Source: Compostimonas suwonensis
GTDB lineage: Bacteria; Actinomycetota; Actinomycetes; Actinomycetales; Microbacteriaceae
Direction of reading: 5' to 3'
Assembly: GCF_002797855.1 (NCBI RefSeq)
Contig: NZ_PGFB01000003.1
Coordinates: 248,001-312,000 of the forward strand
DNA: 64,000 nt
The first letter of the stretch is position 1. The number at the start of each line of letters is the position of its first letter. The notes under the pieces are model-generated. The model was not told where the DNA came from and ran no database searches. It was given only the letters and a program-made list of their open reading frames with translations. Positions 1 to 64,000 of the stretch are shown piece by piece. The position numbers and the translations under genes are program-made.

Positions 1-1
1 T

Positions 2-2194
2 GCTACGCCCGACTCGTCCCTCCAGGGTGCACCCGAGCGGCACGTTCTCGTCGAGCATTTTCTCGACGAGGACGACGCCGGAGACGGCGTGCGTGCCGGG
101 GATGGCGCGGATGGTGCGGTCGTCGGGGATGGCGTGCGTGCCGGACATCGCGTGCTCGACGGGGATGGCGGGGATGGCGCGGTCGTCGGGGATGGTGTGT
201 TTGCCGGGGGTGGCGTGCTCGACGGGGATGCGCTGAAATCGGGCGCGCTCGACGAGGGTGTGTCTGACAACGGTGTGTCTGGTGGGGGTGTGTCTGACAG
301 CGGTGTGTCTGGTGGGGGTGTGTCTGACAACGGTGTGTCTGGCGGGGGTGTGTCCGACGACGGTGTGCTCGGGGAGGCCGTGCTCGACGGGGGCTTGATC
401 GGCGGGAGTGCGCTCGAAGGGCGGGGACGTCCGCATGCGTTCATCGACGTCATCCGCGTCATGCGGGTGCGGGTGCTCGGCTTCCAGGGGCGGATCTCGG
501 AGGCGCTCGAGCTCGCCGACCGCGCGCTCGCCGCCGCGGGAAGCCCGGCGACCCGCCTGCTCATCGAGGCGACGCAGTGCCTGCTCACAGGCAACGCTGC
601 CCAGCGCGGCACCGTGCGGGCGACGGCCGACCGCCTCGAACGCAGCCTGCCCGAGCCGAACGACGCCCTGTCGAGCGGGTGCTACCTGCTCGTCGCCTAC
701 GGTCTCATCGCGACAGCGGATGTCGCGCGCGCGGCGTCGTTCGTGCTCGCCGCGGGTCGCACGGCCGGCCTCGACGCGCTGCCCATCATCGACCGAGCCC
801 TCGGGCTGGAACTGCTCACCGCGGCCGCCGTCGCCGTCGCCGACCTGGATGCCGCCGAGGCGTGGTCACTGCGTGCAGCCCCGCTGCTCGCCAATCCGAT
901 CTCCGCTCCGACCGTCGAGAGGCTCATCAGCCGGGTCGAGCTGCTCGCTGGACGACCCGAGAGCGCGGTCGTCTGGGCTCAGCGGTCCCGTGAGCATGCG
1001 GCGGCCGACGGGCGGCTCGTCGAAGCGGCGGAGGCCGAGATCGTGCTCGCTCGCGCCGACGTCGCCGCGCGCAGGAGCGGTGCGGCGACGTCGCGACTCG
1101 AGGCGCTCGCCAGCGCGGCTGTCACGACCGGCCATATCGCCGCACGACGATCGGCTGCCCGCGAGCTGCGCGCGGCCGGGCGCCGCCTGCGTCCCGTCTC
1201 CGGCAGCGGGTGGGAGGGACTCTCCGCCCGAGAACGCGACGTCGCACTGCTCATCGCCGACGGGCTCACCAATCGCTCGATCGCCGCACGGTTGCACCTC
1301 TCCGAGCACACGGTCCAGATCCACGTGTCTCGGGTGCTGGCCGCCTTCGGCGTGGCCTCGCGTCTCGAGGTCGCGACCCGCATGGTCGGCCGGATGCGCC
1401 CCCGCGCCGGCGCGCCTCGCAGAGACCCGGATGCCGGGAGTGCCGGGAGTGCCGGGGCTGTCGGATGCGCAGGCAGTGCTGGGGGTGCTGGGGGTGCTGG
1501 GAGCGGTGTCGGAGGTGCGGGGGATACCCGAGGTGTTGGCAGTGTTGGCAGTGTTGGCAGTGCTGGCAGTGCTGGCAGTGCTGGGAGTGCTGGGAGTGCC
1601 GAGGGTGCCGAGGGTGCTGGCAGCACCGGTATCGGGGGTGTTGTGGATGCCAAGGGCGCCGTGGGCGACGGCGGTGCTGGGGGTGCTGGGAGCGGGGTCG
1701 GAGGTGCGGGGGATACCCGAGGTGTTGGCAGTGCTGGCAGTGCTGGCAGTGCTGGGAGTGTCGCGGGTGCTGGGAGTGCTGGGAGTGCTGGCAGTGCTGG
1801 GGGTGCCGAGGGTGCTGGGGGTGCCGAGGGTGCTGGCAGCACCAGTATCGGGGGTGTTATGAATGCCAAGGGTGCCGTGGGTGACGGCGGTTCCGGGGGT
1901 ATCGCGGGTGCTGGGGGTGCTGGGGGTGCTGGGGATGCTGGGGGTGCTGGCGGGTCTGGCGCCGCCGCGCTCGCGCCGATCACCGGTCGCCAGCAGCAGC
2001 TCGTCGAGCTCATCGTTCGGGGGCTGACCAATGCCGCGATCGCGGCCGAGCTCGGCATCAGCGTGAAAACCGTCGAGAAGCACGTCAGCGAGGTGCTGCG
2101 ACGGTGGGGCCTCGAATCCCGGGTGGGGATCGCCTCGACGGCACGCGAGCGCGATATCGACGGATCCGTGGCGGCGATCGACGCATCGCCGTAG
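2..2194 (+). CDS. LuxR-family regulator, partial, with two C-terminal HTH domains
   Basis: The reading frame is open to the left edge of the window, so the N-terminus (perhaps an ATPase or TPR sensor) lies outside; 730 residues are visible. In order: a Gly/Asp/Val repeat region (about residues 20-125), an alpha-helical TPR-like region (about 140-395) as in MalT/LAL-type regulators, a LuxR HTH (about 402-461; SARERDVALLIADGLTN, then SEHTVQIHVSRVL), a linker of about 180 residues made almost only of Gly, Ala, Ser, Val and Thr, and a second LuxR HTH (about 657-717; VKTVEKHVSEVLRRWG). Two intact HTH domains in one chain are unusual, since LuxR proteins normally end with one. The linker contains a duplicated block of about 190 bp. 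Target and ligand are unknown. The LuxR family call is firm; any more specific role is not supported. Confidence 0.85.
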   Translation, partial: ATPDSSLQGAPERHVLVEHFLDEDDAGDGVRAGDGADGAVVGDGVRAGHRVLDGDGGDGAVVGDGVFAGGGVLDGDALKSGALDEGVSDNGVSGGGVSDSGVSGGGVSDNGVSGGGVSDDGVLGEAVLDGGLIGGSALEGRGRPHAFIDVIRVMRVRVLGFQGRISEALELADRALAAAGSPATRLLIEATQCLLTGNAAQRGTVRATADRLERSLPEPNDALSSGCYLLVAYGLIATADVARAASFVLAAGRTAGLDALPIIDRALGLELLTAAAVAVADLDAAEAWSLRAAPLLANPISAPTVERLISRVELLAGRPESAVVWAQRSREHAAADGRLVEAAEAEIVLARADVAARRSGAATSRLEALASAAVTTGHIAARRSAARELRAAGRRLRPVSGSGWEGLSARERDVALLIADGLTNRSIAARLHLSEHTVQIHVSRVLAAFGVASRLEVATRMVGRMRPRAGAPRRDPDAGSAGSAGAVGCAGSAGGAGGAGSGVGGAGDTRGVGSVGSVGSAGSAGSAGSAGSAEGAEGAGSTGIGGVVDAKGAVGDGGAGGAGSGVGGAGDTRGVGSAGSAGSAGSVAGAGSAGSAGSAGGAEGAGGAEGAGSTSIGGVMNAKGAVGDGGSGGIAGAGGAGGAGDAGGAGGSGAAALAPITGRQQQLVELIVRGLTNAAIAAELGISVKTVEKHVSEVLRRWGLESRVGIASTARERDIDGSVAAIDASP
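257..376 (+). repeat. 15-bp tandem repeat inside the LuxR gene
   Basis: Eight 15-bp units alternate between GGTGTGTCTGACAAC and GGTGTGTCTGGTGGG types, encoding Gly-Val-Ser-Asp-Asn and Gly-Val-Ser-Gly-Gly. Because the unit is a multiple of three, gain or loss of copies keeps the frame. Confidence 0.9.
1426..1965 (+). repeat. 9-bp-based repeat and ~190-bp duplication encoding the inter-HTH linker
   Basis: The stretch is built from 9-bp units of the GGTGCTGGG / AGTGCTGGC type encoding Gly-Ala-Gly and Gly-Ser-Ala. A longer unit starting near 1499 (GSGVGGAGDTRGVG...) and ending near 1681 is repeated from about 1688 to 1890 with small differences. Copy changes would alter the distance between the two HTH domains without breaking the frame. 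Confidence 0.85.
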
Positions 2195-2195
2195 A

Positions 2196-2280
2196 GGCAC
2201 AGCGCAGCAGGGGAACCCCGCAGCAGGGGCACAGCGCAGCAGGGGCACCCGCTGTAGACCTACACCGCTGTAGACGTACC
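2196..2280. repeat. Intergenic tandem repeats after the LuxR gene
   Basis: Two copies of an 18-bp unit (GGCACAGCGCAGCAGGGG at 2196-2213 and 2228-2245) are followed by two copies of a unit of about 15 bp containing CCGCTGTAGAC. The rest of the gap to 2431 shows no gene. Confidence 0.8.
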
Positions 2281-2431
2281 CCGCAGCGGATGCACCAGCG
2301 GCAGACGCGCCAGCAGGCCCGCAGGCCGTTCGCTCGACGTGCGGTTCACGGGGCTCGCGATAGGCGCATGAACAAATGAATAAGCGAGAACCCCACTATG
2401 GCTCGTCCGTCTCGCCCGGGATCATGGGGGC

Positions 2432-3067
2432 ATGACTGCATACGGCGCGGGGGACCGCCGAAACCTGATCGGCAGGATCGCCGTGGTCGCGGCATCCGCT
2501 CTGCTTCTCGCGGGATGCGCGACCGCACCGACCACCGCACCGACCACCGCACAGACAGGGGCGCAGGCGACCGCGGCGGATGCAGTCGAGGTGCCGGATG
2601 CAGAAGCGCCGGACACATCGGAGACGTCGGCGGGGGTCGACCCGGATGACGGCGCAGCCGGCTCGGACGCAGGCGGAGGGTGCGCAGGGGGCACCTCCGC
2701 CGGCTATGAGCTCTTCAGCGATCCGGCGATGAGCGTGCACCCCGACGACGGCGCGATCTTCGGCGACGGCACCCCGCTCTCGTTCGCCTACGACGCCCAC
2801 GACGAGTCGCGCGCGCCCAGCTACTCGTACGACATCTCGTACATCCAGGATGACGGCAGCGCCGTGCCGCTCTCCGGTGGCATCTTCTTCGAGCAGGAGG
2901 GCGGCGTCTTCAGCACGACGGACTCGGTCTTCACCTCGGAGGCCGACGGCCGCTACGGGTTCTTCACCGTCATCATGGTGCAGGATGTCGCCTTCGACGG
3001 CGACTCGTACGATGCCGACACCGTCGAGCTCGGGCGGTACTGCGTGCTCTTCGCGACCGACGACTGA
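2432..3067 (+). CDS. Putative lipoprotein of unknown function
   Basis: The 211-residue product starts with a charged n-region, a hydrophobic core and a lipobox (LLAGC, acylated Cys29), so it should be exported and anchored to the outer face of the membrane. After a Thr/Ala/Asp-rich linker (about residues 30-85) a single folded domain follows, rich in Asp, Tyr, Ser and Phe, with two Cys residues (near 88 and 205) that could form a disulfide. I recognise no enzyme motif. The ATG at 2432 is the only start giving a full signal peptide; a GGGGG tract lies directly before it. A second, unrelated small lipoprotein gene follows. Confidence 0.75.
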   Translation: MTAYGAGDRRNLIGRIAVVAASALLLAGCATAPTTAPTTAQTGAQATAADAVEVPDAEAPDTSETSAGVDPDDGAAGSDAGGGCAGGTSAGYELFSDPAMSVHPDDGAIFGDGTPLSFAYDAHDESRAPSYSYDISYIQDDGSAVPLSGGIFFEQEGGVFSTTDSVFTSEADGRYGFFTVIMVQDVAFDGDSYDADTVELGRYCVLFATDD

Positions 3068-3165
3068 CCGGGGGCTGACGCGCCGGCTGTCCGGGGGCTG
3101 ACCCGCCCGACGGCTGACCCGCCCGACGACCGACTCGTCCGACGACCGATTCGCCCGACGGCTGC
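3067..3165. repeat. Intergenic 15-16-bp degenerate tandem repeats
   Basis: Directly after the stop codon come repeats of the type GGGGGCTGACGCGCC / CGGCTGACCCGCCCGA / CGACCGACTCGTCCGA, each about 16 bp. The remainder of this gap of about 300 bp up to 3369 shows no further coding signal. Confidence 0.75.
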
Positions 3166-3369
3166 GGCGCAGCGCGGGTGCGGAGCTCACCTGCCGACGA
3201 TGGTGCGGGGGATGCCCGGCCGGGATGCATATCGCGACATCGGGATGCGCTGCCGGGAGGCGCTGTGGGACCATGTTCTGTCTCGGTTCCGCTTCTCGAT
3301 CCGTGGTTCTCGACGCTCGGGATCCGGAGCCCGATCTCACGCTCGACTCGACTCCCGGAGGATGTGCCC

Positions 3370-3789
3370 GTGTTCCGTAGAACCTGTTTCGCCGTTGTGG
3401 CCGCTGTGCTCGCGGCATCCACCCTGGCCGGATGCCAGAGCGGCGGTGGCTCGTCCGAGATCTCCGCCCCGGCCGTCGTCACCTTCGAGGTGGCGGGCTC
3501 GGAGCGCTACTCGATCGAGCTGGACACCGACGAGCTCGTCCAGCACGTCGTCGAGCTGCAGAACGGGGGCGAGGAGGGCCGGATCCCGAACGGAGAGATC
3601 GTGCGCGACGGCGACGGCGACGTGAACTCCCCGTGGACCTGGCACATCGATCCCGCGACGCTCGAGTTCGCCGACGCGACGACGGGGGTCTGCGACGGAC
3701 TGCCGTCGGCCGTCGAGGACGGGAGCCTCACCTCCGACAACTACTGCCCCTGGGACGCGAAGGTCGTCGAGCTCAAGCCCCTCGGCTGA
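3370..3789 (+). CDS. Small putative lipoprotein
   Basis: GTG at 3370 is chosen because GGAGG lies 8 nt upstream (3357-3361) and it begins directly with a lipoprotein signal peptide (MFRRTCFAVVAAVLAAS, then LAGC with Cys22). In-frame starts further upstream would put about 60 polar residues before the signal. The 139-residue product has a Ser/Gly linker followed by a small domain with an acidic cluster and two Cys residues near the C-terminus (VCDGL...NYCPW). A WTWHIDP motif in the middle resembles small calmodulin-like or BP74-type secreted domains, but I cannot assign a family. It is likely a surface lipoprotein of unknown role. Confidence 0.75.
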   Translation: MFRRTCFAVVAAVLAASTLAGCQSGGGSSEISAPAVVTFEVAGSERYSIELDTDELVQHVVELQNGGEEGRIPNGEIVRDGDGDVNSPWTWHIDPATLEFADATTGVCDGLPSAVEDGSLTSDNYCPWDAKVVELKPLG

Positions 3790-3948
3790 GCCGTCCGCTC
3801 CGCTGAGCCGTCCGCTCGGCGGAGTCGGAGGCTCTCACACGCGGGGACGGACCATCCCGAGCGGCCATCCCGTGCGGGTTTATACGCCCGCTCCTGTGAT
3901 CCTGCAAGCCCCTGGCGACCCGCTCGACGAGTCGGGCAGAGTGGCACC
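3790..3948. other. Intergenic region with a 17-bp duplication
   Basis: Immediately after the lipoprotein stop codon a 17-bp unit containing CTGAGCCGTCCGCTC occurs twice (about 3787-3820). No other structure was seen before the next start. Confidence 0.6.
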
Positions 3949-4383
3949 ATGAAACGTATCCTCTACGGCAGCGGCACGCTCCGGACGAGTGACGACGTTG
4001 CCGATGCAGTTCTGGCCTACGCGATGGCTCTGTCGCGGCGGTCGATCGCGGACTCGATCGACATCCCCATCGTCCTCGACGACGGGCGGGTCACCGAGGC
4101 CGCCCTCCTGCTGACGCCCCTGACCCCGCTCGTGGCGATCTCGGAGAGGCCGTACTCAGACAGGTCCCGCTCAGGCCGGTCGCCCTCGGGCAGTCCTGTC
4201 TCAGAGGGCCCGGTCTCGGAGGGTCCGGTCTCAGAGAGCCCGCGCTCCGACGAGCTCGACGGATCGGTCGCGGTCACCGACATCACGGCACGGCTGCGCC
4301 GGCTGTCGGAGTCGTCGATCGACTACGGCGTCTATCCGCACCACGTCGACGAGTACGGTTTCGGAGACTTCGAGAACATCTGA
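3949..4383 (+). CDS. Hypothetical protein with Ser-rich repeat insert
   Basis: The 144-residue product is soluble and has no signal peptide. The N-terminal half (residues 1-62) and the C-terminal part (102-144, ending GFGDFENI) look folded. Between them lies a low-complexity insert (about 63-100) of SEGPV/SESP and SGRSPSG repeats encoded by 12-bp tandem units. A CAGAGT hexamer sits 6 nt before the ATG and no Shine-Dalgarno sequence is visible, fitting a leaderless transcript. It is convergent with the Nudix gene, whose stop lies 16 nt away. I do not recognise the family. Confidence 0.7.
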   Translation: MKRILYGSGTLRTSDDVADAVLAYAMALSRRSIADSIDIPIVLDDGRVTEAALLLTPLTPLVAISERPYSDRSRSGRSPSGSPVSEGPVSEGPVSESPRSDELDGSVAVTDITARLRRLSESSIDYGVYPHHVDEYGFGDFENI

Positions 4384-4399
4384 GGCGAGGCGCCCGGAG

Positions 4400-5107
4400 T
4401 CACGGGTGTCCGGCGTCGGTGTCGTCACGCGTTCCGGCCGCATCCCGTGGTCGGCTCGCGCCGAACGGCCCCGACAGCGCAGCCCACTGCAGCAGCATGA
4501 TCGTCTTCGCGTCGACGATCGTGTCGCCGATCGCAGCGAGGGCGTCGTCGAGGCCGAGCTCCACGAGCTCGATGTCCTCGCCCTCGGCGACGAGGCCGCC
4601 GCCGGCCGAGGTGCGGGTGGCGCTGCTGAACGGCGCGGCGTAGAAGTGCAGCTTCTCCGTGACCGAACCGGGGCTCATGTAGACGTCGAAGAGGTGCTGC
4701 GGCTCGCCGATGTCGTGGCCGGTCTCCTCCATCGCCTCACGGCGGATGGCGGCATCCGGCTCGTCATCGTCGAGGAGGCCTGCGGGGGCCTCGAGGAGCA
4801 CACCGTCGGGGTGGCCGTTCACGTAGGCGGGGAAGCGGAACTGGCGGATGAGCAGCACGACTCGTCGCTGCAGATCGTAGAGCAGGATGGTCGCGCCGTT
4901 GCCGCGATCGTGGGTCTCCCTGCTCTGCGTGCTCCAGTGGCCGTCGGCATGCCGGAAGTCGAAGGTCGTCGTGCGGGTGACGTACCAGTCGGAGGAGAGC
5001 ACCTGCACGTCGCGCACCTTCACGCGCGGGTTGCCGGCGAGGTCTCGCCCGGTGAGGTGCAGCCCGGTGCGCCCGCGGGCATCCGGCTCGTCGATTCCGC
5101 GTGTCAT
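4400..5107 (-). CDS. Nudix hydrolase, NudK/GDP-mannose pyrophosphatase-like
   Basis: The 235-residue protein contains a complete Nudix box (GLLDDDEPDAAIRREA followed by MEETGH) with the REuxEExG residues that bind the catalytic metal. The upstream segment (VLSSDWYVTRTTTFDF, then RGNGATILLYD and IRQFRFPAYVNG) is typical of NudK/ADP-ribose-type pyrophosphatases, which cleave nucleoside diphosphate sugars such as GDP-mannose to a sugar phosphate and NMP. Length is slightly above the usual 190-210 because of short extensions at both ends. It should be cytoplasmic. Expression is probably from a leaderless promoter. Substrate identity is inferred from family resemblance only. Confidence 0.8.
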   Translation of the reverse strand: MTRGIDEPDARGRTGLHLTGRDLAGNPRVKVRDVQVLSSDWYVTRTTTFDFRHADGHWSTQSRETHDRGNGATILLYDLQRRVVLLIRQFRFPAYVNGHPDGVLLEAPAGLLDDDEPDAAIRREAMEETGHDIGEPQHLFDVYMSPGSVTEKLHFYAAPFSSATRTSAGGGLVAEGEDIELVELGLDDALAAIGDTIVDAKTIMLLQWAALSGPFGASRPRDAAGTRDDTDAGHP

Positions 5108-5113
5108 CCCTCG

Positions 5114-5119
5114 ACGCTA
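5114..5119 (-). promoter_or_regulatory. -10 box of the Nudix gene
   Basis: TAGCGT on the minus strand ends 6 nt before the ATG, placing transcription start at or next to the start codon. No Shine-Dalgarno sequence is seen, so the mRNA is probably leaderless. Confidence 0.5.
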
Positions 5120-5156
5120 GCGCGTGCGCGGTGGGGTCGCCGTGGGATGTCGGACG

Positions 5157-5198
5157 GAAGCGGCGCCCGGGGTTCGGGTGAACTCCGGGCGCCGCTTC
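5157..5198. terminator. Hairpin downstream of the metalloprotease gene
   Basis: A perfect 14-bp GC-rich stem (5157-5170 pairs with 5185-5198, core GAAGCGGCGCCCGG) with a 14-nt loop lies after the stop of the minus-strand protease gene and before the Nudix promoter. There is no U-tract, as is common in actinobacteria. Confidence 0.65.
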
Positions 5199-5235
5199 TG
5201 GGCCGCCGTGTCTCGGCCGTCGGTTAGGACACCCT

Positions 5236-5289
5236 GGTTGCAGCGTGTCTGTCTGGTTGCAGCGTGTCTGTCTGGTTACAGCGTTTCCG
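5236..5289. repeat. 19-bp tandem repeat running into the protease stop codon
   Basis: GGTTGCAGCGTGTCTGTCT occurs at 5236-5254 and 5255-5273, and a third, diverged copy (from 5274) contains the TAA stop and last codons of the metalloprotease gene. The 3' end of the gene appears to have been copied outward. Confidence 0.8.
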
Positions 5290-7771
5290 CGGAACGCCGT
5301 CTGCGACGCTGGACGGTGATCGTCGCGAGGATACCGCCGAGCAGGAGGAGGCCGAGGCCGCCCACCAGCGCGATCGGGAGCTCGGCGCCGACTCCGGTGC
5401 TCGCGAGAGCGCCGGAGCTCCCGTCATCCGATCCTGCGTCGGATCCCGTGTCGGCCGGCACCGTGGTGCTCGGATCGGTCGGCGCGTCGGTGGGCTCGTC
5501 GGTCGGCGCGTCGGTGGGCTCACCGGTGGGCTCGTCGGTCGGCGTGTCCGTGGGCACATCCGTCGGCTCGTCTGTCGGGACGGCCGCGGCCGTGATGACG
5601 CAGTCGACGGACTGGGTCTTGGTCGGGTCGTTCTCCGAGGTGGCCGTCACCGTCAGCGTGGCCGTCGACGCGGTGACGGCCCCGTGCTCGAGGTACACGG
5701 GAACCGTGATCGTCTCACCCGTCTCCGCGGTCACGATGCTGCTCGGCGTGGACGGCGTCCAGTTCCGGTCGTCGACGCTCGTCGTGATGCGGTAGATGTC
5801 GCTGTTCGCCAGCGCGTTGGTGACAGCACCGCCCGTGTTCGTGAGCGGGACCGTGCACTGCGCGATGTCGTCATCCGTCGTACCGGTGACGGTTCCTTCG
5901 CCGAGCGCGAGCCCTCGCACCTGGGGGCCGGGGTTGTCGAGCGAACGCACCGCCACGTCGTAGCTCAGCAGGCCGTCGTCGTCGCGCTTCATGTCGACGA
6001 CGTAGAACTGCAGACGGTTGACCTCGTCGACGTACTCGTACTCCGAGCCCGAGTCGTTGCCGGCGTGGAACAGGCCGTCGTTGAGCTGACGTTGGTCGCC
6101 CCGCGTGATCATGATCGGCGTGCCGTCCGGGCGCACGTAGTCGACGGTGTCGATGTTCTCGGGGTTGGCGTCGATCGCCCAGATGAACGGGTTGCTGTCG
6201 GCGTTCTTCGTCTTCGAGATCAGGACGCCGTGGTCGGGAAGGAACGAGTCCGTGCCCATGCGGTCCAGCACCTCGAGGGTGTAGTTGTCGAAGTTGCCGC
6301 CGTCGCAGTCCCATTGGGCCGCGCGGGTGCAGCTGCCGTTGGAGTCGTCGCCGCTGAGCGGCCGTCCGCGGCTGTCGACCAGCACGTTGCCGAGCGCATC
6401 CTTGGGGCGCTCGAAGGCGATGTTGATGCCCGTCGGCTTTCCGGGGAGCATCACGGCGCGTGCGGTCAGGTTCGTCACGATCGACCCCTGGGCGTTGAGG
6501 CTCTCCTGCGTGAGCGTGATCAGGTTGCCCGTCGCCTCACCGGTCTGCGCGTCTTGCGTGTAGAGATCGATCAGGTCGAGGTTGATGCGGTTGCGCAGCG
6601 CCACGCCCGCGGGCTGCGAGCCGCCGGCGACCGAGGGGACGCCCCAGCGCTGGTGGGTGCCACCCGGGCCGCCGAACTGACCGCGGGCGAGCACGTCGAA
6701 CGGCCCGCTCGTGTCGCGCAGAGGCCCGCCGTCGGCCGCTTCCGTGCCGAAGGGGTTTCCGTAGTTGTCGGAGATGCCGAGGATGTGGCTGAACTCGTGC
6801 GCGAAGGTTCCCATACCCGAGGACTCGGCCTGCGTCGAGTTGCCGGCGTTCCCCCGCGACGGGAAGTTGGCGTTCGGCCAGTGGTTGATGGCGGCCGACC
6901 ACGAGGTCCACGGGATGTACCGGGTCTTGGCGGCATTGGCCATCGGCGCCCCGTTCTGGTCGAGTGCGACGCCGTTCTCGTCACGCGGCGGGCCGAAGGT
7001 GTCGGTCACGTCCTCCGGGTTCTCGAACAGCATGCGGCCGAACTCCTCCCACGTCGTGGACTCGTCGTGGCCGGCGGTGATGTAGAAGACCTCGTCGAAC
7101 TCGGTGAGGGGGTTGGGCACCCCGATGTCGGCGGACCAGAGGCTGAGCGCGTCACGACGGATGTCTTTGTTGCAGCTCTCGCCCTGGGGGCAGAACGCCG
7201 CGTTGGGCTTGTTGAAGCTGTCGTTGAGGCCGTACTCCTCGATCTTGCCCGGGAGCTCGTAGGGGCCGAAGGCCTCCATCTGAACGCTCAGACGCCCGCC
7301 GGTCTGCTCCATCCAGTACTCGTTGATGGTGCGGCCGTGGTTCAGCTCGTTCGGAGTGTTCAGCAGATCGAGGTAGAACTGCGGCACGTCGTCGCGAGGG
7401 ATGTTGTGCGCGAGCCCCGAGGGGTTGCCGAAGGTGTGGGAGCCCTGGTCTTGCGTGACGAGGAACGGCTGATTGGTGAAGTCGAGCAGCACGACCGCGC
7501 CGTGGAACGGACGCTCCGAGCCCTCGGTGTCGTTGGCCCAGTCGGTGTTGGGAACCGGGGTGTAGTCATCCCAGGTCATGTCGTCCATGTTCTTCCAGTC
7601 CTGAGGATCGACAGGATCGAGAACGCCGGGATCGATGGGTGTCGGATCCGCGGGCGCCGCCATAGCGACACTGCTGGAGGCGGCAGCCACAGCAAAGATG
7701 CCCGCCGCCGCCGCGATGGCGACTCCTGCTCGCCAGTGGCGCGCACGCCGTTGGCTTGGCTTCGATGTCAA
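5276..7771 (-). CDS. Secreted M6-type (immune inhibitor A-like) metalloprotease with wall anchor
   Basis: The product of about 831 residues has a Sec signal peptide (RHWRAGVAIAAAAGIFAVAA, cleavage near AMA-AP), an M6-like peptidase domain with the zinc motif HEFSHILGISD at about residue 325 (HExxH plus a third ligand), beta-rich C-terminal domains with a CARDB/DUF11-like stretch (AQCTVPLTNTGGAVTN), a PTDEPTD-type repeat linker, and a C-terminal LASTG - hydrophobic helix - RRRRR tail within the last 43 residues. LAxTG motifs are substrates of class E sortases in actinobacteria, so wall attachment is inferred. TTG at 7771 is preferred over ATG at 7789 because the strong ribosome site AGAGGAGAA lies between them. 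It is expected to degrade extracellular protein; the substrate is unknown. Confidence 0.88.
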   Translation of the reverse strand: MTSKPSQRRARHWRAGVAIAAAAGIFAVAAASSSVAMAAPADPTPIDPGVLDPVDPQDWKNMDDMTWDDYTPVPNTDWANDTEGSERPFHGAVVLLDFTNQPFLVTQDQGSHTFGNPSGLAHNIPRDDVPQFYLDLLNTPNELNHGRTINEYWMEQTGGRLSVQMEAFGPYELPGKIEEYGLNDSFNKPNAAFCPQGESCNKDIRRDALSLWSADIGVPNPLTEFDEVFYITAGHDESTTWEEFGRMLFENPEDVTDTFGPPRDENGVALDQNGAPMANAAKTRYIPWTSWSAAINHWPNANFPSRGNAGNSTQAESSGMGTFAHEFSHILGISDNYGNPFGTEAADGGPLRDTSGPFDVLARGQFGGPGGTHQRWGVPSVAGGSQPAGVALRNRINLDLIDLYTQDAQTGEATGNLITLTQESLNAQGSIVTNLTARAVMLPGKPTGINIAFERPKDALGNVLVDSRGRPLSGDDSNGSCTRAAQWDCDGGNFDNYTLEVLDRMGTDSFLPDHGVLISKTKNADSNPFIWAIDANPENIDTVDYVRPDGTPIMITRGDQRQLNDGLFHAGNDSGSEYEYVDEVNRLQFYVVDMKRDDDGLLSYDVAVRSLDNPGPQVRGLALGEGTVTGTTDDDIAQCTVPLTNTGGAVTNALANSDIYRITTSVDDRNWTPSTPSSIVTAETGETITVPVYLEHGAVTASTATLTVTATSENDPTKTQSVDCVITAAAVPTDEPTDVPTDTPTDEPTGEPTDAPTDEPTDAPTDPSTTVPADTGSDAGSDDGSSGALASTGVGAELPIALVGGLGLLLLGGILATITVQRRRRRSAETL

Positions 7772-7788
7772 GATTTCTCCTCTGCTCA

Positions 7789-7824
7789 TTCACTTCTCTG
7801 ATCTGGTTCACTTCACTGATCTGG
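7789..7824. repeat. Two 18-bp direct repeats upstream of the protease gene
   Basis: TTCACTTCTCTGATCTGG (7789-7806) is repeated at 7807-7824 with one mismatch, directly upstream of the protease ribosome site. It could be a regulator-binding pair in the 5' leader or a simple duplication. Confidence 0.7.
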
Positions 7825-8070
7825 AGAGAGCCGGATGGCTCGATTCCCCGGTTCGGCGCCCCGCACTCATGCCCCATGACACTCAGCTGATTCAGGGCAT
7901 ATCCTGGGCAGATTCAAACCAAGGTGTGATGTGTAGCATTGCACTGTTCGCGTTACGGACGTGTAACAAATGTGCGCGGTGTGCAGAACGGCGATGGCAT
8001 CCTCGTGACGCCTCGCCCGCGAGTCGCGCGAAACTCGGCGGTGCTACCAGGGATTTCCCCGCGCCGCACG
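7825..8070. other. Divergent intergenic region, protease / helicase-like gene
   Basis: No gene was found. A small inverted repeat GTTAC-N6-GTAAC at 7952-7967 lies in an AT-richer patch (about 7925-7980) and is a candidate operator or promoter region for the protease gene, which would then have a long leader. The helicase-like gene has its own -10 box just before its start. Confidence 0.4.
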
Positions 8071-8076
8071 TAGGGT
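8071..8076 (+). promoter_or_regulatory. -10 box of the helicase-like gene
   Basis: TAGGGT ends 6 nt before GTG 8083, which supports this start and a leaderless mRNA. Confidence 0.45.
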
Positions 8077-8082
8077 GGCCGT

Positions 8083-11000
8083 GTGTGGCGCCTGGATAGA
8101 AGAAATGACGACGACGAGCTCCTCTCCGAGCTCGATCAGCAGAACGACCCCGCGTGGCAGAACACGACGTCTCCCCATGCCCTGAGCCTGGGTGACCCGA
8201 GCCTCGTCGCCGGCAACATCGCGGAGCCGGCCTGGGCGCGCTGGCGCTCCGAGCTCGCGGCGGTCGGCGGCAATTCGCCGCTCCTGCACTTCGTCGACAC
8301 CACCGCGACCCGCATCGAGCTCTCGACGACCCACCCGGGCGGGCTGCCCCAGTTCATCACGGGCCACACCGTGCTGCTGTCGAGCCTCATCCGCGACGAG
8401 GTCGCCCTGCGCAACGCCCGCCTCGCGGCCGGCAACATCACCTCGAAGGGCATCGAGCTGCGCTCGGTGCGCGGCATCGAGGCGGTGCATCTCGCGATCG
8501 GCCTCGCCCAGTGGAAGCACGGCGAAGGGCGCGAGGAGCGCGAGTACACGGCGCCGGTTCTGCTGCGCCCCGTCGCGATCCGCCGCTACGGCCGCGACTA
8601 CGAGCTCAAGCTCAAGGGCAGGCCGTTCCTCAATCCCGCGCTCGCGGCGGCCCTGCACGAGCAGTTCCAGATCACGCTGGATGCCGAAGCCTTCGTCTCG
8701 CTCGCCCTCTCCAACGGCGCCTTCAAGCCGCAGCCCGTCATCGACCGCCTGCGCGGACTCACCTCGCACCTCGCCTGGTTCAACGTGCAGCCGCGTCTCG
8801 TCGTCTCGTCGTTCGCCGACGTCTCGCACGACATGCTCGCGGATGCCGGTGACCTCGAGCATCCCGTTCTCGACGCCCTCGCCGGCAACCCGCGTTCGCG
8901 CCGCCGCATCGAGGAGTCCTACGAGCCGGTCGAATGGGTCAGTCAGGACGCCCGCCCCCCGGTGACCGACAACCTGCTGCTCGACGCCGACAGCGAGCAG
9001 GAGAACGTCGTCGCGCAGGTCGCCGCCGGCAACTCCCTCGTCGTCAAGTCACTGCCCGGCACGGGCGGAACCCAGACGATCGTCAACGCCATCGGAGCCC
9101 TCACCTCGCAGCACAAGCGCGTGCTCGTCGTGAGCGCCCGCCGCTCGAGCCTCGACGGCATCGCCCACCGCCTGAGCCAGGTCGGCCTGCCCGGCCTCGC
9201 GGTCACGACGCGCACCCTGCGCCGCGACCTCGTGCACTCGATCGCGCGCAACGAGAAGGCCACGCAGCCGAAGGTCGCCGAGGTCGACGACGCCCTCGTG
9301 CGCCTGCGCAAGGTGCTGCTCGACTACCGTGCGGCGCTCACCCACCGCGACCCGGCGACCGGGGTCTCGGTGCTCGACGCGCTCGGAGAGCTCGCCCGCC
9401 TCGCCCTGCTCCCCACCCCTCCCGCGACGACGGCGCGCCTGCAACGGCACAGCGTCGAGGCTCTCGCGCACGACAGGGCCGGAGCCGCGCGCAACCTCGT
9501 GCAGGCGGCATCGCTGGGCGAGTTCCGCTACGGTCCGGGCGATTCGCCCTGGTACGGGGCATCCTTCAGCTCGACGGCGGAGGCGAGCGCGACCCACGAG
9601 CTCGCCAAGAAGCTCAACCAGATCGAGCTGCCCCGCCTGCTCGAGCGCGCCTACGACCTCATCGGCCAGACCCGGATGCGTCCCTTCGAGACCATCACGG
9701 AGCTCGGCATCTACCTGCGCCTGCTCCTCGACATCCGCGAGACGCTGGACCGGTTCTCGCCGTCGGTGTTCGACCGCTCGCTCACCGAGCTCATCGCCGC
9801 GACATCCTCTCGCCGTGACACACCCGACATGTCGTCGGTCAACCGCCGCCGCCTGCGCAAGCACGCCATGGAGTACCTGCGCCCGGGTGTGCACGTGAGC
9901 GATCTGAACGCGAGCCTGCGGCGCATCCAGCAGCAGCGCACGCTCTGGCAGCGCTACGTCGTCGCCGGGGCGACGCCCGAGGTGCCCATCGGCATCGCCG
10001 ACGTGCAGGTCGCGTTCCAGCGGGTCTTCGAAGACCTCGCGACGCTCGACGCCCCGCTCGGCATCCAGGGAACCCCCGACCAGCTCGCCAACCAGCCGAT
10101 CACGGAGTTGGTGAGCAAGGTGGCCGGCCTGGCCGCCGAGTCCGAGGTGCTCGCCAACCTGCAGGAGCGCGTCGCCCTGCTCGCACGTCTGCGCGAGCTC
10201 GAGCTCGACCCGCTGCTGGCCGACCTGTCGTCGCGGCACGTTCCGCCGGCGGATGTCGCGGCGGAGCTCGAGCTCGCCTGGTGGCAGTCCGTGCTCGAGC
10301 ACGCGCTCGCGACCGACAAGGCGCTGCTCAACGCCAACACGGGTGTGCTCGACCGGCTCGAGGCCGACTTCCGTCTCGTCGACGAGGCGCACGCCTCGGC
10401 CGCGGGGCAGCTGCTCGCCTGGCTGCTCGCGGAGACCTGGAAGGTGGGCGTCATCGACTGGCCGCAGGAGGCATCCGAGCTGCGCCGACTGCTCAAGGCC
10501 GACAGCGCGCTCACAACAGACAAAGCGACGGCCGATGCCCTGCACGAGGCCGCGCCGCATCTCTTCCGAACCCTCGCGCCCGTGTGGCTCGCCTCGCCGT
10601 ACGAGGTGCCCGCGATCTCGAGCGACATCCAGTTCGACGCCGTCTTCCTCGTCGACGCGGGGGCGACGACCCTCGCCGAGAACGTGTCGGCGATCCGTCG
10701 TGCCAAGCAGGTCGTCGCGTTCGGCGACCCGGTGACCCAGACCCCCTCGGCCTTCGAGGTCGGCATCGTCGACGGTTCGGGCGCCGGCGGCGCAGGTGCG
10801 GGCAGTGCAGGCAGTGCGGGCAGTGCGGGCAAGGATGCCGCGGCCCGCGAGCCGCTCGACGTCGACGCCCTGCACGCCGACTCCGCGCTCGGCCGTCTGG
10901 GCGAGCTGCTGCCCACCCTCACTCTCACCCGCAGCTATCGCGCGGGCGGCGAGGACCTCGCCGAGCTCGTCAACCGCCGCTTCTACGCGGGCAAGATCGA

Positions 11001-11919
11001 CTCCCTCCCGTGGGCCGGGAGCTTCCTCGGGCACGGCAGCATCACGCTCAACTACGTGCTCGGCGGGCGTGGTATGCCCGACGAGAGCAGCGGCGCCGTC
11101 GAGAGCGTCGACGCCGAGGTCGACAAGGTCGTGGGCCTGGTCATGGACCACGCGATCAACCGGCCGCGCGAGTCGCTCATGGTCATCACCGCGAGCGCCC
11201 GGCACGCTGTGCGCGTGCAGCAGGCGGTGCTCGAGGCGTTTGCGAAGCGCTCCGACCTCAGCGACTTCATCCTCAAAGACCGGGCCGAGCCGTTCACCGT
11301 CGCGACCCTCGAGCAGTCGGTCGCGCAGAGTCGCGACCGGGTGATCTTCTCGATCGGCTACGGCCGCACACCGCACGGCCGGATGCTCTCCAACTTCGGC
11401 GCCCTCGCCGAGCCGGGCGGCGACCGCCTGCTCGCCGTGGGCATGACGCGCGCGCGTCGCTCGATGGACATCGTGTCGTGCTTCCGCCCCGAAGACATCG
11501 ACGACGACCGCAAGAGGCACGGCCTGCTCGCGCTCGCCAACGTGCTCGCCGAGACCGAGGCGCGGGCCGCGATCGACCCGATGCCCGACGACAGCGAGCC
11601 CATGCTGCTCGACCTGGCCGCCCGCCTCGAACGGATGGGCATGATCGTGTCGCTCGGCTACCGCGAGAAACTGCAGCTCGTCGCGACGGTCGCCGGCCGG
11701 GCGGTGGTCGTCGAGACGGACTCCGCCGTGGGCCGCGCGAGCCTGCGCGAGTCGTTGCGTCTGCGCCCCGAGGTGCTGCGGCGACTCGGCTGGCACTACA
11801 TCCGTGTGCACAGCTTCGAGCTGTTCAGCAATCCGGATGCCGTGGCACAGCGTGTCGCGACGGTGCTGGGCGTTCGCGACCAGCTCGCCGAGACGGCCCC
11901 GCTGCTCCCGCTGCGCTGA
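8083..11919 (+). CDS. SF1 helicase-like protein with degenerate Walker motifs and REase-like C-terminus
   Basis: The 1278-residue protein has the architecture of UPF1/DNA2-like superfamily-1 helicases (AAA_11/AAA_12 type) fused to a restriction-endonuclease-fold C-terminal domain. The Walker A position reads LPGTGGTQTIVN (about residues 323-334), where the family has GTGKTQTIVN: the invariant Lys is Gly. The Walker B position reads VFLVDAGATT (about 854-863), where DE is expected: the catalytic Glu is Ala. Motif III (FGDPVTQTP) and motif VI (GMTRARRSMDIV, about 1120-1131) are kept. The last 100 residues (VVETDS, then LRRLGWHYIRVHSFELFSNP) resemble the DUF559/MTES_1575 endonuclease-like family. 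A Gly/Ser/Ala insert sits near 905-920. Neighbours are housekeeping genes and the frame is intact, so it is probably a conserved non-hydrolysing nucleic-acid-binding protein rather than a decaying gene. The role is unknown. Confidence 0.75.
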   Translation: MWRLDRRNDDDELLSELDQQNDPAWQNTTSPHALSLGDPSLVAGNIAEPAWARWRSELAAVGGNSPLLHFVDTTATRIELSTTHPGGLPQFITGHTVLLSSLIRDEVALRNARLAAGNITSKGIELRSVRGIEAVHLAIGLAQWKHGEGREEREYTAPVLLRPVAIRRYGRDYELKLKGRPFLNPALAAALHEQFQITLDAEAFVSLALSNGAFKPQPVIDRLRGLTSHLAWFNVQPRLVVSSFADVSHDMLADAGDLEHPVLDALAGNPRSRRRIEESYEPVEWVSQDARPPVTDNLLLDADSEQENVVAQVAAGNSLVVKSLPGTGGTQTIVNAIGALTSQHKRVLVVSARRSSLDGIAHRLSQVGLPGLAVTTRTLRRDLVHSIARNEKATQPKVAEVDDALVRLRKVLLDYRAALTHRDPATGVSVLDALGELARLALLPTPPATTARLQRHSVEALAHDRAGAARNLVQAASLGEFRYGPGDSPWYGASFSSTAEASATHELAKKLNQIELPRLLERAYDLIGQTRMRPFETITELGIYLRLLLDIRETLDRFSPSVFDRSLTELIAATSSRRDTPDMSSVNRRRLRKHAMEYLRPGVHVSDLNASLRRIQQQRTLWQRYVVAGATPEVPIGIADVQVAFQRVFEDLATLDAPLGIQGTPDQLANQPITELVSKVAGLAAESEVLANLQERVALLARLRELELDPLLADLSSRHVPPADVAAELELAWWQSVLEHALATDKALLNANTGVLDRLEADFRLVDEAHASAAGQLLAWLLAETWKVGVIDWPQEASELRRLLKADSALTTDKATADALHEAAPHLFRTLAPVWLASPYEVPAISSDIQFDAVFLVDAGATTLAENVSAIRRAKQVVAFGDPVTQTPSAFEVGIVDGSGAGGAGAGSAGSAGSAGKDAAAREPLDVDALHADSALGRLGELLPTLTLTRSYRAGGEDLAELVNRRFYAGKIDSLPWAGSFLGHGSITLNYVLGGRGMPDESSGAVESVDAEVDKVVGLVMDHAINRPRESLMVITASARHAVRVQQAVLEAFAKRSDLSDFILKDRAEPFTVATLEQSVAQSRDRVIFSIGYGRTPHGRMLSNFGALAEPGGDRLLAVGMTRARRSMDIVSCFRPEDIDDDRKRHGLLALANVLAETEARAAIDPMPDDSEPMLLDLAARLERMGMIVSLGYREKLQLVATVAGRAVVVETDSAVGRASLRESLRLRPEVLRRLGWHYIRVHSFELFSNPDAVAQRVATVLGVRDQLAETAPLLPLR

Positions 11920-11960
11920 GCCCCTCCTCACCCACGCCCCACTCACCCTCCTCTCCTCCT

Positions 11961-11970
11961 CCCCCCCCCC
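11961..11970. repeat. C10 homopolymer
   Basis: A run of ten C residues lies between the helicase-like gene and the palindromic element. It is not in a coding frame. Confidence 0.8.
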
Positions 11971-11981
11971 GCTCAAAACCT

Positions 11982-12068
11982 CACTCAAAACGACGGACTT
12001 TCCGGCCCGAACGGCAGTTTTCGCGCCTGAAACAGCGGTATTGGCCGGAAAGTCCGTCGTTTTGAGTG
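11982..12068. repeat. Palindromic repeat element, family A (copy 1)
   Basis: A perfect 26-bp inverted repeat (11982-12007 pairs with 12043-12068; outer end CACTCAAAACGACGGAC) encloses a 35-nt spacer. The same outer motif (ACTCAnAACGACGGA ... TCCGTCGTTnTG) and a related spacer (GCGCCTGAAACAGCGGTAT versus GCGCCGAAACGGCCGTTAT) recur at 52796-52880, so this is a dispersed element and not a random hairpin. It could act as a terminator for the upstream gene. Confidence 0.85.
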
Positions 12069-12082
12069 GGAGCGGGCGCGTC

Positions 12083-12088
12083 TACGCT
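12083..12088 (+). promoter_or_regulatory. -10 box of the 12096 gene
   Basis: TACGCT ends 7 nt before ATG 12096. An AAGG tract at 12091-12094 is too close to the ATG for a normal ribosome site, so a leaderless start is likely. Confidence 0.4.
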
Positions 12089-12095
12089 GGAAGGC

Positions 12096-12587
12096 ATGGC
12101 TGAGACGGGCGACGGGACGGAACGGGGGGACGTGCAGGCGGACGCCCAGGGGGCGGGGCAGGCGGACGTGCGGGCGGCAGAGCAGGCTGGTCAGGACGTT
12201 TCCGGCGGCGAGCACGGACGTCGCCGCAGCCGCCGCGCGCAGCGTCCGGGCGTGCCCGGCAGTGACCCGACGCCGCACTCCATCCCGGCGGCGAGGCGGG
12301 ATCCGCTCAGCGTCGGCGATCCGCGCACTGTCAGCGACCCGCGCGGCGCCGGCTCAGGCGGCGTCGGTTCAGGCGGCGTCGGTTCAGGCAGTGCCGCCTC
12401 GCGCAGCGCGGGTTCGGGTGGTGTCGGTTCAGGCAGTGCCGTCTCGCGAAGCGCGGGTTCGCGCAGTTCCAGCTCAGGCGGTGCCGACTCGCCCGTGAAG
12501 GCGAGCGAGGACACCGCGTGGGCCTGGGGCGACACCGACGACCCCAACGACGAGCGCCTGAAACGCGAGCGCCCGCCGCACTGGTGA
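12096..12587 (+). CDS. Hypothetical acidic/low-complexity protein
   Basis: The 163-residue product is hydrophilic. Its centre (about residues 80-130) is a Gly-Ser-Val-Ala repeat (GSGGVGSG / RSAGSG) encoded by 15-bp and longer tandem units. The C-terminus (WGDTDDPNDERLKRERPPHW) carries the DERL-K/R-x-x-PPHW ending that I recall from short Microbacteriaceae proteins of unknown function. ATG 12096 is preferred over GTG 12066, which would start inside the palindrome. No membrane segment or signal peptide is present. Confidence 0.65.
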   Translation: MAETGDGTERGDVQADAQGAGQADVRAAEQAGQDVSGGEHGRRRSRRAQRPGVPGSDPTPHSIPAARRDPLSVGDPRTVSDPRGAGSGGVGSGGVGSGSAASRSAGSGGVGSGSAVSRSAGSRSSSSGGADSPVKASEDTAWAWGDTDDPNDERLKRERPPHW

Positions 12588-12612
12588 GAGCCCGCTCAGG
12601 CCGTGGTCCCTC

Positions 12613-13047
12613 TCAGTCGGCGTGCTTGTGCTCGCGCGGTGCGGCATCCTTCGCCAGCAGGTCGCGGATCTCGATGAGCAGGTCGAGCTCGGTCGGGGGA
12701 GTGTCGGCGGGCTCCGTCTCGCCCGCCTTGCGGCGCTGCTCGGCTCGGCGCTTGAAATGGTTGATCGGCATGACGAAGACGAAGTACACGACCACGGCCA
12801 CGATGAGGAACTGGATGATCGCGCCGATCACCGAGCCGTAGAGGATGACGGCATCCGGGCCGGGGCCGGGGATCGTCCAGGAGAGGCCGTCGAGGCTGTC
12901 GGCCTGGAAGATCGCCCCGATGAGCGGGTTGAAGATGCCGGTGACGATCGCATTGACGACCGCGGTGAAGGCGGCGCCGATGACGACCGCGACCGCGAGG
13001 TCGATGACGTTGCCTCGAACGATGAACTCTTTGAAACCCTGGATCAT
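12613..13047 (-). CDS. mscL: Large-conductance mechanosensitive channel MscL
   Basis: The 144-residue protein matches MscL throughout: the N-terminal amphipathic helix and TM1 (MIQGFKEFIVRGNVIDLAV, then VVIGAAFTAVVNAIV), a periplasmic-type loop, TM2 (GSVIGAIIQFLIVAVVVYFVFV) and a charged C-terminal helix (TELDLLIEIRDLL). It forms a homopentameric membrane pore that opens under membrane tension and releases solutes on hypo-osmotic shock. Length is normal (130-150). An AAGGAAG ribosome site precedes the ATG. The FmdB-type gene, the cyclo-ligase gene and divergent galU follow upstream, an arrangement that looks typical for this family of bacteria. Confidence 0.96.
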   Translation of the reverse strand: MIQGFKEFIVRGNVIDLAVAVVIGAAFTAVVNAIVTGIFNPLIGAIFQADSLDGLSWTIPGPGPDAVILYGSVIGAIIQFLIVAVVVYFVFVMPINHFKRRAEQRRKAGETEPADTPPTELDLLIEIRDLLAKDAAPREHKHAD

Positions 13048-13122
13048 GGGTCTTCCTTTCCGGGACGCTTCCCTAGCTGCGTGGGCGGATCAGTGCGTGC
13101 TCACCATTGTCGGCGTGTTCGG

Positions 13123-13545
13123 TCAGCTGGACGAGGATGCCGCGCCCGAACTCGAACTCCCGCTCGAACCAGAACCCGAGCCAGAACCAGAGCCTGAGCT
13201 CGAACCAGAGCCCGACCCCGAGCTCGACGCCGCGGCCGGGGTGGCGCTCGGCGCCGGAGTGCTCGGCTTGTCGCTCGACGGCTTCTCACCGCTCGACGGC
13301 TTCTCGCCCGAGCCGCCGGACGCGCCCGAGCCGCTCGAGCCGGAGCTCCGGGATCCGCTGCGCGAGTCGGTGCGCGAGTCGGTGCGGTAGAAGCCCGAGC
13401 CGTTGAAGGTGACGCCGATGGTGTTGAAGACCTTGCGCAGGCGACCACCGCATACGGGGCACTCGGTGAGCGAGGCATCCGAGAAGGCCTGCTGGATGTC
13501 GAACGCGTTGCCGCACTCTGTGCACTTGTACGAATAGGTTGGCAT
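13123..13545 (-). CDS. FmdB-family zinc ribbon protein
   Basis: The first 50 residues are a classic FmdB/CxxC_CXXC_SSSS regulatory-type zinc ribbon: MPTYSYKCTECGNAFD and TECPVCGGRLRKVF provide four Cys ligands. The rest (about residues 58-140) is a Ser/Gly/Pro low-complexity tail with GEKPSS and SGSGSGS repeats ending in a Ser run. ATG 13545 is chosen over GTG 13551 because GGAG lies just upstream and the conserved family start is MPTY. The family is named for a formamidase-associated putative regulator; the actual function is not established. Confidence 0.88.
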   Translation of the reverse strand: MPTYSYKCTECGNAFDIQQAFSDASLTECPVCGGRLRKVFNTIGVTFNGSGFYRTDSRTDSRSGSRSSGSSGSGASGGSGEKPSSGEKPSSDKPSTPAPSATPAAASSSGSGSGSSSGSGSGSGSGSSGSSSSGAASSSS

Positions 13546-13645
13546 GGTCACTCCGAGAGCTGGGTCGTGGGACTGGGTTGTCGTGGGACTGGGTTGTCAT
13601 GGGGCAGAGGCGGCGAACGGGGCGCTGCGGGCCGCTGCGGGACTG

Positions 13646-14224
13646 CTAGAACGTGACGATTCTCGTGGGTGTCACGACGCCGTCGACGGGCTGGTCGTGC
13701 ACCTCGCGGGGCACCGAGTCCACCAGTTCGCCGTCGAAGATGACGGCGTACACCGGAGGACATTTTTCCATCGAACCGAGGGTCTTGTCGAAATAGCCCC
13801 GGCCCCAGCCCATCCGCAGGCCGCTCTCGTCGATCGCCGCGGCCGGCACGATGATGAGGTCGACGTCGTTGATCGCGATCGGCCCGAGTGTGACCCCGGA
13901 GACCTCGGGCACGCCGAAGAGCCCCTCGACCTCGATGGCGTCCTCGCCGACCGTCCAGTCGAGCAGGCCGTCTTCTCGGGTCACGGGAAACAGGATGCGG
14001 ATGCCCTGGTCGGCGGCCCACCGCAGGAACGGCCGGGTGTTCGGCTCGTTCTGCGCGGAGAGGTAGCACGAGATCGATCGTGCGGAGAGGTCGAGGGTGA
14101 CCGCTTGGAGGTTCTGGGTGATGCCGACATCCGCCGCCTCGCGTTCGGAGGAGGTCATGTTCTGGCGTCGCTCTCGCAACTCGGCTCGGAGCGCGCGCTT
14201 CTGATGCGCGACGTCATGTGGCAT
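13646..14224 (-). CDS. 5-formyltetrahydrofolate cyclo-ligase
   Basis: The product of about 192 residues catalyses ATP-dependent conversion of 5-formyl-THF to 5,10-methenyl-THF in cytoplasmic folate metabolism. Diagnostic segments are KRALRAELRERRQ (N-terminal substrate/ATP helix), YLSAQNEPNTRPFL, LIIVPAAAIDESGLRMGWG and RGYFDKTL (the ATP-binding G-x-G-x-G-Y-x-D loop). Start 14224 (MPHDVAHQ) is preferred over 14233 because a TAGAAT -10 box lies 7 nt before it and would overlap the upstream ATG. It lies divergent from galU. Confidence 0.9.
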   Translation of the reverse strand: MPHDVAHQKRALRAELRERRQNMTSSEREAADVGITQNLQAVTLDLSARSISCYLSAQNEPNTRPFLRWAADQGIRILFPVTREDGLLDWTVGEDAIEVEGLFGVPEVSGVTLGPIAINDVDLIIVPAAAIDESGLRMGWGRGYFDKTLGSMEKCPPVYAVIFDGELVDSVPREVHDQPVDGVVTPTRIVTF

Positions 14225-14231
14225 GCGAGCC

Positions 14232-14237
14232 ATTCTA
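14232..14237 (-). promoter_or_regulatory. -10 box of the cyclo-ligase gene
   Basis: TAGAAT (minus strand) ends 7 nt before ATG 14224. It decides the start, since initiation at 14233 would lie inside the promoter. Confidence 0.5.
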
Positions 14238-14353
14238 GGCGCGCGGCCGGAGGGTGTTGTCAGGCAGCGGCCGAGCGGGGTGCGAGGACGACGTGAGGAT
14301 CGCAAAAGTACCGGTCGTGAAACCCTTTCGTAACGCAAGAAACGATGCGGACC

Positions 14354-14359
14354 GATAAT
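14354..14359 (+). promoter_or_regulatory. -10 box of galU
   Basis: GATAAT lies 9 nt before ATG 14369. The mRNA would have a leader of 0-3 nt. No clear TTGACA-like -35 is visible. Confidence 0.55.
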
Positions 14360-14368
14360 GTAGCGACC

Positions 14369-15265
14369 ATGGCATTCACCATCACCAAGGCGGTCATCCC
14401 TGCAGCTGGACTCGGCACCCGATTCCTGCCGGCAACCAAAGCTCTTCCCAAAGAGATGCTGCCCGTCGTCGACAAACCGGCCATCCAGTACGTCGTGGAA
14501 GAGGCCGTGAACGCGGGGCTCGAAGACGTGCTGATGATCGTGGGCCGCAACAAGAACGCTCTCGCGAACCACTTCGACCGGGTCACCGAGCTCGAGGACA
14601 CGCTCAGCAAGAAGGGCGACGTCGACCGCCTGCACCGGGTCACCTACTCGAGCGACCTGGCCGACGTGCACTTCGTGCGCCAGGGCGACCCGAAGGGTCT
14701 CGGCCACGCCGTGCTGCGCTCCAAGAAGCACGTGGGGCACGAGCCGTTCGCCGTGCTGCTCGGCGACGACCTCATCGACGCCCGCGACCCGCTGCTGTCG
14801 AAGATGCTCGACGAGCAGCAGAAGCGCAACACGACCGTCATCGCCCTGCTCGAGGTCGACCCCTCGCAGATCCACCTCTACGGCGCCGCCGCGGTCGAGC
14901 CGACCGATGACCCGGATGTCGTCAAGGTGATCGAGCTCGTCGAGAAGCCCGATCCCGCCGAGGCGCCGTCGAACCTCGCGATCATCGGCCGCTACGTGCT
15001 GCGCCCCGAGGTCTTCGGCATCCTCGAGAACACGGCGCCCGGGCGCGGTGGCGAGATCCAGCTGACCGACGCCCTGCAGACCATGGCGCACGACGTCGAG
15101 GGCACGGGCGGCGTCTACGGGGTCGTCTTCCGCGGCCGTCGCTACGACACCGGCGACCGTGCCGACTACATCAAGGCCGTCATCCAGCTGGCGTGCGACC
15201 GCGACGACCTCGGCGCGGAGCTCAAGCCGTGGCTGAAGTCGTTCGTGGCGGGCTTCGAGGACTAG
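14369..15265 (+). CDS. galU: UTP-glucose-1-phosphate uridylyltransferase GalU
   Basis: The 298-residue enzyme forms UDP-glucose from UTP and glucose 1-phosphate for cell-envelope glycans. The nucleotide-binding signature GLGTRFLPATKALPKEMLPV, the VDKPAIQYVVEEAV segment, the substrate loop (LGDDLIDA) and the C-terminal RGRRYDTGDRADYIKAV motif are all present. The start MAFTITKAVIPAAG fits the family; the upstream in-frame ATG at 14345 lies before the -10 box and is discarded. A GNAT acetyltransferase follows 18 nt downstream, probably co-transcribed. Confidence 0.96.
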   Translation: MAFTITKAVIPAAGLGTRFLPATKALPKEMLPVVDKPAIQYVVEEAVNAGLEDVLMIVGRNKNALANHFDRVTELEDTLSKKGDVDRLHRVTYSSDLADVHFVRQGDPKGLGHAVLRSKKHVGHEPFAVLLGDDLIDARDPLLSKMLDEQQKRNTTVIALLEVDPSQIHLYGAAAVEPTDDPDVVKVIELVEKPDPAEAPSNLAIIGRYVLRPEVFGILENTAPGRGGEIQLTDALQTMAHDVEGTGGVYGVVFRGRRYDTGDRADYIKAVIQLACDRDDLGAELKPWLKSFVAGFED

Positions 15266-15283
15266 AGAGAAACCGCCACCCTG

Positions 15284-15940
15284 TTGCCAGCCCTGATACC
15301 GACCCTGCAGCACGGCGACATCTCGATCCGGCCGATCCGGTTGCGGGATGCCCGTCAGCTCGAACGCGAGCTGCTCGACAACCGTTCGTGGTTGCGGCCG
15401 TGGGAGGCGACCAGCCCGGGGCGCTCCGTTCCGTTCGACGCGCGGGCCGGCATCCGCTCTCTGCAGCAGAATGCGCGTGCGGGTCTCGGGCTGCCGTTCA
15501 TCATCGACTACGACGGCGAGCTCGCCGGGCAGCTCAACGTGTCGTCGGTGACCTACGGCTCGCTCGGCTCGGCGACGATCGGCTACTGGGTGTCGGAGCG
15601 TTTCGCCGGCAAGAACGTGACGCCCACGGCGGTCGCCCTCGCGACCGACTACTGCTTCACCCAGCTCGGCCTGCACCGGATGGAGATCTGCATCCGGCCC
15701 GAGAACGGCCCCTCCCTGCGGGTGGTCGAGAAGCTCGGCTTCCGCTACGAGGGGCTGCGGCGGCGCTACATCCACATCGACCGGGATTGGCGTGACCATT
15801 TCACCTTTGCGCTCGTCGCCGAGGAGGTGCGCGAGGGTGTGCTCAGCCGGTGGCTCGGCGGGCGGGTTCCGGCCGGTGTCGGCGTCGCGAGCGAAGCGGA
15901 TCGGATCGCCGCGGCGCAACCGCTGCGCACCGAGCCCTGA
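15284..15940 (+). CDS. GNAT acetyltransferase, RimJ-like
   Basis: The 218-residue protein fits the RimJ/RimL type of GNAT N-acetyltransferase, which transfers acetyl from acetyl-CoA to a protein N-terminus or another amine. Seen: ISIRPIRLRDARQLE at the start, the beta4 segment ATIGYWVSERFAGKNV with the pyrophosphate-binding region, and the RPENGPSLRVVEKLGFRYEG motif typical of the family (N-x-x-S...LGF). TTG at 15284 is the only reasonable start, following galU by 18 nt with only a weak ribosome site. The same order (galU then acetyltransferase) occurs in other actinobacteria to my knowledge. The substrate is unknown. Confidence 0.85.
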   Translation: MPALIPTLQHGDISIRPIRLRDARQLERELLDNRSWLRPWEATSPGRSVPFDARAGIRSLQQNARAGLGLPFIIDYDGELAGQLNVSSVTYGSLGSATIGYWVSERFAGKNVTPTAVALATDYCFTQLGLHRMEICIRPENGPSLRVVEKLGFRYEGLRRRYIHIDRDWRDHFTFALVAEEVREGVLSRWLGGRVPAGVGVASEADRIAAAQPLRTEP

Positions 15941-15949
15941 CGGGGCTCA

Positions 15950-16013
15950 CCCGGCCGGGCTCATCCGACGGGCCGGGCTCATCCGACGGGCAGGGCTCAT
16001 CCCACCGGTTCAC
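15950..16013. repeat. 18-bp tandem repeat in the galU-operon 3' region
   Basis: Three copies of a unit close to GGGCTCATCCGACGGGCC lie directly after the acetyltransferase stop codon. Nothing else was seen up to the next promoter. Confidence 0.75.
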
Positions 16014-16079
16014 CGGCGGGTTCGGCATCCGATCGCCGAACACGCCGCCGCAATCAGGGCCGGCGGTGGGCCGCGCTCC

Positions 16080-16085
16080 TACCGT
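16080..16085 (+). promoter_or_regulatory. -10 box of the 16092 gene
   Basis: TACCGT ends 6 nt before ATG 16092; leaderless arrangement. Confidence 0.45.
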
Positions 16086-16091
16086 GTGAGT

Positions 16092-17078
16092 ATGAGCGCT
16101 GATTTTCTGGGTGGGGGCATCATCGTCGCCATCGCCGCGCTCCTGTGGATCGCGTACCTCATGCCCACCTGGTTCCGCCGGCGTCAGTATCTGGCGACCG
16201 AGCGCAACGCCGTGCGGCTGCAGCAGACGCTTCGGGTTCTCGCCGAGACGGCCGAGGTTCCCGACGAGGTCCACGTCGAGACGCGGGCCCGCGAGGTCTC
16301 CGAACAGCAGCGCGCACTGCGCAAGGCCGAGGCCCGCGCGAAGGCCGAGTCCCGTGCAGCAGCGGATGCCGCGGCCGCGGCGAGACTGCGCCTGAACACC
16401 CCTGCTCGTTCCGCGCGTCACCGCCGCACCCTCCGTGCCTGGGCATCCCTCCTGCTGCTCGCGAGCGTCGCCGCCTTCGTCGCCGGCCTCGTGATGCTCA
16501 TGACCGGCGCGCCCGCCTGGCTGCTGCTCGGCTCGCTCGTGACCGGCACCGTCGCGTTCGTCTCGCTCGGCCGCCTCGCCGCCTCCGCGAGGGCGAACCG
16601 GGTCGCGGCCCCCGCGGCGCAGCGCGCCCCGGCGGCGGCCTTCGAGCCCGTGAGCCTCGGCTTCGAGCAGGAGCCGGCCGAAGCTCAGACCTGGACCCCG
16701 CAGCCGTTGCCCAAACCGCTGCACCTGTCGCGCGGAACGGTCGCCGCGGCTGCGATGGCCTCGGCCGACGCCGCCGCGGAGCTGCGCAAGGCCGCGGCCC
16801 TGGCGGCGCTCGAGGAACGCGCGCGCGAGGCCGAACGCTCGGACGGCGCCGTCGCCGCGCCACGACGTCTGCGGCCGGTTCAGCCCGTGCGGCCGATGCA
16901 GCCCCGCGTGGAGCGGCCGGCCGCGGCATCCGCCGCCTCTGTCTCTGCTGCGCCCGTCTCCGCTGCGCCCGCAGCGGTCACGCAGAGCCGCTTCGCGAGC
17001 ATGGGCATCGTCGGCGAGACCGAGCCCGGTATGTCGGATCTCGACGACGTGCTGCGGCGCAGGCGGGTCGCCGGCTAG
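16092..17078 (+). CDS. Conserved membrane protein of unknown function
   Basis: The 328-residue protein has an N-terminal membrane helix (GGGIIVAIAALLWIAYLM, about residues 7-24), a basic stretch (WFRRRQYLATERNAVRLQQ), an Ala/Arg/Glu-rich probable coiled coil (about 50-95), two adjacent hydrophobic segments (about 118-160, with ASLLLLASVAAFVAGLVML) and a long Ala/Pro-rich cytoplasmic tail. It ends with a short motif (GIVGETEPGMSDLDDVLRRR). This pattern is familiar from uncharacterised Microbacteriaceae proteins next to galU and may belong to envelope or division functions, but no family name is supported. It lies directly before tRNA-Ala. Confidence 0.75.
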   Translation: MSADFLGGGIIVAIAALLWIAYLMPTWFRRRQYLATERNAVRLQQTLRVLAETAEVPDEVHVETRAREVSEQQRALRKAEARAKAESRAAADAAAAARLRLNTPARSARHRRTLRAWASLLLLASVAAFVAGLVMLMTGAPAWLLLGSLVTGTVAFVSLGRLAASARANRVAAPAAQRAPAAAFEPVSLGFEQEPAEAQTWTPQPLPKPLHLSRGTVAAAAMASADAAAELRKAAALAALEERAREAERSDGAVAAPRRLRPVQPVRPMQPRVERPAAASAASVSAAPVSAAPAAVTQSRFASMGIVGETEPGMSDLDDVLRRRRVAG

Positions 17079-17156
17079 CCGGTCGGGCTGTCGCGTCGGC
17101 CGTCACCCCCGTGGCCGTCAGGTCCCTCGGCGGCGTGATATTCTTCATAGGCACTT

Positions 17157-17229
17157 GGGGCATTGGCGCAGTTGGTAGCGCGCTTCGTTCGCATCGAAGA
17201 GGTCAGGAGTTCGAATCTCCTATGCTCCA
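17157..17229 (+). tRNA. tRNA-Ala (anticodon CGC)
   Basis: The cloverleaf folds fully: acceptor GGGGCAT / ATGCTCC, D stem GCGC/GCGC with AGTTGGTA loop, anticodon stem CTTCG/CGAAG with loop TTCGCAT (anticodon CGC), 5-nt variable loop and T arm AGGAG-TTCGAAT-CTCCT. It reads codon GCG. CCA is not encoded. An accessory region starts directly after it. Confidence 0.95.
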
Positions 17230-17310
17230 CAATAAGAGGCTTGACTGAAACGGCACCCGCCGCGGAGCCGTCGAAGAGCGAAGCCAGGTCTGTATCGCAC
17301 GTTGTGGGTC

Positions 17311-17358
17311 AAGAACAATGTCTGTCAAGAACAATGTCTGTCTTGAACAATGTGTGTC
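17311..17358. repeat. Three 16-bp direct repeats downstream of tRNA-Ala
   Basis: AAGAACAATGTCTGTC occurs at 17311-17326 and 17327-17342, and a diverged copy TTGAACAATGTGTGTC at 17343-17358. Their AT content differs from the surroundings. They sit 80 nt after the tRNA and 90 nt before the end of the lysR gene, a plausible scar or regulator site at a tRNA-flanking insertion point. No second copy of the tRNA 3' end was seen. Confidence 0.7.
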
Positions 17359-17447
17359 TTGCTGGGGATGGCTCCCCGCCCGAGCGTGGACGCGCTGGGG
17401 CGCGGTCAGGCATGGGCGTCGACAGCCCTCGGCTGTTACGGGGTTCG

Positions 17448-18344
17448 TCAAGCGTGCACGAGGTCGGACGAATGGTCGCTCTCGACGATTTCGAGGAGAA
17501 GCGAGGCCGATGCCTCAGCCTGGGTGGATGTGATCGCGGAGACGATCCATTCGGGTGTCGAGGCGGCGGGCAGATGAATAGTGGCAAGGCCCGTGGCTTG
17601 AGGTTTGGCCGCGACGTGCTGTGGGACGAGAGCAATGCCGAGGCCGCGGTGAATCAGGTCGAGGAGGGTGTGGATGTCATCGACGGTGCATCGCACCCGT
17701 CGTGCAACCGCGTGGGTCGCACACGCGGCATCGTTGAGGGAACGCACGCCCCAGGTTTCGCGGAAGTCGATGAAGTCGCGGTCGCGCAACTGCTCCCATT
17801 CCGCCTCGGGTGCGGCGGCGAGCGGATGGTCCGGTGGGGTCAGGAGGACCACGGGGCGGCGTCCCAGCTCGACGCTGTTGGCTGTCGCGAGGTGCTCGGT
17901 GGTCGCGACGAACGCGACATCCAGCTCCCCGGCCCTGACGTGACTGACGAGGTCGTGGGAGCCGGCTTGAGTGAAGTGGATGTCCACCAGCGGGTACCGG
18001 CGGTGGAACCGTTCCAGCAGCGGCGGGACATCGATCACGCCGAGACACTGTTCCGCTCCGACCCGGAGCCGCCCCGAGGGCGAGTTGGTCGCGCGGACGA
18101 CCGCATCACGGCCCGCTGTCAGCTGGGCGAGGGCGGCGCGGGCGAAGGGGAGCAGCGCGAGTCCGGCGTCGGTGGGATCGACCCGGCGGGTGGTGCGGGT
18201 GAACAACGGGGTGCCGAGTTCGTCCTCGAGACTGCGGATCGCAGCTGACAGCCCCGACTGCGACACTCCGCACACGGCTGCCGCTCGGGTGAATTGCTGC
18301 TCGTCGGCGAGGGCGATCAGGTACTCCATCTGACGCACATCCAT
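17448..18344 (-). CDS. LysR-family transcriptional regulator
   Basis: The 298-residue protein has the LysR winged HTH at residues 1-60 (MDVRQMEYLIALADEQQFTR, then GVSQSGLSAAIRSLEDELG) and a periplasmic-binding-like effector domain (about 90-290; GRLRVGAEQCLGVIDVPPLL begins it). ATG 18344 is the family start; the longer frame adds an unrelated N-terminus from the divergent promoter region. It is divergent from an aldo-keto reductase pair, with 103 bp between, the classic layout for a LysR activator and its target genes. The effector is unknown, though a redox-active or carbonyl compound would fit the targets. Confidence 0.9.
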   Translation of the reverse strand: MDVRQMEYLIALADEQQFTRAAAVCGVSQSGLSAAIRSLEDELGTPLFTRTTRRVDPTDAGLALLPFARAALAQLTAGRDAVVRATNSPSGRLRVGAEQCLGVIDVPPLLERFHRRYPLVDIHFTQAGSHDLVSHVRAGELDVAFVATTEHLATANSVELGRRPVVLLTPPDHPLAAAPEAEWEQLRDRDFIDFRETWGVRSLNDAACATHAVARRVRCTVDDIHTLLDLIHRGLGIALVPQHVAAKPQATGLATIHLPAASTPEWIVSAITSTQAEASASLLLEIVESDHSSDLVHA

Positions 18345-18447
18345 TGATCTACTCCGCTTCTGGATTGCATGACTGTCACTTGTTTTACTTCTAGTCCGTC
18401 GATCCCTAGCGTAGAAGCACATCCCCGTTTCGACGAAAGGCATCTTT
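18345..18447. promoter_or_regulatory. Divergent LysR / aldo-keto reductase promoter region
   Basis: The 103-bp region is AT-richer than its neighbours and contains CTTCTAGTCC ... CTAGCGTAGAAG, an imperfect interrupted dyad that could be the LysR binding site. I cannot fix -35/-10 elements with confidence. Confidence 0.4.
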
Positions 18448-19314
18448 GTGCAGCAGCGCACCATCGGAAACCGAGCTGTCAGCGCGATCGGATTCGGCGG
18501 GATGCCGATCTCGATCGAAGGACGGCCCGACGAGGCGAGGGCGATCTCCACGATCCACGCCGCCCTCGATGCCGGTGTGACACTCATCGACACCGCCGAC
18601 GCGTACCACCGTGACGCGGCTGAGGTGGGTCACAACGAAGAGCTCATCGCCCGAGCGCTCCGTTCCTACGGGCACGACACGAGCGATGTGCTCGTGGCCA
18701 CCAAGGGAGGGCACCTCCGGCCCGGTGACGGCTCCTGGACCGTGAACGGTGATCCGGAGTACCTGAAGCGAGCGGCGAAGGCCTCCGCGCGCCGTCTCGG
18801 CGTCGACGCGATCGGTCTGTACCAGTTCCACCGGCCCGACCCCGGCATCCCTTACGCCGACTCGGTGGGTGCGCTTCGGGATCTGCTCGACGAGGGCGCG
18901 ATCGTCATGGCGGGTATCTCGAATGCGACGGTGGCGCAGATCGACCTGGCCAACGAGGTGCTGGGCGGCCGGTTGGCGTCGGTGCAGAACCAGTTCTCGC
19001 CCGCGTTCCGCTCAAGCCTCGACGAGCTGCGGCACTGCGCCAAGCTGGGCATCGCGTTCCTGCCGTGGTCGCCGCTGGGCGGCATTGGCCGCGCCGCGGC
19101 CGTCGGCGAACACCATGCCGCGTTCCAGGACGTCGCCACGAAGCACGGTGTGAGCCCGCAGCAGGTGACGTTGGCGTGGGAGCTGGCGCTTGCCCCGGTG
19201 GTCATCCCGATTCCGGGGGCATCACGGCCGTCGAGCGTCGAGGACTCCGTGCAAGCGGTGGACCTGAAACTCTCCGACGAGGAAATCGCCACCTTGTCGG
19301 ACGCAACCGCATAG
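18448..19314 (+). CDS. Aldo-keto reductase family protein
   Basis: The 288-residue TIM-barrel oxidoreductase shows the AKR catalytic residues: Asp in DTADAY, Tyr in the same motif, and Lys in VATKGG; a YQFHRPDP segment carries the His position. It should reduce aldehydes or ketones with NADPH. The start is GTG 18448, with GAAAGG about 5 nt upstream. It is followed after 30 nt by a second reductase with a similar GAAAGGAC ribosome site, so the two form an operon, divergent from and probably controlled by the LysR gene. Substrate unknown. Confidence 0.88.
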   Translation: MQQRTIGNRAVSAIGFGGMPISIEGRPDEARAISTIHAALDAGVTLIDTADAYHRDAAEVGHNEELIARALRSYGHDTSDVLVATKGGHLRPGDGSWTVNGDPEYLKRAAKASARRLGVDAIGLYQFHRPDPGIPYADSVGALRDLLDEGAIVMAGISNATVAQIDLANEVLGGRLASVQNQFSPAFRSSLDELRHCAKLGIAFLPWSPLGGIGRAAAVGEHHAAFQDVATKHGVSPQQVTLAWELALAPVVIPIPGASRPSSVEDSVQAVDLKLSDEEIATLSDATA

Positions 19315-19344
19315 CCCGCACCGTCTTCGAAAGGACAAATCACT

Positions 19345-20280
19345 GTGAAGACCTTCACCCTGCCCGGCACCGAGATCGTCGCCCCTAATGTCATCCTCGG
19401 TCTCATGCGCATTGCTGACAAGACCGACGACGAAGTCCAGGAGCTCGTGCGGACGGCCCGCGACGCGGGCATCGACTTCGTCGATCACGCCGATGTCTAC
19501 GGCACCGAGCTGCACGGCTGCGAGCGCCGCTTCGCCGAAGCGATGCAGTTGACCCCCTCGCAGCGTGACGAGATCACGATCCAGACCAAAGCGGGAATCG
19601 TGCGGGAGGGTCCGTACTTTGACTTCTCCTACGAGCACATCATCGAATCGGTCAACGGATCGCTGACCGCCCTGCAGACCGACCGGATCGACATTCTGCT
19701 GCTGCACCGCCCCGACGCCCTCGTCGAGCCCGAGGACGTCGCGCGCGCTTTCGATGAACTCGAATCCGCCGGGAAGGTGCGCGCCTTCGGGGTATCGAAC
19801 CACACACCGCGTCAGATCGACCTCCTGCGGAAGCACGTGCGTCAGCCGATCGTCGCCAACCAGCTTCAGCTGTCGATCACCCACGAGCCGATCATCGCCC
19901 AGGGTGTCTCGGCGAACATGCTCGACGAACCCCAGTCCATCACCCGCGACGGCGGCGGCATCCTCGACTACTGCCGGCTGCACGACATCACCATCCAGGC
20001 CTGGTCGCCCTTCCAGGCGGGATTCTTCAACGGCGTCTTCCTCGGAAACCCCGATTATCCGGACCTCAACACGGTCATCGACCGGCTCGCCGCGAAGTAC
20101 GACGTGCCGGCGATCGCGATCGCGACCGCGTGGCTCACCCGTCATCCCGCCCAGATGCAGGTCGTGCTGGGCACCACCAGCCCCGAACGGGTCGCCGGTG
20201 CCGCGCAAGGCTCCGAGATCCCGCTCACCCGTCCCGAATGGTACGAGCTATTTCGCGCCGCGGGGCACCGCGTCCCGTAA
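19345..20280 (+). CDS. Aldo-keto reductase, YdhF-like
   Basis: The 311-residue protein resembles YdhF-type oxidoreductases: early Arg in GLMRIADKT, DFVDHADVYG with the catalytic Asp/Tyr, IQTKAGIV with Lys, and LLLHRPDALVEPEDVARAFD with the His. FGVSNHTPRQIDLL is the usual barrel strand. The start is GTG 19345 with GAAAGGAC upstream. It is the second gene of the LysR-linked operon. The stop is 21 nt from the convergent tetR stop. NADPH-dependent carbonyl reduction is expected from the family; the natural substrate is not known. Confidence 0.88.
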   Translation: MKTFTLPGTEIVAPNVILGLMRIADKTDDEVQELVRTARDAGIDFVDHADVYGTELHGCERRFAEAMQLTPSQRDEITIQTKAGIVREGPYFDFSYEHIIESVNGSLTALQTDRIDILLLHRPDALVEPEDVARAFDELESAGKVRAFGVSNHTPRQIDLLRKHVRQPIVANQLQLSITHEPIIAQGVSANMLDEPQSITRDGGGILDYCRLHDITIQAWSPFQAGFFNGVFLGNPDYPDLNTVIDRLAAKYDVPAIAIATAWLTRHPAQMQVVLGTTSPERVAGAAQGSEIPLTRPEWYELFRAAGHRVP

Positions 20281-20301
20281 GGCTCTCACCTCCTCGCGGG
20301 T

Positions 20302-20925
20302 TCATGGGCGTGTGGTGATGCCCTCGAAGAGGTTGTCGATGAGCGCGTCGGCGAAGGCGAAATCGACGGGTTCGTCCGGGATGAGGAGCCGGTGATACAC
20401 GGAACCCCAGAGCTGATCGACGAGGACTCCTGTGTTCACGGTGGAGCGGATCTGTCCGGCGTCCTGTGCACGCTGGAATCGTTCCGTTGCGAGTTCGCGT
20501 CGTTGGGATGAGTAGCGACGGCGGTACTCGGCGGCGAGATCCTTGTCGGTTTGGGAATAGCCGATGAGCTCGGTCAGCAGGCGTCCGGCGGGGGTCGTGG
20601 TCATAAGCTCGACGAAGTGGTGCAGTTGCGTGGTGATGTCGGCTCGGATGTCGCCGGTGTCGGGGAAGGCGAGCGTGTCCTCGACGGCGTGGAAGTAGCC
20701 GTCGAGCGCGAGGGCGCCGACGGAGGGCCACCACTTGTAAAGCGTGGTCTTGCTGACACCGGCCTCACGGGCGATTCGTTCGAAGGTGAGGTCGGCGAGA
20801 CCCTCGGTGAGCAGAAGGCCGCCTACGGTGTGCATCACGTCGGTGCGTACTTCGTCGGCCGGTCGTCGACCGCGCCCTCGTCGAGTCGATTGGCTTTCCG
20901 CGGCTGTGATCGTGCTTCTGGTCAT
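20302..20925 (-). CDS. TetR-family transcriptional regulator
   Basis: The 207-residue protein has an N-terminal TetR HTH (residues about 20-65; GLADLTFERIAREAGVSKTT then LYKWWPSV) and a C-terminal ligand domain of the type found in TetR_C_11/C_16 families (ELIGYSQTDKDLAAEYRRRY). ATG 20925 is chosen because AAGGAG lies 5 nt upstream. It is the last gene of the minus-strand operon SDR-SDR-TetR, and two TetR-like operators lie in the operon promoter at 22744-22788, so autoregulation is likely. The inducer is presumably a substrate of the reductases. Confidence 0.9.
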   Translation of the reverse strand: MTRSTITAAESQSTRRGRGRRPADEVRTDVMHTVGGLLLTEGLADLTFERIAREAGVSKTTLYKWWPSVGALALDGYFHAVEDTLAFPDTGDIRADITTQLHHFVELMTTTPAGRLLTELIGYSQTDKDLAAEYRRRYSSQRRELATERFQRAQDAGQIRSTVNTGVLVDQLWGSVYHRLLIPDEPVDFAFADALIDNLFEGITTRP

Positions 20926-21029
20926 GGGGCTCCTTGAGCTGATGGTGAGTCGAGCGATGAGCCCGTCGCGGAGTTCGACGTGCACGGGCCCGGCGCCGCG
21001 GGCGTTTCCGCCCCCGGCACGCAGTGTCG

Positions 21030-21923
21030 CTACTTGCTGACGGTGAGCAGGTCGGCGAGGTCGACGCGGGTGAGGAACTCGCGGCGAATGCGGTCGGCGA
21101 CGTCGGAGACTTCCTCGGAACCGTCGTTGGCCGGGTCGATGTGCACCCGGTATGGGCGGGTGCCTTCGGGCAGCGCGACGATGCGGGCGATCTCGTCGGA
21201 GACCTCTGATGCGTCAGTGCCTTCGGGGGCGAGAGCGGCGAGCTTGCCGGCGACCTGCTCCATGAGGCCTGCGTACTTGGTCTCGTACTCGGCTTCGACC
21301 CGGGTGTCGGCGGGGTGGCCGGAGTGGGCGAAGTGGTTGGTTCCGCTCGTGAATGAGCCGGGGACCACGATCGAGGTCTCCACGCCCCAGCGGGCGAGCT
21401 CGTCGGCGTAGGACACGGCGAGAGAGTCCATGGCGGACTTGGCAGCGAAGTACGGGGCGAGGTACGGCGGAGTGCCGCCCTTGACGCTCGAGCTGGAAAC
21501 CCACAGAACGAGGCCCTTGCCGGCCCTGCGCAAGTGCGGGAGCGCGGCGCGGTTCACCCGTTGGGTGGAGAGCACGTTCACGTTGTACAGCTCGGCGAGC
21601 TGCTCCGGGGTGAATGCCTCGGCGGGGCCGGTGACCATGTGGCCGGCGTTGTGGATGAGGATGTCGATGCGTCCGTGCTCGGCGATCACCTGAGCGATGG
21701 CCTGGTCGACGGACTCTTGTGAGTTGACATCCATCTCGACCGCGCGGAGGTCCACGGAATGCGCTGCTGAGTAGTCGGCCGCAGCCTGGACTTGCGGCGC
21801 GTTGCGGCCCGTGGTCTCGCGCATACCGGCGTAGACGGTGTTGCCGCTGTCTGCGAGAGCGCGGGCGGTGAGGGCGCCGAAGCCGCTGGAGGCTCCGGTG
21901 ATGACGACGATGTTGGTGCTCAT
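21030..21923 (-). CDS. SDR-family oxidoreductase
   Basis: The 297-residue short-chain dehydrogenase has the NAD(P)-binding motif TGASSGFG (residues about 9-16), NAG (in LIHNAGHM), a catalytic Ser region (WVSSSSVKGG) and Y-F-A-A-K (YxxxK). The acceptor domain is longer than in classical 250-residue SDRs, as in the family that includes YbbO-like and KDSR-like reductases. An AAGGAG site precedes the ATG. It is the second gene of the operon under the TetR operators. The substrate is not predictable. Confidence 0.88.
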   Translation of the reverse strand: MSTNIVVITGASSGFGALTARALADSGNTVYAGMRETTGRNAPQVQAAADYSAAHSVDLRAVEMDVNSQESVDQAIAQVIAEHGRIDILIHNAGHMVTGPAEAFTPEQLAELYNVNVLSTQRVNRAALPHLRRAGKGLVLWVSSSSVKGGTPPYLAPYFAAKSAMDSLAVSYADELARWGVETSIVVPGSFTSGTNHFAHSGHPADTRVEAEYETKYAGLMEQVAGKLAALAPEGTDASEVSDEIARIVALPEGTRPYRVHIDPANDGSEEVSDVADRIRREFLTRVDLADLLTVSK

Positions 21924-21975
21924 GATGGTCTTCTCCTTGCTGATCGGCTGATTGTGACGAGCGGCTGGCGCGGGG

Positions 21976-22719
21976 TCAGGCCATGCCGCCGTTGGTGAAG
22001 ATGGTCTGTCCGTTGACCCAGCGGGCGGGGCCGGCGAGGAAGGCGACGGTCTCGGCGATGTCCTCGGGCTGGCCGAGTCGCTCGAGTGGGGCCATCTTCG
22101 TGAGGCGTTCGATCGTGGCCTCGTCTTTGCCGTCCAGGAACAGCGGTGTCGCGGTCGGGCCGGGGGCGACGGCGTTGACGGTGATGTCTTTGCCGCGCAG
22201 CTCGCGCGCCAGGATGAGGGTGAGCGCTTCGACGGCGGCTTTGCTTGCCGCGTAGGCTCCGTAGCTCGGCAGTTCGGTGCGGGTGATGGAGGTCGAGAAG
22301 TTGATGATCGCGCCGCCTGTGCGGACCCGGTTCGCAGCCAGTTGTGAGACGACGAACGAGCCGCGGATGTTGGTGCGGTGCATCCGGTCGAGATCGTCGA
22401 GGCTCAGCGTCGCGATGGGGGACAGGAGCATGATGCCGGCGGTGTTGACGACGACGTCGATGCCGCCGAACGCGGTCTCCGTCTGGTCGAATGCGGCCTG
22501 CATGGCGTTTTCGTCGGCGACGTCGCCACCGATCGCGATCGCGGACCCGCCGCTCGCAGCGATCTTCTCGACCAGGGTCTCGGCCTTGGCCTTGTTGCCT
22601 GCATAGTGAACGGCCACCGAGTAGCCGTCTGCGATCAGTCGCTCGACGACGGCCTGACCGATGCCTCCGGAGCCACCCGTGACCAGGGCGACGCGACCGG
22701 TAGTTGTTGATGTGCTCAT
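21976..22719 (-). CDS. SDR-family oxidoreductase
   Basis: The 247-residue classical SDR has TGGSGGIG (cofactor binding), NTAGIM (stabilising NAG variant), FSTSIT (catalytic Ser) and YAASK (YxxxK), and ends with the usual GQTIFTNGGMA. Length matches the family. An excellent GGAGG ribosome site lies before the ATG. It is the first gene of the SDR-SDR-TetR operon. The role is NAD(P)H-dependent oxidation or reduction of a small alcohol or ketone; the substrate is unknown. Confidence 0.9.
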   Translation of the reverse strand: MSTSTTTGRVALVTGGSGGIGQAVVERLIADGYSVAVHYAGNKAKAETLVEKIAASGGSAIAIGGDVADENAMQAAFDQTETAFGGIDVVVNTAGIMLLSPIATLSLDDLDRMHRTNIRGSFVVSQLAANRVRTGGAIINFSTSITRTELPSYGAYAASKAAVEALTLILARELRGKDITVNAVAPGPTATPLFLDGKDEATIERLTKMAPLERLGQPEDIAETVAFLAGPARWVNGQTIFTNGGMA

Positions 22720-22743
22720 AAGATCCTCCGTGAGATATATAAA

Positions 22744-22788
22744 ATGAACGCTAAGTCCATATAAGCATAAAATGAACGACCTGTCTAT
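22744..22788 (-). promoter_or_regulatory. Promoter with two TetR-type operators
   Basis: Two 17-bp imperfect dyads start 28 bp apart: ATGAACGCTAAGTCCAT (22744-22760) and ATGAACGACCTGTCTAT (22772-22788). On the minus strand a -35 TAGACA (22782-22787) lies in the upstream site, then 17 bp, then a -10 TTATAT (22759-22764) that touches the downstream site. A bound TetR dimer at each site would block RNA polymerase. The patch is strikingly AT-rich. Confidence 0.65.
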
Positions 22789-22884
22789 ATCTAGCTCAGG
22801 CTTTCTGTGAGCTTGGCGGCAGCAGGAGCTCCACGACCTCCGCTCTTGTGCTGCCGGTGGGTCAGTCGTCGTGAGCAGCGGCGG

Positions 22885-23083
22885 TCACGGCCGTTTCAGC
22901 TGCCAACTGGCGAGGATGCGGATCGCGTCTGCGGAGGGTGCGTCTTTCTTGGCGGTGTAGAGGAACATCTGCTGGTCGGGCTCCGGCGCGCGACGTTCGT
23001 CCCGCACCTCGGCGATGCGGGTCTCGACGGCCGCGCCGAAGAGAGCGTCCCGGCTGCCGAAGTGGCGGAGCGCGCTCGTGCCC
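22885..23083 (-). pseudogene. TetR regulator relic (N-terminus missing)
   Basis: A 64-codon open stretch ending in TGA at 22885-22887 reads TSALRHFGSRDALFGAAVET, then RIAEVRDERRAPEPDQQMFL. The RHFGSRDALF segment is the end of a TetR HTH. An in-frame TGA lies just upstream, next to the palindrome at 23101, and no start exists, so it is a truncated remnant whose 5' part was lost where the palindrome now begins. Confidence 0.55.
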
Positions 23084-23100
23084 GATCAAGGCTCATCCCC

Positions 23101-23158
23101 CGAGTGGACGCAAATGGGCAGTGCGGGATGGCTCGCACTCCCCATTTGCGTCCACTCG
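23101..23158. repeat. Long inverted repeat (25-bp arms)
   Basis: Positions 23101-23125 pair with 23134-23158 (core GAGTGGACGCAAATGGG) with one mismatch and an 8-nt loop. It lies 18 bp after the stop of the minus-strand adhesin gene and at the broken end of the TetR relic. It may serve as a terminator. Confidence 0.85.
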
Positions 23159-23176
23159 CGGGTTTGAGGATCCTCG

Positions 23177-26100
23177 TCAGCGTGTGCGTCGGCGGCCTGC
23201 GAGAGTCAGGGCGAGGACGAGGACGCCGCCGGCGAGCAGCATCAGGCTGACCGTGATGAGCAATCCGGAGTCGCTGCCCGTCTGCGGCAGACCGCTCCCC
23301 GCCGCGGGAGACGCGGGAGAAGCCGGAGACGGTGCGGGCGCAGCGGTGGGCTGCTCGGTCGGTTCGTCCGTGGGCTCGTCTGTCGGCTGCTCGGTGGGCT
23401 CGTCCGTCGGATCGACGGGTGGCACCACGACCGCCACGATCGTCAGCGGCGCGGTCGACGTGTTGTTCTCGACCTCCACGTCGACGGTGGTGTCGGTGTC
23501 GGTGTCGGCGAAGGCGACCACCGCGGTCGCCGGGTCGGTGCCCGCCGCCGTTGTCGTGCCGGTGAGCGTGACAGGCGGCAGCGAGGCATCCGGCAACACA
23601 ATGTCGGATGTCGTGCAGCCGGCCGTCTGATCGGACACCTCGCAGCTCCAGCCGTCACCCTCGCCGCCGTCGAACTGCACGCCGGCCGGCAGCGTGATGG
23701 TCAGCGTCGCACCCGTCGTCGGTGAGATGCCGTGGTTGGAGACCAGCGCTGTGAACCGCACATCGTCGCCCACCGTCACCGAGGACGGCGCCGCGGTGAG
23801 TGTGACGGCCAGATCGTCTGCGCGCTCGACGATGCCGGCGTCGATGCCGCCTCGGTTCGTGTTCACGCCGTCGTCGAGGCTCACGACGAGCTCGGAGCTC
23901 AGCCCGGTCAGCCAATCGACGACCGAGCCGGTCTCGTCGTCGGGCTGGGCGGGGACGGTGAGGGCCTGGCCCGTTCCGGGGTCGACGCCGATCCGGTAGG
24001 AGCCGGCCGGCAGGTCGAGGAACACGTAGTCGCCGTCGGCGCCGGTCACGACGGTGGTGACGGGGTCGGATGCCGATGCGCCGCCGTAGAGGGCGACCGT
24101 CACCCCTTCGACTCCGGCTTCCTCGGAATCCTCGATACCGTCGGTGTCGGCGTCGAGCCAGACCCGGCCGCTGAGCGAACCGCGCTTCTCGGCGAACAGA
24201 TAGCCGGTCGCCGCCGTGCCGCCGGGCAGTTCGATCTGCGTGATCGAGTCGGGCGCTGTGAGGACGCCGCCGGCGGTGCCGAGGGTCTCGGAACCGTCGG
24301 CGAACCCGCTCGGCTGGGTCTCGGTGATCGTGTAGCTACCCGCGAGCAGTCCGGTGAATGCGTGGCCGCCGTCGGCGCTCGTCGTGGCTGCGATGTTCAC
24401 GTCTGTGCCGAGGACGTCGGTTCCGCTCAGGGTGACCGAGACGCCCTCGAGGCCGGGATCGGCTGCGCCGCGCGTGCCATCGCCGTCGGTGTCGTGGAAG
24501 ATGGCCAGGGAGATGCTTCCCGTGGTCTCGCCGAACAGATAGCCGGTGCCCGAGGTGCCGGCGGGCAGAGTGATCGCGGTGAACGAATCGCTTCCGACGG
24601 CGCCGCCGCTCGTGCCGAGGGTCTCCGTTCCGTCGCCGTATGCCGTGGGCTGAGTCTCGGTGATCGTGTAGGTGCCGGCCAGCAGCTGGGGGAACTCGTA
24701 GTCGCCGTTCGCCGACGTGGTGGTCGCAACGGGATCGAGCGCCCCCGCGGCATCCGTGCCTGTCAGGGTGACGGTGACGCCGCCGATCCCCGGTTCGCCG
24801 GCGTCACGGGCGCCGCTGCCGTCGAGGTCGTCGTAGACCGCACCGGACAGCGCGCCCGTGGTCTCGCCGAACAGGTAGCCGGTGGCCGTTGTGCGGTCTG
24901 GGAGGACGATCTGTGTGATGGTGTCGGGCGCCGCCGATCCACCGGCCGTGCCCGCCGTGTCGATGCCGTCGGCGTAGCCGGCGGGCTGGGTCTCGACGAG
25001 CTCGTACGTGCCCGAGCGCAGAGCGGAGAAGAGGTAGGCTCCGGTCGCGGAGGTCGTCGCGGTGAGAGAGACGGCGTTGTCCTCGGAGTCCACTCCGCTG
25101 AGTGCGACGACGACATCTGCGATTCCGGGCTCGCCCGCATCGCGGGTGCCGTCGGCGTCGAGGTCGTTGTAGACCTCGCCCGAGAGGCTGGAGGTCGGCC
25201 GCTCGGCGAAGAGGTTCCCGGTGCTGCTCTGACCGGGTTCCAGCGTGACCTCGATGACGTCGACGCCGGCCCCCGCAACCGCATTGGTGCCGGGTGTGCT
25301 GATGCCGGTGTCGAAGGCGGAGGGCTGGGCCTCCGCAACCGTGTAGGTGCCGCCGGGCACACCGGTGAAGACGTAGTCGCCCGTGGAGTTCGTCGAGGTG
25401 GTCAGGCTTATGGAGGAGCCGGTCGTCGGGAAGCCGGAGAGGGCGACGCTCACATCGCCGATGCCGGTCTCGCCGGGATCGACGACGCCGTCGTCGTCGC
25501 GGTCGGCGAAGACCCGCCCGCTCACCGTGCCGACGGTCGGGACCTCCACCGTCGAGGTGTCGTCCACGGTGCCGCCGACGTGGTCGGCCGTCACGGTCGC
25601 GGTGTTCGAGCCGCTTGTGATCGGGGCGAGAGCCGTGCAGTTGTAGACGATCTCCTCGTCGACGTCGAGGGTGGGCCTGGAGCTCGCGCACGACGGCACG
25701 GTGGGATCGCTGATCGTCACGTTGCTCAGTGGGACGTCGCCGGTGTTGTCGACGTGGATGGCGAAGGTGATCGTCTGACCGGAGGTGTAGGTGGGCTGAT
25801 CCGCGGTCGCGGTGATCTCGACGGCCGGGTGGATGACATCGATGCCGATCGTGGTGCTGTCTCGGAGGTCACCGCCGGAGGCGCTCAGGCCCGTGACGGT
25901 GTTCGTCACCGTCGTGTCATCGGCCGGCGCCTGCACGGTGCAGGTGTAGCTGATGGACTGATTGGCGGACAGGTCTCCGATCGTCCTGTCGCACTCGTCG
26001 ATAGGGCTGTCCACCACGACGTCGGTGGCCGGGGAGCCGGGGGAGGCCACCCTGATCGTGTAGACGATCGGTGCGCCGGCCAGGTACGGGCCCACGGGGC

Positions 26101-27295
26101 TCGCCGTGCTGGTCAGCTCCAGCGACGCGATCGGCACCGACAGCGCGAGACCGGTGGCGAGGAAGGTGTCACCGCTGGTCGCGAAAGACGCAGAGGCCGA
26201 GGTAGCTCCTGCCGGGATCGGAGCGTCGATCGCCCTGGCGTCGACGCTCATATTGTTGACCACGGCGGGATTCACCGAGAAGTCGGTGCGGGAGGTGAAG
26301 AAGTTGGTCGTCGTCCCCGACGCGGCGATGGCTGTTCCGTTGATCTGGAACTGATCGCCGCTGATGTTGAGATCGCCCTCGTAGCCCGTGACCCCGACCC
26401 GGGCGCCGGGTGCTATCGCGCGGAAGCCCGAGACGTTCACCGTGGTCGCAGGGTCCACCGATGACTGTCGCACGTGTCCGTCGTAGAGGAACACGCCTTT
26501 TTTGATCGGTGCATTGACGTCGGGGCCGTCGTAGCTGTATACCACGGACAGTGACCAGCCGGAATGGCATCCGAAGCCCTGCGGAGACCAGACGTTGCCG
26601 AGTGTGAGGGTGAGCGGGGAGCCCGTGGCGACGCCGGCGAAACGGGAGGTCACGTCGGCGTACGCGGCGTAGAACTGCGGTTGCGAGGCCGGGACGGTGG
26701 CCAATGCGTCGCGGGAGATCACCTGCGGCGTGATCGCGACCGGACTGCCGTCGCCGACGGTCAATCGCGTCGAGGTGCTCTCCGGGGTGCCGGCCGGCAG
26801 AACGGCCGTTCCGGCGCCGGCCAGGAATTGACGGGTGTTGCATCCGGGCTGTGCGGAGACCGTCCCGTCTGCGAGCCGTATGGTTCCGGTGTCGCCGCTC
26901 CAGCCCAGGCGGGCGAAGGCGACCGTCGCGCCGGCCGGGATGGTGATCGACGCCTGACTGGAGTTGTAGGTGGCGGCGTTGGAGTCGACATCCGCCCAGC
27001 GCATGTAATAGGAGTCGTTGAGGCCCGACGACGAGGCGTACGTGCCGGCTTGGGCCTGGCCGCAGCTCGCGATCGGCTCCCCGAACGGGTCGCTCGGGCT
27101 CGTGGGCCCGGGGCAGGAGGAGTTGCCGTTGCCGGTGAGGATGAAATCCCCGTACACCTCTGCGTTGTAGTTCAGGGTGAAAGGTCGTATCACGGCGGCC
27201 TCCGCGGGCTGAGCCGAGACGAGCACGGTCGTCGTCGTTCCGGTGAGGACCACGATCATCGCGCTCAGGAGTCGTGTCCAGCGTTTCGCGTTCAC
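23177..27295 (-). CDS. Large cell-wall-anchored adhesin with SdrD-type B repeats
   Basis: The 1372-residue surface protein has a Sec signal peptide (residues about 1-34), a large N-terminal domain (about 35-400), two DUF11-type Ig-like repeats (about 400-590; TITFAIHVDNTGDVPLSNVT), five SdrD/Cna-B-like modules starting near residues 592, 703, 815, 927 and 1041 (each with a D-x-D-x-D-G calcium-type loop and GExGIxxVxVxLSG), another DUF11 domain (about 1150-1270), a PTDEPTEQ repeat linker and a C-terminal LPQTG - hydrophobic helix - RRRTR sorting signal at about 1335. Such proteins are calcium-stiffened stalks on the cell surface. The start is GTG 27295 with AGAGGA upstream. The GC-rich DUF11 modules are typical of actinobacteria. 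Confidence 0.88.
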   Translation of the reverse strand: MNAKRWTRLLSAMIVVLTGTTTTVLVSAQPAEAAVIRPFTLNYNAEVYGDFILTGNGNSSCPGPTSPSDPFGEPIASCGQAQAGTYASSSGLNDSYYMRWADVDSNAATYNSSQASITIPAGATVAFARLGWSGDTGTIRLADGTVSAQPGCNTRQFLAGAGTAVLPAGTPESTSTRLTVGDGSPVAITPQVISRDALATVPASQPQFYAAYADVTSRFAGVATGSPLTLTLGNVWSPQGFGCHSGWSLSVVYSYDGPDVNAPIKKGVFLYDGHVRQSSVDPATTVNVSGFRAIAPGARVGVTGYEGDLNISGDQFQINGTAIAASGTTTNFFTSRTDFSVNPAVVNNMSVDARAIDAPIPAGATSASASFATSGDTFLATGLALSVPIASLELTSTASPVGPYLAGAPIVYTIRVASPGSPATDVVVDSPIDECDRTIGDLSANQSISYTCTVQAPADDTTVTNTVTGLSASGGDLRDSTTIGIDVIHPAVEITATADQPTYTSGQTITFAIHVDNTGDVPLSNVTISDPTVPSCASSRPTLDVDEEIVYNCTALAPITSGSNTATVTADHVGGTVDDTSTVEVPTVGTVSGRVFADRDDDGVVDPGETGIGDVSVALSGFPTTGSSISLTTSTNSTGDYVFTGVPGGTYTVAEAQPSAFDTGISTPGTNAVAGAGVDVIEVTLEPGQSSTGNLFAERPTSSLSGEVYNDLDADGTRDAGEPGIADVVVALSGVDSEDNAVSLTATTSATGAYLFSALRSGTYELVETQPAGYADGIDTAGTAGGSAAPDTITQIVLPDRTTATGYLFGETTGALSGAVYDDLDGSGARDAGEPGIGGVTVTLTGTDAAGALDPVATTTSANGDYEFPQLLAGTYTITETQPTAYGDGTETLGTSGGAVGSDSFTAITLPAGTSGTGYLFGETTGSISLAIFHDTDGDGTRGAADPGLEGVSVTLSGTDVLGTDVNIAATTSADGGHAFTGLLAGSYTITETQPSGFADGSETLGTAGGVLTAPDSITQIELPGGTAATGYLFAEKRGSLSGRVWLDADTDGIEDSEEAGVEGVTVALYGGASASDPVTTVVTGADGDYVFLDLPAGSYRIGVDPGTGQALTVPAQPDDETGSVVDWLTGLSSELVVSLDDGVNTNRGGIDAGIVERADDLAVTLTAAPSSVTVGDDVRFTALVSNHGISPTTGATLTITLPAGVQFDGGEGDGWSCEVSDQTAGCTTSDIVLPDASLPPVTLTGTTTAAGTDPATAVVAFADTDTDTTVDVEVENNTSTAPLTIVAVVVPPVDPTDEPTEQPTDEPTDEPTEQPTAAPAPSPASPASPAAGSGLPQTGSDSGLLITVSLMLLAGGVLVLALTLAGRRRTR

Positions 27296-27533
27296 AGTTC
27301 TGTCCTCTGCCGTGGGGTACGTGGGAGTGGGTGCGCAGCGATCGGCTCGACACTGAACGCGGGAAGCGGACTCAATCTAACAGCCGGCCCGCCTCGATCC
27401 GCGCGCTGAGACGCCAAAACGACGCCTGGGAACGGATCGATGGCACCCCTATTTCTGGGGGATGTGGAGAGGGTGAGCGCCTGCGTCGGCTTGCGGTCTC
27501 GAGACGCCGGGTACTACGGTGTTCTTTGTCGAG
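27296..27533. other. Intergenic region upstream of adhesin and rhamnosidase genes
   Basis: No coding signal was seen. The region separates two divergent exoprotein genes and should hold both promoters, but I cannot identify -35/-10 pairs with confidence. Confidence 0.4.
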
Positions 27534-27568
27534 GATTGAATCGTTTCAGAAATTGAAACGATTCAATC
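27534..27568. promoter_or_regulatory. LacI-type double operator upstream of the rhamnosidase
   Basis: A perfect 15-bp inverted repeat (27534-27548 and 27554-27568) has a 5-nt spacer. Each arm contains TGAATCGTTTCA or its complement TGAAACGATTCA, which itself is the near-palindrome with central CG recognised by LacI-family repressors. It lies 68 bp before the gene start. Confidence 0.65.
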
Positions 27569-27635
27569 TTCGGTATTCCAGCAGATTCACGTATTTCGGC
27601 ACACCAAAGACGGGCGCCGAAGAGATGGAGGCGCA

Positions 27636-30600
27636 ATGTTGCGCGCGAAGGCCGTATTCATGATCGCTGTACCCTTGCTGGTCTTGGCGAGCGTGCCTGT
27701 CGGAGCTGCCGTCGCGGCCGACGCGGATTCCGATCTCGAGGTCGCCGGTCTGACCGTCGAGCAGGAGGTCAACCCGCTCGGTGTCGATGACGCGCAACCC
27801 GAGCTCGGTTGGACCCTGGACTCGTCGTCGCACGACGTTGTGCAGTCCGCATACGAGATCGAGGTCTCGACGACCCCCGGCGGACCGGCAGACGTCTGGG
27901 ACAGCGGCGAGGTCGTCTCGTCGAGGTCCTTCGACATCGAGTACGCCGGCCCGGCCCTCGACTCCCGCACCCGCTATTTCTGGCGGGTCAAGGTCTGGGA
28001 CGCCGTACACGAGGCCTCCGAGTGGAGCGCTCCGGCGTGGTTCGAGACGTCCTTCCTGAACCAGGACGATTTTGCGGGCGACTGGATCGGCTCGCCGAAC
28101 CGGCCTCCTGCGGTCTCCCTTGCGGGATCGAACTGGATTTGGTATCCCGAAGGCTCACCCGCGAACTCGGCCCCCGTCGGTACACGCTTCTTCCGGACGG
28201 AGATCACGATCCCGGACGGCTCCGACATCAGCGTGGCGCAGGTGCAGATGAGTGCCGACGACCGGTTCGAGTTCTTCGTGAACGGCGAACCGGCTCTCAG
28301 CTCGCCCGATGTGCAGGATGCCTGGCGCACTGCACGCGTGACAGATGTCGCTACGTCTCTGCATCCCGGAACGAACACCCTCGCCATCGCGGCGACCAAC
28401 GGGCTTCCCGGGCCAGCCGGCGTGATCGGCCAGCTGCACATCGAGACCGCTGCGGGTGATGTGCTCGATGTCACGACCGATGACAGCTGGGTATCCGCCG
28501 ACGTCGAGAGCCCGGGGTGGCAGGGACCGGCCTTTGACGACTCCGCGTGGCCGGCCGCGACGATCGGGGCCGCCTACGGCTCCGGGCCGTGGGGCAGCGG
28601 GGTGAGCCCGTCAACGCCTCCGGAGCCGCTGTTGCGACACGCCTTCGATGTCGCCAAGGAGGTCGCGTCCGCGCGCGCGTACATTTCGGGCCTGGGCTAC
28701 TACAAGCTCTTTCTCAACGGCGATCGTGTCGGAGACCACGAGCTCGACCCCGGCTTCACGCAGTACGACAAGACCGCCCTCTACGCCACTTACGACGTGA
28801 CAGACGCGCTGAGGAACGGCGAGAACGCCATCGGCGTGAGCCTGGGTCGTGGTTATTTCGCACAGCTGCAGCCCGACGAATGGGTCAGCTCTCCCTGGCA
28901 CGACGAGCCGAAGCTCAAGTTCGACCTCGAGGTCGTCTATACCGACGGCACCACGCAGACGGTCTCGAGCGGAACGGATTGGCTCGCCTCAGACGGCCCG
29001 ACAACCTCGCAGTCGGTGTGGTTCGGTGAGGACTACGATGCGCGCCTCGAGCAGCCTGGATGGAACGCTCCCGGCTTCGACGACTCCGCCTGGCGCCCGG
29101 CCGTGCGGGTCGACGCCCCCGGCGGCGCACTCACCTCGCAGCTCTTCCCGGCCATCAAGGTCACCGACGAGCTCCCCGAGGTCGGCGTCACCCAATTGAG
29201 CCCCACGGTGAGCGTGCACGACTTCGGCGAGCCCACCGCGGGATGGGCGAACGTGCAGGTGGAGGGTCCGCGCGGCGGAACCGTGAAGATCGTGTACGGG
29301 GAGAAGCTGAAGGCCGACGGAACTGTCAACAACGACAATGTCTTCTTCACCGTGCAGAACTACAACTACACGCTGAAGGGTGGCGGGCCCGAGTCCTTCC
29401 AGCCCAGCTACAGCTACGCGGGCTTCCGCTACGTGCAGGTCACGGTCTCGGACGGTGTGACCCTGAACGGCGTCTCGGGCATGCGGCTGCACACCGACGT
29501 CGAGCAGACCGGTGGCTTCAGCAGTTCGAGCGAGCTGCTGAACGACTATCAGTCCGCGCAGGCCAACACGATCCTGAACAACCTCCACTCCGTGCCGACC
29601 GATACCCCGATGTACGAGAAGCGGCCTTACACGGCTGACGCGTTCCTCTCGGCCGACTCGGCGATCGCGATCTTCGACATGCAGAATTTCTACGAGAGCT
29701 GGATGCACACCCACCGTGACGACCAGAGCGCGGACGGCACCTTCGGCAACACGGTGCCCGGCACCGTGGGCTCGAAGAGCCAGACCGACCCCGTGTGGTC
29801 GTCGAGCTACGTGCTCATGAGCTGGGACCTGTACTGGTACTACGGCGACAAGAGCGTGCTGAGCGACAATTACGACGGCCTCAAGAAGTGGATGGACCAC
29901 TACGAGCAGAACATCGCCGGCACGGGAGGCGTCTACACGGGCTTCAGCTACGCCGACTGGCTCTCGCCCGCCGGTGCGAACGCTCCGGAGGGCACCCGCC
30001 TGACCGCGACCGCATACGTGTACAAGGGCGCTACCACCATGTCGCAGATCGCGACAGCGCTCGGACTCGAGAGCGACGCCGCGCACTACGACGAGCTCGC
30101 CGCGCGCATCGCCGACTCGTTCAACACGGTGTTCTACGACGCGGAAGCCGGCGCCTACTTCGACGACAGGGCGGCGGGCTACCGGCAGACCTCCAACCTG
30201 TTGCCGCTCAGCTTCGGGATCGTTCCCGCCGCGCAGCGTGCGACGGTGCTCGCCAATCTCGTGAAGGACATCAAGGATCGCGGCAACCACTTGAACACGG
30301 GCGCGATCGGCACGAAGGAGCTGCTGCCCGTGCTCGCCGAGAACGGTGAAGCCGACCTCGCCTACTCCGTCGCGACCAACCCGAGCTACCCGGGGTGGGG
30401 CTACTGGTTCACCGAGCTCGGTGCGACGACCATGTGGGAGGAGTGGGGCGACCAGTCGCGTTCGCATGACCATGCGTTCCTCGGAACGGTCGTCGACTGG
30501 ATGTACCAGGATGTCGCGGGCATTCAGCCGGCGGCTCCCGGGTACAGCTCCATCCGTATCCAGCCCCGTCCGGCCAGCGGGCTCACCCACGCGGAAGGCC

Positions 30601-31139
30601 ACGTCGACTCGCCGTTCGGCGAGGTGCGTTCAGAGTGGACGAGCGCGGACGACGTGTTCACTCTGAACGTCAGAGTGCCCGTCGGGGCCACGGCGGAGGT
30701 CTACGTGCCCGCGAACGAGGGGGACGAGACCGACTCCGACCCGAACGCCACGTTCACGGGCATCCACGACGGCTTCGCCGTCTTCACAGTGGGCTCCGGG
30801 GACTACGTGTTCTCGACCGGCGCCGACCTGCCGGACGAGCCCACGACGGAGCCGACCGATCCTGGTACGACGGAGCCGACCGATCCTGGTACGACCGCAC
30901 CCACGGACCCAGGAACGAGTGACCCGACCGATTCCGGCACCGACATCCCCGGAGCCGGCGCGGGCTCAGGTGACGGTTCCGGCACCTCTCCGGGCGACGC
31001 GAGCCAGAACGGCGACTCGTCGCTCGCGGCGACCGGTGTTCCGATCGCCCTGGGCGGATTCCTGGCCCTGCTGCTCATCGCGGCGGGGACGATGGCGGTC
31101 GTCGTCCGTCGCAGGAGCAAAGGAGCGTCGTCGAACTAG
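27636..31139 (+). CDS. Secreted wall-anchored alpha-L-rhamnosidase (GH78)
   Basis: The 1167-residue protein has a signal peptide (MLRAKAVFMIAVPLLVLASV), an N-terminal fibronectin-like domain (about 40-130), the Bac_rhamnosid_N/Bac_rhamnosid beta domains (about 150-640; GLGYYKLFLNGDRVGDHELD is diagnostic), an (alpha/alpha)6 catalytic barrel (about 660-1000) with PMYEKRPYTADAF, WMHTHRDDQ and the general-base region GATTMWEEWGD, and a C-terminal beta domain. A TEPTDPGT repeat linker leads to LAATG - hydrophobic helix - RRRSK, a class E sortase-type signal. It releases terminal L-rhamnose from plant glycosides or polysaccharides outside the cell. GGAGG precedes the ATG. LacI-type control is inferred from the upstream operator. 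Confidence 0.93.
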   Translation: MLRAKAVFMIAVPLLVLASVPVGAAVAADADSDLEVAGLTVEQEVNPLGVDDAQPELGWTLDSSSHDVVQSAYEIEVSTTPGGPADVWDSGEVVSSRSFDIEYAGPALDSRTRYFWRVKVWDAVHEASEWSAPAWFETSFLNQDDFAGDWIGSPNRPPAVSLAGSNWIWYPEGSPANSAPVGTRFFRTEITIPDGSDISVAQVQMSADDRFEFFVNGEPALSSPDVQDAWRTARVTDVATSLHPGTNTLAIAATNGLPGPAGVIGQLHIETAAGDVLDVTTDDSWVSADVESPGWQGPAFDDSAWPAATIGAAYGSGPWGSGVSPSTPPEPLLRHAFDVAKEVASARAYISGLGYYKLFLNGDRVGDHELDPGFTQYDKTALYATYDVTDALRNGENAIGVSLGRGYFAQLQPDEWVSSPWHDEPKLKFDLEVVYTDGTTQTVSSGTDWLASDGPTTSQSVWFGEDYDARLEQPGWNAPGFDDSAWRPAVRVDAPGGALTSQLFPAIKVTDELPEVGVTQLSPTVSVHDFGEPTAGWANVQVEGPRGGTVKIVYGEKLKADGTVNNDNVFFTVQNYNYTLKGGGPESFQPSYSYAGFRYVQVTVSDGVTLNGVSGMRLHTDVEQTGGFSSSSELLNDYQSAQANTILNNLHSVPTDTPMYEKRPYTADAFLSADSAIAIFDMQNFYESWMHTHRDDQSADGTFGNTVPGTVGSKSQTDPVWSSSYVLMSWDLYWYYGDKSVLSDNYDGLKKWMDHYEQNIAGTGGVYTGFSYADWLSPAGANAPEGTRLTATAYVYKGATTMSQIATALGLESDAAHYDELAARIADSFNTVFYDAEAGAYFDDRAAGYRQTSNLLPLSFGIVPAAQRATVLANLVKDIKDRGNHLNTGAIGTKELLPVLAENGEADLAYSVATNPSYPGWGYWFTELGATTMWEEWGDQSRSHDHAFLGTVVDWMYQDVAGIQPAAPGYSSIRIQPRPASGLTHAEGHVDSPFGEVRSEWTSADDVFTLNVRVPVGATAEVYVPANEGDETDSDPNATFTGIHDGFAVFTVGSGDYVFSTGADLPDEPTTEPTDPGTTEPTDPGTTAPTDPGTSDPTDSGTDIPGAGAGSGDGSGTSPGDASQNGDSSLAATGVPIALGGFLALLLIAAGTMAVVVRRRSKGASSN

Positions 31140-31157
31140 AGCACGACATGCACCAGT

Positions 31158-31190
31158 GGAAGGCCCCGGCACAGCTTCCCGGGGCCTTCC
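31158..31190 (+). terminator. Hairpin after the rhamnosidase gene
   Basis: A perfect 12-bp stem (GGAAGGCCCCGG at 31158-31169 with its complement at 31179-31190) and 9-nt loop starts 18 bp after the stop codon. Confidence 0.75.
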
Positions 31191-31318
31191 GCGAGGGCCG
31201 GTGGGACGGTCGAGTTCGAACTGCACCCCACGGTTGGTCGATTCGACGGTTCAGCGCAGGCGCGAAGGCGGGTCTCGCTGTTCGCAGAGCCCGACGCGGC
31301 TCCGATGTGCGCGGTGGT

Positions 31319-32551
31319 TCACGGACGGGGCGCAGCTCGGCGAGTGCGGCGCAGGCCCATGATGATGAGGCCGATGCCGCCGAGGATGATGACGACCGCC
31401 GCAGTCGTGAGCGGCGTGTTCACCTGCGGGCCGGTGTCGGGAAGCCGGGTGTTACGGGGAGCGTTGCCGCCCGGGCCCGAGGGCGTTCCGGCCGGAGCCG
31501 CCGTGTCCGTCGGGGTCGGCGTTCCGCTCGGGGCCGGCATGTCTGTCGGAGTCGCCGTGTCCGTCGGAGCGGGGGTGAACGGGCCCTCGGTCGGCGTGTC
31601 GGTGGGTACCGGGGTGTCCGTGGGAACGGGTGTGTCAGTCGGCACGGGGGTGTCCGTGGGTACCGGGGTGTCCGTGGGCACGGGGGTGTCCGTGGGCACG
31701 GGGGTGTCCGTGGGTACCGGGGTGTCGGTGGGAACGGGTGTGTCGGTCGGCACCGGGGTGTCCGTGGGCACCGGCGTGTCCGTCGGGACCACGGCACAGG
31801 TGCCGCCGGTGAAGGTGTTCGTGTCGAGAGTGACCGAGCCGTTGCGTGCCAGCGCACGCCCGTCGACGGTGCTGCCGGTGTTGGCGGTGACCGAGGTCAG
31901 GGCCATGATGGTGCCGACGAAGGTCGTGTTCGTGCCGAGGGTCGCAGAGCTGCCGACCTGCCAGAAGACGTTGCAGCCGCGCGCGCCGTTCACGACGGAT
32001 ACCGTGCTGTTCGAGGCCGTGGTCAGGGCCGAGCCGATCTGGAAGATGAAGACCGCGTTGGGGTCGCCCGCGGCGTCGAGGGTCAGGGTTCCGGTGAGAC
32101 CGATCGTGCTGGAGGCGGCGTACACGCCGGGTGCGAGTGTGAGGCCGCCCAGATCCCCGGCGATGTTCGCATCGGGCGCCTGGCCGGCAGCGTTGTTGTA
32201 GGCGGTGGTGAGGTCTGCCTGGGCCTGGAGCGCGTGGGCATCCGTCTGATGCACCGTGCCGCCGACGAGTCCGGGCGGGAATCCGCTGATCGCGGTGCCC
32301 GGGCTCACGCCGAGGTCGTCGTCGAGCACGCTCGGCCCGGTGTTGGTGACCGACTGGCCGCCGAGAACCGAGTAGCTGCTCGCCGTGCCGAGATCGACGG
32401 CGGTGCCGATCGCGTAGGCGGACTGAGTCGCGAAGACGAGCACGACCACACCGGACACCGCGAGCACGGCGCCCGCCGAGACTCCCAGTCGTGACGAAAG
32501 ACGTGTCGGCCGCACGGCCGTCAGCGAACGATGAGCTGGATGACGTTGCAT
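31319..32551 (-). CDS. DUF3494 ice-binding-like surface protein with LPDTG anchor
   Basis: The 410-residue protein has a signal peptide (about residues 1-48, cleavage near AYA), a complete DUF3494 domain (about 50-260; DLGTASSYSVLGGQSVTNTG, DDLGVSPGTAISGFPPG, DLGGLTLAPGVYAAS, NVFWQVGSSATLGTNTTFVG), about a dozen PVPTDT repeats, and a C-terminal LPDTG - hydrophobic helix - RRTRR sorting signal. DUF3494 is the beta-solenoid fold of many microbial ice-binding proteins, but many mesophiles use it as an adhesin. ATG 32551 is chosen over upstream starts because GGGGAA lies 6 nt before it and it begins the signal region. It should be sortase-anchored to peptidoglycan. Confidence 0.88.
   Translation of the reverse strand: MQRHPAHRSLTAVRPTRLSSRLGVSAGAVLAVSGVVVLVFATQSAYAIGTAVDLGTASSYSVLGGQSVTNTGPSVLDDDLGVSPGTAISGFPPGLVGGTVHQTDAHALQAQADLTTAYNNAAGQAPDANIAGDLGGLTLAPGVYAASSTIGLTGTLTLDAAGDPNAVFIFQIGSALTTASNSTVSVVNGARGCNVFWQVGSSATLGTNTTFVGTIMALTSVTANTGSTVDGRALARNGSVTLDTNTFTGGTCAVVPTDTPVPTDTPVPTDTPVPTDTPVPTDTPVPTDTPVPTDTPVPTDTPVPTDTPVPTDTPVPTDTPTEGPFTPAPTDTATPTDMPAPSGTPTPTDTAAPAGTPSGPGGNAPRNTRLPDTGPQVNTPLTTAAVVIILGGIGLIIMGLRRTRRAAPRP
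31590..31792 (-). repeat. 18-bp tandem repeat encoding the PVPTDT wall-spanning linker
   Basis: About eleven 18-bp units of the GTGTCCGTGGGCACGGGG type encode Pro-Val-Pro-Thr-Asp-Thr. Third-position variants (GGTACC, GGAACG, GGCACG) recur in a pattern, which suggests multi-unit duplications. Confidence 0.9.
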
Positions 32552-32812
32552 CAGATTCCCCAAAATCCCCCGCCCCACGGGGGTGCGCCTCACAACTGTG
32601 AGCACTCCGACCATACGCGTCGCACACTCGATCACCTACGGAATCGGTGAAACTGGCAATATTACTTTTTCGCGCTTTTGTCAAATGGTTTGTGCTAGGT
32701 TCCGACTACTAACTCCCAATCGGGAGGCGGTCCCTCGGTGACGCGTTGTGGCTGCATTGCCAAATGCACATCAAACCAGTGCGCACAGTTGCGCGCAGAC
32801 GAGGGGGCCGTC
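32552..32812. promoter_or_regulatory. Divergent promoter region of the DUF3494 and TasA-like genes
   Basis: This is a markedly AT-rich patch (about 32640-32710). On the minus strand TTGACA (32679-32684) and TAATAT (32659-32664) are present but only 14 bp apart, so the exact -10 is uncertain. On the plus strand an extended -10-like TGCTAGGTT lies at about 32692-32700. No gene was seen. Confidence 0.45.
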
Positions 32813-33292
32813 ATGGCCAGAACATCTTCCCGGGGCAGAAAAGGCATCATCATCGCTCTCGCAGCGGTACTGACGATCACGGGGGCCGGGGTCGCGTTCG
32901 CGTACTGGACCTCGACAGGCACCGGTGTGGGCGAGGCCACGACCGGTGAGAGCGTCGCCTTCACCATCACCAGTGACCCCGCCGTCGGCACCATCGCGCC
33001 GGGCAGCGACGGCCAGACCGTCGACTTCACGGTCACCAACCCGGGCGAGGGCACGCAGAGCCTCACCGAGGTGACGGTCTCGCTGGCCACCGCCGACGGC
33101 ACGCCGTGGGTGCCGACCGGTGACTGCCTGGTCGCCGACTACACGGCCACCATCAGCACGGCGCCCCCGGCCGGGGAGATCGCAGCCGGTGGCGAGGTGG
33201 ACGGCACCGCGACGGTGACGCTCACGAACACCGCCGTGAACCAGGACGACTGCCAGGGCCAGGACGTCCCGCTGTACTTCGAAGCCTCCTAG
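32813..33292 (+). CDS. SipW-type secreted protein, TasA/camelysin-like
   Basis: The 159-residue protein begins with a SipW-type signal peptide (GIIIALAAVLTITGAGVAFA followed by YWTSTGTG), the pattern used by TasA/CalY fibre proteins and by a large group of actinobacterial secreted proteins. The mature part is a single beta-sandwich-like domain (VDFTVTNPGEGTQSLTEVTV) with a C-terminal pair of Cys residues (DCLVADY ... NQDDCQGQDVPLYF). ATG 32813 has a GAGGGGGC ribosome site. A related domain is encoded at 34958-35464, with a DUF3494 gene between. A surface-fibre or matrix role is possible but unproven; no SipW-type signal peptidase gene is in the window. Confidence 0.78.
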   Translation: MARTSSRGRKGIIIALAAVLTITGAGVAFAYWTSTGTGVGEATTGESVAFTITSDPAVGTIAPGSDGQTVDFTVTNPGEGTQSLTEVTVSLATADGTPWVPTGDCLVADYTATISTAPPAGEIAAGGEVDGTATVTLTNTAVNQDDCQGQDVPLYFEAS

Positions 33293-33316
33293 GCCCTGGC
33301 GACCCACCCGAATGCT

Positions 33317-33348
33317 CGGGATGCGCCGCCGTCACGCGGCGCATCCCG
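33317..33348 (+). terminator. Hairpin after the TasA-like gene
   Basis: A perfect 13-bp stem (CGGGATGCGCCGC at 33317-33329 with complement 33336-33348), 6-nt loop, followed by GTTCTT. It starts 24 bp after the stop codon. Confidence 0.8.
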
Positions 33349-33377
33349 GTTCTTCGGTCAACAGATTGCTGTCGATC

Positions 33378-34826
33378 ATGAGCAAGACCACCGGTCGTGT
33401 TCGAGCCCGCGGTGATCGTCGCGTCACCCGCGGGGGAGGCCCGGCGACCGTCGTGCTCGCTCTGTTCCTGACCGTCGCGACCGGTGCCGCCTCGGCTTCC
33501 GCTTCGTGGAGCGCGAGCGGCACGGCATCCGTCGTCGCGGTGACGGGAACGCTGTCCCCGCCCCTCGACGTCACGGTGCCGTCGACGGCCATGAGCGACG
33601 TGCCGGTGAGCTGGACCGCGGCGAGCGTCGGCGTCGGCTCGTCGGGCTACTACGTCACGCGGCATCCGGTCGATCTCGGCGACCCGGTCGATCCCGGCGA
33701 CCCGGCAGACCCGGGCGTCGCCGTCTGCGCGAGCAGCCCGGCCTCGCCGATCACCACCACCGCGTGCACGGACGCCGCGGTGCCCGACGGCTCCTATCAC
33801 TACGTCGTCACCGCCGTCCACACCTCCTGGACCGCGACCAGCGCACCGAGCGAGCCCGTGACCGTGGTCAACGCCAGCGCGCTCGTCGTCACCACCCAGC
33901 CCACGGACACCCTCGAGGACGAGCCGATCTCGCCGGCCCCGACGGTCGCCCTCGTGACGGCCGCAGGAGATCCCTTCCCCTCGGCCGGCGTGCCCGTGAC
34001 CCTCACGATCGGCAGCAACCCTGCCGGTGGAGCGCTGGCGGGGACGACGACGGTCGACACCGATGCGAGCGGCCTGGCATCCTTCGTCGGGCTGGCCATC
34101 GACGCCTCGGGGGCCGGCTACAGCCTGAGCGCCACCTCGCCCGGGCTGACACCCGCGAGCAGCGACCCGTTCACCGTGATCGAGCCGTTCCTGGGTGCGG
34201 CCCGGAGCTTCTCGGTGCTGGCGGGCTCCGTGATCAGCGGCGGGATGACGGCGCTCAGCGGCGACCTCGGCGTGAGCCCGGGCACGACGGTAACCGGCTT
34301 CCCTCCCGGCACGCTCGGGGGCGACATCCATGCCGGCGACCCGGCCGCGGCAGACGCCCAGCTCGCACTCACAGAAGCCTACGACGAGCTGCTGGCACGA
34401 GCACCGGATGCCGCGGTGAGCGGAGACCTGGGAGGTCTCACCCTCACCCCGGGCACCTATCACGCCACGGCCGCGCTCCTGCTCACGGGCACGCTGATCT
34501 TCGACGCCCGGGGCGACCCCGACGCGGTCTTCGTCGTGCGGACCGACGCCGAGCTCTCCACGGCCGCGGGCAGCGTCGTCGAGCTGGTCGACGGCGCTCA
34601 GGCATCCAACGTCTTCTGGGTCGTCGCGGCCGCCGCGGGTACGGGGGAGGACTCCGTGTTCGCCGGCACGATCCTCGCACTGGGCGCCATCACCCTCGGC
34701 GACGCGGCCACGCTCACCGGGCGCGCCCTGTCGCGCAGCCCCGTCACGCTGTCGGCGAGCGTCGTCACCGGTGTCGCGCCCGCTGCCACTCGGGCCGCCG
34801 AGCTCGGGCGGGCGGGGCCACCATGA
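33378..34826 (+). CDS. DUF3494 ice-binding-like secreted protein without its own anchor
   Basis: The 482-residue protein has a signal peptide (VVLALFLTVATGAASASASW), a fibronectin-like domain (about 55-170; SGYYVTRHP, GSYHYVVTAVHTSW), a second Ig-like domain (about 175-275), and a full DUF3494 domain (about 278-470; FLGAARSFSVLAGSVISGG, GDLGVSPGTTVTGFPPG, DLGGLTLTPGTYHAT, NVFWVVAAAAG). It ends abruptly (ELGRAGPP) with no linker or sorting signal, unlike its paralogue at 31319-32551. A complete LPGTG sorting signal starts at 34823 in the -1 frame, overlapping this stop (ATGA). The start ATG 33378 is the first in-frame Met before the signal; no strong ribosome site is seen. Confidence 0.82.
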   Translation: MSKTTGRVRARGDRRVTRGGGPATVVLALFLTVATGAASASASWSASGTASVVAVTGTLSPPLDVTVPSTAMSDVPVSWTAASVGVGSSGYYVTRHPVDLGDPVDPGDPADPGVAVCASSPASPITTTACTDAAVPDGSYHYVVTAVHTSWTATSAPSEPVTVVNASALVVTTQPTDTLEDEPISPAPTVALVTAAGDPFPSAGVPVTLTIGSNPAGGALAGTTTVDTDASGLASFVGLAIDASGAGYSLSATSPGLTPASSDPFTVIEPFLGAARSFSVLAGSVISGGMTALSGDLGVSPGTTVTGFPPGTLGGDIHAGDPAAADAQLALTEAYDELLARAPDAAVSGDLGGLTLTPGTYHATAALLLTGTLIFDARGDPDAVFVVRTDAELSTAAGSVVELVDGAQASNVFWVVAAAAGTGEDSVFAGTILALGAITLGDAATLTGRALSRSPVTLSASVVTGVAPAATRAAELGRAGPP

Positions 34827-34957
34827 ACTGCGGACCGCTGCCCGGCACGGGCCTCGACGCGCATCCCGGCGTGCTGCTGCTCGTCGCGATCGCCTGCCTC
34901 CTCGTCGGCGCGATGATCGTGCTCGCCTCACGGGCGAGGGCGAAGAGGAGGGCGCAG
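34823..34957 (+). other. Stranded sortase signal (LPGTG-TM-RRAKRR) in the -1 frame
   Basis: From ATG 34823 the frame reads MNCGPLPGTGLDAHPGVLLL, a hydrophobic helix (VAIACLLVGAMIVLAS) and RARAKRR, a textbook C-terminal wall-sorting signal. It overlaps the preceding DUF3494 stop by 4 nt and continues without a stop into the next gene. A -1 frameshift would attach it to the DUF3494 protein; reinitiation at the ATGA would give it an odd N-terminal position on the next protein. Confidence 0.7.
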
Positions 34958-35464
34958 ATGACGGCGGGTCCGGGGTCGGGCGCGTCGTCTCCGGGCGCGG
35001 CCGTCGTGCTGCTGATGATCCTCGTCGTGGGCGGGGCCGTCGCGATCGGCCCGGCGCCGCCCGCTCAGGCCGCCGGCTCGGCGGGGTCGGCGAGCTCCGG
35101 CTGTGTCGCGGCCGACGACTTCCTGACCGTCATCCAGACCTCGACCATGGCGGGCCTCGCGCCCGGGGTCGCGCCCGTTCCCATCGCGGGTCTCGTCGTC
35201 AACAACAGCGCAGACAGCACGCACATCGTCGCGGTCGAGGTGGAGATCTCCTCGGTCGCCGTCGCGCCCGGATCGCCGGTCGGGAGCTGCGACGCGAGCG
35301 ACTACGTTCTGCTCGACACGCGGATGCCGGTGGACCGCACCCTCGGCCCCGGGGCGTCCGCCTCGTTCGCCGGGGCATCCATCGGCTTCAGCGACAGCGC
35401 CGTGGATCAGGACGCGTGCCAGCGCGCCACCATCCACCTGCTCTACACGGCGAACCCGCGATGA
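34958..35464 (+). CDS. Small secreted protein related to the 32813 TasA-like protein
   Basis: ATG 34958 is chosen because AGAGGAGGGC lies 5-13 nt upstream and it starts a complete signal peptide (GAAVVLLMILVVGGAVAIGP, cleavage near AQA-AG). The 168-residue product has a mature domain whose end (CDASDYVLLDTRM ... AVDQDACQRATIHLLYTA) aligns with the end of the 32813 product (CLVADYTATIST ... AVNQDDCQGQDVPLYFEA), so the two are paralogues. The same frame is open upstream to 34823 through a sorting signal. It is likely secreted with the DUF3494 protein as part of one surface assembly; the function is unknown. Confidence 0.68.
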   Translation: MTAGPGSGASSPGAAVVLLMILVVGGAVAIGPAPPAQAAGSAGSASSGCVAADDFLTVIQTSTMAGLAPGVAPVPIAGLVVNNSADSTHIVAVEVEISSVAVAPGSPVGSCDASDYVLLDTRMPVDRTLGPGASASFAGASIGFSDSAVDQDACQRATIHLLYTANPR

Positions 35465-35470
35465 CACGGC

Positions 35471-35944
35471 TCAGCTCGTGCGCCCGAGGCTCCTCCGGAT
35501 CAGCCAGGTGCGGATGATCCACGCAGTGGGGAGGTGGCCGACGGCGAGCACGACCGTCGCCGCAGCGAGCCACCAGGTTCCGAGCCATCCCGCCGTCGCG
35601 GCGAAAGCGAGCACCGGGAAGACCGCCATCGGAACGGGGATCGGGCCGAGCGGCTCGTAGAGGCGGGCGAAGCGGCGCCCCGTGAGGAGGTAGCGCAGCC
35701 AGAGCGCCCAGTAGGCGCCCACGAAGACGACGAGGAGCAGCAGCCACCCGTCGAGGTGCGGCGGGCCGCCAGTGAGCGCGGGCGCGACCAGACATCCGGC
35801 CTGACCCGCGCGCTCGGCGGCGCTGAGCGCGAAGCCGGTCGAGGGCACGGGCTTCGGCTGGTCTCTCGGAGGCCAGGCGAGCAGCAGCAGGTTCGGGGCG
35901 AGGATCGCGAGCGAGACGAGAAGACCGGCAACCGAGAACTCCAT
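35471..35944 (-). CDS. Small membrane protein of unknown function
   Basis: The 157-residue protein has about four hydrophobic helices (MEFSVAGLLVSLAILAPNLL; LDGWLLLLVVFVGAYWALW; PMAVFPVLAFAATAGWL; LAAATVVLAVGHLPTAWII). ATG 35944 is preceded at 6 nt by CATGCT, a -10-like hexamer. The stop lies 6 nt from the convergent secreted-protein stop. It is divergent from the AI-2E-type transporter gene. The family was not recognised. Confidence 0.72.
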   Translation of the reverse strand: MEFSVAGLLVSLAILAPNLLLLAWPPRDQPKPVPSTGFALSAAERAGQAGCLVAPALTGGPPHLDGWLLLLVVFVGAYWALWLRYLLTGRRFARLYEPLGPIPVPMAVFPVLAFAATAGWLGTWWLAAATVVLAVGHLPTAWIIRTWLIRRSLGRTS

Positions 35945-35983
35945 ACCCACAGCATGGCGCACGTGCGGGTCGCCTCCCACCAC

Positions 35984-35989
35984 TACAGT
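35984..35989 (+). promoter_or_regulatory. -10 box of the AI-2E-family gene
   Basis: TACAGT ends 8 nt before ATG 35998; leaderless or near-leaderless. Confidence 0.4.
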
Positions 35990-35997
35990 GAGCACAC

Positions 35998-37107
35998 ATG
36001 AGACGTCATCATCCCCAGGATCCGGCCACCGGCGACCCGGCGGCCGTCGCGGCTCCTGAGACGCCGCCCTCCCGTCCCGGCCCGTTCCTCTGGGGCTACA
36101 TCGTCACCCTCGGCGCTGTGGGCGCGGTCATCACGGGTCTCGCCCTCTACGGCCTGCGGTCGATCATCTTCTCGATCTTCCTCGCGCTGTTCGCGACCGT
36201 CGCCCTCGACCCGCTCGTGCGCTGGTTCGAGCGCCGTCACTTCACCCGGGCCTGGGCTCTCGTGACCGTCATCCTGCTCATCGTGGCGTTTCTCGTGGCC
36301 ATCATCTGGGTGATCCTGCCGTTCATCATCACCCAGATCCAGCAGCTCGCGGTCTCGATCCCGGCCGAGATCCAGAATCTCCGGGCGCAAGGATGGTTCG
36401 ACCCGACCAATGAGGCGAGCAACGGGGTCGTGGGCACCGTGCTCAACTGGATCGCCTCGGAGATCACCGACCCGAAGGTGTGGGCGGCGGTCGGCTCGGG
36501 GGCCGTGGGCATCGGGCTCTCGATCATCGACGGCATCACCTCGGGGTTCTTCATCGCGATCCTGACCATCTACTTCATCGGCACCTACGACGCCACCAAG
36601 CAGGCCGCCTACAGGCTCATCTCGGCCTCCAAGCGCCCGACCTTCACGAGCTACGCCGAGCGGATCCTGCGCAACTTCGGCAAGTACCTGAGCGGCATGG
36701 TCATCCTCGCGTTCTTCAACGCCGTCTTCAGCACGATCCTGCTTCTCCTCGCGGGTGTGCCGGGAGCGTTCCTCATCGGCATCGTCGCCTTCTTCATCAC
36801 CCTCATCCCGCTCATCGGCACGGTGCTCACCACCATCGGGATGACGATCTTCGCCTTCATCCACTCGCCGGTGTCGGGGCTCGTGGTGCTGGTGCTCATG
36901 CTCATCTACATGCAGGTGGAGGCATACGTGCTCACCCCGAAGGTCATGAGCAAGGCGGTGCAGATCCCCGGATCGGTCGTGCTCATCTCGGCCCTCGCCG
37001 GCGGCACGCTCTTCGGCCTGCCGGGAGCGCTCGTCGCAATTCCGATCTCGGCCGGCGTCATCCTGATCATCACCGACGTCGTGATGCCCCGCAAAGAGCG
37101 GTCCTGA
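35998..37107 (+). CDS. AI-2E family (PerM-like) membrane transporter
   Basis: The 369-residue protein has a Pro-rich cytoplasmic N-terminus (about 1-28) and seven to eight membrane helices in the order of the AI-2E/PerM family, with the conserved middle region (GKYLSGMVILAFFNAVFSTI), the FLIGIVAFFITLIPLIGTVL segment and the VLTPKVMSKAVQIPGSVVLI signature. The family includes the autoinducer-2 exporter TqsA and Na+/H+ antiporter-like members, so the substrate cannot be named. No quorum-sensing genes are nearby. A leaderless promoter is likely. Confidence 0.9.
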   Translation: MRRHHPQDPATGDPAAVAAPETPPSRPGPFLWGYIVTLGAVGAVITGLALYGLRSIIFSIFLALFATVALDPLVRWFERRHFTRAWALVTVILLIVAFLVAIIWVILPFIITQIQQLAVSIPAEIQNLRAQGWFDPTNEASNGVVGTVLNWIASEITDPKVWAAVGSGAVGIGLSIIDGITSGFFIAILTIYFIGTYDATKQAAYRLISASKRPTFTSYAERILRNFGKYLSGMVILAFFNAVFSTILLLLAGVPGAFLIGIVAFFITLIPLIGTVLTTIGMTIFAFIHSPVSGLVVLVLMLIYMQVEAYVLTPKVMSKAVQIPGSVVLISALAGGTLFGLPGALVAIPISAGVILIITDVVMPRKERS

Positions 37108-37117
37108 GCCCGCGGGT

Positions 37118-37175
37118 CTGAGCTCTCGGAACTGAGTTCTCGGAACGGGGCTCTCGGAACGGGGCTCTCGGGGTC
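37118..37175. repeat. Intergenic tandem repeats, ~15 bp
   Basis: Four degenerate copies of a unit close to GGGGCTCTCGGAAC occur right after the transporter stop codon. Confidence 0.75.
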
Positions 37176-37198
37176 GCGGCTCCTGCGTGGCCGCGTGA

Positions 37199-37876
37199 TC
37201 AGCCGGTCTCGGAGCCGTGGCGCCGCTCGCGGCGGGCGCGGCGGCGGGCGCGCCAGCTTCGCGCCTCGCGTTCGGCCTCCTCGCGCTCGCGTTCTCGCTG
37301 CTGCTCCTCGCGCCGGGCTCGGTAGCGTGCCGCCCGGCGCTCCCGCCAGCGCGCGATCTCGCGGTCGACGTCGCGCGTGGGCGTCACCACGGGCGGCCCG
37401 CCCTGGAGCTGCCGGCGTGCCTCGACGACCCGGCGGTTGAAGTCCTCGAGCAGTTCGCGGATGGCCTGCTCCGAGGGAGCGTCGTCCAGTCTCGCGTCGA
37501 GGGCGGCGTTCTCGGTTCGCAGGGTGAGGGCGGGCGGGCCGAGGCCGCTGAGCTGCTCGCGCTCGATCTTGCGGCGGATCCACCAGTCGGGGTCGTAGAC
37601 CTGGTTCAGGCCCTCGAGCGGTTTGCCGGCGCCGGGCAGGTCGTCGAAGTCGCCGCGTCGCATCGCCTGCGCGATCGAGATCTCGACGAACTGGTCGAGC
37701 TGCTGCATAGTCGGCTGTCCGGCCGCGTTCGGCTGTCCGGCCGCGTTCGGCTCGGTCGCCTCTCCGTCTCGTCCCGTGCCCGTGCCCGCCGTGCCGTCGA
37801 GCTCGCTCGCGAGCTTGTCGACCTGGTAGCGGGCGACGTTGAGCCGGGAATCGCTCCGTTCCTTCCTGTCCGCCAC
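37199..37876 (-). CDS. DUF1992 (DnaJC28-like) protein
   Basis: The 225-residue cytoplasmic protein contains the DUF1992 core (about residues 55-125): QLDQFVEISIAQAMRRGDFD, then DLPGAGKPLEG and DPDWWIRRKIEREQL. The C-terminal part is a long Arg/Glu-rich helix (RWRERRAARYRARREEQQRE), probably a coiled coil. A PNAAGQPNAAGQ duplication precedes the core. Start GTG 37876 is supported by a -10 box 7 nt upstream. The family is widespread and related to human DNAJC28, but its function is not established; a chaperone-related role is only inferred. Confidence 0.85.
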   Translation of the reverse strand: MADRKERSDSRLNVARYQVDKLASELDGTAGTGTGRDGEATEPNAAGQPNAAGQPTMQQLDQFVEISIAQAMRRGDFDDLPGAGKPLEGLNQVYDPDWWIRRKIEREQLSGLGPPALTLRTENAALDARLDDAPSEQAIRELLEDFNRRVVEARRQLQGGPPVVTPTRDVDREIARWRERRAARYRARREEQQREREREEAEREARSWRARRRARRERRHGSETG

Positions 37877-37883
37877 GTCATCC

Positions 37884-37889
37884 AGCCTA
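37884..37889 (-). promoter_or_regulatory. -10 box of the DUF1992 gene
   Basis: TAGGCT (minus strand) ends 7 nt before GTG 37876. Confidence 0.4.
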
Positions 37890-38011
37890 GGTTTCTCGCA
37901 CGCGAGTCGCCAAGAACCGGCCGATGTCGTGGGCCGACATCGTGGATCGGCAGACGGTTCTCGGCGACTCGGGGCGTGCGGGGCCGTGAGAGGCCGCGAT
38001 AGATTGCGCGA

Positions 38012-38017
38012 TAGATT
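38012..38017 (+). promoter_or_regulatory. -10 box of the acyltransferase gene
   Basis: TAGATT ends 6 nt before ATG 38024. It lies in the second of two GCGATAGATTG direct repeats. Confidence 0.45.
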
Positions 38018-38023
38018 GTGAGG

Positions 38024-39178
38024 ATGGCGGATCTCCCCGTGCTCGCGTCGTCAGCGAGACCCGGTGCATCCGCCTCCGCGTCCCCTGCCGCTCTCGGCGC
38101 CGGCCGCCTGATCTGGGTCGACGCGGCGCGCGGACTGTGCGTCGTGGCCGTGGTCATGCTGCACTTCCGGATCTTCGTCTACGGCGAGCTCTCGCCGCCC
38201 AGCAACGGCATCGCGGTGTGGACCCAGTTCACCGAGTTCTTCGGCGGCTTCCGGCTGCCGCTGCTCTTCGCCATCTCGGGGCTCGTCGTCTCGCAGCGGG
38301 TGCGCAACGGCTGGTCCGACCGCCGCAACCTCGCGCGCGTGGCATCCACCTACTGGATCTACGCGGTCTGGCTGTGCGTCTTCGGCCTGATGTCCGCGAT
38401 CGTGGTCGGGCACAACGTGCCGTTCCGGGTCAACTCGTGGGGCTCGTTCTTCTCCCAGCTCCTCGTTCCCGACACCACGCTCTGGTTCGTCTTCGCGCTC
38501 GTGCTCTACCTCGTGCTGCTCACCTCGCTGCGGCGGGTGCATCCGGCGATCGTGCTGGGCGGCCTCGCGCTCGTCTCGATCGTGTCCGGGCTCGTGCCGG
38601 AGGAGGACGCCGAGGCGCTCTGGCTGCACGTCGTGTACTACGCCGTCTTCTTCGCCGTCGGGGTGTATCTGCGGCCCGCCCTCGAATGGTTCGCGACGAA
38701 CGAGCTGTGGGCGAAGAGCGTCGCCGCCCTGGGCCTGTTCATCATCTGCGAGAAGCTGTGGGAGCTGACCTCCCAGGGCGACATGGTCGAGAGCACCGCG
38801 CGGCTGTTCCGCGACGCCGCCGCGATCGTGCTGGCGACGACCGTCGTCGCGCTCGCCTCGAGGCTGCCCGTCTTCGCGCGCACGGCGTCGGCGATCGGCC
38901 GGCAGACGCTGCCCGTCTTCATCCTGCAGCTGCCCGTGATCTGGGTGCTCGTGCTGCTCCCGGTGGTCGAGGACTCCCTGACGATCCCGCTCGTGCGGTA
39001 CACCGCGCCGATCCTCGGAACGATCGTCATCGTCGTGGTTTCGCTCCTCGTGCATCGGTTTATGCTGCGCACGCCGCTGCGTCACCTGTTCCAGCTGCCC
39101 GCGTCGTGGAGCGACCGCATCCGGCACGGGTCCCGGCGCGAGGCCCGAGCGGCAGCGGCGGCATCCGAGCAGGGCTGA
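38024..39178 (+). CDS. Acyltransferase-3 family membrane protein
   Basis: The 384-residue integral membrane protein follows the acyltransferase-3 pattern: a soluble N-terminus, then RLIWVDAARGLCVVAVVMLH with the conserved Arg/Asp and His of the first helix, and about ten hydrophobic helices (for example FFGGFRLPLLFAISGLVVSQ and TLPVFILQLPVIWVLVLLPV). Family members move acyl groups (often acetyl) onto surface or exported sugars. The acceptor is unknown and no polysaccharide cluster adjoins. ATG 38024 is preferred to GTG 38018 because of the -10 box position. Confidence 0.85.
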   Translation: MADLPVLASSARPGASASASPAALGAGRLIWVDAARGLCVVAVVMLHFRIFVYGELSPPSNGIAVWTQFTEFFGGFRLPLLFAISGLVVSQRVRNGWSDRRNLARVASTYWIYAVWLCVFGLMSAIVVGHNVPFRVNSWGSFFSQLLVPDTTLWFVFALVLYLVLLTSLRRVHPAIVLGGLALVSIVSGLVPEEDAEALWLHVVYYAVFFAVGVYLRPALEWFATNELWAKSVAALGLFIICEKLWELTSQGDMVESTARLFRDAAAIVLATTVVALASRLPVFARTASAIGRQTLPVFILQLPVIWVLVLLPVVEDSLTIPLVRYTAPILGTIVIVVVSLLVHRFMLRTPLRHLFQLPASWSDRIRHGSRREARAAAAASEQG

Positions 39179-39204
39179 GCCGGGGCGCGCAGCCGGCCGA
39201 CGGG

Positions 39205-40095
39205 TCAGGATGCCGACATGGTGCCGATGACGACGGTCGCGTCGAGCTCCTGCGACCGCACGACGTGTGCCGTGAGCCCGCTGTCGATGAGGATCGCCAC
39301 GGTCAGCGGAGCCTGACGCTCGCTCGTCTCGATGAGCAGGCGCCCGCCCGGAGCGAGCCACTGCGGTGCCTCGGCGGCGATCCGGCGCTGCACGTCGAGG
39401 CCGTCCGCCCCGCCGTCCAGGGTCACACGCGGCTCGTGGACGCGGGCCTCGGGCGGCATGAGCTCGATCGCCTCGGTGGGCACATAGGGGGCGTTGACCG
39501 CGAGGATGTCGACACGGCCGCGCAGCTCGGAGGGCAGCGGCTCGTAGAGGTCGCCCTCGACCACCCGCCCGCCGGCCGGGACGACGTTCCTGCGGGCCGT
39601 GCGCACCGCCGCGGGCTCGATGTCGGCGGCATACAGCTCGATGCCGTCGATGCGCGCGGCGAGAGCGGTTCCGACCGCGCCCGAGCCGCAGCACAGGTCG
39701 ACGACGACGGCCCCGGGGCGGGCGAGCGCCGCGGCCTGCTCGACGAGGAGCTCGGTGCGACGGCGGGGGACGAAGACGCCGGGATCGACGAGGATGCGCA
39801 GGCCGCAGAACTCCGCCCAGCCGAGGATCGGCTCAAGCGGCAGGCCGGCGAGGCGTCGCCGCACCATCGTGGCGAGCTCGGCGGGTGTGCCGGCGGCCTC
39901 GATGAGCAGGCGCGCCTCGTCTTCGGCGAAGACGCATCCGGCGGCTCGCAGCCGCGCGACGATCTGCGCTTCAGCGAGCGGGGTTTCGGCGAGCGGGGTC
40001 TCGACGATCGGGGTCTCGGCGAGCTCCGTCTCGGTCGGATCCCCTTCGGCGGAGCCGGCTCGGGCGGCGTCGGGTTCAGGCGTGGTGTCGGTCAT
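39205..40095 (-). CDS. PrmC/HemK-like N5-glutamine methyltransferase homologue
   Basis: The 296-residue protein has an N-terminal helical domain and a class I SAM-dependent methylase domain: VVDLCCGSGAVG (SAM-binding motif I), YAADIEPAAV and the catalytic loop NAPYVPTEAIELMPPE. Canonical PrmC/HemK has NPPY; NAPY is typical of a sister group annotated as putative protein N5-glutamine methyltransferase, so it may methylate a protein other than release factors. A leader of about 40 residues has ETPLAETP repeats. A TACGAT box lies 9 nt before the ATG. Convergent with the acyltransferase gene. Confidence 0.85.
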   Translation of the reverse strand: MTDTTPEPDAARAGSAEGDPTETELAETPIVETPLAETPLAEAQIVARLRAAGCVFAEDEARLLIEAAGTPAELATMVRRRLAGLPLEPILGWAEFCGLRILVDPGVFVPRRRTELLVEQAAALARPGAVVVDLCCGSGAVGTALAARIDGIELYAADIEPAAVRTARRNVVPAGGRVVEGDLYEPLPSELRGRVDILAVNAPYVPTEAIELMPPEARVHEPRVTLDGGADGLDVQRRIAAEAPQWLAPGGRLLIETSERQAPLTVAILIDSGLTAHVVRSQELDATVVIGTMSAS

Positions 40096-40104
40096 CGGAG
40101 GGCA

Positions 40105-40110
40105 ATCGTA
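40105..40110 (-). promoter_or_regulatory. -10 box of the methyltransferase gene
   Basis: TACGAT (minus strand) lies 9 nt before ATG 40095, the same spacing as galU. Confidence 0.4.
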
Positions 40111-40189
40111 TCCGAGCGGATGTCTGGGCGTGCACAGGGTCTCTCGGTATCGTTCTGTATCGTCCGTTGACTTGAAAGGCGCCCCCACG

Positions 40190-41440
40190 ATGAACCCTCT
40201 GCTGCAGGATGTCGGGGCCGTCACAGCCCCGCTGGTCGAGCTCTACAAGGATCTTCACCGGCATCCGGAGCTCTCGTTCCAGGAGCACCGCACGGCGGGG
40301 ATCGTCGCCGAGAGGCTGACCGCCCTCGGTCTCGAGGTCATCACGGGGATCGGCGGCACGGGTGTGGCCGGCATCGTGCGCAACGGCGAGGGTCCGACGG
40401 TGCTGCTGCGCGCCGACATGGACGCCCTGCCCGTGCTCGAGGACACCGGGCTCGACTACGCGAGCACCGACCGCGGCGTCGACCCCGAGGGTGTCGAGGT
40501 GCCGCTCATGCACGCGTGCGGACACGACGTGCACATCGTGAGCCTCCTCGGCGCGACGCAGCTGCTCGTGCAGCGCACGGTCGACTGGTCGGGCACGCTC
40601 GTCGTCGTCTTCCAGCCCGCCGAGGAGGCCGGCGGGGGAGCGCAGGCCATGGTCGCCGACGGCCTCTTCGACAGGATCCCCGCACCCGACATCGTGCTGG
40701 GGCAGCACGTCGCGCCCGCGCCGGCGGGCATCGTGGGTGTGCACCCCGGGCCGGCGTTCGCCGGAGCGGACTCCTTCGCGGTGCGGATGTTCGGCCGCGG
40801 CGGTCACGGCTCGCGGCCGGAGACGACCGTCGACCCCGTCGTCATGGCCGCCGCGACCGTCATGCGGCTGCAGACCCTCGTCTCGCGCCACATCGCCGGC
40901 AGCGACACGGCCGTCGTGACGGTCGGCCAGCTCCACGCCGGCACCAAGAGCAACATCATCCCCGACGAGGCGACGCTCGGCATCAGCGTGCGCTCCACCG
41001 ACCCCGAGGTGCGGAGCACGGTCATCGAGGGCATCCACCGCATCGCGAAGGCGGAGGCCCTGGCCTCCGGCGCGGATCGCGAGCCGCAGATCGTCGCGCA
41101 GGAGTCGTTCCCCGTGCTCGTCAACGACGTGGATGCCACGGCCCGCACGGTCGGGGCCTTCCGTGCCGCGTTCGGGGAGCAGCGGGTGATCGATCCCGGA
41201 GCCGTCACCGGCAGCGAGGACGTGGGGGTGCTCTCGACCGCGGCCGGCGTTCCGCTCGTCTACTGGCTGCTCGGCGGGGTGGACGCCGAGCGGTTCGGTG
41301 CGGCGACTCTCGCGGGAACGGTCGAGCGCGACATCCCGTCGAACCACTCGCCGCATTTCGCGCCCCTCATCCAGCCGACGCTCGACACGGGCGTCGCAGC
41401 GCTCACCGTCGCGGCGCTCGAATGGTTCGCGCGCCCGTAG
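40190..41440 (+). CDS. M20-family amidohydrolase (hippurate hydrolase-like)
   Basis: The 416-residue cytoplasmic metalloenzyme matches M20D amidohydrolases, which cleave N-acyl amino acids or similar amides. Metal ligands are visible: His/Asp in MHACGHDVHI, Glu-Glu in QPAEEAGGGA, His in LGQHVAPAPAG and the C-terminal His in SNHSPHFAP. The lid domain (about residues 195-305) contains FGRGGHGSRPE with the catalytic His. The ribosome site GAAAGG lies 9 nt before the ATG. The substrate (hippurate, indole-acetyl amino acids, N-acetyl amino acids) cannot be told from sequence. Confidence 0.9.
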   Translation: MNPLLQDVGAVTAPLVELYKDLHRHPELSFQEHRTAGIVAERLTALGLEVITGIGGTGVAGIVRNGEGPTVLLRADMDALPVLEDTGLDYASTDRGVDPEGVEVPLMHACGHDVHIVSLLGATQLLVQRTVDWSGTLVVVFQPAEEAGGGAQAMVADGLFDRIPAPDIVLGQHVAPAPAGIVGVHPGPAFAGADSFAVRMFGRGGHGSRPETTVDPVVMAAATVMRLQTLVSRHIAGSDTAVVTVGQLHAGTKSNIIPDEATLGISVRSTDPEVRSTVIEGIHRIAKAEALASGADREPQIVAQESFPVLVNDVDATARTVGAFRAAFGEQRVIDPGAVTGSEDVGVLSTAAGVPLVYWLLGGVDAERFGAATLAGTVERDIPSNHSPHFAPLIQPTLDTGVAALTVAALEWFARP

Positions 41441-41445
41441 CGTGA

Positions 41446-41640
41446 TCAGGCGGGGAGGTCGAGCGACTCCGCGATCTCGCAGGCCGACTCCTGTGTGCCG
41501 CCGTTCTCGGCCAGCCGGGCCGCGCGCGTGATGAGCGTGCGGAGCTGATTCGCCTCGGGCTCGCTGAAGCCGGCGAGGATGCGCTTCTCGACCTGGCCGA
41601 CGCGGTCGGTGAGCTCGGCGAGCGGGTCGCCTGATCGCTG
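41446..41640 (-). pseudogene. MarR-type regulator C-terminal remnant
   Basis: The frame ending at 41446 reads LAELTDRVGQVEKRILAGFS, then EPEANQLRTLITRAARLAEN, the pattern of the last two helices of a MarR regulator (L-x-x-L-x-x-x-A). No N-terminal DNA-binding part is present; upstream the frame runs into the HxlR gene in a different frame. It is probably a relic of a neighbouring MarR gene. Confidence 0.4.
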
Positions 41641-41650
41641 CCGGGCCCCG

Positions 41651-42169
41651 CTAGGCCTCGGCGGTGGGAGATGCGGATGTCGCGGCATCCGCCTTCACCC
41701 ACCGCTGGCCGTGGGTCACGAGGGGCTGCAGTGAGCACATGAGGTCGGAGCCCCGGGCGCTCAAGCGGTAGCGCACCTGCACGGGGGTCGTCGCGATGAC
41801 CCGTCGTTCGAGCAGGTCTGCGGCCTCGAGCTCTTTCAGGCGCTGGGCGAGCAGGCGGTCGGAGAGGCCGGGAACCAGGGCGACGATCTCGCTGAAGCGC
41901 GACGCCCCGCGGGCGATGGCCAGGAGGATGCCCGAGCTCCAGCGCTTGCCGACGAGCTCGAGGGAGTCGGAGAACAGCCGGCACTGATCGTCGTCGATGT
42001 GCTCCCACGTGGAATCCGTGCGTGCGGGGTGGCCGGAGGGCGGGTTGGCGCGGGTGCTGAGGCCGGGGGTGTGGGGGTCGGGGGAGGGAAGATCTCGCTG
42101 GGTGGGATTCCGGGTGGGATTCCGGGTGGGATCCAGGGCGGGTGCATCCGTCGTGTTCGCAATTGTCAC
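41651..42169 (-). CDS. HxlR-family transcriptional regulator
   Basis: The 172-residue protein has an HxlR winged HTH (about residues 60-150): LELVGKRWSSGILLAIARGA, RFSEIVALVPGLSDRLLAQR, LKELEAADLLERRV and the wing VQVRYRLSARG. A single Cys sits in DDDQCRLF just before the domain, the position used for redox or aldehyde sensing in HypR/YodB-type members. The first 45 residues are a Pro/Thr/Asn repeat (TRNPTRNPTQ) and not conserved. Start GTG 42169 overlaps the probable operator, so an internal start is possible. It is divergent from the flavin fusion gene, its likely target. Confidence 0.85.
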   Translation of the reverse strand: MTIANTTDAPALDPTRNPTRNPTQRDLPSPDPHTPGLSTRANPPSGHPARTDSTWEHIDDDQCRLFSDSLELVGKRWSSGILLAIARGASRFSEIVALVPGLSDRLLAQRLKELEAADLLERRVIATTPVQVRYRLSARGSDLMCSLQPLVTHGQRWVKADAATSASPTAEA

Positions 42170-42187
42170 TTACAAATAGTAAGTTAC
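42165..42187. promoter_or_regulatory. HxlR-type operator
   Basis: ACTTAC-AAATA-GTAAGT (42168-42184) is a perfect 6-bp dyad with 5-nt spacer, extended to 9 bp per side with one mismatch (42165-42187). It lies between the HxlR gene and the flavin fusion gene and covers the HxlR start codon. It is strongly AT-rich for this genome and fits the HxlR/YodB GTAAGTA-like consensus. Confidence 0.65.
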
Positions 42188-42233
42188 TTATGGGTGGTTT
42201 GTCACGTGAGCGGCGAGAACTCAGACTGGGAGC

Positions 42234-44504
42234 ATGCCTGACTACGGACATCCCCTGATCTTCGGAACCTTCATCACCCCGACGAACAATCCGCCGCACG
42301 CCGCCGTCGCGCGTGCCCAGCTCAGCGAGCAGCTCGGCTACGACCTCGTCTCGTTCCAAGACCACCCCTACCAGCCGGCGTTCCTCGACACCTGGACGCT
42401 CATGGCCTGGGTCGCCGCGCAGACCGAGCGCGTGCACGTCTCGGCGAACGTGCTCAACCTGCCCCTGCGCCCTCCCGCGGTGACCGCCCGGGCGGCCGCG
42501 AGCCTCGACCTGCTCTCGGGCGGGCGCTTCGAGCTCGGCGTCGGGGCCGGCGGCTTCTGGGACGCGATCGAGGCCATGGGCGGGCGGCGGCTCACCCCCG
42601 GGCAGGCCGTCGACGCCCTCGACGAGGCGATCGACGTCATCCGGGGCATCTGGGATCTCGGCGACCGCGCCCCCCTGCGCGTCGACGGCGACTACTACCA
42701 CGTGAACGGCGCCAAACGCGGGCCGGCCCCTGCGCACGACGTGCCCGTCTGGGTGGGCGCCTACAAACCGCGGATGCTGCGGCTCACCGGTCGCAAGGCC
42801 GACGGCTGGCTCCCCACCCTGGGCTATCTGCAGCCCGGCGATCTCGCGAAGGGCAACGCGATCATCGACGAGGCGGCGCTGGAGGCGGGGCGGGAGCCGC
42901 GGGAGATCCGCCGCCTGCTCAACATCGGCGGGAGGTTCTCGCCGGTGAACGGCGGGCCCCTCAACGGGCCCAGCGAGCAGTGGGTGGAGGAGCTGCTGCC
43001 GATGGCGCTCGACGACGGAGTGGGCACCTTCATCCTCGCCGCCGACGACCCGGCTGCCGTGCGCCGCTTCGCCGAGGAGGTCGCGCCCGCGCTGCGCGAG
43101 GCCGTGGAGCGGGAGCGCGGCTCCCGGGGCACCGCTCAGGGGTCGATCCGCAGCGCCGTCGCCCGGGCCAAACGGCGCGACGGCATCGACTACGACGCCG
43201 TGCCGGCCTCCCTCGCCGACTCCGCGATCGAGCCGGGGGACTCCGGGTATTCGCGGGTCAGGTCCACCTACATGCGCGGCGGGTCTCCCGGGCTCGTGCT
43301 GCGCGTGCACGGCACGAGCGAGGTCGTCGACGCGCTGGCCTATGCCCGCGCGCATCCGCAGACGCCTCTCGGAGTGCGCAGCGGCGGCCACGGCATCAGC
43401 GGCCGCTCGACGAACGACGGCGGCATCGTCATCGACCTCGGCGACCTCGACACGATCGAGGTGCTCGACGAGGCCACCCGGCGGGTGCGCATCGGCCCGG
43501 GCGCGCGGTGGGTGGATGTCGCGGCCGCCCTCGAAGCGCACGGCTGGGCGCTGAGCTCGGGCGACTACGGCGGGGTGGGGGTCGGCGGGCTCGCCACCGC
43601 GGGCGGGATCGGCTGGTTCTCCCGCGAGCACGGCCTCACGATCGACCACCTGCGCGCCGTCGAGATGGTGCTCGCCGATGGCTCGGTCGTGCGGGCGAGC
43701 GACGACGAGAACGCCGAGCTGTTCTGGGCGGTGCGCGGCGCCGGCGCCAACTTCGGCATCGTCACCGCGTTCGAGTTCGAGGCGGACGAGCTCGGCCACG
43801 ACGTGGGCTGGGCGCAGCTCGTGCTCGACGCGAACGACCCGGCCTCGCTGCTCGAAGGCTGGGGCGCGGCCGTCGAGGCGGCCCCACGCGACCTCACGAG
43901 CTTTCTCATCCTCGGCGGCGCGCGCCCCGGCCAGCGGGTCGCCCAGGTGATGGCCGTCGTCGACTCCGACGACCCGGAGACGATCGTCGACCGGCTGCAG
44001 CCCCTCGCCGAGGTCGCGCCCCTGCTCGACCAGTCGGTGCAGCTCATGCCGTACTCGGGGGTCATGTCGAACGTGCAGGGCGGCGACCACAACGGGCAGG
44101 GCGAGCCGAACGCGCGCTCCGGCCTCGTCGAGCACATCACGCCCGAGTTCGCGGCGGCCGCGGCGGCCCTGCTCGAGACGGGTGCCGTGTACTTCTTCCA
44201 GCTGCGCGCGGTCGGCGGGGCGGTGGCGGATGTCGCGGACGACGCGACCGCCTACGGCAACCGTTCCGCGAACTTCTCGGTCGTCGCCTTCGGCTCGAAC
44301 GCCGCGCGCCTCGACCAGGCCTGGGCGGGGTTGCGCGAGCACCTCACCGGGCTCTACATCAGCTTCGAGACAGGGGCGCACCCCGAGCGGATCGCGGACG
44401 CCTTCCCGGCGGCCACCCTGCGACGCCTGCGCGAGCTGAAGTCGCGCATCGACCCCGGCAACGTCTTCAGGGACAACTTCAACCTCGCCCCCGCGTCATC
44501 CTGA
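42234..44504 (+). CDS. Luciferase-like monooxygenase / FAD-linked oxidase fusion
   Basis: The 756-residue protein joins two redox modules. Residues about 1-290 are an LLM-class flavin-dependent oxidoreductase (TIM barrel; LSEQLGYDLVSFQDHPYQPA, LGVGAGGFWDAIEAMGG, VPVWVGAYKPRMLRLTGRKA). Residues about 330-756 are a FAD-binding PCMH oxidase with VRSGGHGISGRS (His for covalent FAD) and a berberine-bridge-type C-terminus (IDPGNVFRDNFNL). The second FAD-linking Cys is replaced (SGDYGGVGVGG instead of GxCxxVGxxG). A linker (about 300-330) connects them. CAGACT lies 6 nt before the ATG. The gene is divergent from hxlR and probably repressed by it. The product may couple two flavin steps on one substrate; the substrate is unknown. 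Confidence 0.85.
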   Translation: MPDYGHPLIFGTFITPTNNPPHAAVARAQLSEQLGYDLVSFQDHPYQPAFLDTWTLMAWVAAQTERVHVSANVLNLPLRPPAVTARAAASLDLLSGGRFELGVGAGGFWDAIEAMGGRRLTPGQAVDALDEAIDVIRGIWDLGDRAPLRVDGDYYHVNGAKRGPAPAHDVPVWVGAYKPRMLRLTGRKADGWLPTLGYLQPGDLAKGNAIIDEAALEAGREPREIRRLLNIGGRFSPVNGGPLNGPSEQWVEELLPMALDDGVGTFILAADDPAAVRRFAEEVAPALREAVERERGSRGTAQGSIRSAVARAKRRDGIDYDAVPASLADSAIEPGDSGYSRVRSTYMRGGSPGLVLRVHGTSEVVDALAYARAHPQTPLGVRSGGHGISGRSTNDGGIVIDLGDLDTIEVLDEATRRVRIGPGARWVDVAAALEAHGWALSSGDYGGVGVGGLATAGGIGWFSREHGLTIDHLRAVEMVLADGSVVRASDDENAELFWAVRGAGANFGIVTAFEFEADELGHDVGWAQLVLDANDPASLLEGWGAAVEAAPRDLTSFLILGGARPGQRVAQVMAVVDSDDPETIVDRLQPLAEVAPLLDQSVQLMPYSGVMSNVQGGDHNGQGEPNARSGLVEHITPEFAAAAAALLETGAVYFFQLRAVGGAVADVADDATAYGNRSANFSVVAFGSNAARLDQAWAGLREHLTGLYISFETGAHPERIADAFPAATLRRLRELKSRIDPGNVFRDNFNLAPASS

Positions 44505-44733
44505 CGGTCCCGTCCCGTCCCGTCCCCCGTCCCATCCCGTCCCGCCTTCCCCCTGACTTGCGCCATTTGGCCGTTCTCGAGTCGGGAAAGGGTCCAATCG
44601 GCGTATGTCGATGGGTTAATGCCGTGGTTCGACGGGTTTTGCGGATGACGGTGATTCGCGTGCGTATCGAGGCGCTGCGACATCCTCGATGCGTCGTTGT
44701 GCGCGCGATCCCCGACTCGCGCCATTGTCCTCA
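44505..44733. other. Intergenic region with CCCGT repeats and palindrome half-units
   Basis: Immediately after the fusion-gene stop there is a CCCGT pentanucleotide repeat (about 44508-44545), then TTGCGCCATTTGGCCGTTCT (44559-44578), which matches one arm of the palindrome at 44734-44792, and later CGACTCGCGCCATT (about 44713-44726), another partial arm. No gene was seen. Confidence 0.65.
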
Positions 44734-44792
44734 CCGACATGCGCCATTCGGCCGCCTTCTGGCGGCGAGAACGGCCAAATGGCGCATGTCGG
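44734..44792. repeat. Long inverted repeat (21-bp arms), family B
   Basis: Positions 44734-44754 pair with 44772-44792 (core GACATGCGCCATT) with one mismatch and a 17-nt loop. It lies between convergent genes, 28 bp from the glutathione peroxidase stop, so it may be a bidirectional terminator. Partial copies occur just upstream. Confidence 0.85.
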
Positions 44793-44819
44793 GAGGGAAA
44801 AGTCGCGACGAGGGAGGGG

Positions 44820-45311
44820 TCAGGCGGCCTGGGCGGGCAGCGACTGCTCGATGAGACCCACGATCTCGGGGGCGTCGGGCTCGACGGTGGGGCGGAAGCG
44901 GTGCACCTGGCCGTCGGGGGTCACCACGAACTTCTCGAAGTTCCACTTGACCTTGCCGGCTTTGCCCGCGGCATCCGGGGTCTTGGTGAGCTCGGCGTAG
45001 AGCGGGTGCTGCGACTTGCCGTTGACCTTGATCTTCTCGAACATCGGGAAGGTGACGCCCCACGTGGTCGAGCAGTACTCCTTGATCGCGTCTTCGGTGC
45101 TGAGCTCCTGCAGGAACTGGTTGCTCGGGAAGCCCAGCACCGTGAAACCGCGGTCGCCGTACTCCTTCTGCAGCTGTTCGAGCTTCTCGTACTGCGGTGC
45201 GAGACCGCAGCGGGATGCGACGTTGACGATGAGCTTCACCTTGCCGTCGTACTCGGCGAGTGTCGTCGTCTGGCCGTCGATGGTGGTGAGAGGGATGTCG
45301 TTGATGGTCAT
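44820..45311 (-). CDS. Glutathione peroxidase-family thiol peroxidase
   Basis: The 163-residue protein has the catalytic Cys35 in NVASRCGLAPQYEKLE, the Gln of GFPSNQF and the Trp of WNFEKF, giving the GPx Cys-Gln-Trp triad. Actinobacterial and other non-selenium GPx proteins usually use thioredoxin and not glutathione; the second Cys in KEYCSTTWGV may resolve it. It reduces hydroperoxides in the cytoplasm. ATG 45311 is preferred to TTG 45323 since MTINDIPL fits the family start. Confidence 0.92.
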   Translation of the reverse strand: MTINDIPLTTIDGQTTTLAEYDGKVKLIVNVASRCGLAPQYEKLEQLQKEYGDRGFTVLGFPSNQFLQELSTEDAIKEYCSTTWGVTFPMFEKIKVNGKSQHPLYAELTKTPDAAGKAGKVKWNFEKFVVTPDGQVHRFRPTVEPDAPEIVGLIEQSLPAQAA

Positions 45312-45446
45312 ACTCGAAGTCAACGCCCTTGCGGCTGGGAAATCGACGTTTTTCTCTATGAAACCCTGTGAGCCGTCGATGTTCGGGATGTTCGGGATGT
45401 TCGGGCGCGGTGGCGAGGGTGGTGCCGCCGCGGCCGGTCTCGCCGC

Positions 45447-46604
45447 TCAGAGCACGACGTCGAAGCCCGTCTTGGCGTAGCGTCGCCCGTTGATCTGCAG
45501 CTCGAGGGCGTGCTCGCCGGCGTAGTGCACGCGGGTCGTCATGGGCCGGAAGGCGTGACGTTTCGCGACACGGAGGGTCGCTCCGGGCTCGATGAGCGCC
45601 GTCGTGAGCTTGAAGACCTTCTCGCTGTGGCTGCCGTTGCTCTTCACGTAGTAGACGACGTAGTCGATGCCGAGCCTCGTGGCCGTCTCGCCCTCGTTGG
45701 TCACCTCGAACGCGAAGCCGAGCTCGCCGGGCAGGGTGACGACGGCGGTGTCGAGGACGGGCTCCGACACCGAGATCGCCGCCTCCTCGAAGCCCATGAG
45801 CGCGAGGGCTCCGGGATGTGCCTTCTTCACGAGCGTGCGCAGGCCGTGCCGCACGACGCGCACGGTGTTCTCGTCGGGATGCCGCAGCCATCCGGCCGCG
45901 ACGGCGGTCACGAGCTCCGGCTGCTCACGGCTCAGATCGTTGAGGTGGTTGGCGACGGATCGCCGCACGTACTCGCTCTCGTCGCGGTACAGGGCGTCGA
46001 GGATCGGTACCGTGCTCTCCGGGCTGGCGAGCACCGAGCGCACCCGGCGCGCCCAGGGCAGGAACGGCCGGGTGCCCTCGCTCGCGAGTCGCCGCACGTG
46101 CTCGTCGTCGCTGCTCGTCCAGCGCTCGACGGAGGCGAGGGATCGTTCGAGGTCGGCCTCGAGGAAGCGCCGGATCGCGAACTCGGCCGTGAGCCTGGGG
46201 GTGAGCTCGGCGAGCAGCGCGAGGCCGTCGTCGAAGTCCCTCGGATCGGGGGAGGCGAGTGCGAGGGTCGTCGTCGTCTCGGAGACCGGCCAGATCATCC
46301 AGTCGTCGAAGCCCGGGTTCTCGAGCGCCGCGCGGAACAGCCGCGAGACCGCCCGGTAGTCGTCGGGCAGGTCGGCTTCGAGTGCGGCGCTGACGAGGTC
46401 GCTGCGGGCGCGCAGGTTGAGGCCGTCGACGCCGTGCGCCGCCTGGCGCAGCGCGGGGAACGGGGGCTCGGCGAACGCCGGCGTGGCGAACGCCGGCTCG
46501 GTGAACGCCGGCTCGACCGACGCGACCCGCGCCGCGGCTTCGGTCAGGATGCCGCGCAGTCGGTCGACAGTGCCCCGGTCGATCAGCTCGTTCATCGCTC
46601 CCAT
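45447..46604 (-). CDS. DNA alkylation repair protein, AlkD-like HEAT repeats
   Basis: The 385-residue protein is built of helical HEAT-like repeats of the AlkD DNA glycosylase superfamily (RRFLEADLERSLASVERWTS, RRLASEGTRPFLPWARRV, DESEYVRRSVANHLNDLSRE, ENTVRVVRHGLRTLVKKAHP). The last 100 residues form a beta-rich extension (FEVTNEGETATRLGIDYVVY) seen in a subgroup annotated as DNA alkylation repair protein. Whether it excises alkylated bases is not certain, as the catalytic Asp of AlkD cannot be placed with confidence. An N-terminal EPAFTEPAFATPAFAEP repeat is a local tandem expansion. Start ATG 46604 has AGAGG upstream. Confidence 0.82.
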   Translation of the reverse strand: MGAMNELIDRGTVDRLRGILTEAAARVASVEPAFTEPAFATPAFAEPPFPALRQAAHGVDGLNLRARSDLVSAALEADLPDDYRAVSRLFRAALENPGFDDWMIWPVSETTTTLALASPDPRDFDDGLALLAELTPRLTAEFAIRRFLEADLERSLASVERWTSSDDEHVRRLASEGTRPFLPWARRVRSVLASPESTVPILDALYRDESEYVRRSVANHLNDLSREQPELVTAVAAGWLRHPDENTVRVVRHGLRTLVKKAHPGALALMGFEEAAISVSEPVLDTAVVTLPGELGFAFEVTNEGETATRLGIDYVVYYVKSNGSHSEKVFKLTTALIEPGATLRVAKRHAFRPMTTRVHYAGEHALELQINGRRYAKTGFDVVL

Positions 46605-46709
46605 GCGCGCACCTCTCGTCGCGGCCGGCCTCGTGGCCGCCCGGCGCCTTCCATCCTCGCGGATGCCACCGACGCCGGCCGAGGTGCGAGCGACGACGTG
46701 GGTACGGGG

Positions 46710-48227
46710 TCAGACGCTCGGCGCCGGGTTCGGGCTCCCGTTCGGGCTCGCGCTCGGCACGCGCTTCGGGCGCACGAGGAAGAACGAGATCGGCGAGGCG
46801 AGCACGACGATGAGGGCCGCCCAGCCGAACGCGGCGTGGTAGCCCGCGACGAACGATCCGAGCTGCGCGTCGGCGCCGCCCCCGTGGTCGGCGAGGTAGG
46901 CGGCGGCAGCGGCGGTGTACAGCGCGGTGAAGAGCGCCGTGCCGATCGACCCGCCGATCTGCTGGCTCGCCGTGACGGCGGCGCTCGCGGCCCCGGCGTC
47001 GTGCTGGTCGATGCCCGCGAGGGCGACGTTCTGCAGGGGGACGAAGAGCATCGCGAGCCCGAGGCCGAGCAGGATGAGCCCGGGCAGCACCTGCACGACG
47101 TAGTCGCCGTCGACAGTGATCTGAGTGAGGTAGAGCAGCCCCGCAGCTGCCACGAGCGGGCCGATCGTCATCGGGATGCGCACGCCGATCCGCGGCAGGA
47201 AGCGCGAGAGCACGGTCGCCGTGAGGATGATCGTGCCCGTCATCGGCAGGGAGGAGAGCCCGGACTGCAGGGGCGTGAACCCGAGCACGATCTGGAAGTA
47301 GAAGGTGAGGTAGAGCAGCCCGCCGAGGAGCGCGGCCCCCGACAGGAGCGCCGTGAGGAACGCGCCGCCGCGCACTCTGTTGGCGACGATGCGCAGGGGC
47401 AGCAGCGGGTTCTTCGACCGCGCCTCCACGAGCACGAAGAGCACGAGCAGCACGACGCCGGCGGGGAGGAAGGTCCACACCTCCCAGGTGTTCCAGCCGT
47501 ACTCCGCGCGGGAGAAGCCGAAGACGAGCGAGCCGAGGCCGAGGGCCACGAGGACGGCGCCGGGGATGTCATAGCTCGTGTCGCCCTCCGCCCTGCTCTC
47601 GCGCACGAGCGGGATCGCGGCGAAGAAGGCGACGGCGGCGATGGGCACGTTCACGAGCAGGCACCAGCGCCAGTCGACGTACTCGGTGAGCACGCCGCCC
47701 AGCAGCAGGCCGACCGCCGCCCCGCCTCCGGCGATCGCCCCGTAGACGGCGAACGCCTTCACCCGGTCTCTGCCGCCGGGGAAGTTGACGGTCAGCAGTG
47801 CGAGTGCGGCGGGTGCGAGGAGCGCCGCGAAGATGCCCTGCAGCCCGCGCGCGGCGAGCAGCTGCCAAGTGTCCTGCGCGACTCCGCCGAGCGCGGAGGA
47901 GAGCGCGAAGCCGACCATCCCGACCATGAAGGAGCGCTTGCGCCCCCAGTAGTCCGCGATGCGCCCGCCGAGCAGGAGCAGCGAGCCGAAGGCGAGTGCG
48001 TAGATCGTGACCACCCAGGTGCGGTCGCCGTCGGTGAGGCCGAGCTCCGTCTGGGCGTGCGGGAGCGCGATGTTGACGATGGTCCCGTCGAGCACGACGG
48101 TGAGCTGCGCGAGCGCGACGACGCCCAGAAGCGCCCACCGGTGCCGGCTGGTCTCCGGCTCGGTGGTGCTCGTGGACGGTGCCCCCTCGGACGCGGACGA
48201 TTCCGGCCCGGTATTCACATCCGACAT
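46710..48227 (-). CDS. MFS multidrug efflux pump, DHA2/EmrB-QacA type
   Basis: The 505-residue protein has about 14 membrane helices and the DHA2 hallmarks: LTVVLDGTIVNIALPH (motif D1), GGRIADYWGRKRSF (motif A) and AIAGGGAAVGLLLGGVLTEY (motif C). It should export drugs or lipophilic compounds using the proton gradient. A TATGGT box 6 nt before the ATG implies a leaderless mRNA. It follows the acyl-CoA synthetase gene on the same strand with a 120-nt gap. The short C-terminal tail carries a SPNGSPNPAPS repeat. Confidence 0.9.
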   Translation of the reverse strand: MSDVNTGPESSASEGAPSTSTTEPETSRHRWALLGVVALAQLTVVLDGTIVNIALPHAQTELGLTDGDRTWVVTIYALAFGSLLLLGGRIADYWGRKRSFMVGMVGFALSSALGGVAQDTWQLLAARGLQGIFAALLAPAALALLTVNFPGGRDRVKAFAVYGAIAGGGAAVGLLLGGVLTEYVDWRWCLLVNVPIAAVAFFAAIPLVRESRAEGDTSYDIPGAVLVALGLGSLVFGFSRAEYGWNTWEVWTFLPAGVVLLVLFVLVEARSKNPLLPLRIVANRVRGGAFLTALLSGAALLGGLLYLTFYFQIVLGFTPLQSGLSSLPMTGTIILTATVLSRFLPRIGVRIPMTIGPLVAAAGLLYLTQITVDGDYVVQVLPGLILLGLGLAMLFVPLQNVALAGIDQHDAGAASAAVTASQQIGGSIGTALFTALYTAAAAAYLADHGGGADAQLGSFVAGYHAAFGWAALIVVLASPISFFLVRPKRVPSASPNGSPNPAPSV

Positions 48228-48233
48228 ACGAGA

Positions 48234-48239
48234 ACCATA
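48234..48239 (-). promoter_or_regulatory. -10 box of the MFS pump gene
   Basis: TATGGT (minus strand) ends 6 nt before ATG 48227. Confidence 0.45.
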
Positions 48240-48347
48240 GTCTCCGGGCCGCACCAGGAGAACAGCTGGCGCGAGATGGGGGAGAACGGGGGAGAACGGT
48301 GCGCGGGGCGAGACCGGACGCGGCTCTCGGGCGGGACGCTCGGAGCC

Positions 48348-50099
48348 CTAGGGCCGGAAGAACACCCCCGCCTCGAAGTCGGCCTGCGACTGGTCCTGCA
48401 GCTTGAAGTGCTGCTTCTTGCCGGTCGCCGTGTAGGGCAGCTCCTCGACGAAGGTGTACAGCCGCGGGCGCTTGTAGTCGGCGAGGGCGGTGCTGTCGCG
48501 GCAGTAGCGGTCGAGCTCTGTGGCTGCCGCCGCGGCATCCGCCAGCTCGCCGGCACGGCGCACGACGTAGGCGACGACGAGCTGGCCCCACTCCGCATCG
48601 GGCTTGCCGACGACGATCGAGTCCGCGACACCCGGATGCCCCGACAGCACCTCCTCGACCTGCACGGGATGCACGTTCTCACCGCCCGAGATCACCATGT
48701 CGTCTTTGCGCCCGATCACTGTGATGACCTCCTGGTCGTTCCAGGTCGCGAGGTCGCCGGCGAAGAACCAGCCGTCGCGGAACTTCTTGGCCTCCTCCTC
48801 GGGGTTGTGGCGGTAGGAGTATCCCGACTTCACCGAGCGCACGGCCACCTCGCCGATCTCGCTGCCGTCTTTCGCGACCTGGTCGCCCGGGTCGCCGAGG
48901 CCCGTGCCGCGCACGGCGACCACGACCACGTCGTCGTCGATGCAGGCGCGGCCGGCGGCCCCGGCGAAGGTCGTGAGCTCGTCACCGGGCAGGAAGGTGT
49001 TCCAGAAGGCCTCGGTCGTGCCGTAGCCGTTGGAGATGTTCGGGGTGAGCACCTTCTGATAGCGCAGGGCGGCCTGGCGTTCGAAGGGCGCGCCCATCGT
49101 CACGATGCCCGTGAGGGTGGCGAGGTCTCGCGGCTGGGACTCCTGTGCGTCGGCGAGGCGCTCGAGGTTCGTGGGGGCGCCGATCACGAAGGTGATGCCG
49201 TGCTCCTCGACGAGGTCGAGCACCCGCCCGGCGTCGAAGCGGGGCAGCGTGACGGCCTCGGCGCCCACGTAGAGCACCGTGTTGGGGCCCGCGCAGTAGG
49301 TGCCGCCGCGGTGGAACCAGGGCGACATGTTCATCGTGCGATCGGCCGAGGAGAGCGGCATGTGCATGATCACGTCGTGCGCCGTGAGCACCTCGTTGAG
49401 GCTCGTGAGCGGCACGGCCTTGGGGCGTCCGGTCGTGCCGGAGGTGTAGAGGCGCGTCGTCTCGTCCCACACGCTCGCGCCCTCGGGGGCGCGGAAGCTC
49501 GGCGCGTCGGCGTCCAGGAGATCGTCGAAACGCAGGGAGCCTTCGACGAGCTCCCCGTCGCTCTCGCCGACGGCGACGAGAACCGGCGGTCGGAACTCCG
49601 CGAGCTCGAGCGCGGTCGCGACGTTCGCCGCGTCGGCCGCCTCGTAGACGAAGACGGCGGGGCGCGAGTCGTCGAGGATGTAGGCGGTCTCGCCGGGTGC
49701 GAGCCGGAAGTTCATGGGCGAGCCGACGGCCCGCAGGCCCTGCGTCGCCACATAGAGGAAGGCGAACTCCGGCCGGTTCATGAGCTGGTAGCAGACGACG
49801 TCGCCAACACCCACCCCGTGCGCGGCGAGCCCGCCGACGAGCTGCCCGGCGACCGCGCCGAACTCGGCGTAGGTCCACGACCGGCCGGTGTCGGAGTCCG
49901 TGAGCGCCCGTTTGCCCGCGAAGCGGTGCGTGTTGCGCTCGACCCCGGCCGCATAGGTGAAGTGCTGCTCGAAGATGCTCTTCAGCAGGCTCGGGTCGTA
50001 GTCGCTGTTCGGGGCGGATGCGGGCGCAGGAGTGGTCGCGGTCGTGGGCGCCGTGCCGCGGGTGCCGTCGGACGTGGTTTCGATGGTTGCGTTGCTCAT
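48348..50099 (-). CDS. Acyl-CoA synthetase (AMP-forming), FadD-like
   Basis: The 583-residue adenylate-forming enzyme has the P-loop YTSGTTGRPKAVPL, motif II NGYGTTEAFWNTF, the GWFFAGDLATW and GRKDDMVISGGENVHP hinge region and the C-terminal catalytic Lys in YTATGKKQHFK. It activates a carboxylic or fatty acid to acyl-CoA via acyl-AMP. It lies downstream of a FabL-like reductase gene (49 nt) and in the same direction, and an acyl-CoA dehydrogenase gene lies further upstream, so a role in acid degradation or modification fits. A Thr/Ala-rich N-terminal extension (about residues 1-32) is non-conserved. Confidence 0.93.
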   Translation of the reverse strand: MSNATIETTSDGTRGTAPTTATTPAPASAPNSDYDPSLLKSIFEQHFTYAAGVERNTHRFAGKRALTDSDTGRSWTYAEFGAVAGQLVGGLAAHGVGVGDVVCYQLMNRPEFAFLYVATQGLRAVGSPMNFRLAPGETAYILDDSRPAVFVYEAADAANVATALELAEFRPPVLVAVGESDGELVEGSLRFDDLLDADAPSFRAPEGASVWDETTRLYTSGTTGRPKAVPLTSLNEVLTAHDVIMHMPLSSADRTMNMSPWFHRGGTYCAGPNTVLYVGAEAVTLPRFDAGRVLDLVEEHGITFVIGAPTNLERLADAQESQPRDLATLTGIVTMGAPFERQAALRYQKVLTPNISNGYGTTEAFWNTFLPGDELTTFAGAAGRACIDDDVVVVAVRGTGLGDPGDQVAKDGSEIGEVAVRSVKSGYSYRHNPEEEAKKFRDGWFFAGDLATWNDQEVITVIGRKDDMVISGGENVHPVQVEEVLSGHPGVADSIVVGKPDAEWGQLVVAYVVRRAGELADAAAAATELDRYCRDSTALADYKRPRLYTFVEELPYTATGKKQHFKLQDQSQADFEAGVFFRP

Positions 50100-50148
50100 G
50101 GCGTGCCTTTCGAGCTCGGCTGGGGCGGGTGTCTTTACAGGCCTCGTC

Positions 50149-51015
50149 TCAGTTCTGATGGGGTGTCGGGGTTGGCGGGGTGTTGTCGGCGGGGTTCGCC
50201 GGGCCGGCGGGCAGGGCGGCGCCGGCGGGGTCGGATGCCGGTGCCGGCAGGTGATCCGCGGCGAACGGCGGTGCCACCACGGTCAGGCCGCCGTCGACGA
50301 CGAGGGTCTGCCCGGTGATGTACGAGGCCGCGGGCGAGAGCAGGAAGCGGATCGCCTGGGCGACGTCGTCGGCGGTGCCGAGGCGGCGCGCGGGGATGCG
50401 TTCGACCATGGCGTCGAGGGGCGGCATCCGCTCTCTGCCGTAGAAGTAGTGCAGCGAGTCGGTGTCGATGAGGCCGCCGTTGACGGCGTTGACGGTTATG
50501 CCCCGCGGGCCGAACTCGGCGGCCATGTGGCGCACCCAGGCCTCGAGCGCGGCCTTGTCGGCGCCGAGAGCGCCGTAACCCGGGAAGGCGCGCAGGCTGC
50601 CGTAGCTCGTGACGGCGACGATCCGCCCGCCGGGCCCCATCTGCGCAGCGGCGGCCTGCGCGAGCAGCACGAAGGAGCGCACGTTGGTGGCCCAGGACCG
50701 GTCGAGGTGGGCGGCGCGCAGCTCGGAGACGGGCTTGAAGGCGCTCGCGGCGGCGCTCGCGACGAAGGCGTCGATGTGCGACTCCGCGAGCTCGTCGGCC
50801 GTGCGCCGCAGATCGTCGTCGGATTCCAGCTCGAGCCGCACGGCCCGCGCCGATCCGCCGCGTTCGACGATCCCGTCGACGACCGCGCGCGCCGCCTCGG
50901 CGTCACGGCGGTAGCTGAAGAGCACCTCGGCCCCGTCGGCGGCGAGCGTCTCGACGAGGCGCCGCCCGATTCCGCGTGAGCCACCGGTGACAAAGGCGCG
51001 GTACTGACCGGTCAA
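50149..51015 (-). CDS. SDR family reductase, FabL-like (enoyl-ACP reductase type)
   Basis: The protein has TGGSRGIG for NADPH, and a Tyr-x6-Lys active site (YGALGADK) as in enoyl-ACP reductases and not the usual Tyr-x3-Lys. [17 protein letters not shown] is close to the FabL signature. It ends with GQTLVVDGG and a Pro/Ala tail of about 45 residues. TTG 51015 ([12 protein letters not shown]) fits the family length; starting at ATG 51078 would add about 21 odd residues. It is upstream of and co-directional with the acyl-CoA synthetase gene. Enoyl-thioester reduction is the likely activity. Confidence 0.8.
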
Positions 51016-51109
51016 CGCGGAAAACCTGCGATTCGTCTTCGACGGGAGTGGACTGTTTCGACATTCTACGCGCGGCATGCACGCGGGTGGCGACACGGGC
51101 TGCGAGGCG

Positions 51110-51176
51110 TGCCTTGCGTGCGCCGTGTGCGCCGCGTGCCCGGAGTGCTCTGCGTGCCCGGCGTGCTCTGCGTGCC
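51110..51176. repeat. Intergenic ~18-bp repeats
   Basis: Repeats of the GCGTGCCCGGAGTGCTCT type lie between the divergent FabL-like and cyclotransferase-like genes and end at the -10 box of the latter. Confidence 0.7.
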
Positions 51177-51182
51177 TATGCT
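51177..51182 (+). promoter_or_regulatory. -10 box of the cyclotransferase-like gene
   Basis: TATGCT ends 6 nt before ATG 51189 and supports this start. Confidence 0.5.
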
Positions 51183-51188
51183 CGGATC

Positions 51189-51587
51189 ATGATCGAGACG
51201 ACGGATGCCGCGGAGCAGCTCTTCTCCTACGGAACCCTGCGCCAGCCGGAGGTGCAGCTCACGACCTTCGGCCGGCTGCTCGAGGGGCGGGAGGACTCGA
51301 TCGTCGGCTATCGGCTCGACGTCGTGGCGATCACCGACCCGCACGTCGTGGCCACGAGCGGCAGTGACGCGCATCCGATCGCCCGCCCGAGCGACGATCC
51401 CGCCGACAGCGTCGCGGGAACCGTCTTCTCGATCACCCCGCAGGAGCTCGCCGCCGCCGACGAGTACGAGGTCGACGACTACGTGCGTGTCGCCGTGCCG
51501 CTCCTGTCGGGCGGAACGGCGTGGGTCTACGTGGAGGCCGGCGCTGTGGAGGCCGGTGCTGCGGAGAGCAGGGTCGCGGAGGCCTGA
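51189..51587 (+). CDS. Gamma-glutamylcyclotransferase-like (AIG2 fold) protein
   Basis: The 132-residue protein contains the AIG2/GGCT signature LFSYGTLRQPEVQL near the N-terminus and the conserved Glu region ELAAADEYEVDDYVRVAVPL. These small cytoplasmic proteins cyclise gamma-glutamyl amines or peptides to 5-oxoproline; substrate specificity varies and many bacterial members are uncharacterised. The C-terminus ends in an Ala/Val/Glu repeat (VEAGAVEAGAAE). No operon partner: neighbours are on the other strand. Confidence 0.85.
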   Translation: MIETTDAAEQLFSYGTLRQPEVQLTTFGRLLEGREDSIVGYRLDVVAITDPHVVATSGSDAHPIARPSDDPADSVAGTVFSITPQELAAADEYEVDDYVRVAVPLLSGGTAWVYVEAGAVEAGAAESRVAEA

Positions 51588-51609
51588 GTTCAGCAGGCCC
51601 GAGTACGCG

Positions 51610-52773
51610 TCAGCGCTCGAGCGGGCCGAGCAGCGCGTTCGCGACGGTGGAGTGGGCGGACTCGTCATCCGAGGGGTGGAAGAGCCCCGCGAGCACGTCG
51701 CGGTAGAGGCGGCCGAGCTCGTTGCCCGCGAAGTAGCTGCTTCCGCCCGAGGCCCGGATCGCCTTGTCGACGACGACGCGTGCGGTCTCGGTCGCGCGAA
51801 CCTTGAGCCCCACGAGCTTCGGGAACCACTGCGCACCGTGGTCGACGAGGGCGTCGAGGTCGGCGGCGAGGGCGTCGATCTGGGGGTTCATGGCGTCCTG
51901 GGCGATCGCGGCATCCGCGAGACGCCAGCGGATGTCGGGATCCTGCGCGTAGCTCGCGCCACCGGCCTTCATCGAGGTGCGGCGGTGCGCGGCCTCAACG
52001 CCGAGCTCGAGGGCGCGGCGGCCGACGCCCGTGTAGACGGCGGCCAGCAGGATCTCGAAGTTGGCGAAGATCGCGAAGACGAGAGGATCGGGGTTGGGCC
52101 CGGGATCGAGCCGTCGGAAGACCGTGGACGCGGGCGCGACGGCACCGTCGAGCACCGTCGTCTGGCTCTGGCTCGCGCGCATGCCGAGGGTGTCCCAGTC
52201 GTCGGCGATCGTGTAGCCGGGCTCGTCGCGGGAGATGAAGCCGTAGACGATCTTGGGCGCGTCGGGCGAGCTCGTGTCGAGGCCCATCGTGCCGAGCCGC
52301 GTCCAGGCGGGGGAGAGTGAGGTGAAGATCTTCGTGCCGTGGAAGCCGTAGCCGCCGTCGCCGAGCGGCCGGGCCTCGGTGCGCGAGCCGAACAGCACGA
52401 GGTCGTTGCCGGGCTCGCTGATGCCGAAGGCGAAGAGGTCGCCCGCCGCCGCGTCGCGCAGCAGGAACTCGAGCGCGTCGTCGCCGCGGTCGCGCAGGGT
52501 CTTGGCGACGCCCGTCCAGACGAGGTGCATGTTGACCGCGAGGGCGGTGGCCGGGGCCGCCGCGGCGAGCCGCTGCTGCTCGCGGGCGAGCTGGCGGAAG
52601 GTGAGGCCCGCGCCGCCGAGCTCGGCGGGCACGAGGGCCGTGAGGTAACCGGCATCCTTCAGCTCGTCGAGGTCGTCGTCGAAGAAGCTGTTGTCGCGGT
52701 CGTGGCCGGCCGCCCGCTCGTGGATGCGGGAGAGGAGCTCCTCGCTCAGGAATCCATCATTCACGTCTGTCAC
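51610..52773 (-). CDS. Acyl-CoA dehydrogenase family protein
   Basis: The 387-residue flavoprotein matches the acyl-CoA dehydrogenase fold: N-terminal helices with LVPAELGGAGLTFRQLAREQ, a middle beta domain (FAFGISEPGNDL, TKIFTSLSPAWTRLG, DTLGMRASQSQ), and a C-terminal four-helix bundle ending near RASGGSSYFAGNELGRLYRD. The usual catalytic Glu is not clear, so it may be of the DszC/SfnB-like monooxygenase type or an acyl-CoA dehydrogenase with another base. GTG 52773 has AAGGA upstream. It is convergent with the 51189 gene, 22 nt away. Confidence 0.87.
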   Translation of the reverse strand: MTDVNDGFLSEELLSRIHERAAGHDRDNSFFDDDLDELKDAGYLTALVPAELGGAGLTFRQLAREQQRLAAAAPATALAVNMHLVWTGVAKTLRDRGDDALEFLLRDAAAGDLFAFGISEPGNDLVLFGSRTEARPLGDGGYGFHGTKIFTSLSPAWTRLGTMGLDTSSPDAPKIVYGFISRDEPGYTIADDWDTLGMRASQSQTTVLDGAVAPASTVFRRLDPGPNPDPLVFAIFANFEILLAAVYTGVGRRALELGVEAAHRRTSMKAGGASYAQDPDIRWRLADAAIAQDAMNPQIDALAADLDALVDHGAQWFPKLVGLKVRATETARVVVDKAIRASGGSSYFAGNELGRLYRDVLAGLFHPSDDESAHSTVANALLGPLER

Positions 52774-52795
52774 CCGTCCTTCCCCTCTCAAACGT

Positions 52796-52880
52796 ACTCA
52801 CAACGACGGAGATATGCTCCGAAACCGTTCGTTGTGCGCCGAAACGGCCGTTATCGGTGGCTTTCTCCGTCGTTCTGGGT
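52796..52880. repeat. Palindromic repeat element, family A (copy 2)
   Basis: Arms 52796-52812 and 52864-52880 (core ACAACGACGGAGA) match in 15 of 17 positions. Outer motifs and the inner GCGCCGAAACGGCCGTTAT segment correspond to copy 1 at 11982-12068. The right arm lies inside the 3' end of the DUF4349 gene, where it encodes the last residues (TQNDGESHR). Confidence 0.8.
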
Positions 52881-54155
52881 CGCGGGAGGAGCGGGGGATG
52901 CGGATGCCGGGGTCGGAGCAGGGGTTGCGGAGGCAGGGGCTGAGCCGGGAGCTGAGGTTGAGCTGGGAGCAGGGGGAGAAGCCGGGGTCGGAGCAGAGGC
53001 CGGCGGGGGCGCGATGATCGGGTCGACCGTGGGGATCGTCGGGCCCGGAGCTCCGGGCGAGGTCGGCGACGAGGCCGACGACGCGTCGGATGAGGCCGAC
53101 GAGGCCGATGACGCGCCGGGCGGGGTCGGCGACGAGGCCGACGGGGCCGATGACGAGGCCGACGGGGCCGCCGGCGCGCCGGGCGGGGTCGGAGCGCCAT
53201 GCGGGGTCGATGACGGGCCGTGCGGGCCGCCACGACCGCGGCGGCGCCCGGAACGCGCAACGAACACGATGACCACGACGACCAGGGCGACGATCGCGAG
53301 CAGCACGAGCCACGGCAGCAGCACGCCGAGAACGACGAGGAAGCCGGAGCCCGCGGCGAGCAGGCTGTTCCAGCCGGCGACGAGCCCGCTCCAGAAGTCG
53401 TCGGGGCCGCTCTCGGCGACGACGCCCTCGCTGAACAGCTCGACGTAGATCGTCGACATCGCCACCTGATCGGAGAGGTAGTCGCGCTGCGACTTCAGGC
53501 TGTCGAGCTCGCCCTGCCGCTCCGACAGCGCGCTCTCGAGCGAGATGAGGTCGCTCGTCGTCGTGGCCTGCGCGAGCAGGGCGAGCAAGCGGTCGACCGA
53601 GGTCTGCAGAGCCGCGATCCGTGCGTCGACGTCGGAGACCTGGGTCGTGACATCCGAGGCGTTGACGGTCAGGGAGTTGACCTCGCCGAGATCCTCGATG
53701 TCGGAGAGGGCGGCGTCGAGCTCGTCGGCGGGGATGCGCACCGTGAGCCGCGCGCTCGCGCGCTGGGACTCGGTCTCCGGTTGCTCGGAGCGCTCGTCGA
53801 CGCGCCCGCCCGCCGACTCGACGATCGACACGACCCGGCTCGCGGCATCCACCGGGCCGTCGACCGTGAGCGAGAGGGTGCCGGTGCTGATGACCTGACG
53901 ATCGGATGCCGCGGCCGCGGCATCCTCGGCGAGCCCCCTCTCGGGCGAGGAGCCCGCGCTGCCGTCGGCCGCGCCGCCGTCGGCGCCGGGGACGCCGCCC
54001 ACGATGCCGCCCGGAAGGCCCGGGGCCGGGATCGGCTCGCTCAGCCCGGCGCCGTTGTCGGCCGGGGCGACGCTCGACGAACCGCCGGCGGTGCACGCCG
54101 ACAGGAGCGAGACAGCGAGGATGACAGCGACACCGGTGCCCAGGAGACGTCTCAT
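52851..54155 (-). CDS. DUF4349 membrane-anchored lipoprotein
   Basis: The 434-residue protein has a lipobox (LLSAC, Cys21), a Gly/Ala/Pro linker (to about 85), the DUF4349 domain (about 85-275; VISTGTLSLTVDGPVDAASR, ARLTVRIPADELDAALSDIE, a coiled coil around TSDLISLESALSERQGELDS and QVAMSTIYVELF) and a C-terminal membrane helix (about 285-310; VLLPWLVLLAIVALVVVVIV). A Pro/Ala/Ser tail of more than 100 residues follows. The function of DUF4349 is unknown; it is thought to be an envelope protein. The C-terminal codons come from palindrome copy 2. Confidence 0.88.
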   Translation of the reverse strand: MRRLLGTGVAVILAVSLLSACTAGGSSSVAPADNGAGLSEPIPAPGLPGGIVGGVPGADGGAADGSAGSSPERGLAEDAAAAASDRQVISTGTLSLTVDGPVDAASRVVSIVESAGGRVDERSEQPETESQRASARLTVRIPADELDAALSDIEDLGEVNSLTVNASDVTTQVSDVDARIAALQTSVDRLLALLAQATTTSDLISLESALSERQGELDSLKSQRDYLSDQVAMSTIYVELFSEGVVAESGPDDFWSGLVAGWNSLLAAGSGFLVVLGVLLPWLVLLAIVALVVVVIVFVARSGRRRGRGGPHGPSSTPHGAPTPPGAPAAPSASSSAPSASSPTPPGASSASSASSDASSASSPTSPGAPGPTIPTVDPIIAPPPASAPTPASPPAPSSTSAPGSAPASATPAPTPASASPAPPATQNDGESHR

Positions 54156-54161
54156 GGCTTC

Positions 54162-54167
54162 ACTGTA
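54162..54167 (-). promoter_or_regulatory. -10 box of the DUF4349 gene
   Basis: TACAGT (minus strand) ends 6 nt before ATG 54155. Confidence 0.45.
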
Positions 54168-54305
54168 GGGGCGGGGTCGGACACGGTGTCTGGACGGAGT
54201 CTGGGAGTCGGGTCACAATCCGGTCTCGCCCTCGCGCACAGGCGTAGCGTTGGGTGCCAGACGTACCCCGTACGGGTTACGCCTCACAACTCGCAAGGAG
54301 GAATC

Positions 54306-54521
54306 ATGGGACTCGCAGACGATGCCAAAGACGCGCTCAACGCGACGGGCAAGAAGATCGGTGAGGTCGTCGATGACACCAAGGAGCGTGTGAGCGACAA
54401 GGTCGACGAGCTGAAAGCCGACGCCGAGGTCAAGCGGGCCGAAGGCGACGTGAAGCGTGCCGAGGCGGAGCGCGATGCCACCCAGGCCAAGAACGACTAC
54501 AAAGAGAAGCTGCGCGACTGA
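54306..54521 (+). CDS. CsbD-like small stress protein
   Basis: The 71-residue protein is highly charged and alpha-helical (MGLADDAKDALNATGKKIGE, then repeated KRAEGDVKRAEAE), resembling CsbD/YtxH-type general stress proteins. It should be cytoplasmic and unstructured or coiled. The ribosome site AAGGAGG (54295-54301) is near-perfect, implying strong expression. A perfect 10-bp palindrome CCCGTACGGG lies at 54267-54276 in the upstream region. It is divergent from the DUF4349 gene. Confidence 0.8.
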   Translation: MGLADDAKDALNATGKKIGEVVDDTKERVSDKVDELKADAEVKRAEGDVKRAEAERDATQAKNDYKEKLRD

Positions 54522-54743
54522 CGCAGCACCTGAACGGCGGCCTCCGACCGGCGCGTGAGCGCCCTGACGGATGCCGCATCGAGCGCCGTCCCGTTCCGCG
54601 GGGCGGGCAACGGGGCCGCGGCGATCGACGTCGTGCACGACACGCGTGCTCCCGGTCACTTCGGGTGTGATCGGCGAGCGCGGCTAAGGCATGTCGTGTG
54701 CGACGCGTCGGCCGCGGCATCCGTACGCTCTGCCGGGCTCCCG
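54522..54743. other. Intergenic region
   Basis: About 220 bp without a recognisable gene, repeat or strong hairpin. Confidence 0.5.
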
Positions 54744-54749
54744 TATCCT
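54744..54749 (+). promoter_or_regulatory. -10 box of the aldo-keto reductase gene
   Basis: TATCCT ends 6 nt before ATG 54756. Confidence 0.45.
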
Positions 54750-54755
54750 GACATC

Positions 54756-55739
54756 ATGCAGACGAGAATCTTGGGCAGGACGGGCCGTGAGGTCTCCGTC
54801 ATCGGGCTGGGCACGTGGCAGTTGGGTGCAGACTGGGGCGAGGTGCTCGAAGAGGACGCGATCGCCGTGCTCGAGGCATCCGTCGACGCGGGCGTGACCT
54901 TCTTCGACACGGCCGACGTCTACGGCGACGGCCGCAGCGAGCAGCTGATCGGCCGCTTCCTGGCCGCGAACCCGCAGCTCGACATCACGGTCGCCACCAA
55001 GATGGGCCGCCGAGAGGCGCAGGACGCCGCGAACTTCACCCTCGCGAAGTTCCGCGAGTGGACCGACCGCTCCCGCCGCAACCTCGGCACCGACACCCTC
55101 GACCTCGTGCAGTTGCACTGCCCGCCGACATCCGTGCTCTCCACCGATGCCGTCTACGACGCCCTCGACACCCTCGTCGAGGAGGGCGCGATCGCGAACT
55201 ACGGCGTGAGCGTCGAGACCGCAGACGAGGCCCTCGCGGCCATCGCCCGCCCGCACACCGCGACGGTGCAGATCATCCTCAACGCCTTCCGGCTCAAGCC
55301 GCTCGACGCCGTGCTGCCCGCCGCCCGCGCGGCCGGGGTGGGCATCATCGCCCGCGTGCCGCTCGCCTCGGGGCTGCTCACCGGCAAGTACACCCGCGAG
55401 ACGACCTTCGCCGAGAACGACCACCGCAACTACAACCGCGACGGCAGCCACTTCGACGTGGGCGAGACCTTCTCGGGCGTCGACTACGAGGAGGGCCTCG
55501 CCGCTGCGGCCGAGTTCGCCGCGCTCGTTCCCGAGGGCGTCACGCCCGCGCAGGCGGCGCTCGCCTGGGTGGCCGGGCTCGACGGGGTGTCGAGTGTCAT
55601 CCCCGGCGCACGGTCGGTCGAGCAGGCGCGGGGCAACGCGCACGCCGGCACCGGCATCCCGCTCGGCGACGGCTTCGACGCCGCCGTGCACGAGATCTAC
55701 GACCGCCACTTCCGCGCCGCCATCCACGGTCGCTGGTAG
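54756..55739 (+). CDS. Aldo-keto reductase family protein
   Basis: The 327-residue TIM-barrel oxidoreductase has VSVIGLGTWQLG at the start, FFDTADVYGDGRSEQ (catalytic Asp and Tyr), VATKMG (Lys) and LVQLHCPP (His) in the expected order, plus a cofactor-binding end (VSSVIPGARSVEQA with the phosphate-binding region). It is expected to use NADPH. The gene is monocistronic, followed by a palindrome and the convergent second aldo-keto reductase gene. Substrate unknown. Confidence 0.9.
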   Translation: MQTRILGRTGREVSVIGLGTWQLGADWGEVLEEDAIAVLEASVDAGVTFFDTADVYGDGRSEQLIGRFLAANPQLDITVATKMGRREAQDAANFTLAKFREWTDRSRRNLGTDTLDLVQLHCPPTSVLSTDAVYDALDTLVEEGAIANYGVSVETADEALAAIARPHTATVQIILNAFRLKPLDAVLPAARAAGVGIIARVPLASGLLTGKYTRETTFAENDHRNYNRDGSHFDVGETFSGVDYEEGLAAAAEFAALVPEGVTPAQAALAWVAGLDGVSSVIPGARSVEQARGNAHAGTGIPLGDGFDAAVHEIYDRHFRAAIHGRW

Positions 55740-55758
55740 CTCGTTCGCAGCCAGCGCA

Positions 55759-55817
55759 GCGAGTCGCGCCGAATCGTTCCATCCCCGCGGGTTGTGCGAC
55801 GATTCGGCGCGACTCGC
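55759..55817. repeat. Long inverted repeat (19-bp arms) between convergent genes
   Basis: Positions 55759-55777 pair perfectly with 55799-55817 (core GCGAGTCGCGCCGAATCGT) with a 21-nt spacer. It lies between two convergent aldo-keto reductase genes, fitting a bidirectional terminator. Confidence 0.85.
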
Positions 55818-55842
55818 GTGGTGGCGTCTGCCCCAGCCCGCC

Positions 55843-56673
55843 TCAGTCGGCGTCGTCGGGGTCGCGGCCCGTGCGCTCGCCCGATTCGAGGGTCGCGATC
55901 GCGGCGAGGTCGTCGGCGTCGAGGCTGAAGTCGAAGACGTCGAGGTTCTCGACGATGCGCGAGGGCGTCATCGACTTGGGGATCACGACGTTGCCGAGCT
56001 CGATGTGCCAGCGGATGACGATCTGCGCCTCCGACTTGCCGTGCTTGGCGGCCAGCCCGGCGAGCAGCTCGTTGCCGAGCATCCGCCCGCGCGCGAGCGG
56101 CGACCACGCCTCGGTGAGGATGCCGTGCGCCGCGTCGAACTCGCGCACCGCCGTCTGCGGCAGCCACGGGTGCAGCTCCACCTGATTGAGTGCGGGCACG
56201 ACATCCGTCTCGCCCATCAGCCGCTCGAGGTGGTGGATGTGGAAGTTGGAGACGCCGATCGAGCGTGCCCGGCCGTCGCTGCGCAGCCGTTCGAGGGCGC
56301 GGTAGGTCTCGACGTATCGATCCTGCCGGGGCGCCGGCCAGTGGATGAGGTAGAGGTCGACGTAGTCGAGCCCCAGCTTCCCGATGCTCTCGTCGAAGGC
56401 GCGCAGGGTCTCGTCGAAGCCGTGGCGGTCGTTCCAGACCTTGGTCGTCACGAAGACGTCGTCGCGGGCGACCTCGCTCTCGGCGAGCCCGCGCCCCACG
56501 CCGGCCTCGTTCTCGTAGAGGGCCGCGGTGTCGAGATGACGGTAGCCCGCGGTGAGCGCGGTGCGCACGACCTCGGCGGCTTCCGGCTCGGGCACCTTGT
56601 AGACGCCGAGCCCCAGCTGGGGGATGCCGCGGCCGTCGTTGAGGGTCAGTATGGGTGAGGGTGCGAGCGTCAT
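55843..56673 (-). CDS. Aldo-keto reductase, 2,5-diketo-gluconate reductase-like
   Basis: The 276-residue protein is of the AKR5-type: LNDGRGIPQLGLGVYKVPEP, HLDTAALYENE (Asp, Tyr), FVTTKVWND (Lys), DLYLIHWPAP (His), giving a complete tetrad, and a C-terminal VVIPKSMTPSRIVENLDVFD that binds NADPH. Members reduce 2,5-diketo-D-gluconate and other small carbonyls. ATG 56673 is set by the GATAAT box 6 nt upstream. Convergent with the 54756 gene and divergent from the FMN reductase gene. Confidence 0.92.
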   Translation of the reverse strand: MTLAPSPILTLNDGRGIPQLGLGVYKVPEPEAAEVVRTALTAGYRHLDTAALYENEAGVGRGLAESEVARDDVFVTTKVWNDRHGFDETLRAFDESIGKLGLDYVDLYLIHWPAPRQDRYVETYRALERLRSDGRARSIGVSNFHIHHLERLMGETDVVPALNQVELHPWLPQTAVREFDAAHGILTEAWSPLARGRMLGNELLAGLAAKHGKSEAQIVIRWHIELGNVVIPKSMTPSRIVENLDVFDFSLDADDLAAIATLESGERTGRDPDDAD

Positions 56674-56679
56674 TGCTTT

Positions 56680-56685
56680 ATTATC
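56680..56685 (-). promoter_or_regulatory. -10 box of the AKR5-like gene
   Basis: GATAAT (minus strand) ends 6 nt before ATG 56673; leaderless. Confidence 0.55.
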
Positions 56686-56737
56686 GGGCTTGTCGTCGGT
56701 GGATCTCCGGCGAATCTCGGCGGGATCGGCGAATCTC

Positions 56738-56793
56738 GGTGGGTCGGTGCGTCGGTGGGTCGGTGGGTCGGTGGGTCGGTGGGTCGGCGGGAT
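56738..56793. repeat. Seven tandem octamers (GGTGGGTC) between divergent genes
   Basis: Seven consecutive 8-bp units GGTGGGTC (second unit GGTGCGTC) span 56738-56793. The regularly spaced GGG runs with 5-nt loops fit a G-quadruplex motif on the plus strand. The array lies in the shared upstream region of two oxidoreductase genes. Confidence 0.9.
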
Positions 56794-56882
56794 CGGCGGC
56801 GATCGGGGAACATTCCGGGTCGAGCCATGGTTCGATGACATGACAACACTTAACGCTGATCAACTATCACCACAGGAGAGTC

Positions 56883-57443
56883 ATGCCCAAGCTCATGATC
56901 ATCGTCGGAAGCGTTCGGCCGGGGCGCGTCGGCCTCCCCATCGCGGAGTGGGTGCGCCACGCGGCCGAGGAGACCGGCGACTTCGAGGTCGACTTCGCCG
57001 ACCTGGCCGAGATCGCCCTGCCCTTTATGGACGAGCCCAACCACCCCCGTCTGCGTCAGTACACGAAGCCGCACACCATCGCCTGGAGCGAGAGGGTGGA
57101 TGCCGCGGACGCGATCCTCCTCGTGACCCCCGAGTACAACCACTCCTACTCGCCCGCGCTCAAGAACGCCCTCGACTATCTCAACGCCGAGTGGTGGCGC
57201 AAGCCGGTCGGCTTCGTGAGCTATGGCGGGGTCTCGTCGGGCACGCGCGGCGTCGTGGCGCTGACGGTCGCGGTCGTGGGACTGGGGCTCGTCAAGACGG
57301 GCGCGAACGTCGAGATCTCGTTCCCCGGCGCCCAGATCGGCAACGGCGTCTTCACCCCCGACGAGAAGCAGCGCACGATCCTCGGCAACGAGCTGCGCGA
57401 GCTCGCCCAGCTCGCCGAGGTGCTCAAGCCGCTGCGGAGCTAG
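56883..57443 (+). CDS. NADPH-dependent FMN reductase
   Basis: The 186-residue flavodoxin-fold protein has the GSVRPGRVG phosphate-binding loop near the N-terminus and LLVTPEYNHSYSPALKNALD, the family signature. It should reduce FMN or quinones with NAD(P)H in the cytoplasm. The ribosome site CAGGAG is 4 nt upstream. A possible partner is the luciferase-like enzyme at 42234 or other FMN-dependent monooxygenases, but it is not adjacent. Its upstream region holds the octamer array. Confidence 0.92.
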   Translation: MPKLMIIVGSVRPGRVGLPIAEWVRHAAEETGDFEVDFADLAEIALPFMDEPNHPRLRQYTKPHTIAWSERVDAADAILLVTPEYNHSYSPALKNALDYLNAEWWRKPVGFVSYGGVSSGTRGVVALTVAVVGLGLVKTGANVEISFPGAQIGNGVFTPDEKQRTILGNELRELAQLAEVLKPLRS

Positions 57444-57674
57444 CGCGTGGCGGCTGGCGGCGACTGACGGTCGCGCATCGACTCGGAGAAACCCTCGACG
57501 GGGATGGCTCGGGCCTTCGTGCGCTCCCGCACCTCGCTGAAGGATCCGACAACGTGATCAATCGTATGCGCGGGCGCTGGTGAGACGAGGGGAGGCGCTC
57601 GAGCATCCGAACGGATAACGTCGGGTCATGAGAAGTTGTCACGCAGAGAAACTTAACGGCTACGAGGGGATGCC
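57444..57674. promoter_or_regulatory. Upstream region of the ROK locus
   Basis: About 230 bp without a gene. Near its end AAGTT (57633-57637) and AACTT (57650-57654) form a weak dyad with a 12-nt spacer, a possible autoregulatory ROK site. Confidence 0.35.
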
Positions 57675-57698
57675 ATGTCACCCCGGTGGCACCCGTGA
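57675..57698 (+). CDS. Seven-codon leader ORF coupled to the ROK gene
   Basis: ATG 57675 has a strong ribosome site GAGGGGA (57664-57670) and encodes MSPRWHP followed by TGA at 57696-57698. That TGA overlaps GTG 57695, an in-frame start of the ROK gene (GTGA overlap), so translation of the repressor may depend on termination of this leader. Confidence 0.45.
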   Translation: MSPRWHP

Positions 57699-58849
57699 TT
57701 GATACCTTCAGCAACTCGGGATGGCCTCGGCTGCACGACGGCCAGAAGCGGGTGCTCTTCGAGATCCTCGTGCACGGCCCGCAGTCGCGGGTAGAGCTGG
57801 CATCGCGGTTGGGGCTCTCACGGACGAGCCTGACCCGTCTCGCGCGCGAGCTCGTCGAGGTGGGTTTCGTCGAGGAGGGCGAGATGCTGCCGAGCGCGGC
57901 TCGCGGGCGGCCCCGGGAGATGCTCAGACTGCGCCCCGGCTCGGCACATTTCGCCGGGATCAAGCTCACGGGCGACGCCCTCTACGCTGTCGCGACCGAC
58001 CTCTCTGCGCAGGTCGTCGGCAAGCGCGAGTACGTGCTCGGTTCGCGTGAAGTGCCGGATGTCGTCGAGCTCATCGGTCGCGTGGTGAACGAGATGCTCG
58101 CGGACCTCGAGCTGCCGAGCGCCGTGGGCGTCTCCCTCGCCGGCGACGTGCGGCGCGTCGACGGGCACGAGTTCGTCGATCGCTCCGTCTTCCTGGGCTG
58201 GGACGACGTGCCGCTCGCCGAGCTCGTGGCGGCCGAGTGCGGGCTGCCCGGTTTCGTCAGCAACGACGTGCTCGGACTCACGGCGGCCCATCACTGGTTC
58301 GGCGCCGGCGTGGGGCTCGATTCGATGGCGCTCGTCGGTGTGGGGGCCGGCGTGCGCAGCGGCCTCGTCTCGGGTGGCAGGCTCGTGGTGGGCGCCCACG
58401 GAACACCGGGCAAGGTCGGGCATCCCCGGATGCGCGGCACCGGGGCATCCTGCTGGCGGGGTCATCGCGATTGCGTGTACAGCTTCGTGACGACTCCTGC
58501 GATCGAGGTGAACGCGGGCGTCGAGCCGGGCGACTATGCGACAGCGGTGCGCCGCGCTCAGCTCGGCGACCCGCGAGCGATGCAGGCCTTCGACGACGCG
58601 GCCTCGGCGCTCGGGATCGTCGTCTCGCAGGTCATCAACGTCTTCGACCCGCAGAAGGTCGTGATCACGGGGGAGGGCACGGCGATGCTCGACCTCGCTT
58701 ACGCCCGGTTCGAGGAGGCCCTCGGCGACACCTGCGACAGGATGCCGGCGGAAGGTGTCATCGAACGTCAGCCGTTCGACTTCAGCCACTACGCCCGCGG
58801 CGCGGCGATCAACGCACTGCGGGGGCTCACCGGCGGACTCGCGGGATGA
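57695..58849 (+). CDS. ROK-family transcriptional repressor
   Basis: The product of about 384 residues has an N-terminal winged HTH (KRVLFEILVHGPQSRVELAS, RLGLSRTSLTRLARELVEVG) and a ROK sugar-kinase-like domain. ROK zinc-site residues are modified: HPRMRGTGASCWRGHRDC retains His and two Cys but lacks the full CxCGxxGC pattern. It most likely represses the adjacent beta-galactosidase and ABC sugar-importer genes in the absence of the sugar. The start may be GTG 57695 (coupled to the leader ORF) or GTG 57686, which lacks a ribosome site. Operator-like dyads at 58952 and 61046 have the 11-nt spacer shared by XylR/NagC-type ROK sites. Confidence 0.87.
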   Translation: MIDTFSNSGWPRLHDGQKRVLFEILVHGPQSRVELASRLGLSRTSLTRLARELVEVGFVEEGEMLPSAARGRPREMLRLRPGSAHFAGIKLTGDALYAVATDLSAQVVGKREYVLGSREVPDVVELIGRVVNEMLADLELPSAVGVSLAGDVRRVDGHEFVDRSVFLGWDDVPLAELVAAECGLPGFVSNDVLGLTAAHHWFGAGVGLDSMALVGVGAGVRSGLVSGGRLVVGAHGTPGKVGHPRMRGTGASCWRGHRDCVYSFVTTPAIEVNAGVEPGDYATAVRRAQLGDPRAMQAFDDAASALGIVVSQVINVFDPQKVVITGEGTAMLDLAYARFEEALGDTCDRMPAEGVIERQPFDFSHYARGAAINALRGLTGGLAG

Positions 58850-58875
58850 CGCGCGGGTGCTGCCCGGATGACGCG

Positions 58876-58919
58876 CAGAGAGTCGACGTGCAGAGAGTCG
58901 ACGTGAGGGGGTCGATGTG
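58876..58919. repeat. 15-bp tandem repeats after the ROK gene
   Basis: CAGAGAGTCGACGTG occurs at 58876-58890 and 58891-58905, with a diverged third copy to 58919. Confidence 0.85.
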
Positions 58920-58951
58920 CCGGGGGACAGCGATTCAGTTGCACCTGTGAT

Positions 58952-58972
58952 TTAGTTTTGCCAAGGGACTAA
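58952..58972. promoter_or_regulatory. ROK-type operator upstream of the beta-galactosidase gene
   Basis: TTAGT-N11-ACTAA (58952-58956 and 58968-58972). The left half TTAGTTT resembles the XylR half-site of Firmicutes. It lies 44 bp before the GH42 start. Confidence 0.6.
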
Positions 58973-59015
58973 TCTGTTCGCGGGTGGTTTGCCCACGAAT
59001 CGAAGGAGATCCCGG

Positions 59016-61037
59016 ATGCACCGACAGCGCACGGCCTGGCCGACGAACCGCCTGAGCTTCGGCGGAGACTACAACCCCGAGCAATGGACGGAGGAGGTCT
59101 GGCGCGAAGACATCCGTCTGATGACCGAGGCGAGGGTGAACCTCGTGACCGTGGGCGTCTTCTCCTGGGGAAGCCTTGAGCCCGAGCCCGGGGACTTCGA
59201 CTTCGGCTGGCTGGATCGGGTGCTCGGCATGCTCGGCGAGGCCGGCATCGGTGTGGACTTGGCGACGCCCACCGCGTCTCCTCCCGTCTGGCTGCTGCGC
59301 GAGCATCCCGACATCCTGCCGGTGACACGCACGGGTGAGCGGCTCGCGCAGGGCGGGCGACTCGGCTGGTGCCCGAGCCACCCGGTCTGGCGTGCCGAGG
59401 CGCTGCGCATCACCCGGACGGTCGCAGAACGCTATCGGGACAACCCGGCGCTGCGTCTGTGGCACATCGGCAACGAGTTCGGCGGCGGCAACCGTCGGTG
59501 CTACTGCGATATATCGGCCGTTCAGTTCTCCCGCTGGCTCGAGGGCCGATATGGCAGCATCGACGAGCTCAACCGGCGCTGGGGAACGGCCTTCTGGGGC
59601 CATCGCTATCGCTCCTTCGGCGACGTGCTGCCCCCGCGGGACAGCGGCAATCCCGGCAACCCGAGCCTCGTCCTCGACTTCGACCGGTTCAGCTCGAACG
59701 CGCTCCTGGAGCACTTCCGGGCCGAGCGGGAGGTGCTGCACGACGTCGCCCCCGACATTCCCGCGACCACGAACTTCATGGTCGGTCGCGGTCCGCACGT
59801 CGTCGACTATGCGCGCTGGGCCCCCGAGATGGACCTTCTCGCGAACGACCACTATGTGATCGCGTCCGCACGCTCGCCCGAGCAGGACCTGGCCTATTCC
59901 GCCGACAGGATGCGAGGCTTCGATCCTCGACGGCCCTGGCTGCTCATGGAGCACTCGACGAGCGCGGTGAGCTGGCAGCCGCGCAATCTCGCCAAGCGGC
60001 CCGGTCAGATGCTGCGCAACAGCCTGTCGCACATCGCTCGAGGCTCGGACGGCGCGATGTTCTTCCAATGGCGGCAGTCGCTCTCCGGCGCCGAGCAGTT
60101 CCACTCGGCGATGGTGCCGCATGCGGGAACCGGCACTCGGGTCTGGCGAGAGGTGCTCGAGCTGGGGCGCGCCGTCGAGGCGATCGCCGAGGTGCAGGGC
60201 GCCCCGAGCGGTCCCGCGCGAGTGGCGCTCCTCGTCGACGACGAGGCCGGCTGGGCGTGGGAGGCTGGCCCCAAGCCCCACCAGGATCTCGTGCTCACGG
60301 AGATCGCGCAATCGTTTCATCGTGCCCTCTGGCGGCGTAACATCGCGGTCGACGTCGTGCCGGTGCGCGGCGCGGCCGACGGCGCGGTCCTCGACGGCTA
60401 CGAACTCGTGCTCGTGCCCGGGCTCTTCCTCGTCTCGGATGAGACGGCGGCGCGGCTCGCGGCGTTCGCTGCGAGCGGCGGGCGGGTGGTCGTGAGCTTT
60501 CTGTCGGGGATCGTCGACGGCGACAACCGCGTGCGGCCGGGCGGCTATCCGGGGGCCTTCACCGAACTGCTGGGGGTGAGCGCGGAAGAGTTCGTCGTCA
60601 TTCCCGACGACGAGAGCGTCGAACTCGACGGAGGATGGCGCGCTTCGACATGGAGTGAACGGCTGTGTCCGGGCGAGGCGCAGACCGTCGCGGCCTACCG
60701 GTCCGGTGACCTCGCGGGCCTCCCCGCCGTCACCCGCAATGCCGTGGGCGAGGGCGCGGCCTGGTACGTCTCGGCGTGGCTGGATGACCTCGCGCTGAGC
60801 CGGTTCCTGGCCGGGGTGACCGAGGAATGCGGCATCCTGCCGATCGGTGAGGTGCCCGAGGGAGTCGAACTCGTGCGACGCCGCACGGCGAGCGCCGACA
60901 TCCTCTTCGTGCTCAATCACCGCGACGACGCTGTGCGGATCACGACGCGTGGGCGGGAGCTTCTTCGCGGCCTGGAGGTGGATGGGGTGCTCGAGGTCGG
61001 AGCGGGCGGGAGCGCGGTCGTTCGAGAACAACCATGA
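59016..61037 (+). CDS. Beta-galactosidase, GH42
   Basis: The 673-residue enzyme has the GH42 A-domain TIM barrel (about 1-385): FGGDYNPEQW at the start, acid/base Glu154 in WHIGNEFGG, nucleophile Glu312 in LLMEHSTSAV, and Cys119, Cys162 and Cys164, part of the metal-binding cluster of this family. The B trimerisation domain (about 395-605; VALLVDDEAGWAWE) and C domain follow. There is no signal peptide, so it hydrolyses imported beta-galactosides in the cytoplasm. AAGGAG precedes ATG 59016. It sits between the ROK regulator and an ABC sugar importer. Confidence 0.95.
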   Translation: MHRQRTAWPTNRLSFGGDYNPEQWTEEVWREDIRLMTEARVNLVTVGVFSWGSLEPEPGDFDFGWLDRVLGMLGEAGIGVDLATPTASPPVWLLREHPDILPVTRTGERLAQGGRLGWCPSHPVWRAEALRITRTVAERYRDNPALRLWHIGNEFGGGNRRCYCDISAVQFSRWLEGRYGSIDELNRRWGTAFWGHRYRSFGDVLPPRDSGNPGNPSLVLDFDRFSSNALLEHFRAEREVLHDVAPDIPATTNFMVGRGPHVVDYARWAPEMDLLANDHYVIASARSPEQDLAYSADRMRGFDPRRPWLLMEHSTSAVSWQPRNLAKRPGQMLRNSLSHIARGSDGAMFFQWRQSLSGAEQFHSAMVPHAGTGTRVWREVLELGRAVEAIAEVQGAPSGPARVALLVDDEAGWAWEAGPKPHQDLVLTEIAQSFHRALWRRNIAVDVVPVRGAADGAVLDGYELVLVPGLFLVSDETAARLAAFAASGGRVVVSFLSGIVDGDNRVRPGGYPGAFTELLGVSAEEFVVIPDDESVELDGGWRASTWSERLCPGEAQTVAAYRSGDLAGLPAVTRNAVGEGAAWYVSAWLDDLALSRFLAGVTEECGILPIGEVPEGVELVRRRTASADILFVLNHRDDAVRITTRGRELLRGLEVDGVLEVGAGGSAVVREQP

Positions 61038-61045
61038 CGTCGTCA

Positions 61046-61068
61046 TTTTGTTTCAGAGGTTGACAAAA
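61046..61068. promoter_or_regulatory. ROK-type operator at the importer promoter
   Basis: TTTTGT-N11-ACAAAA (61046-61051 and 61063-61068) is a perfect dyad with the same spacer as the 58952 site. A perfect -35 TTGACA (61060-61065) overlaps its right half, followed at 17 bp by GAAACT as a weak -10. The region differs in base composition from the genes. Confidence 0.65.
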
Positions 61069-61164
61069 AGATTGGAGAGAGGGAAACTGGCACGCAGAAG
61101 CTCCCAGGGGGCTCCGAGAGTGCACCGATCACTGCAAGAACCACTCACGAACAAGGACGTTCAC

Positions 61165-62445
61165 ATGACAAAAAAGCTCACTAGATCCGTCGTCGGTCTC
61201 GGCGCGGTCGTCGCGCTCGTCGCCACGCTGGGCGCCTGCTCCTCGCCTGGCGGAGACGGCGGCGAGGGAGGCGTGACCGATCTCACCTTCACCTGGTGGG
61301 GGGATGCGAAGCGCGCCGACATCACCAACGAGGCGCTGGCCATATTCAACAAGGAGCACCCCGACATCAAGGTGACGGGAACCTTCTCCGACTGGAACAG
61401 CTACTGGCAGAAGCGCGCCACCGAGGCGGCCGGCGGCGGCCTCCCCGACGTGATCCAGATGGACCTGTCCTACATCCGAGAGTACGGGCAGCGCGGGGTG
61501 TTGCTCGACCTCTCGCCCTACCTCGACAAGGGCATCGACATGAGCGGGTTCAACCCGACGCTCCTGCCGAGCGGTCAGATCGGGGATGCGACCTACGGCG
61601 TCCCGACGAGCACGACCGATCCCGCGTTCTTCTACAACCCGGCGGTGCTCGAGGCGACGGGCGTCGAACTGCCCCAGGCCGACCAGTCCTGGGCCGACTT
61701 CAAGAAGTTCATCGAAGACGTCACCGCGGCGGGCGGCGGCAGCTACTACGGTGCCGACGACTACACCGGGAGCTTCAAGCTCTTCACGATGTACCTGCTC
61801 CAGAACGGCAAGAAGGCGTTCACCGACGACGGCGAGCTCGGCTTCACAAAAGACGACATGGCCGCATGGTGGCACTCGGTCGACGAGCTGCGTGCCGAGA
61901 AGGCCTTCTTCCCGCCCGAGCGCGCCACAGAGGTGCAGCCCAACTCGCCGTTCCAGTCCGGAGAGGTCGCAGCGGGCTTCGCCTGGAGCAACTTCCTCGC
62001 CTCCTACACCGAGTCGACGAAGCAGGAACAGCTCGATGTGCTGCCCATCCCCTTCGACGATCCCTCGGACTCGGGTATGTACACCAATGCGGCGATGCTC
62101 ATGTCGGCCGCCAAGACGACCAAGCACCCCGAGGCCGTGGCGACCTTCATCGACTTCTGGGTCAACAGCCCCGAGGTGAGCAAGCTCTTCGGAACCACCC
62201 GAGGGATGCCGGCCACCGAGTCCGCAGCCGCCGGAACCGAGTTCAACGCCATCGACACGCAGGTGCAGCAGTACCAGGAGTCGATCGCCGATCTCATCAC
62301 GCCGGCGGGCGCTCCGCCCGCGATCGGCTTCGGAAGCCTCGAGACCGAGTTCATCAACTTGAACTCGGCGATCAACTACGGCACGGTCTCCGTCGAAGAC
62401 GCGGTCGACCAGTGGTTCGCGAAGGCCGGGGCCACCCAACAGTGA
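61165..62445 (+). CDS. ABC sugar transporter, extracellular binding lipoprotein
   Basis: The 426-residue protein has a lipobox (LGACSS, Cys25) and the family 1 solute-binding fold (LTFTWWGDAKRADITNEALA, then WQKRATEAAGGGLPDVIQMD), typical of carbohydrate-binding proteins of CUT1 ABC importers. It should capture a galactoside outside the membrane and hand it to the permeases. The ribosome site is AAGGAC at 8 nt. The stop codon overlaps the GTG start of the permease (GTGA), so they are co-translated. The ATPase (MsiK/MalK type) is not in the window and may be shared. Confidence 0.93.
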   Translation: MTKKLTRSVVGLGAVVALVATLGACSSPGGDGGEGGVTDLTFTWWGDAKRADITNEALAIFNKEHPDIKVTGTFSDWNSYWQKRATEAAGGGLPDVIQMDLSYIREYGQRGVLLDLSPYLDKGIDMSGFNPTLLPSGQIGDATYGVPTSTTDPAFFYNPAVLEATGVELPQADQSWADFKKFIEDVTAAGGGSYYGADDYTGSFKLFTMYLLQNGKKAFTDDGELGFTKDDMAAWWHSVDELRAEKAFFPPERATEVQPNSPFQSGEVAAGFAWSNFLASYTESTKQEQLDVLPIPFDDPSDSGMYTNAAMLMSAAKTTKHPEAVATFIDFWVNSPEVSKLFGTTRGMPATESAAAGTEFNAIDTQVQQYQESIADLITPAGAPPAIGFGSLETEFINLNSAINYGTVSVEDAVDQWFAKAGATQQ

Positions 62446-63449
62446 TCGACGCTCCAGTCACCTCACGAGGAGCGCGGCGGTCGGAGTTCCGGCCGTCCGC
62501 CTCCCACGGGAGCGGTCGCGGGCGTGCTGCCCGTGCGGCGGAACGAGGACGCCGAGGCTCCTCGTTCCGCCGCACGGAGAATCGTGCCGGCTATCTGTTC
62601 CTTTCTCCTTGGCTGCTCGGCTTCTTCGGCTTGACCGCGGGGCCGATGCTGGTCTCGTTGTATCTCGCCTTTACCGACTACAACTTGTTCAACCCGCCGC
62701 AGTGGGTTGGTCTCGACAACTTCGTCGAGCTCTTCCACGACCCGCAGTATCTTCAGTCCGTCGGCGTGACCCTCACTTACGTGGTCATCGGCACCCCGCT
62801 CAAGCTCGCCTCGGCGCTCGGCGTCGCGATGCTGCTCAACCGCAGCAGCAGGGTGCAGGGCTTCTACCGCTCCGCCCTCTACGTTCCCTCGCTCCTGGGC
62901 GCGAGCGTCTCGATCGCGATCGTGTGGAAGGCCATGTTCTCCAACGGAGGCGTCGTCGATGAGATCCTGAGCGCCGTCGGCATCCATCTCGGAGGATGGG
63001 TCGGCAGCGTCACCCTCGCGATGCCCATGATGATCATCCTCGCCTGCTGGCAGTTCGGAGCGCCCATGGTCATATTCCTCGCCGGGCTCAAGCAGATCCC
63101 CGGTGAGCTGTACGAGGCCGCCTCCCTCGACGGCGCGGGGGCGTTCCGCAAGTTCATCGGCGTGACCCTGCCCATGCTCGGGCCCGTGCTGCTGTTCAAC
63201 CTCATCCTCGACACCATCGGGAGCTTCCAGATCTTCGCGCCGGCGTACATCATCTCCGGGGGCCAGGGCGGACCGGCGGGAGCGACCATGTTCTACACGC
63301 TCTACCTCTACATCCAGGGCTTCACCGATTTCCGTATGGGCTACGCCTCTGCGATGGCGTGGCTGCTCGTTGTGGTGCTGGGGATCGTGACCTACCTCTT
63401 CTTCCGCTCCTCGAAGAGCTGGGCGAACTACACGGGGGGCGAGGAATGA
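62442..63449 (+). CDS. ABC sugar permease, MalF-like
   Basis: The 335-residue protein has an Arg/Gly-rich cytoplasmic N-terminus (about 1-48), six membrane helices (for example GYLFLSPWLLGFFGLTAGPM) and the EAA loop (YEAASLDGAGAFRKFIGVTL) that contacts the ATPase. It is one half of the CUT1 transmembrane channel. GTG 62442 overlaps the previous stop (GTGA) and its own TGA overlaps the next ATG (ATGA), a fully coupled operon. Confidence 0.93.
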   Translation: MIDAPVTSRGARRSEFRPSASHGSGRGRAARAAERGRRGSSFRRTENRAGYLFLSPWLLGFFGLTAGPMLVSLYLAFTDYNLFNPPQWVGLDNFVELFHDPQYLQSVGVTLTYVVIGTPLKLASALGVAMLLNRSSRVQGFYRSALYVPSLLGASVSIAIVWKAMFSNGGVVDEILSAVGIHLGGWVGSVTLAMPMMIILACWQFGAPMVIFLAGLKQIPGELYEAASLDGAGAFRKFIGVTLPMLGPVLLFNLILDTIGSFQIFAPAYIISGGQGGPAGATMFYTLYLYIQGFTDFRMGYASAMAWLLVVVLGIVTYLFFRSSKSWANYTGGEE

Positions 63450-64000
63450 CCGCCGCCGCGACATCCGCCTCGTCTGCCGCGGACCGTGCCGCCCGCACAC
63501 GCCGCCCCGGATCCGCCTACCGGCGCAAGGCGACCCTCTCCCGCGTGCTCTTCCACATCGGCATGATCGTGCTCGTGGTCGTTGTGCTCTACCCAGGGGT
63601 GTGGCTGCTCGGAGCCTCGATCAAGCCGTCGAACGACATCGTGGGCAACGTCAGCGTGCTCACGAGCGAACCGACGTTCGACAACTTCGTGACGGCGCTC
63701 TCGGGCATCGCGGGTATCCCCTCACTCGTGTTCTTCTGGAACTCGCTGGTGCTCGCGGTGGGGTCGGTGGTCGGCATCGTGCTCTCGTCGACCGTCACGG
63801 CCTACGCCTTCGCGCGCATCCGCTTCGCCGGGCGCGGGGTGTGGTTCAACCTCATGATCGGCACGCTCCTGCTGCCCTTTCAGGTGGTCATCATTCCGCA
63901 GTACATCCTGTTCCAGAAGATGGGGGTGATCGACACCTTCATCCCACTGCTGCTCGGGAAGTTCCTCGCCACCGAGGCGTTCTTCGTGTTCCTGCTCGTT
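63446..64000 (+). CDS. ABC sugar permease, MalG-like (partial)
   Basis: The gene runs off the right edge after 185 codons. It begins MTAAATSASSAADRAARTRR, followed by a first helix (FHIGMIVLVVVVLYPGVWLL), the S-x-K-P motif (LGASIKPSNDI) typical of MalG-type permeases, then NSLVLAVGSVVGIVLSSTVT, the YAFARIRFAGRG loop and LPFQVVIIPQYILFQKMG. It is the second half of the CUT1 channel. ATG 63446 overlaps the previous stop and has GAGGA just upstream. The EAA loop lies beyond the window. Confidence 0.93.
   Translation, partial: MTAAATSASSAADRAARTRRPGSAYRRKATLSRVLFHIGMIVLVVVVLYPGVWLLGASIKPSNDIVGNVSVLTSEPTFDNFVTALSGIAGIPSLVFFWNSLVLAVGSVVGIVLSSTVTAYAFARIRFAGRGVWFNLMIGTLLLPFQVVIIPQYILFQKMGVIDTFIPLLLGKFLATEAFFVFLLV

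Follow-up and report, generated by a model that had tools for sequence, protein, structure and literature searches.

Evidence for a catalytically inactivated helicase-nuclease homologue retained across Actinomycetales

We analysed a 64,000-nucleotide stretch of the Compostimonas suwonensis genome (hereafter referred to as the window) and found that one of its genes encodes a helicase-like protein whose catalytic inactivation is strongly supported by sequence. On our best reading, this is a vertically inherited pseudo-helicase and a core gene of what we take to be the order Actinomycetales in the GTDB sense. The dead enzyme probably has another job, because it is retained in almost every sampled genome of the order, tiny ones included. 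We favour, with a probability of roughly 0.55, a housekeeping rather than a defence role, in which the protein would act as a non-motor nucleic-acid clamp or scaffold. The gene belongs to the core set of a large bacterial order, and its obvious annotation (AAA ATPase, helicase) would mislead.

Catalytic residues and fold of the window protein

The 3.8-kb frame, described previously as undisturbed, is an intact ORF of 1278 codons for amino acids. Its features, and the neighbouring genes that serve as syntenic markers (context only), are as follows.

8083..11919, + strand: pseudo-helicase gene, 1278 aa; DUF4011, SF1B core with a long helical insert, MTES_1575-type nuclease fold (sequence and model)
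8470..8652, + strand: DUF4011 match, aa 130-190 (Pfam score above cut-off)
8983..9003, + strand: Q motif DADSEQE, Gln306 kept (Gln in 85/85 Microbacteriaceae)
9052..9078, + strand: broken Walker A LPGTGGTQT, aa 324-332; Lys replaced by Gly329 (GGA, 9067-9069), Thr330 kept (orthologue comparison; invariant among congeners)
9520..10362, + strand: mostly helical insert between motifs I and II, about aa 480-760, boundaries approximate (conservation and model)
within 9520..10362, + strand: conserved blocks inside the helical insert, TLDRFSPSVFDR, LRPG and ELELAWWQSVLE
10633..10665, + strand: broken Walker B FDAVFLVDAGA; Asp replaced by Val857, Glu by Asp858 (gapless alignment with canonical orthologues; strand end in model)
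10720..10746, + strand: altered motif III FGDPVTQTP; conserved Gln replaced by Thr885 (orthologue alignment)
10924..10947, + strand: motif IV LTRSYRAG, Arg953 kept (Microbacteriaceae column count)
11329..11400, + strand: motif V region SRDRVIFSIGYGRTPHGRMLSNFG, among the best-kept parts across all inactive lineages (conservation comparison)
11440..11466, + strand: motif VI GMTRARRSM, arginines kept (orthologue alignment)
11590..11868, + strand: MTES_1575-type nuclease-fold domain, boundaries approximate; catalytic Asp replaced by Gln1198 (11674-11676)
within 11590..11868, + strand: ETD of the nuclease-fold domain kept, aa 1211-1213
12613..13047, - strand: mscL, marker at the loci of inactive and active orthologues
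13126..13546, - strand: FmdB-like zinc-ribbon gene, coordinates approximate
13646..14224, - strand: 5-formyltetrahydrofolate cyclo-ligase gene
14345..15265, + strand: galU-type nucleotidyltransferase gene

The preliminary description had placed a Gly codon, GGA, at the P-loop Lys position, and this was borne out. It had also reported a Walker B defect, which stands, but as a Glu to Ala change, which does not. A gapless alignment, running from FD (aa 851-852) as far as motif III, places the FDVVVFDEASQ of active orthologues over FDAVFLVDAGA, so that the Walker B Asp corresponds to Val857 and the catalytic Glu to Asp858, and Asp-Glu has become Val-Asp. This register predicts a strand that stops at Val857, and the AlphaFold model shows one. 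Motif III, previously called intact, has lost its conserved Gln, as GDERQLPP aligns over GDPVTQTP; motif VI does retain TRARR. Of the residues expected of an active helicase, the window protein has the motif IV and VI arginines, but the Walker A Lys, the Walker B Asp-Glu and the motif III Gln are missing, a pattern that suggests inactivity without proving it. A scan of the whole protein detected no alternative P-loop or DE box. AQFITGKT-like strings, considered as a relocated P-loop, were rejected: they occur only at the DUF4011 start of some relatives, and their Lys is variable, being His in the window protein.

The AlphaFold model of the window protein is confident (pLDDT 90.2) and matches Dna2 and Ighmbp2 (Z 20.6 for both) and Upf1 (Z 20.1), with an rmsd of about 4 A over 480-500 residues. 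Profile matches to Upf1, Dna2 and Ighmbp2 chains agree with these structural matches and identify the helicase core fold. The MTES_1575-like C-terminus proposed earlier is only weakly matched by the window protein itself (24.5 bits; Pfam gathering cut-off 38.2), but three orthologues score above the cut-off (L041, 53; L044, 49; L049, 48.8). The best profile relatives are the anti-phage proteins ProA, Hhe and PDC-S37; the NCBIfam equivalog cut-offs of ProA (297.6 of 1500 bits) and Hhe (138.3 of 2000 bits) were missed.

Both mscL and galU lie nearby, as described. Since mscL and the folate gene are oriented convergently with the pseudo-helicase gene, we draw no functional link to them; no function can be read from the neighbourhood, whose genes are either convergent or unrelated.

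Conservation and history of the losses

If the defects mark a conserved pseudo-ATPase, as had been suggested, orthologues should share them. We read the residues of 85 Microbacteriaceae orthologues from 57 genera. None of the 85 has the Walker A Lys, the Walker B Glu or the first catalytic Asp of its nuclease domain, and the motif III Gln position is Thr or Ile in every copy. Copies with canonical GKT and DE motifs, sought among close relatives, were absent from the Microbacteriaceae set; all those found belong to different families within the order and class. The Walker A Lys position varies within the family (G, A, S, Y, L, R, I, V), and that of the Walker B Glu is acidic in 84/85. The pocket residues (Q-motif Gln, Walker A Thr, motif IV Arg and motif VI Arg) are kept in 84-85 of the 85 orthologues, the Gln and the two Arg each in 85/85, and most copies retain the nuclease E-x-D. 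Among eight congeneric species the broken P-loop shows no amino-acid change, with a synonymous difference of 0.38, and dN/dS values of 0.013-0.16 and 0.036-0.145 in two genera indicate purifying selection. The losses are beyond chance, because they are common to all 85 family members and the P-loop is invariant among congeners. Shared losses, purifying selection and the lack of an alternative P-loop together support the pseudo-ATPase reading. The phenomenon is wider than first proposed, covering most of the order and extending to the nuclease active site.

The gene was present throughout the genome sets searched, in 59/59 genomes of one set, in 300/300 from Microbacteriaceae and in 199/199 from Actinomycetales. 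Among them are genomes of 0.8-0.9 Mb in which the ORFs are intact, as they are in essentially all relatives. It is mostly single-copy and at a fixed locus. A scan of genome contigs returned as relatives only Diaminobutyricibacter tongyongensis (74% identity) and one Actinomycetota MAG. An obligate active paralogue as partner was considered and set aside, since many genomes show only one family member. Missing residues alone might suggest a pseudogene decaying in this genome or family, a reading ruled out by the near-universal intact ORFs, dN/dS far below 1 and the invariance of the altered motif.

Orthologues in families f5 and f18 (e.g. L035, L038 and L040) adjoin mscL and keep GPPGTGKS, DEAS, the motif III Gln and the nuclease D/E residues. 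Because GKS/DEAS orthologues adjoin mscL in these two families, activity appears to have been lost in place. Of the features expected of a pseudohelicase, descent from an active helicase and conserved loss of catalytic residues are found here. The main inactive clade has 100/99 support in the tree, and the sequences indicate that a single ancient loss accounts for most families. The best tree requires four changes; forcing the f34 and f25 copies into the main inactive clade was not rejected (AU p 0.151), nor was forcing L089 into it (AU p 0.066). Further, separate losses of activity are probable. The nuclease residues decayed only in lineages that had already lost the ATPase. All core copies with a live ATPase keep these residues; among ATPase-dead copies, 8 keep them and 75 do not. 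Families f3, f4, f9, f10 and f14 retain the gene with most pocket residues gone. Motif V, DUF4011 and the insert have gained the constraint that motifs I, II and IV have lost. Even for an orthologue in which hardly any motif survives, the model is confident and Upf1/Dna2-like.

Possible roles of the inactive protein

The sequences show descent from an SF1B helicase of the Upf1/Dna2 type that was fused to an MTES_1575-type nuclease domain; two sister families still have an apparently active form of it at the mscL-flanked locus. The residues of the ATPase (Lys, Asp-Glu and motif III Gln) went first and the nuclease catalytic Asp later, together with the Glu in some lineages, while purifying selection has kept the helical insert, the motif V region and the predicted fold. 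In the scheme we favour, what remains would work without a motor as a clamp or scaffold: the cleft formed by the two RecA domains and the insert would hold nucleic acid, or a partner bound to it, and the nuclease fold would contribute binding only. In Microbacteriaceae, whose copies have kept the Q-motif Gln, the Walker A Thr and the two Arg fingers, a nucleotide may still bind and set an open or closed state without hydrolysis; the version in families without most of the pocket would be nucleotide-independent. The process served would most likely be housekeeping DNA or RNA metabolism, not strain-specific phage defence; this is the weakest step.

More tentatively, and at somewhat under an even chance, the order may depend on this doubly inactivated helicase-nuclease as a core non-enzymatic nucleic-acid factor. 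On this reading, an active enzyme, possibly of the defence type, would have been taken over at its original locus and have lost its activity on more than one occasion; the product would matter enough to have been spared in genomes of 0.8 Mb, and may be a nucleotide-gated clamp in some families and a nucleotide-free scaffold in others. If the origin in a defence-type helicase-nuclease holds, an enzyme would have turned into a housekeeping protein after losing its catalytic activities.

We consider it unlikely that the protein is a defence sensor, in which the dead helicase and nuclease modules would detect nucleic acid from an invader and either alert a second effector or act as a block for it. 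Its anti-phage profile relatives speak for such a role, as does the proposal that the inactive C-terminal nuclease domains of BREX helicases are non-enzymatic sensors (PMC12839542). However, no defence genes were recognised among the conserved neighbours of the locus. Defence genes are usually patchy in distribution, whereas this one is universal, mostly single-copy, fixed in place and present in the smallest genomes noted above.

Improbable, in our view, is a cryptic enzyme that hydrolyses NTP or cuts nucleic acid through an unusual site, for example with Asp858 for the Glu and a partner residue for the Lys. Although most pocket residues and the acidic residue are conserved and the P-loop is under strong selection, the Lys position drifts, the Mg-binding Asp and the motif III Gln are also lost, and other families without even the pocket keep the gene and its predicted fold. 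In addition, a Lys to Arg change alone abolishes the ATPase of PriA (PMC4504706). We give a similarly low weight to a purely structural scaffold that would present protein-binding surfaces, such as the insert blocks, and bind neither nucleotide nor nucleic acid. Conservation ranks among the highest in the blocks at about aa 554-602 and 728-739, and the families that have lost most pocket residues keep the gene. Nevertheless, the pocket is nearly invariant in Microbacteriaceae, and no motif is better kept than the motif V region, located in SF1 helicases on the side of the nucleic acid.

The single syntenic locus holds a natural series, from an apparently active enzyme through a pocket without catalytic residues to a motif-free form, and the role of a helicase without a motor is therefore testable by orthologue comparison.

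Comparison with known systems

Pseudohelicases are already known from Deinococcus radiodurans PriA, an SF2 protein, and we found no account of the Actinomycetales one; the literature searched, with most subscription papers outside its coverage, contained no published description of the family. D. radiodurans PriA is functional without ATPase and, like the window protein, is a conserved bacterial helicase that has lost its Walker motifs lineage-wide (PMC4504706). It differs in its known replication-restart role, in having only Lys changed to Arg and in lacking a nuclease domain, and we claim no kinship. BREX-type helicases similarly carry a catalytically inactive C-terminal REase fold, but they belong to a defence system and their helicase part is not called dead (PMC12839542). 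Utp25, a pseudohelicase by the title of its report, is likewise presented as a conserved component of an RNA machine, in this case as a eukaryotic ribosome-assembly factor (PMC9539457).

ProA, Hhe, PADLOC PDC-S37 and Microbacterium testaceum MTES_1575 (PMC3710099) share with the window protein, by profile, DUF4011, the SF1 helicase and the Vsr/MTES_1575-type nuclease fold; these relatives are longer, with extra domains. The long paralogue L060 also differs from the window protein, in its canonical GKS/DEAS. Upf1, Ighmbp2 and Dna2 have the same helicase core fold but are known as active ATPases and are without DUF4011; the window protein, in contrast, carries a long insert and is missing the Lys, the Asp-Glu and the motif III Gln. 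The canonical f5 and f18 orthologues have the architecture, fold family, core-gene status and convergent downstream mscL of the window protein, and differ from it in possessing GPPGTGKS, DEAS, the motif III Gln and the nuclease D/E residues.

Intact gene with altered catalytic motifs

The features considered here are as follows (window coordinates and strand).
8083-11919 (+): predicted pseudo-helicase gene
5276-7789 (-): M6-type (immune inhibitor A-like) metallopeptidase, divergent from the pseudo-helicase gene
23177-27295 (-): secreted protein of 1372 aa with many SdrD_B, SpaA and DUF11 domains, probably surface adhesin-like
about 11987-12006 and 12043-12063: arms of an inverted-repeat-like stretch, AAACGACGGACTTTCCGGCC ... 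GGCCGGAAAGTCCGTCGTTTT

The undisturbed frame of the preliminary description was borne out as an intact ORF of 1278 aa, and its GC contents by codon position (0.73, 0.47 and 0.93) mark it as a genuine gene. In Pfam, DUF4011 passed the cut-off, and the AAA_11, AAA_12 and MTES_1575 matches were all sub-threshold. The nearest NCBIfam models were those of anti-phage ProA and Hhe, with scores far under their cut-offs; in PADLOC, the PDC-S37 and Hhe models were matched. The inverted-repeat-like stretch 3′ of the gene (12000-12060) is possibly a terminator or short mobile repeat. The metallopeptidase carries a PT-repeat stretch and ends in LASTG-TM-Arg, which looks like a cell-wall sorting signal.

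The Walker A sequence is LPGTGGTQT, with Gly329 at the Lys position, as previously described. The earlier assignment of a Walker B Glu to Ala change did not hold: the stretch from FD through motif III aligns without gaps to canonical orthologues, so that Asp-Glu is replaced by Val857-Asp858, a register with which the end of the Walker B strand at Val857 in the AlphaFold model agrees. Motif III, formerly considered intact, is altered, since Thr885 occupies the position of the conserved Gln. Gln306 of the Q motif, Thr330 of Walker A, Arg953 of motif IV and the arginines of motif VI are kept. In the nuclease-fold domain, Gln1198 replaces the first catalytic Asp, and E-x-D is retained.

Conservation of the altered form

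The gene was matched in 59/59 relatives, in all 300 Microbacteriaceae genomes (76 genera) and in 199/199 genomes of the order Actinomycetales; in one of the 300 (G074, an assembly of 290 contigs) the match was only an 88-aa C-terminal piece. Two genomes of 0.8-0.9 Mb have intact ORFs of 1205 and 1221 aa with both Walker motifs gone. Among the sampled genomes beyond Actinomycetales, full-length copies occurred only in family f34 and in single genomes of f25 and f37.

The Walker A Lys, Walker B Glu, motif III Gln and first nuclease Asp were each found in 0 of 85 Microbacteriaceae sequences (57 genera), so the proposed orthologue comparison extends the first and second losses to every copy read; the remaining four pocket residues were kept in 84-85 of the 85. 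The Lys position is occupied by G, A, S, Y, L, R, I or V, a variability that speaks against a substitute catalytic role at that site.

Selection on the gene is strong. Pairwise dN/dS was 0.013-0.16 among eight congeneric species, in which a stretch of 32 codons spanning the broken P-loop showed zero amino-acid differences against a synonymous difference of 0.38; values in a second genus were 0.036-0.145. The altered loop is thus selected in its present form. In canonical copies motifs I, II and IV lie at the 99th-100th conservation percentile; in the inactive clade motif I drops to the 82nd, motif II to the 87th and motif IV to the 28th. The motif V region (RD.VI.S.G.G.TPHGR) remains among the most conserved parts, together with an HP.GL.QL..G...LS.L.R block close to the N-terminus and the blocks TLD.F.P.VF.R, R..L.RPG and EL.LAWW.SVLE. 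These are candidate working surfaces.

The predicted fold is retained. Of the chains compared, those most similar to the model of residues 66-1265 (pLDDT 90.2, pTM 0.80) were Dna2 (Z 20.6), Ighmbp2 (Z 20.6) and Upf1 (Z 20.1), with an rmsd of about 4 Å across 480-500 residues. L049, an f4 orthologue with nearly all motifs gone, gave pLDDT 86.9, pTM 0.74 and Z 18.2 to Ighmbp2; because its input alignment held canonical relatives, this model indicates compatibility with the fold and not independent proof. As modelled, the fold appears to outlast the chemistry.

Origin and order of the losses

GPPGTGK(S/T), DEAS and the nuclease residues are present in families f5 and f18 (6/7 copies) and in one f37 genome. 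In f5 and f18, a convergent mscL follows the gene, as in the window and most inactive copies, and this shared synteny identifies canonical and inactive copies as orthologues in place. In several families these two genes are followed by one for 5-formyltetrahydrofolate cyclo-ligase, then by galU and a GNAT gene; an FmdB-like gene recurs in eight families.

In a tree built after removal of the motif columns, the main inactive clade, as sampled, was recovered at 100/99 support, adjoining the canonical clade. The best tree required four state changes; fewer survive testing (AU p 0.151 and 0.066). Among core genes, no canonical-ATPase copy had lost the nuclease site, which was kept in 8 and lost in 75 ATPase-dead copies; the ATPase therefore seems to have been lost first. 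The sole exception, L060, is a long paralogue outside this count.

L089 (genome G335), on a long branch in the otherwise canonical f18, has Val at the Walker A Lys and Leu at the Walker B Asp, possibly a recent, separate loss. Outside the order, L082-L088 (all f34 copies read and the f25 copy) have an altered Walker B and Arg at the Walker A Lys, the same Lys to Arg replacement as in D. radiodurans PriA.

Proposed role

We found no publication describing this family in the open-access literature searched. The best reading is a pseudo-helicase, presumably inactive in vitro, that would bind nucleic acid as a non-motor clamp or scaffold in a housekeeping role; in Microbacteriaceae, nucleotide might gate it. 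The main rival is a defence sensor, kept in that place by the sensor function proposed for the inactive nuclease domain of BREX-type helicases (PMC12839542). Experimentally, the nearest precedent for the clamp or scaffold is the PriA protein of D. radiodurans: it has no ATPase or helicase activity, still binds DNA and apparently contacts DnaB (PMC4504706).
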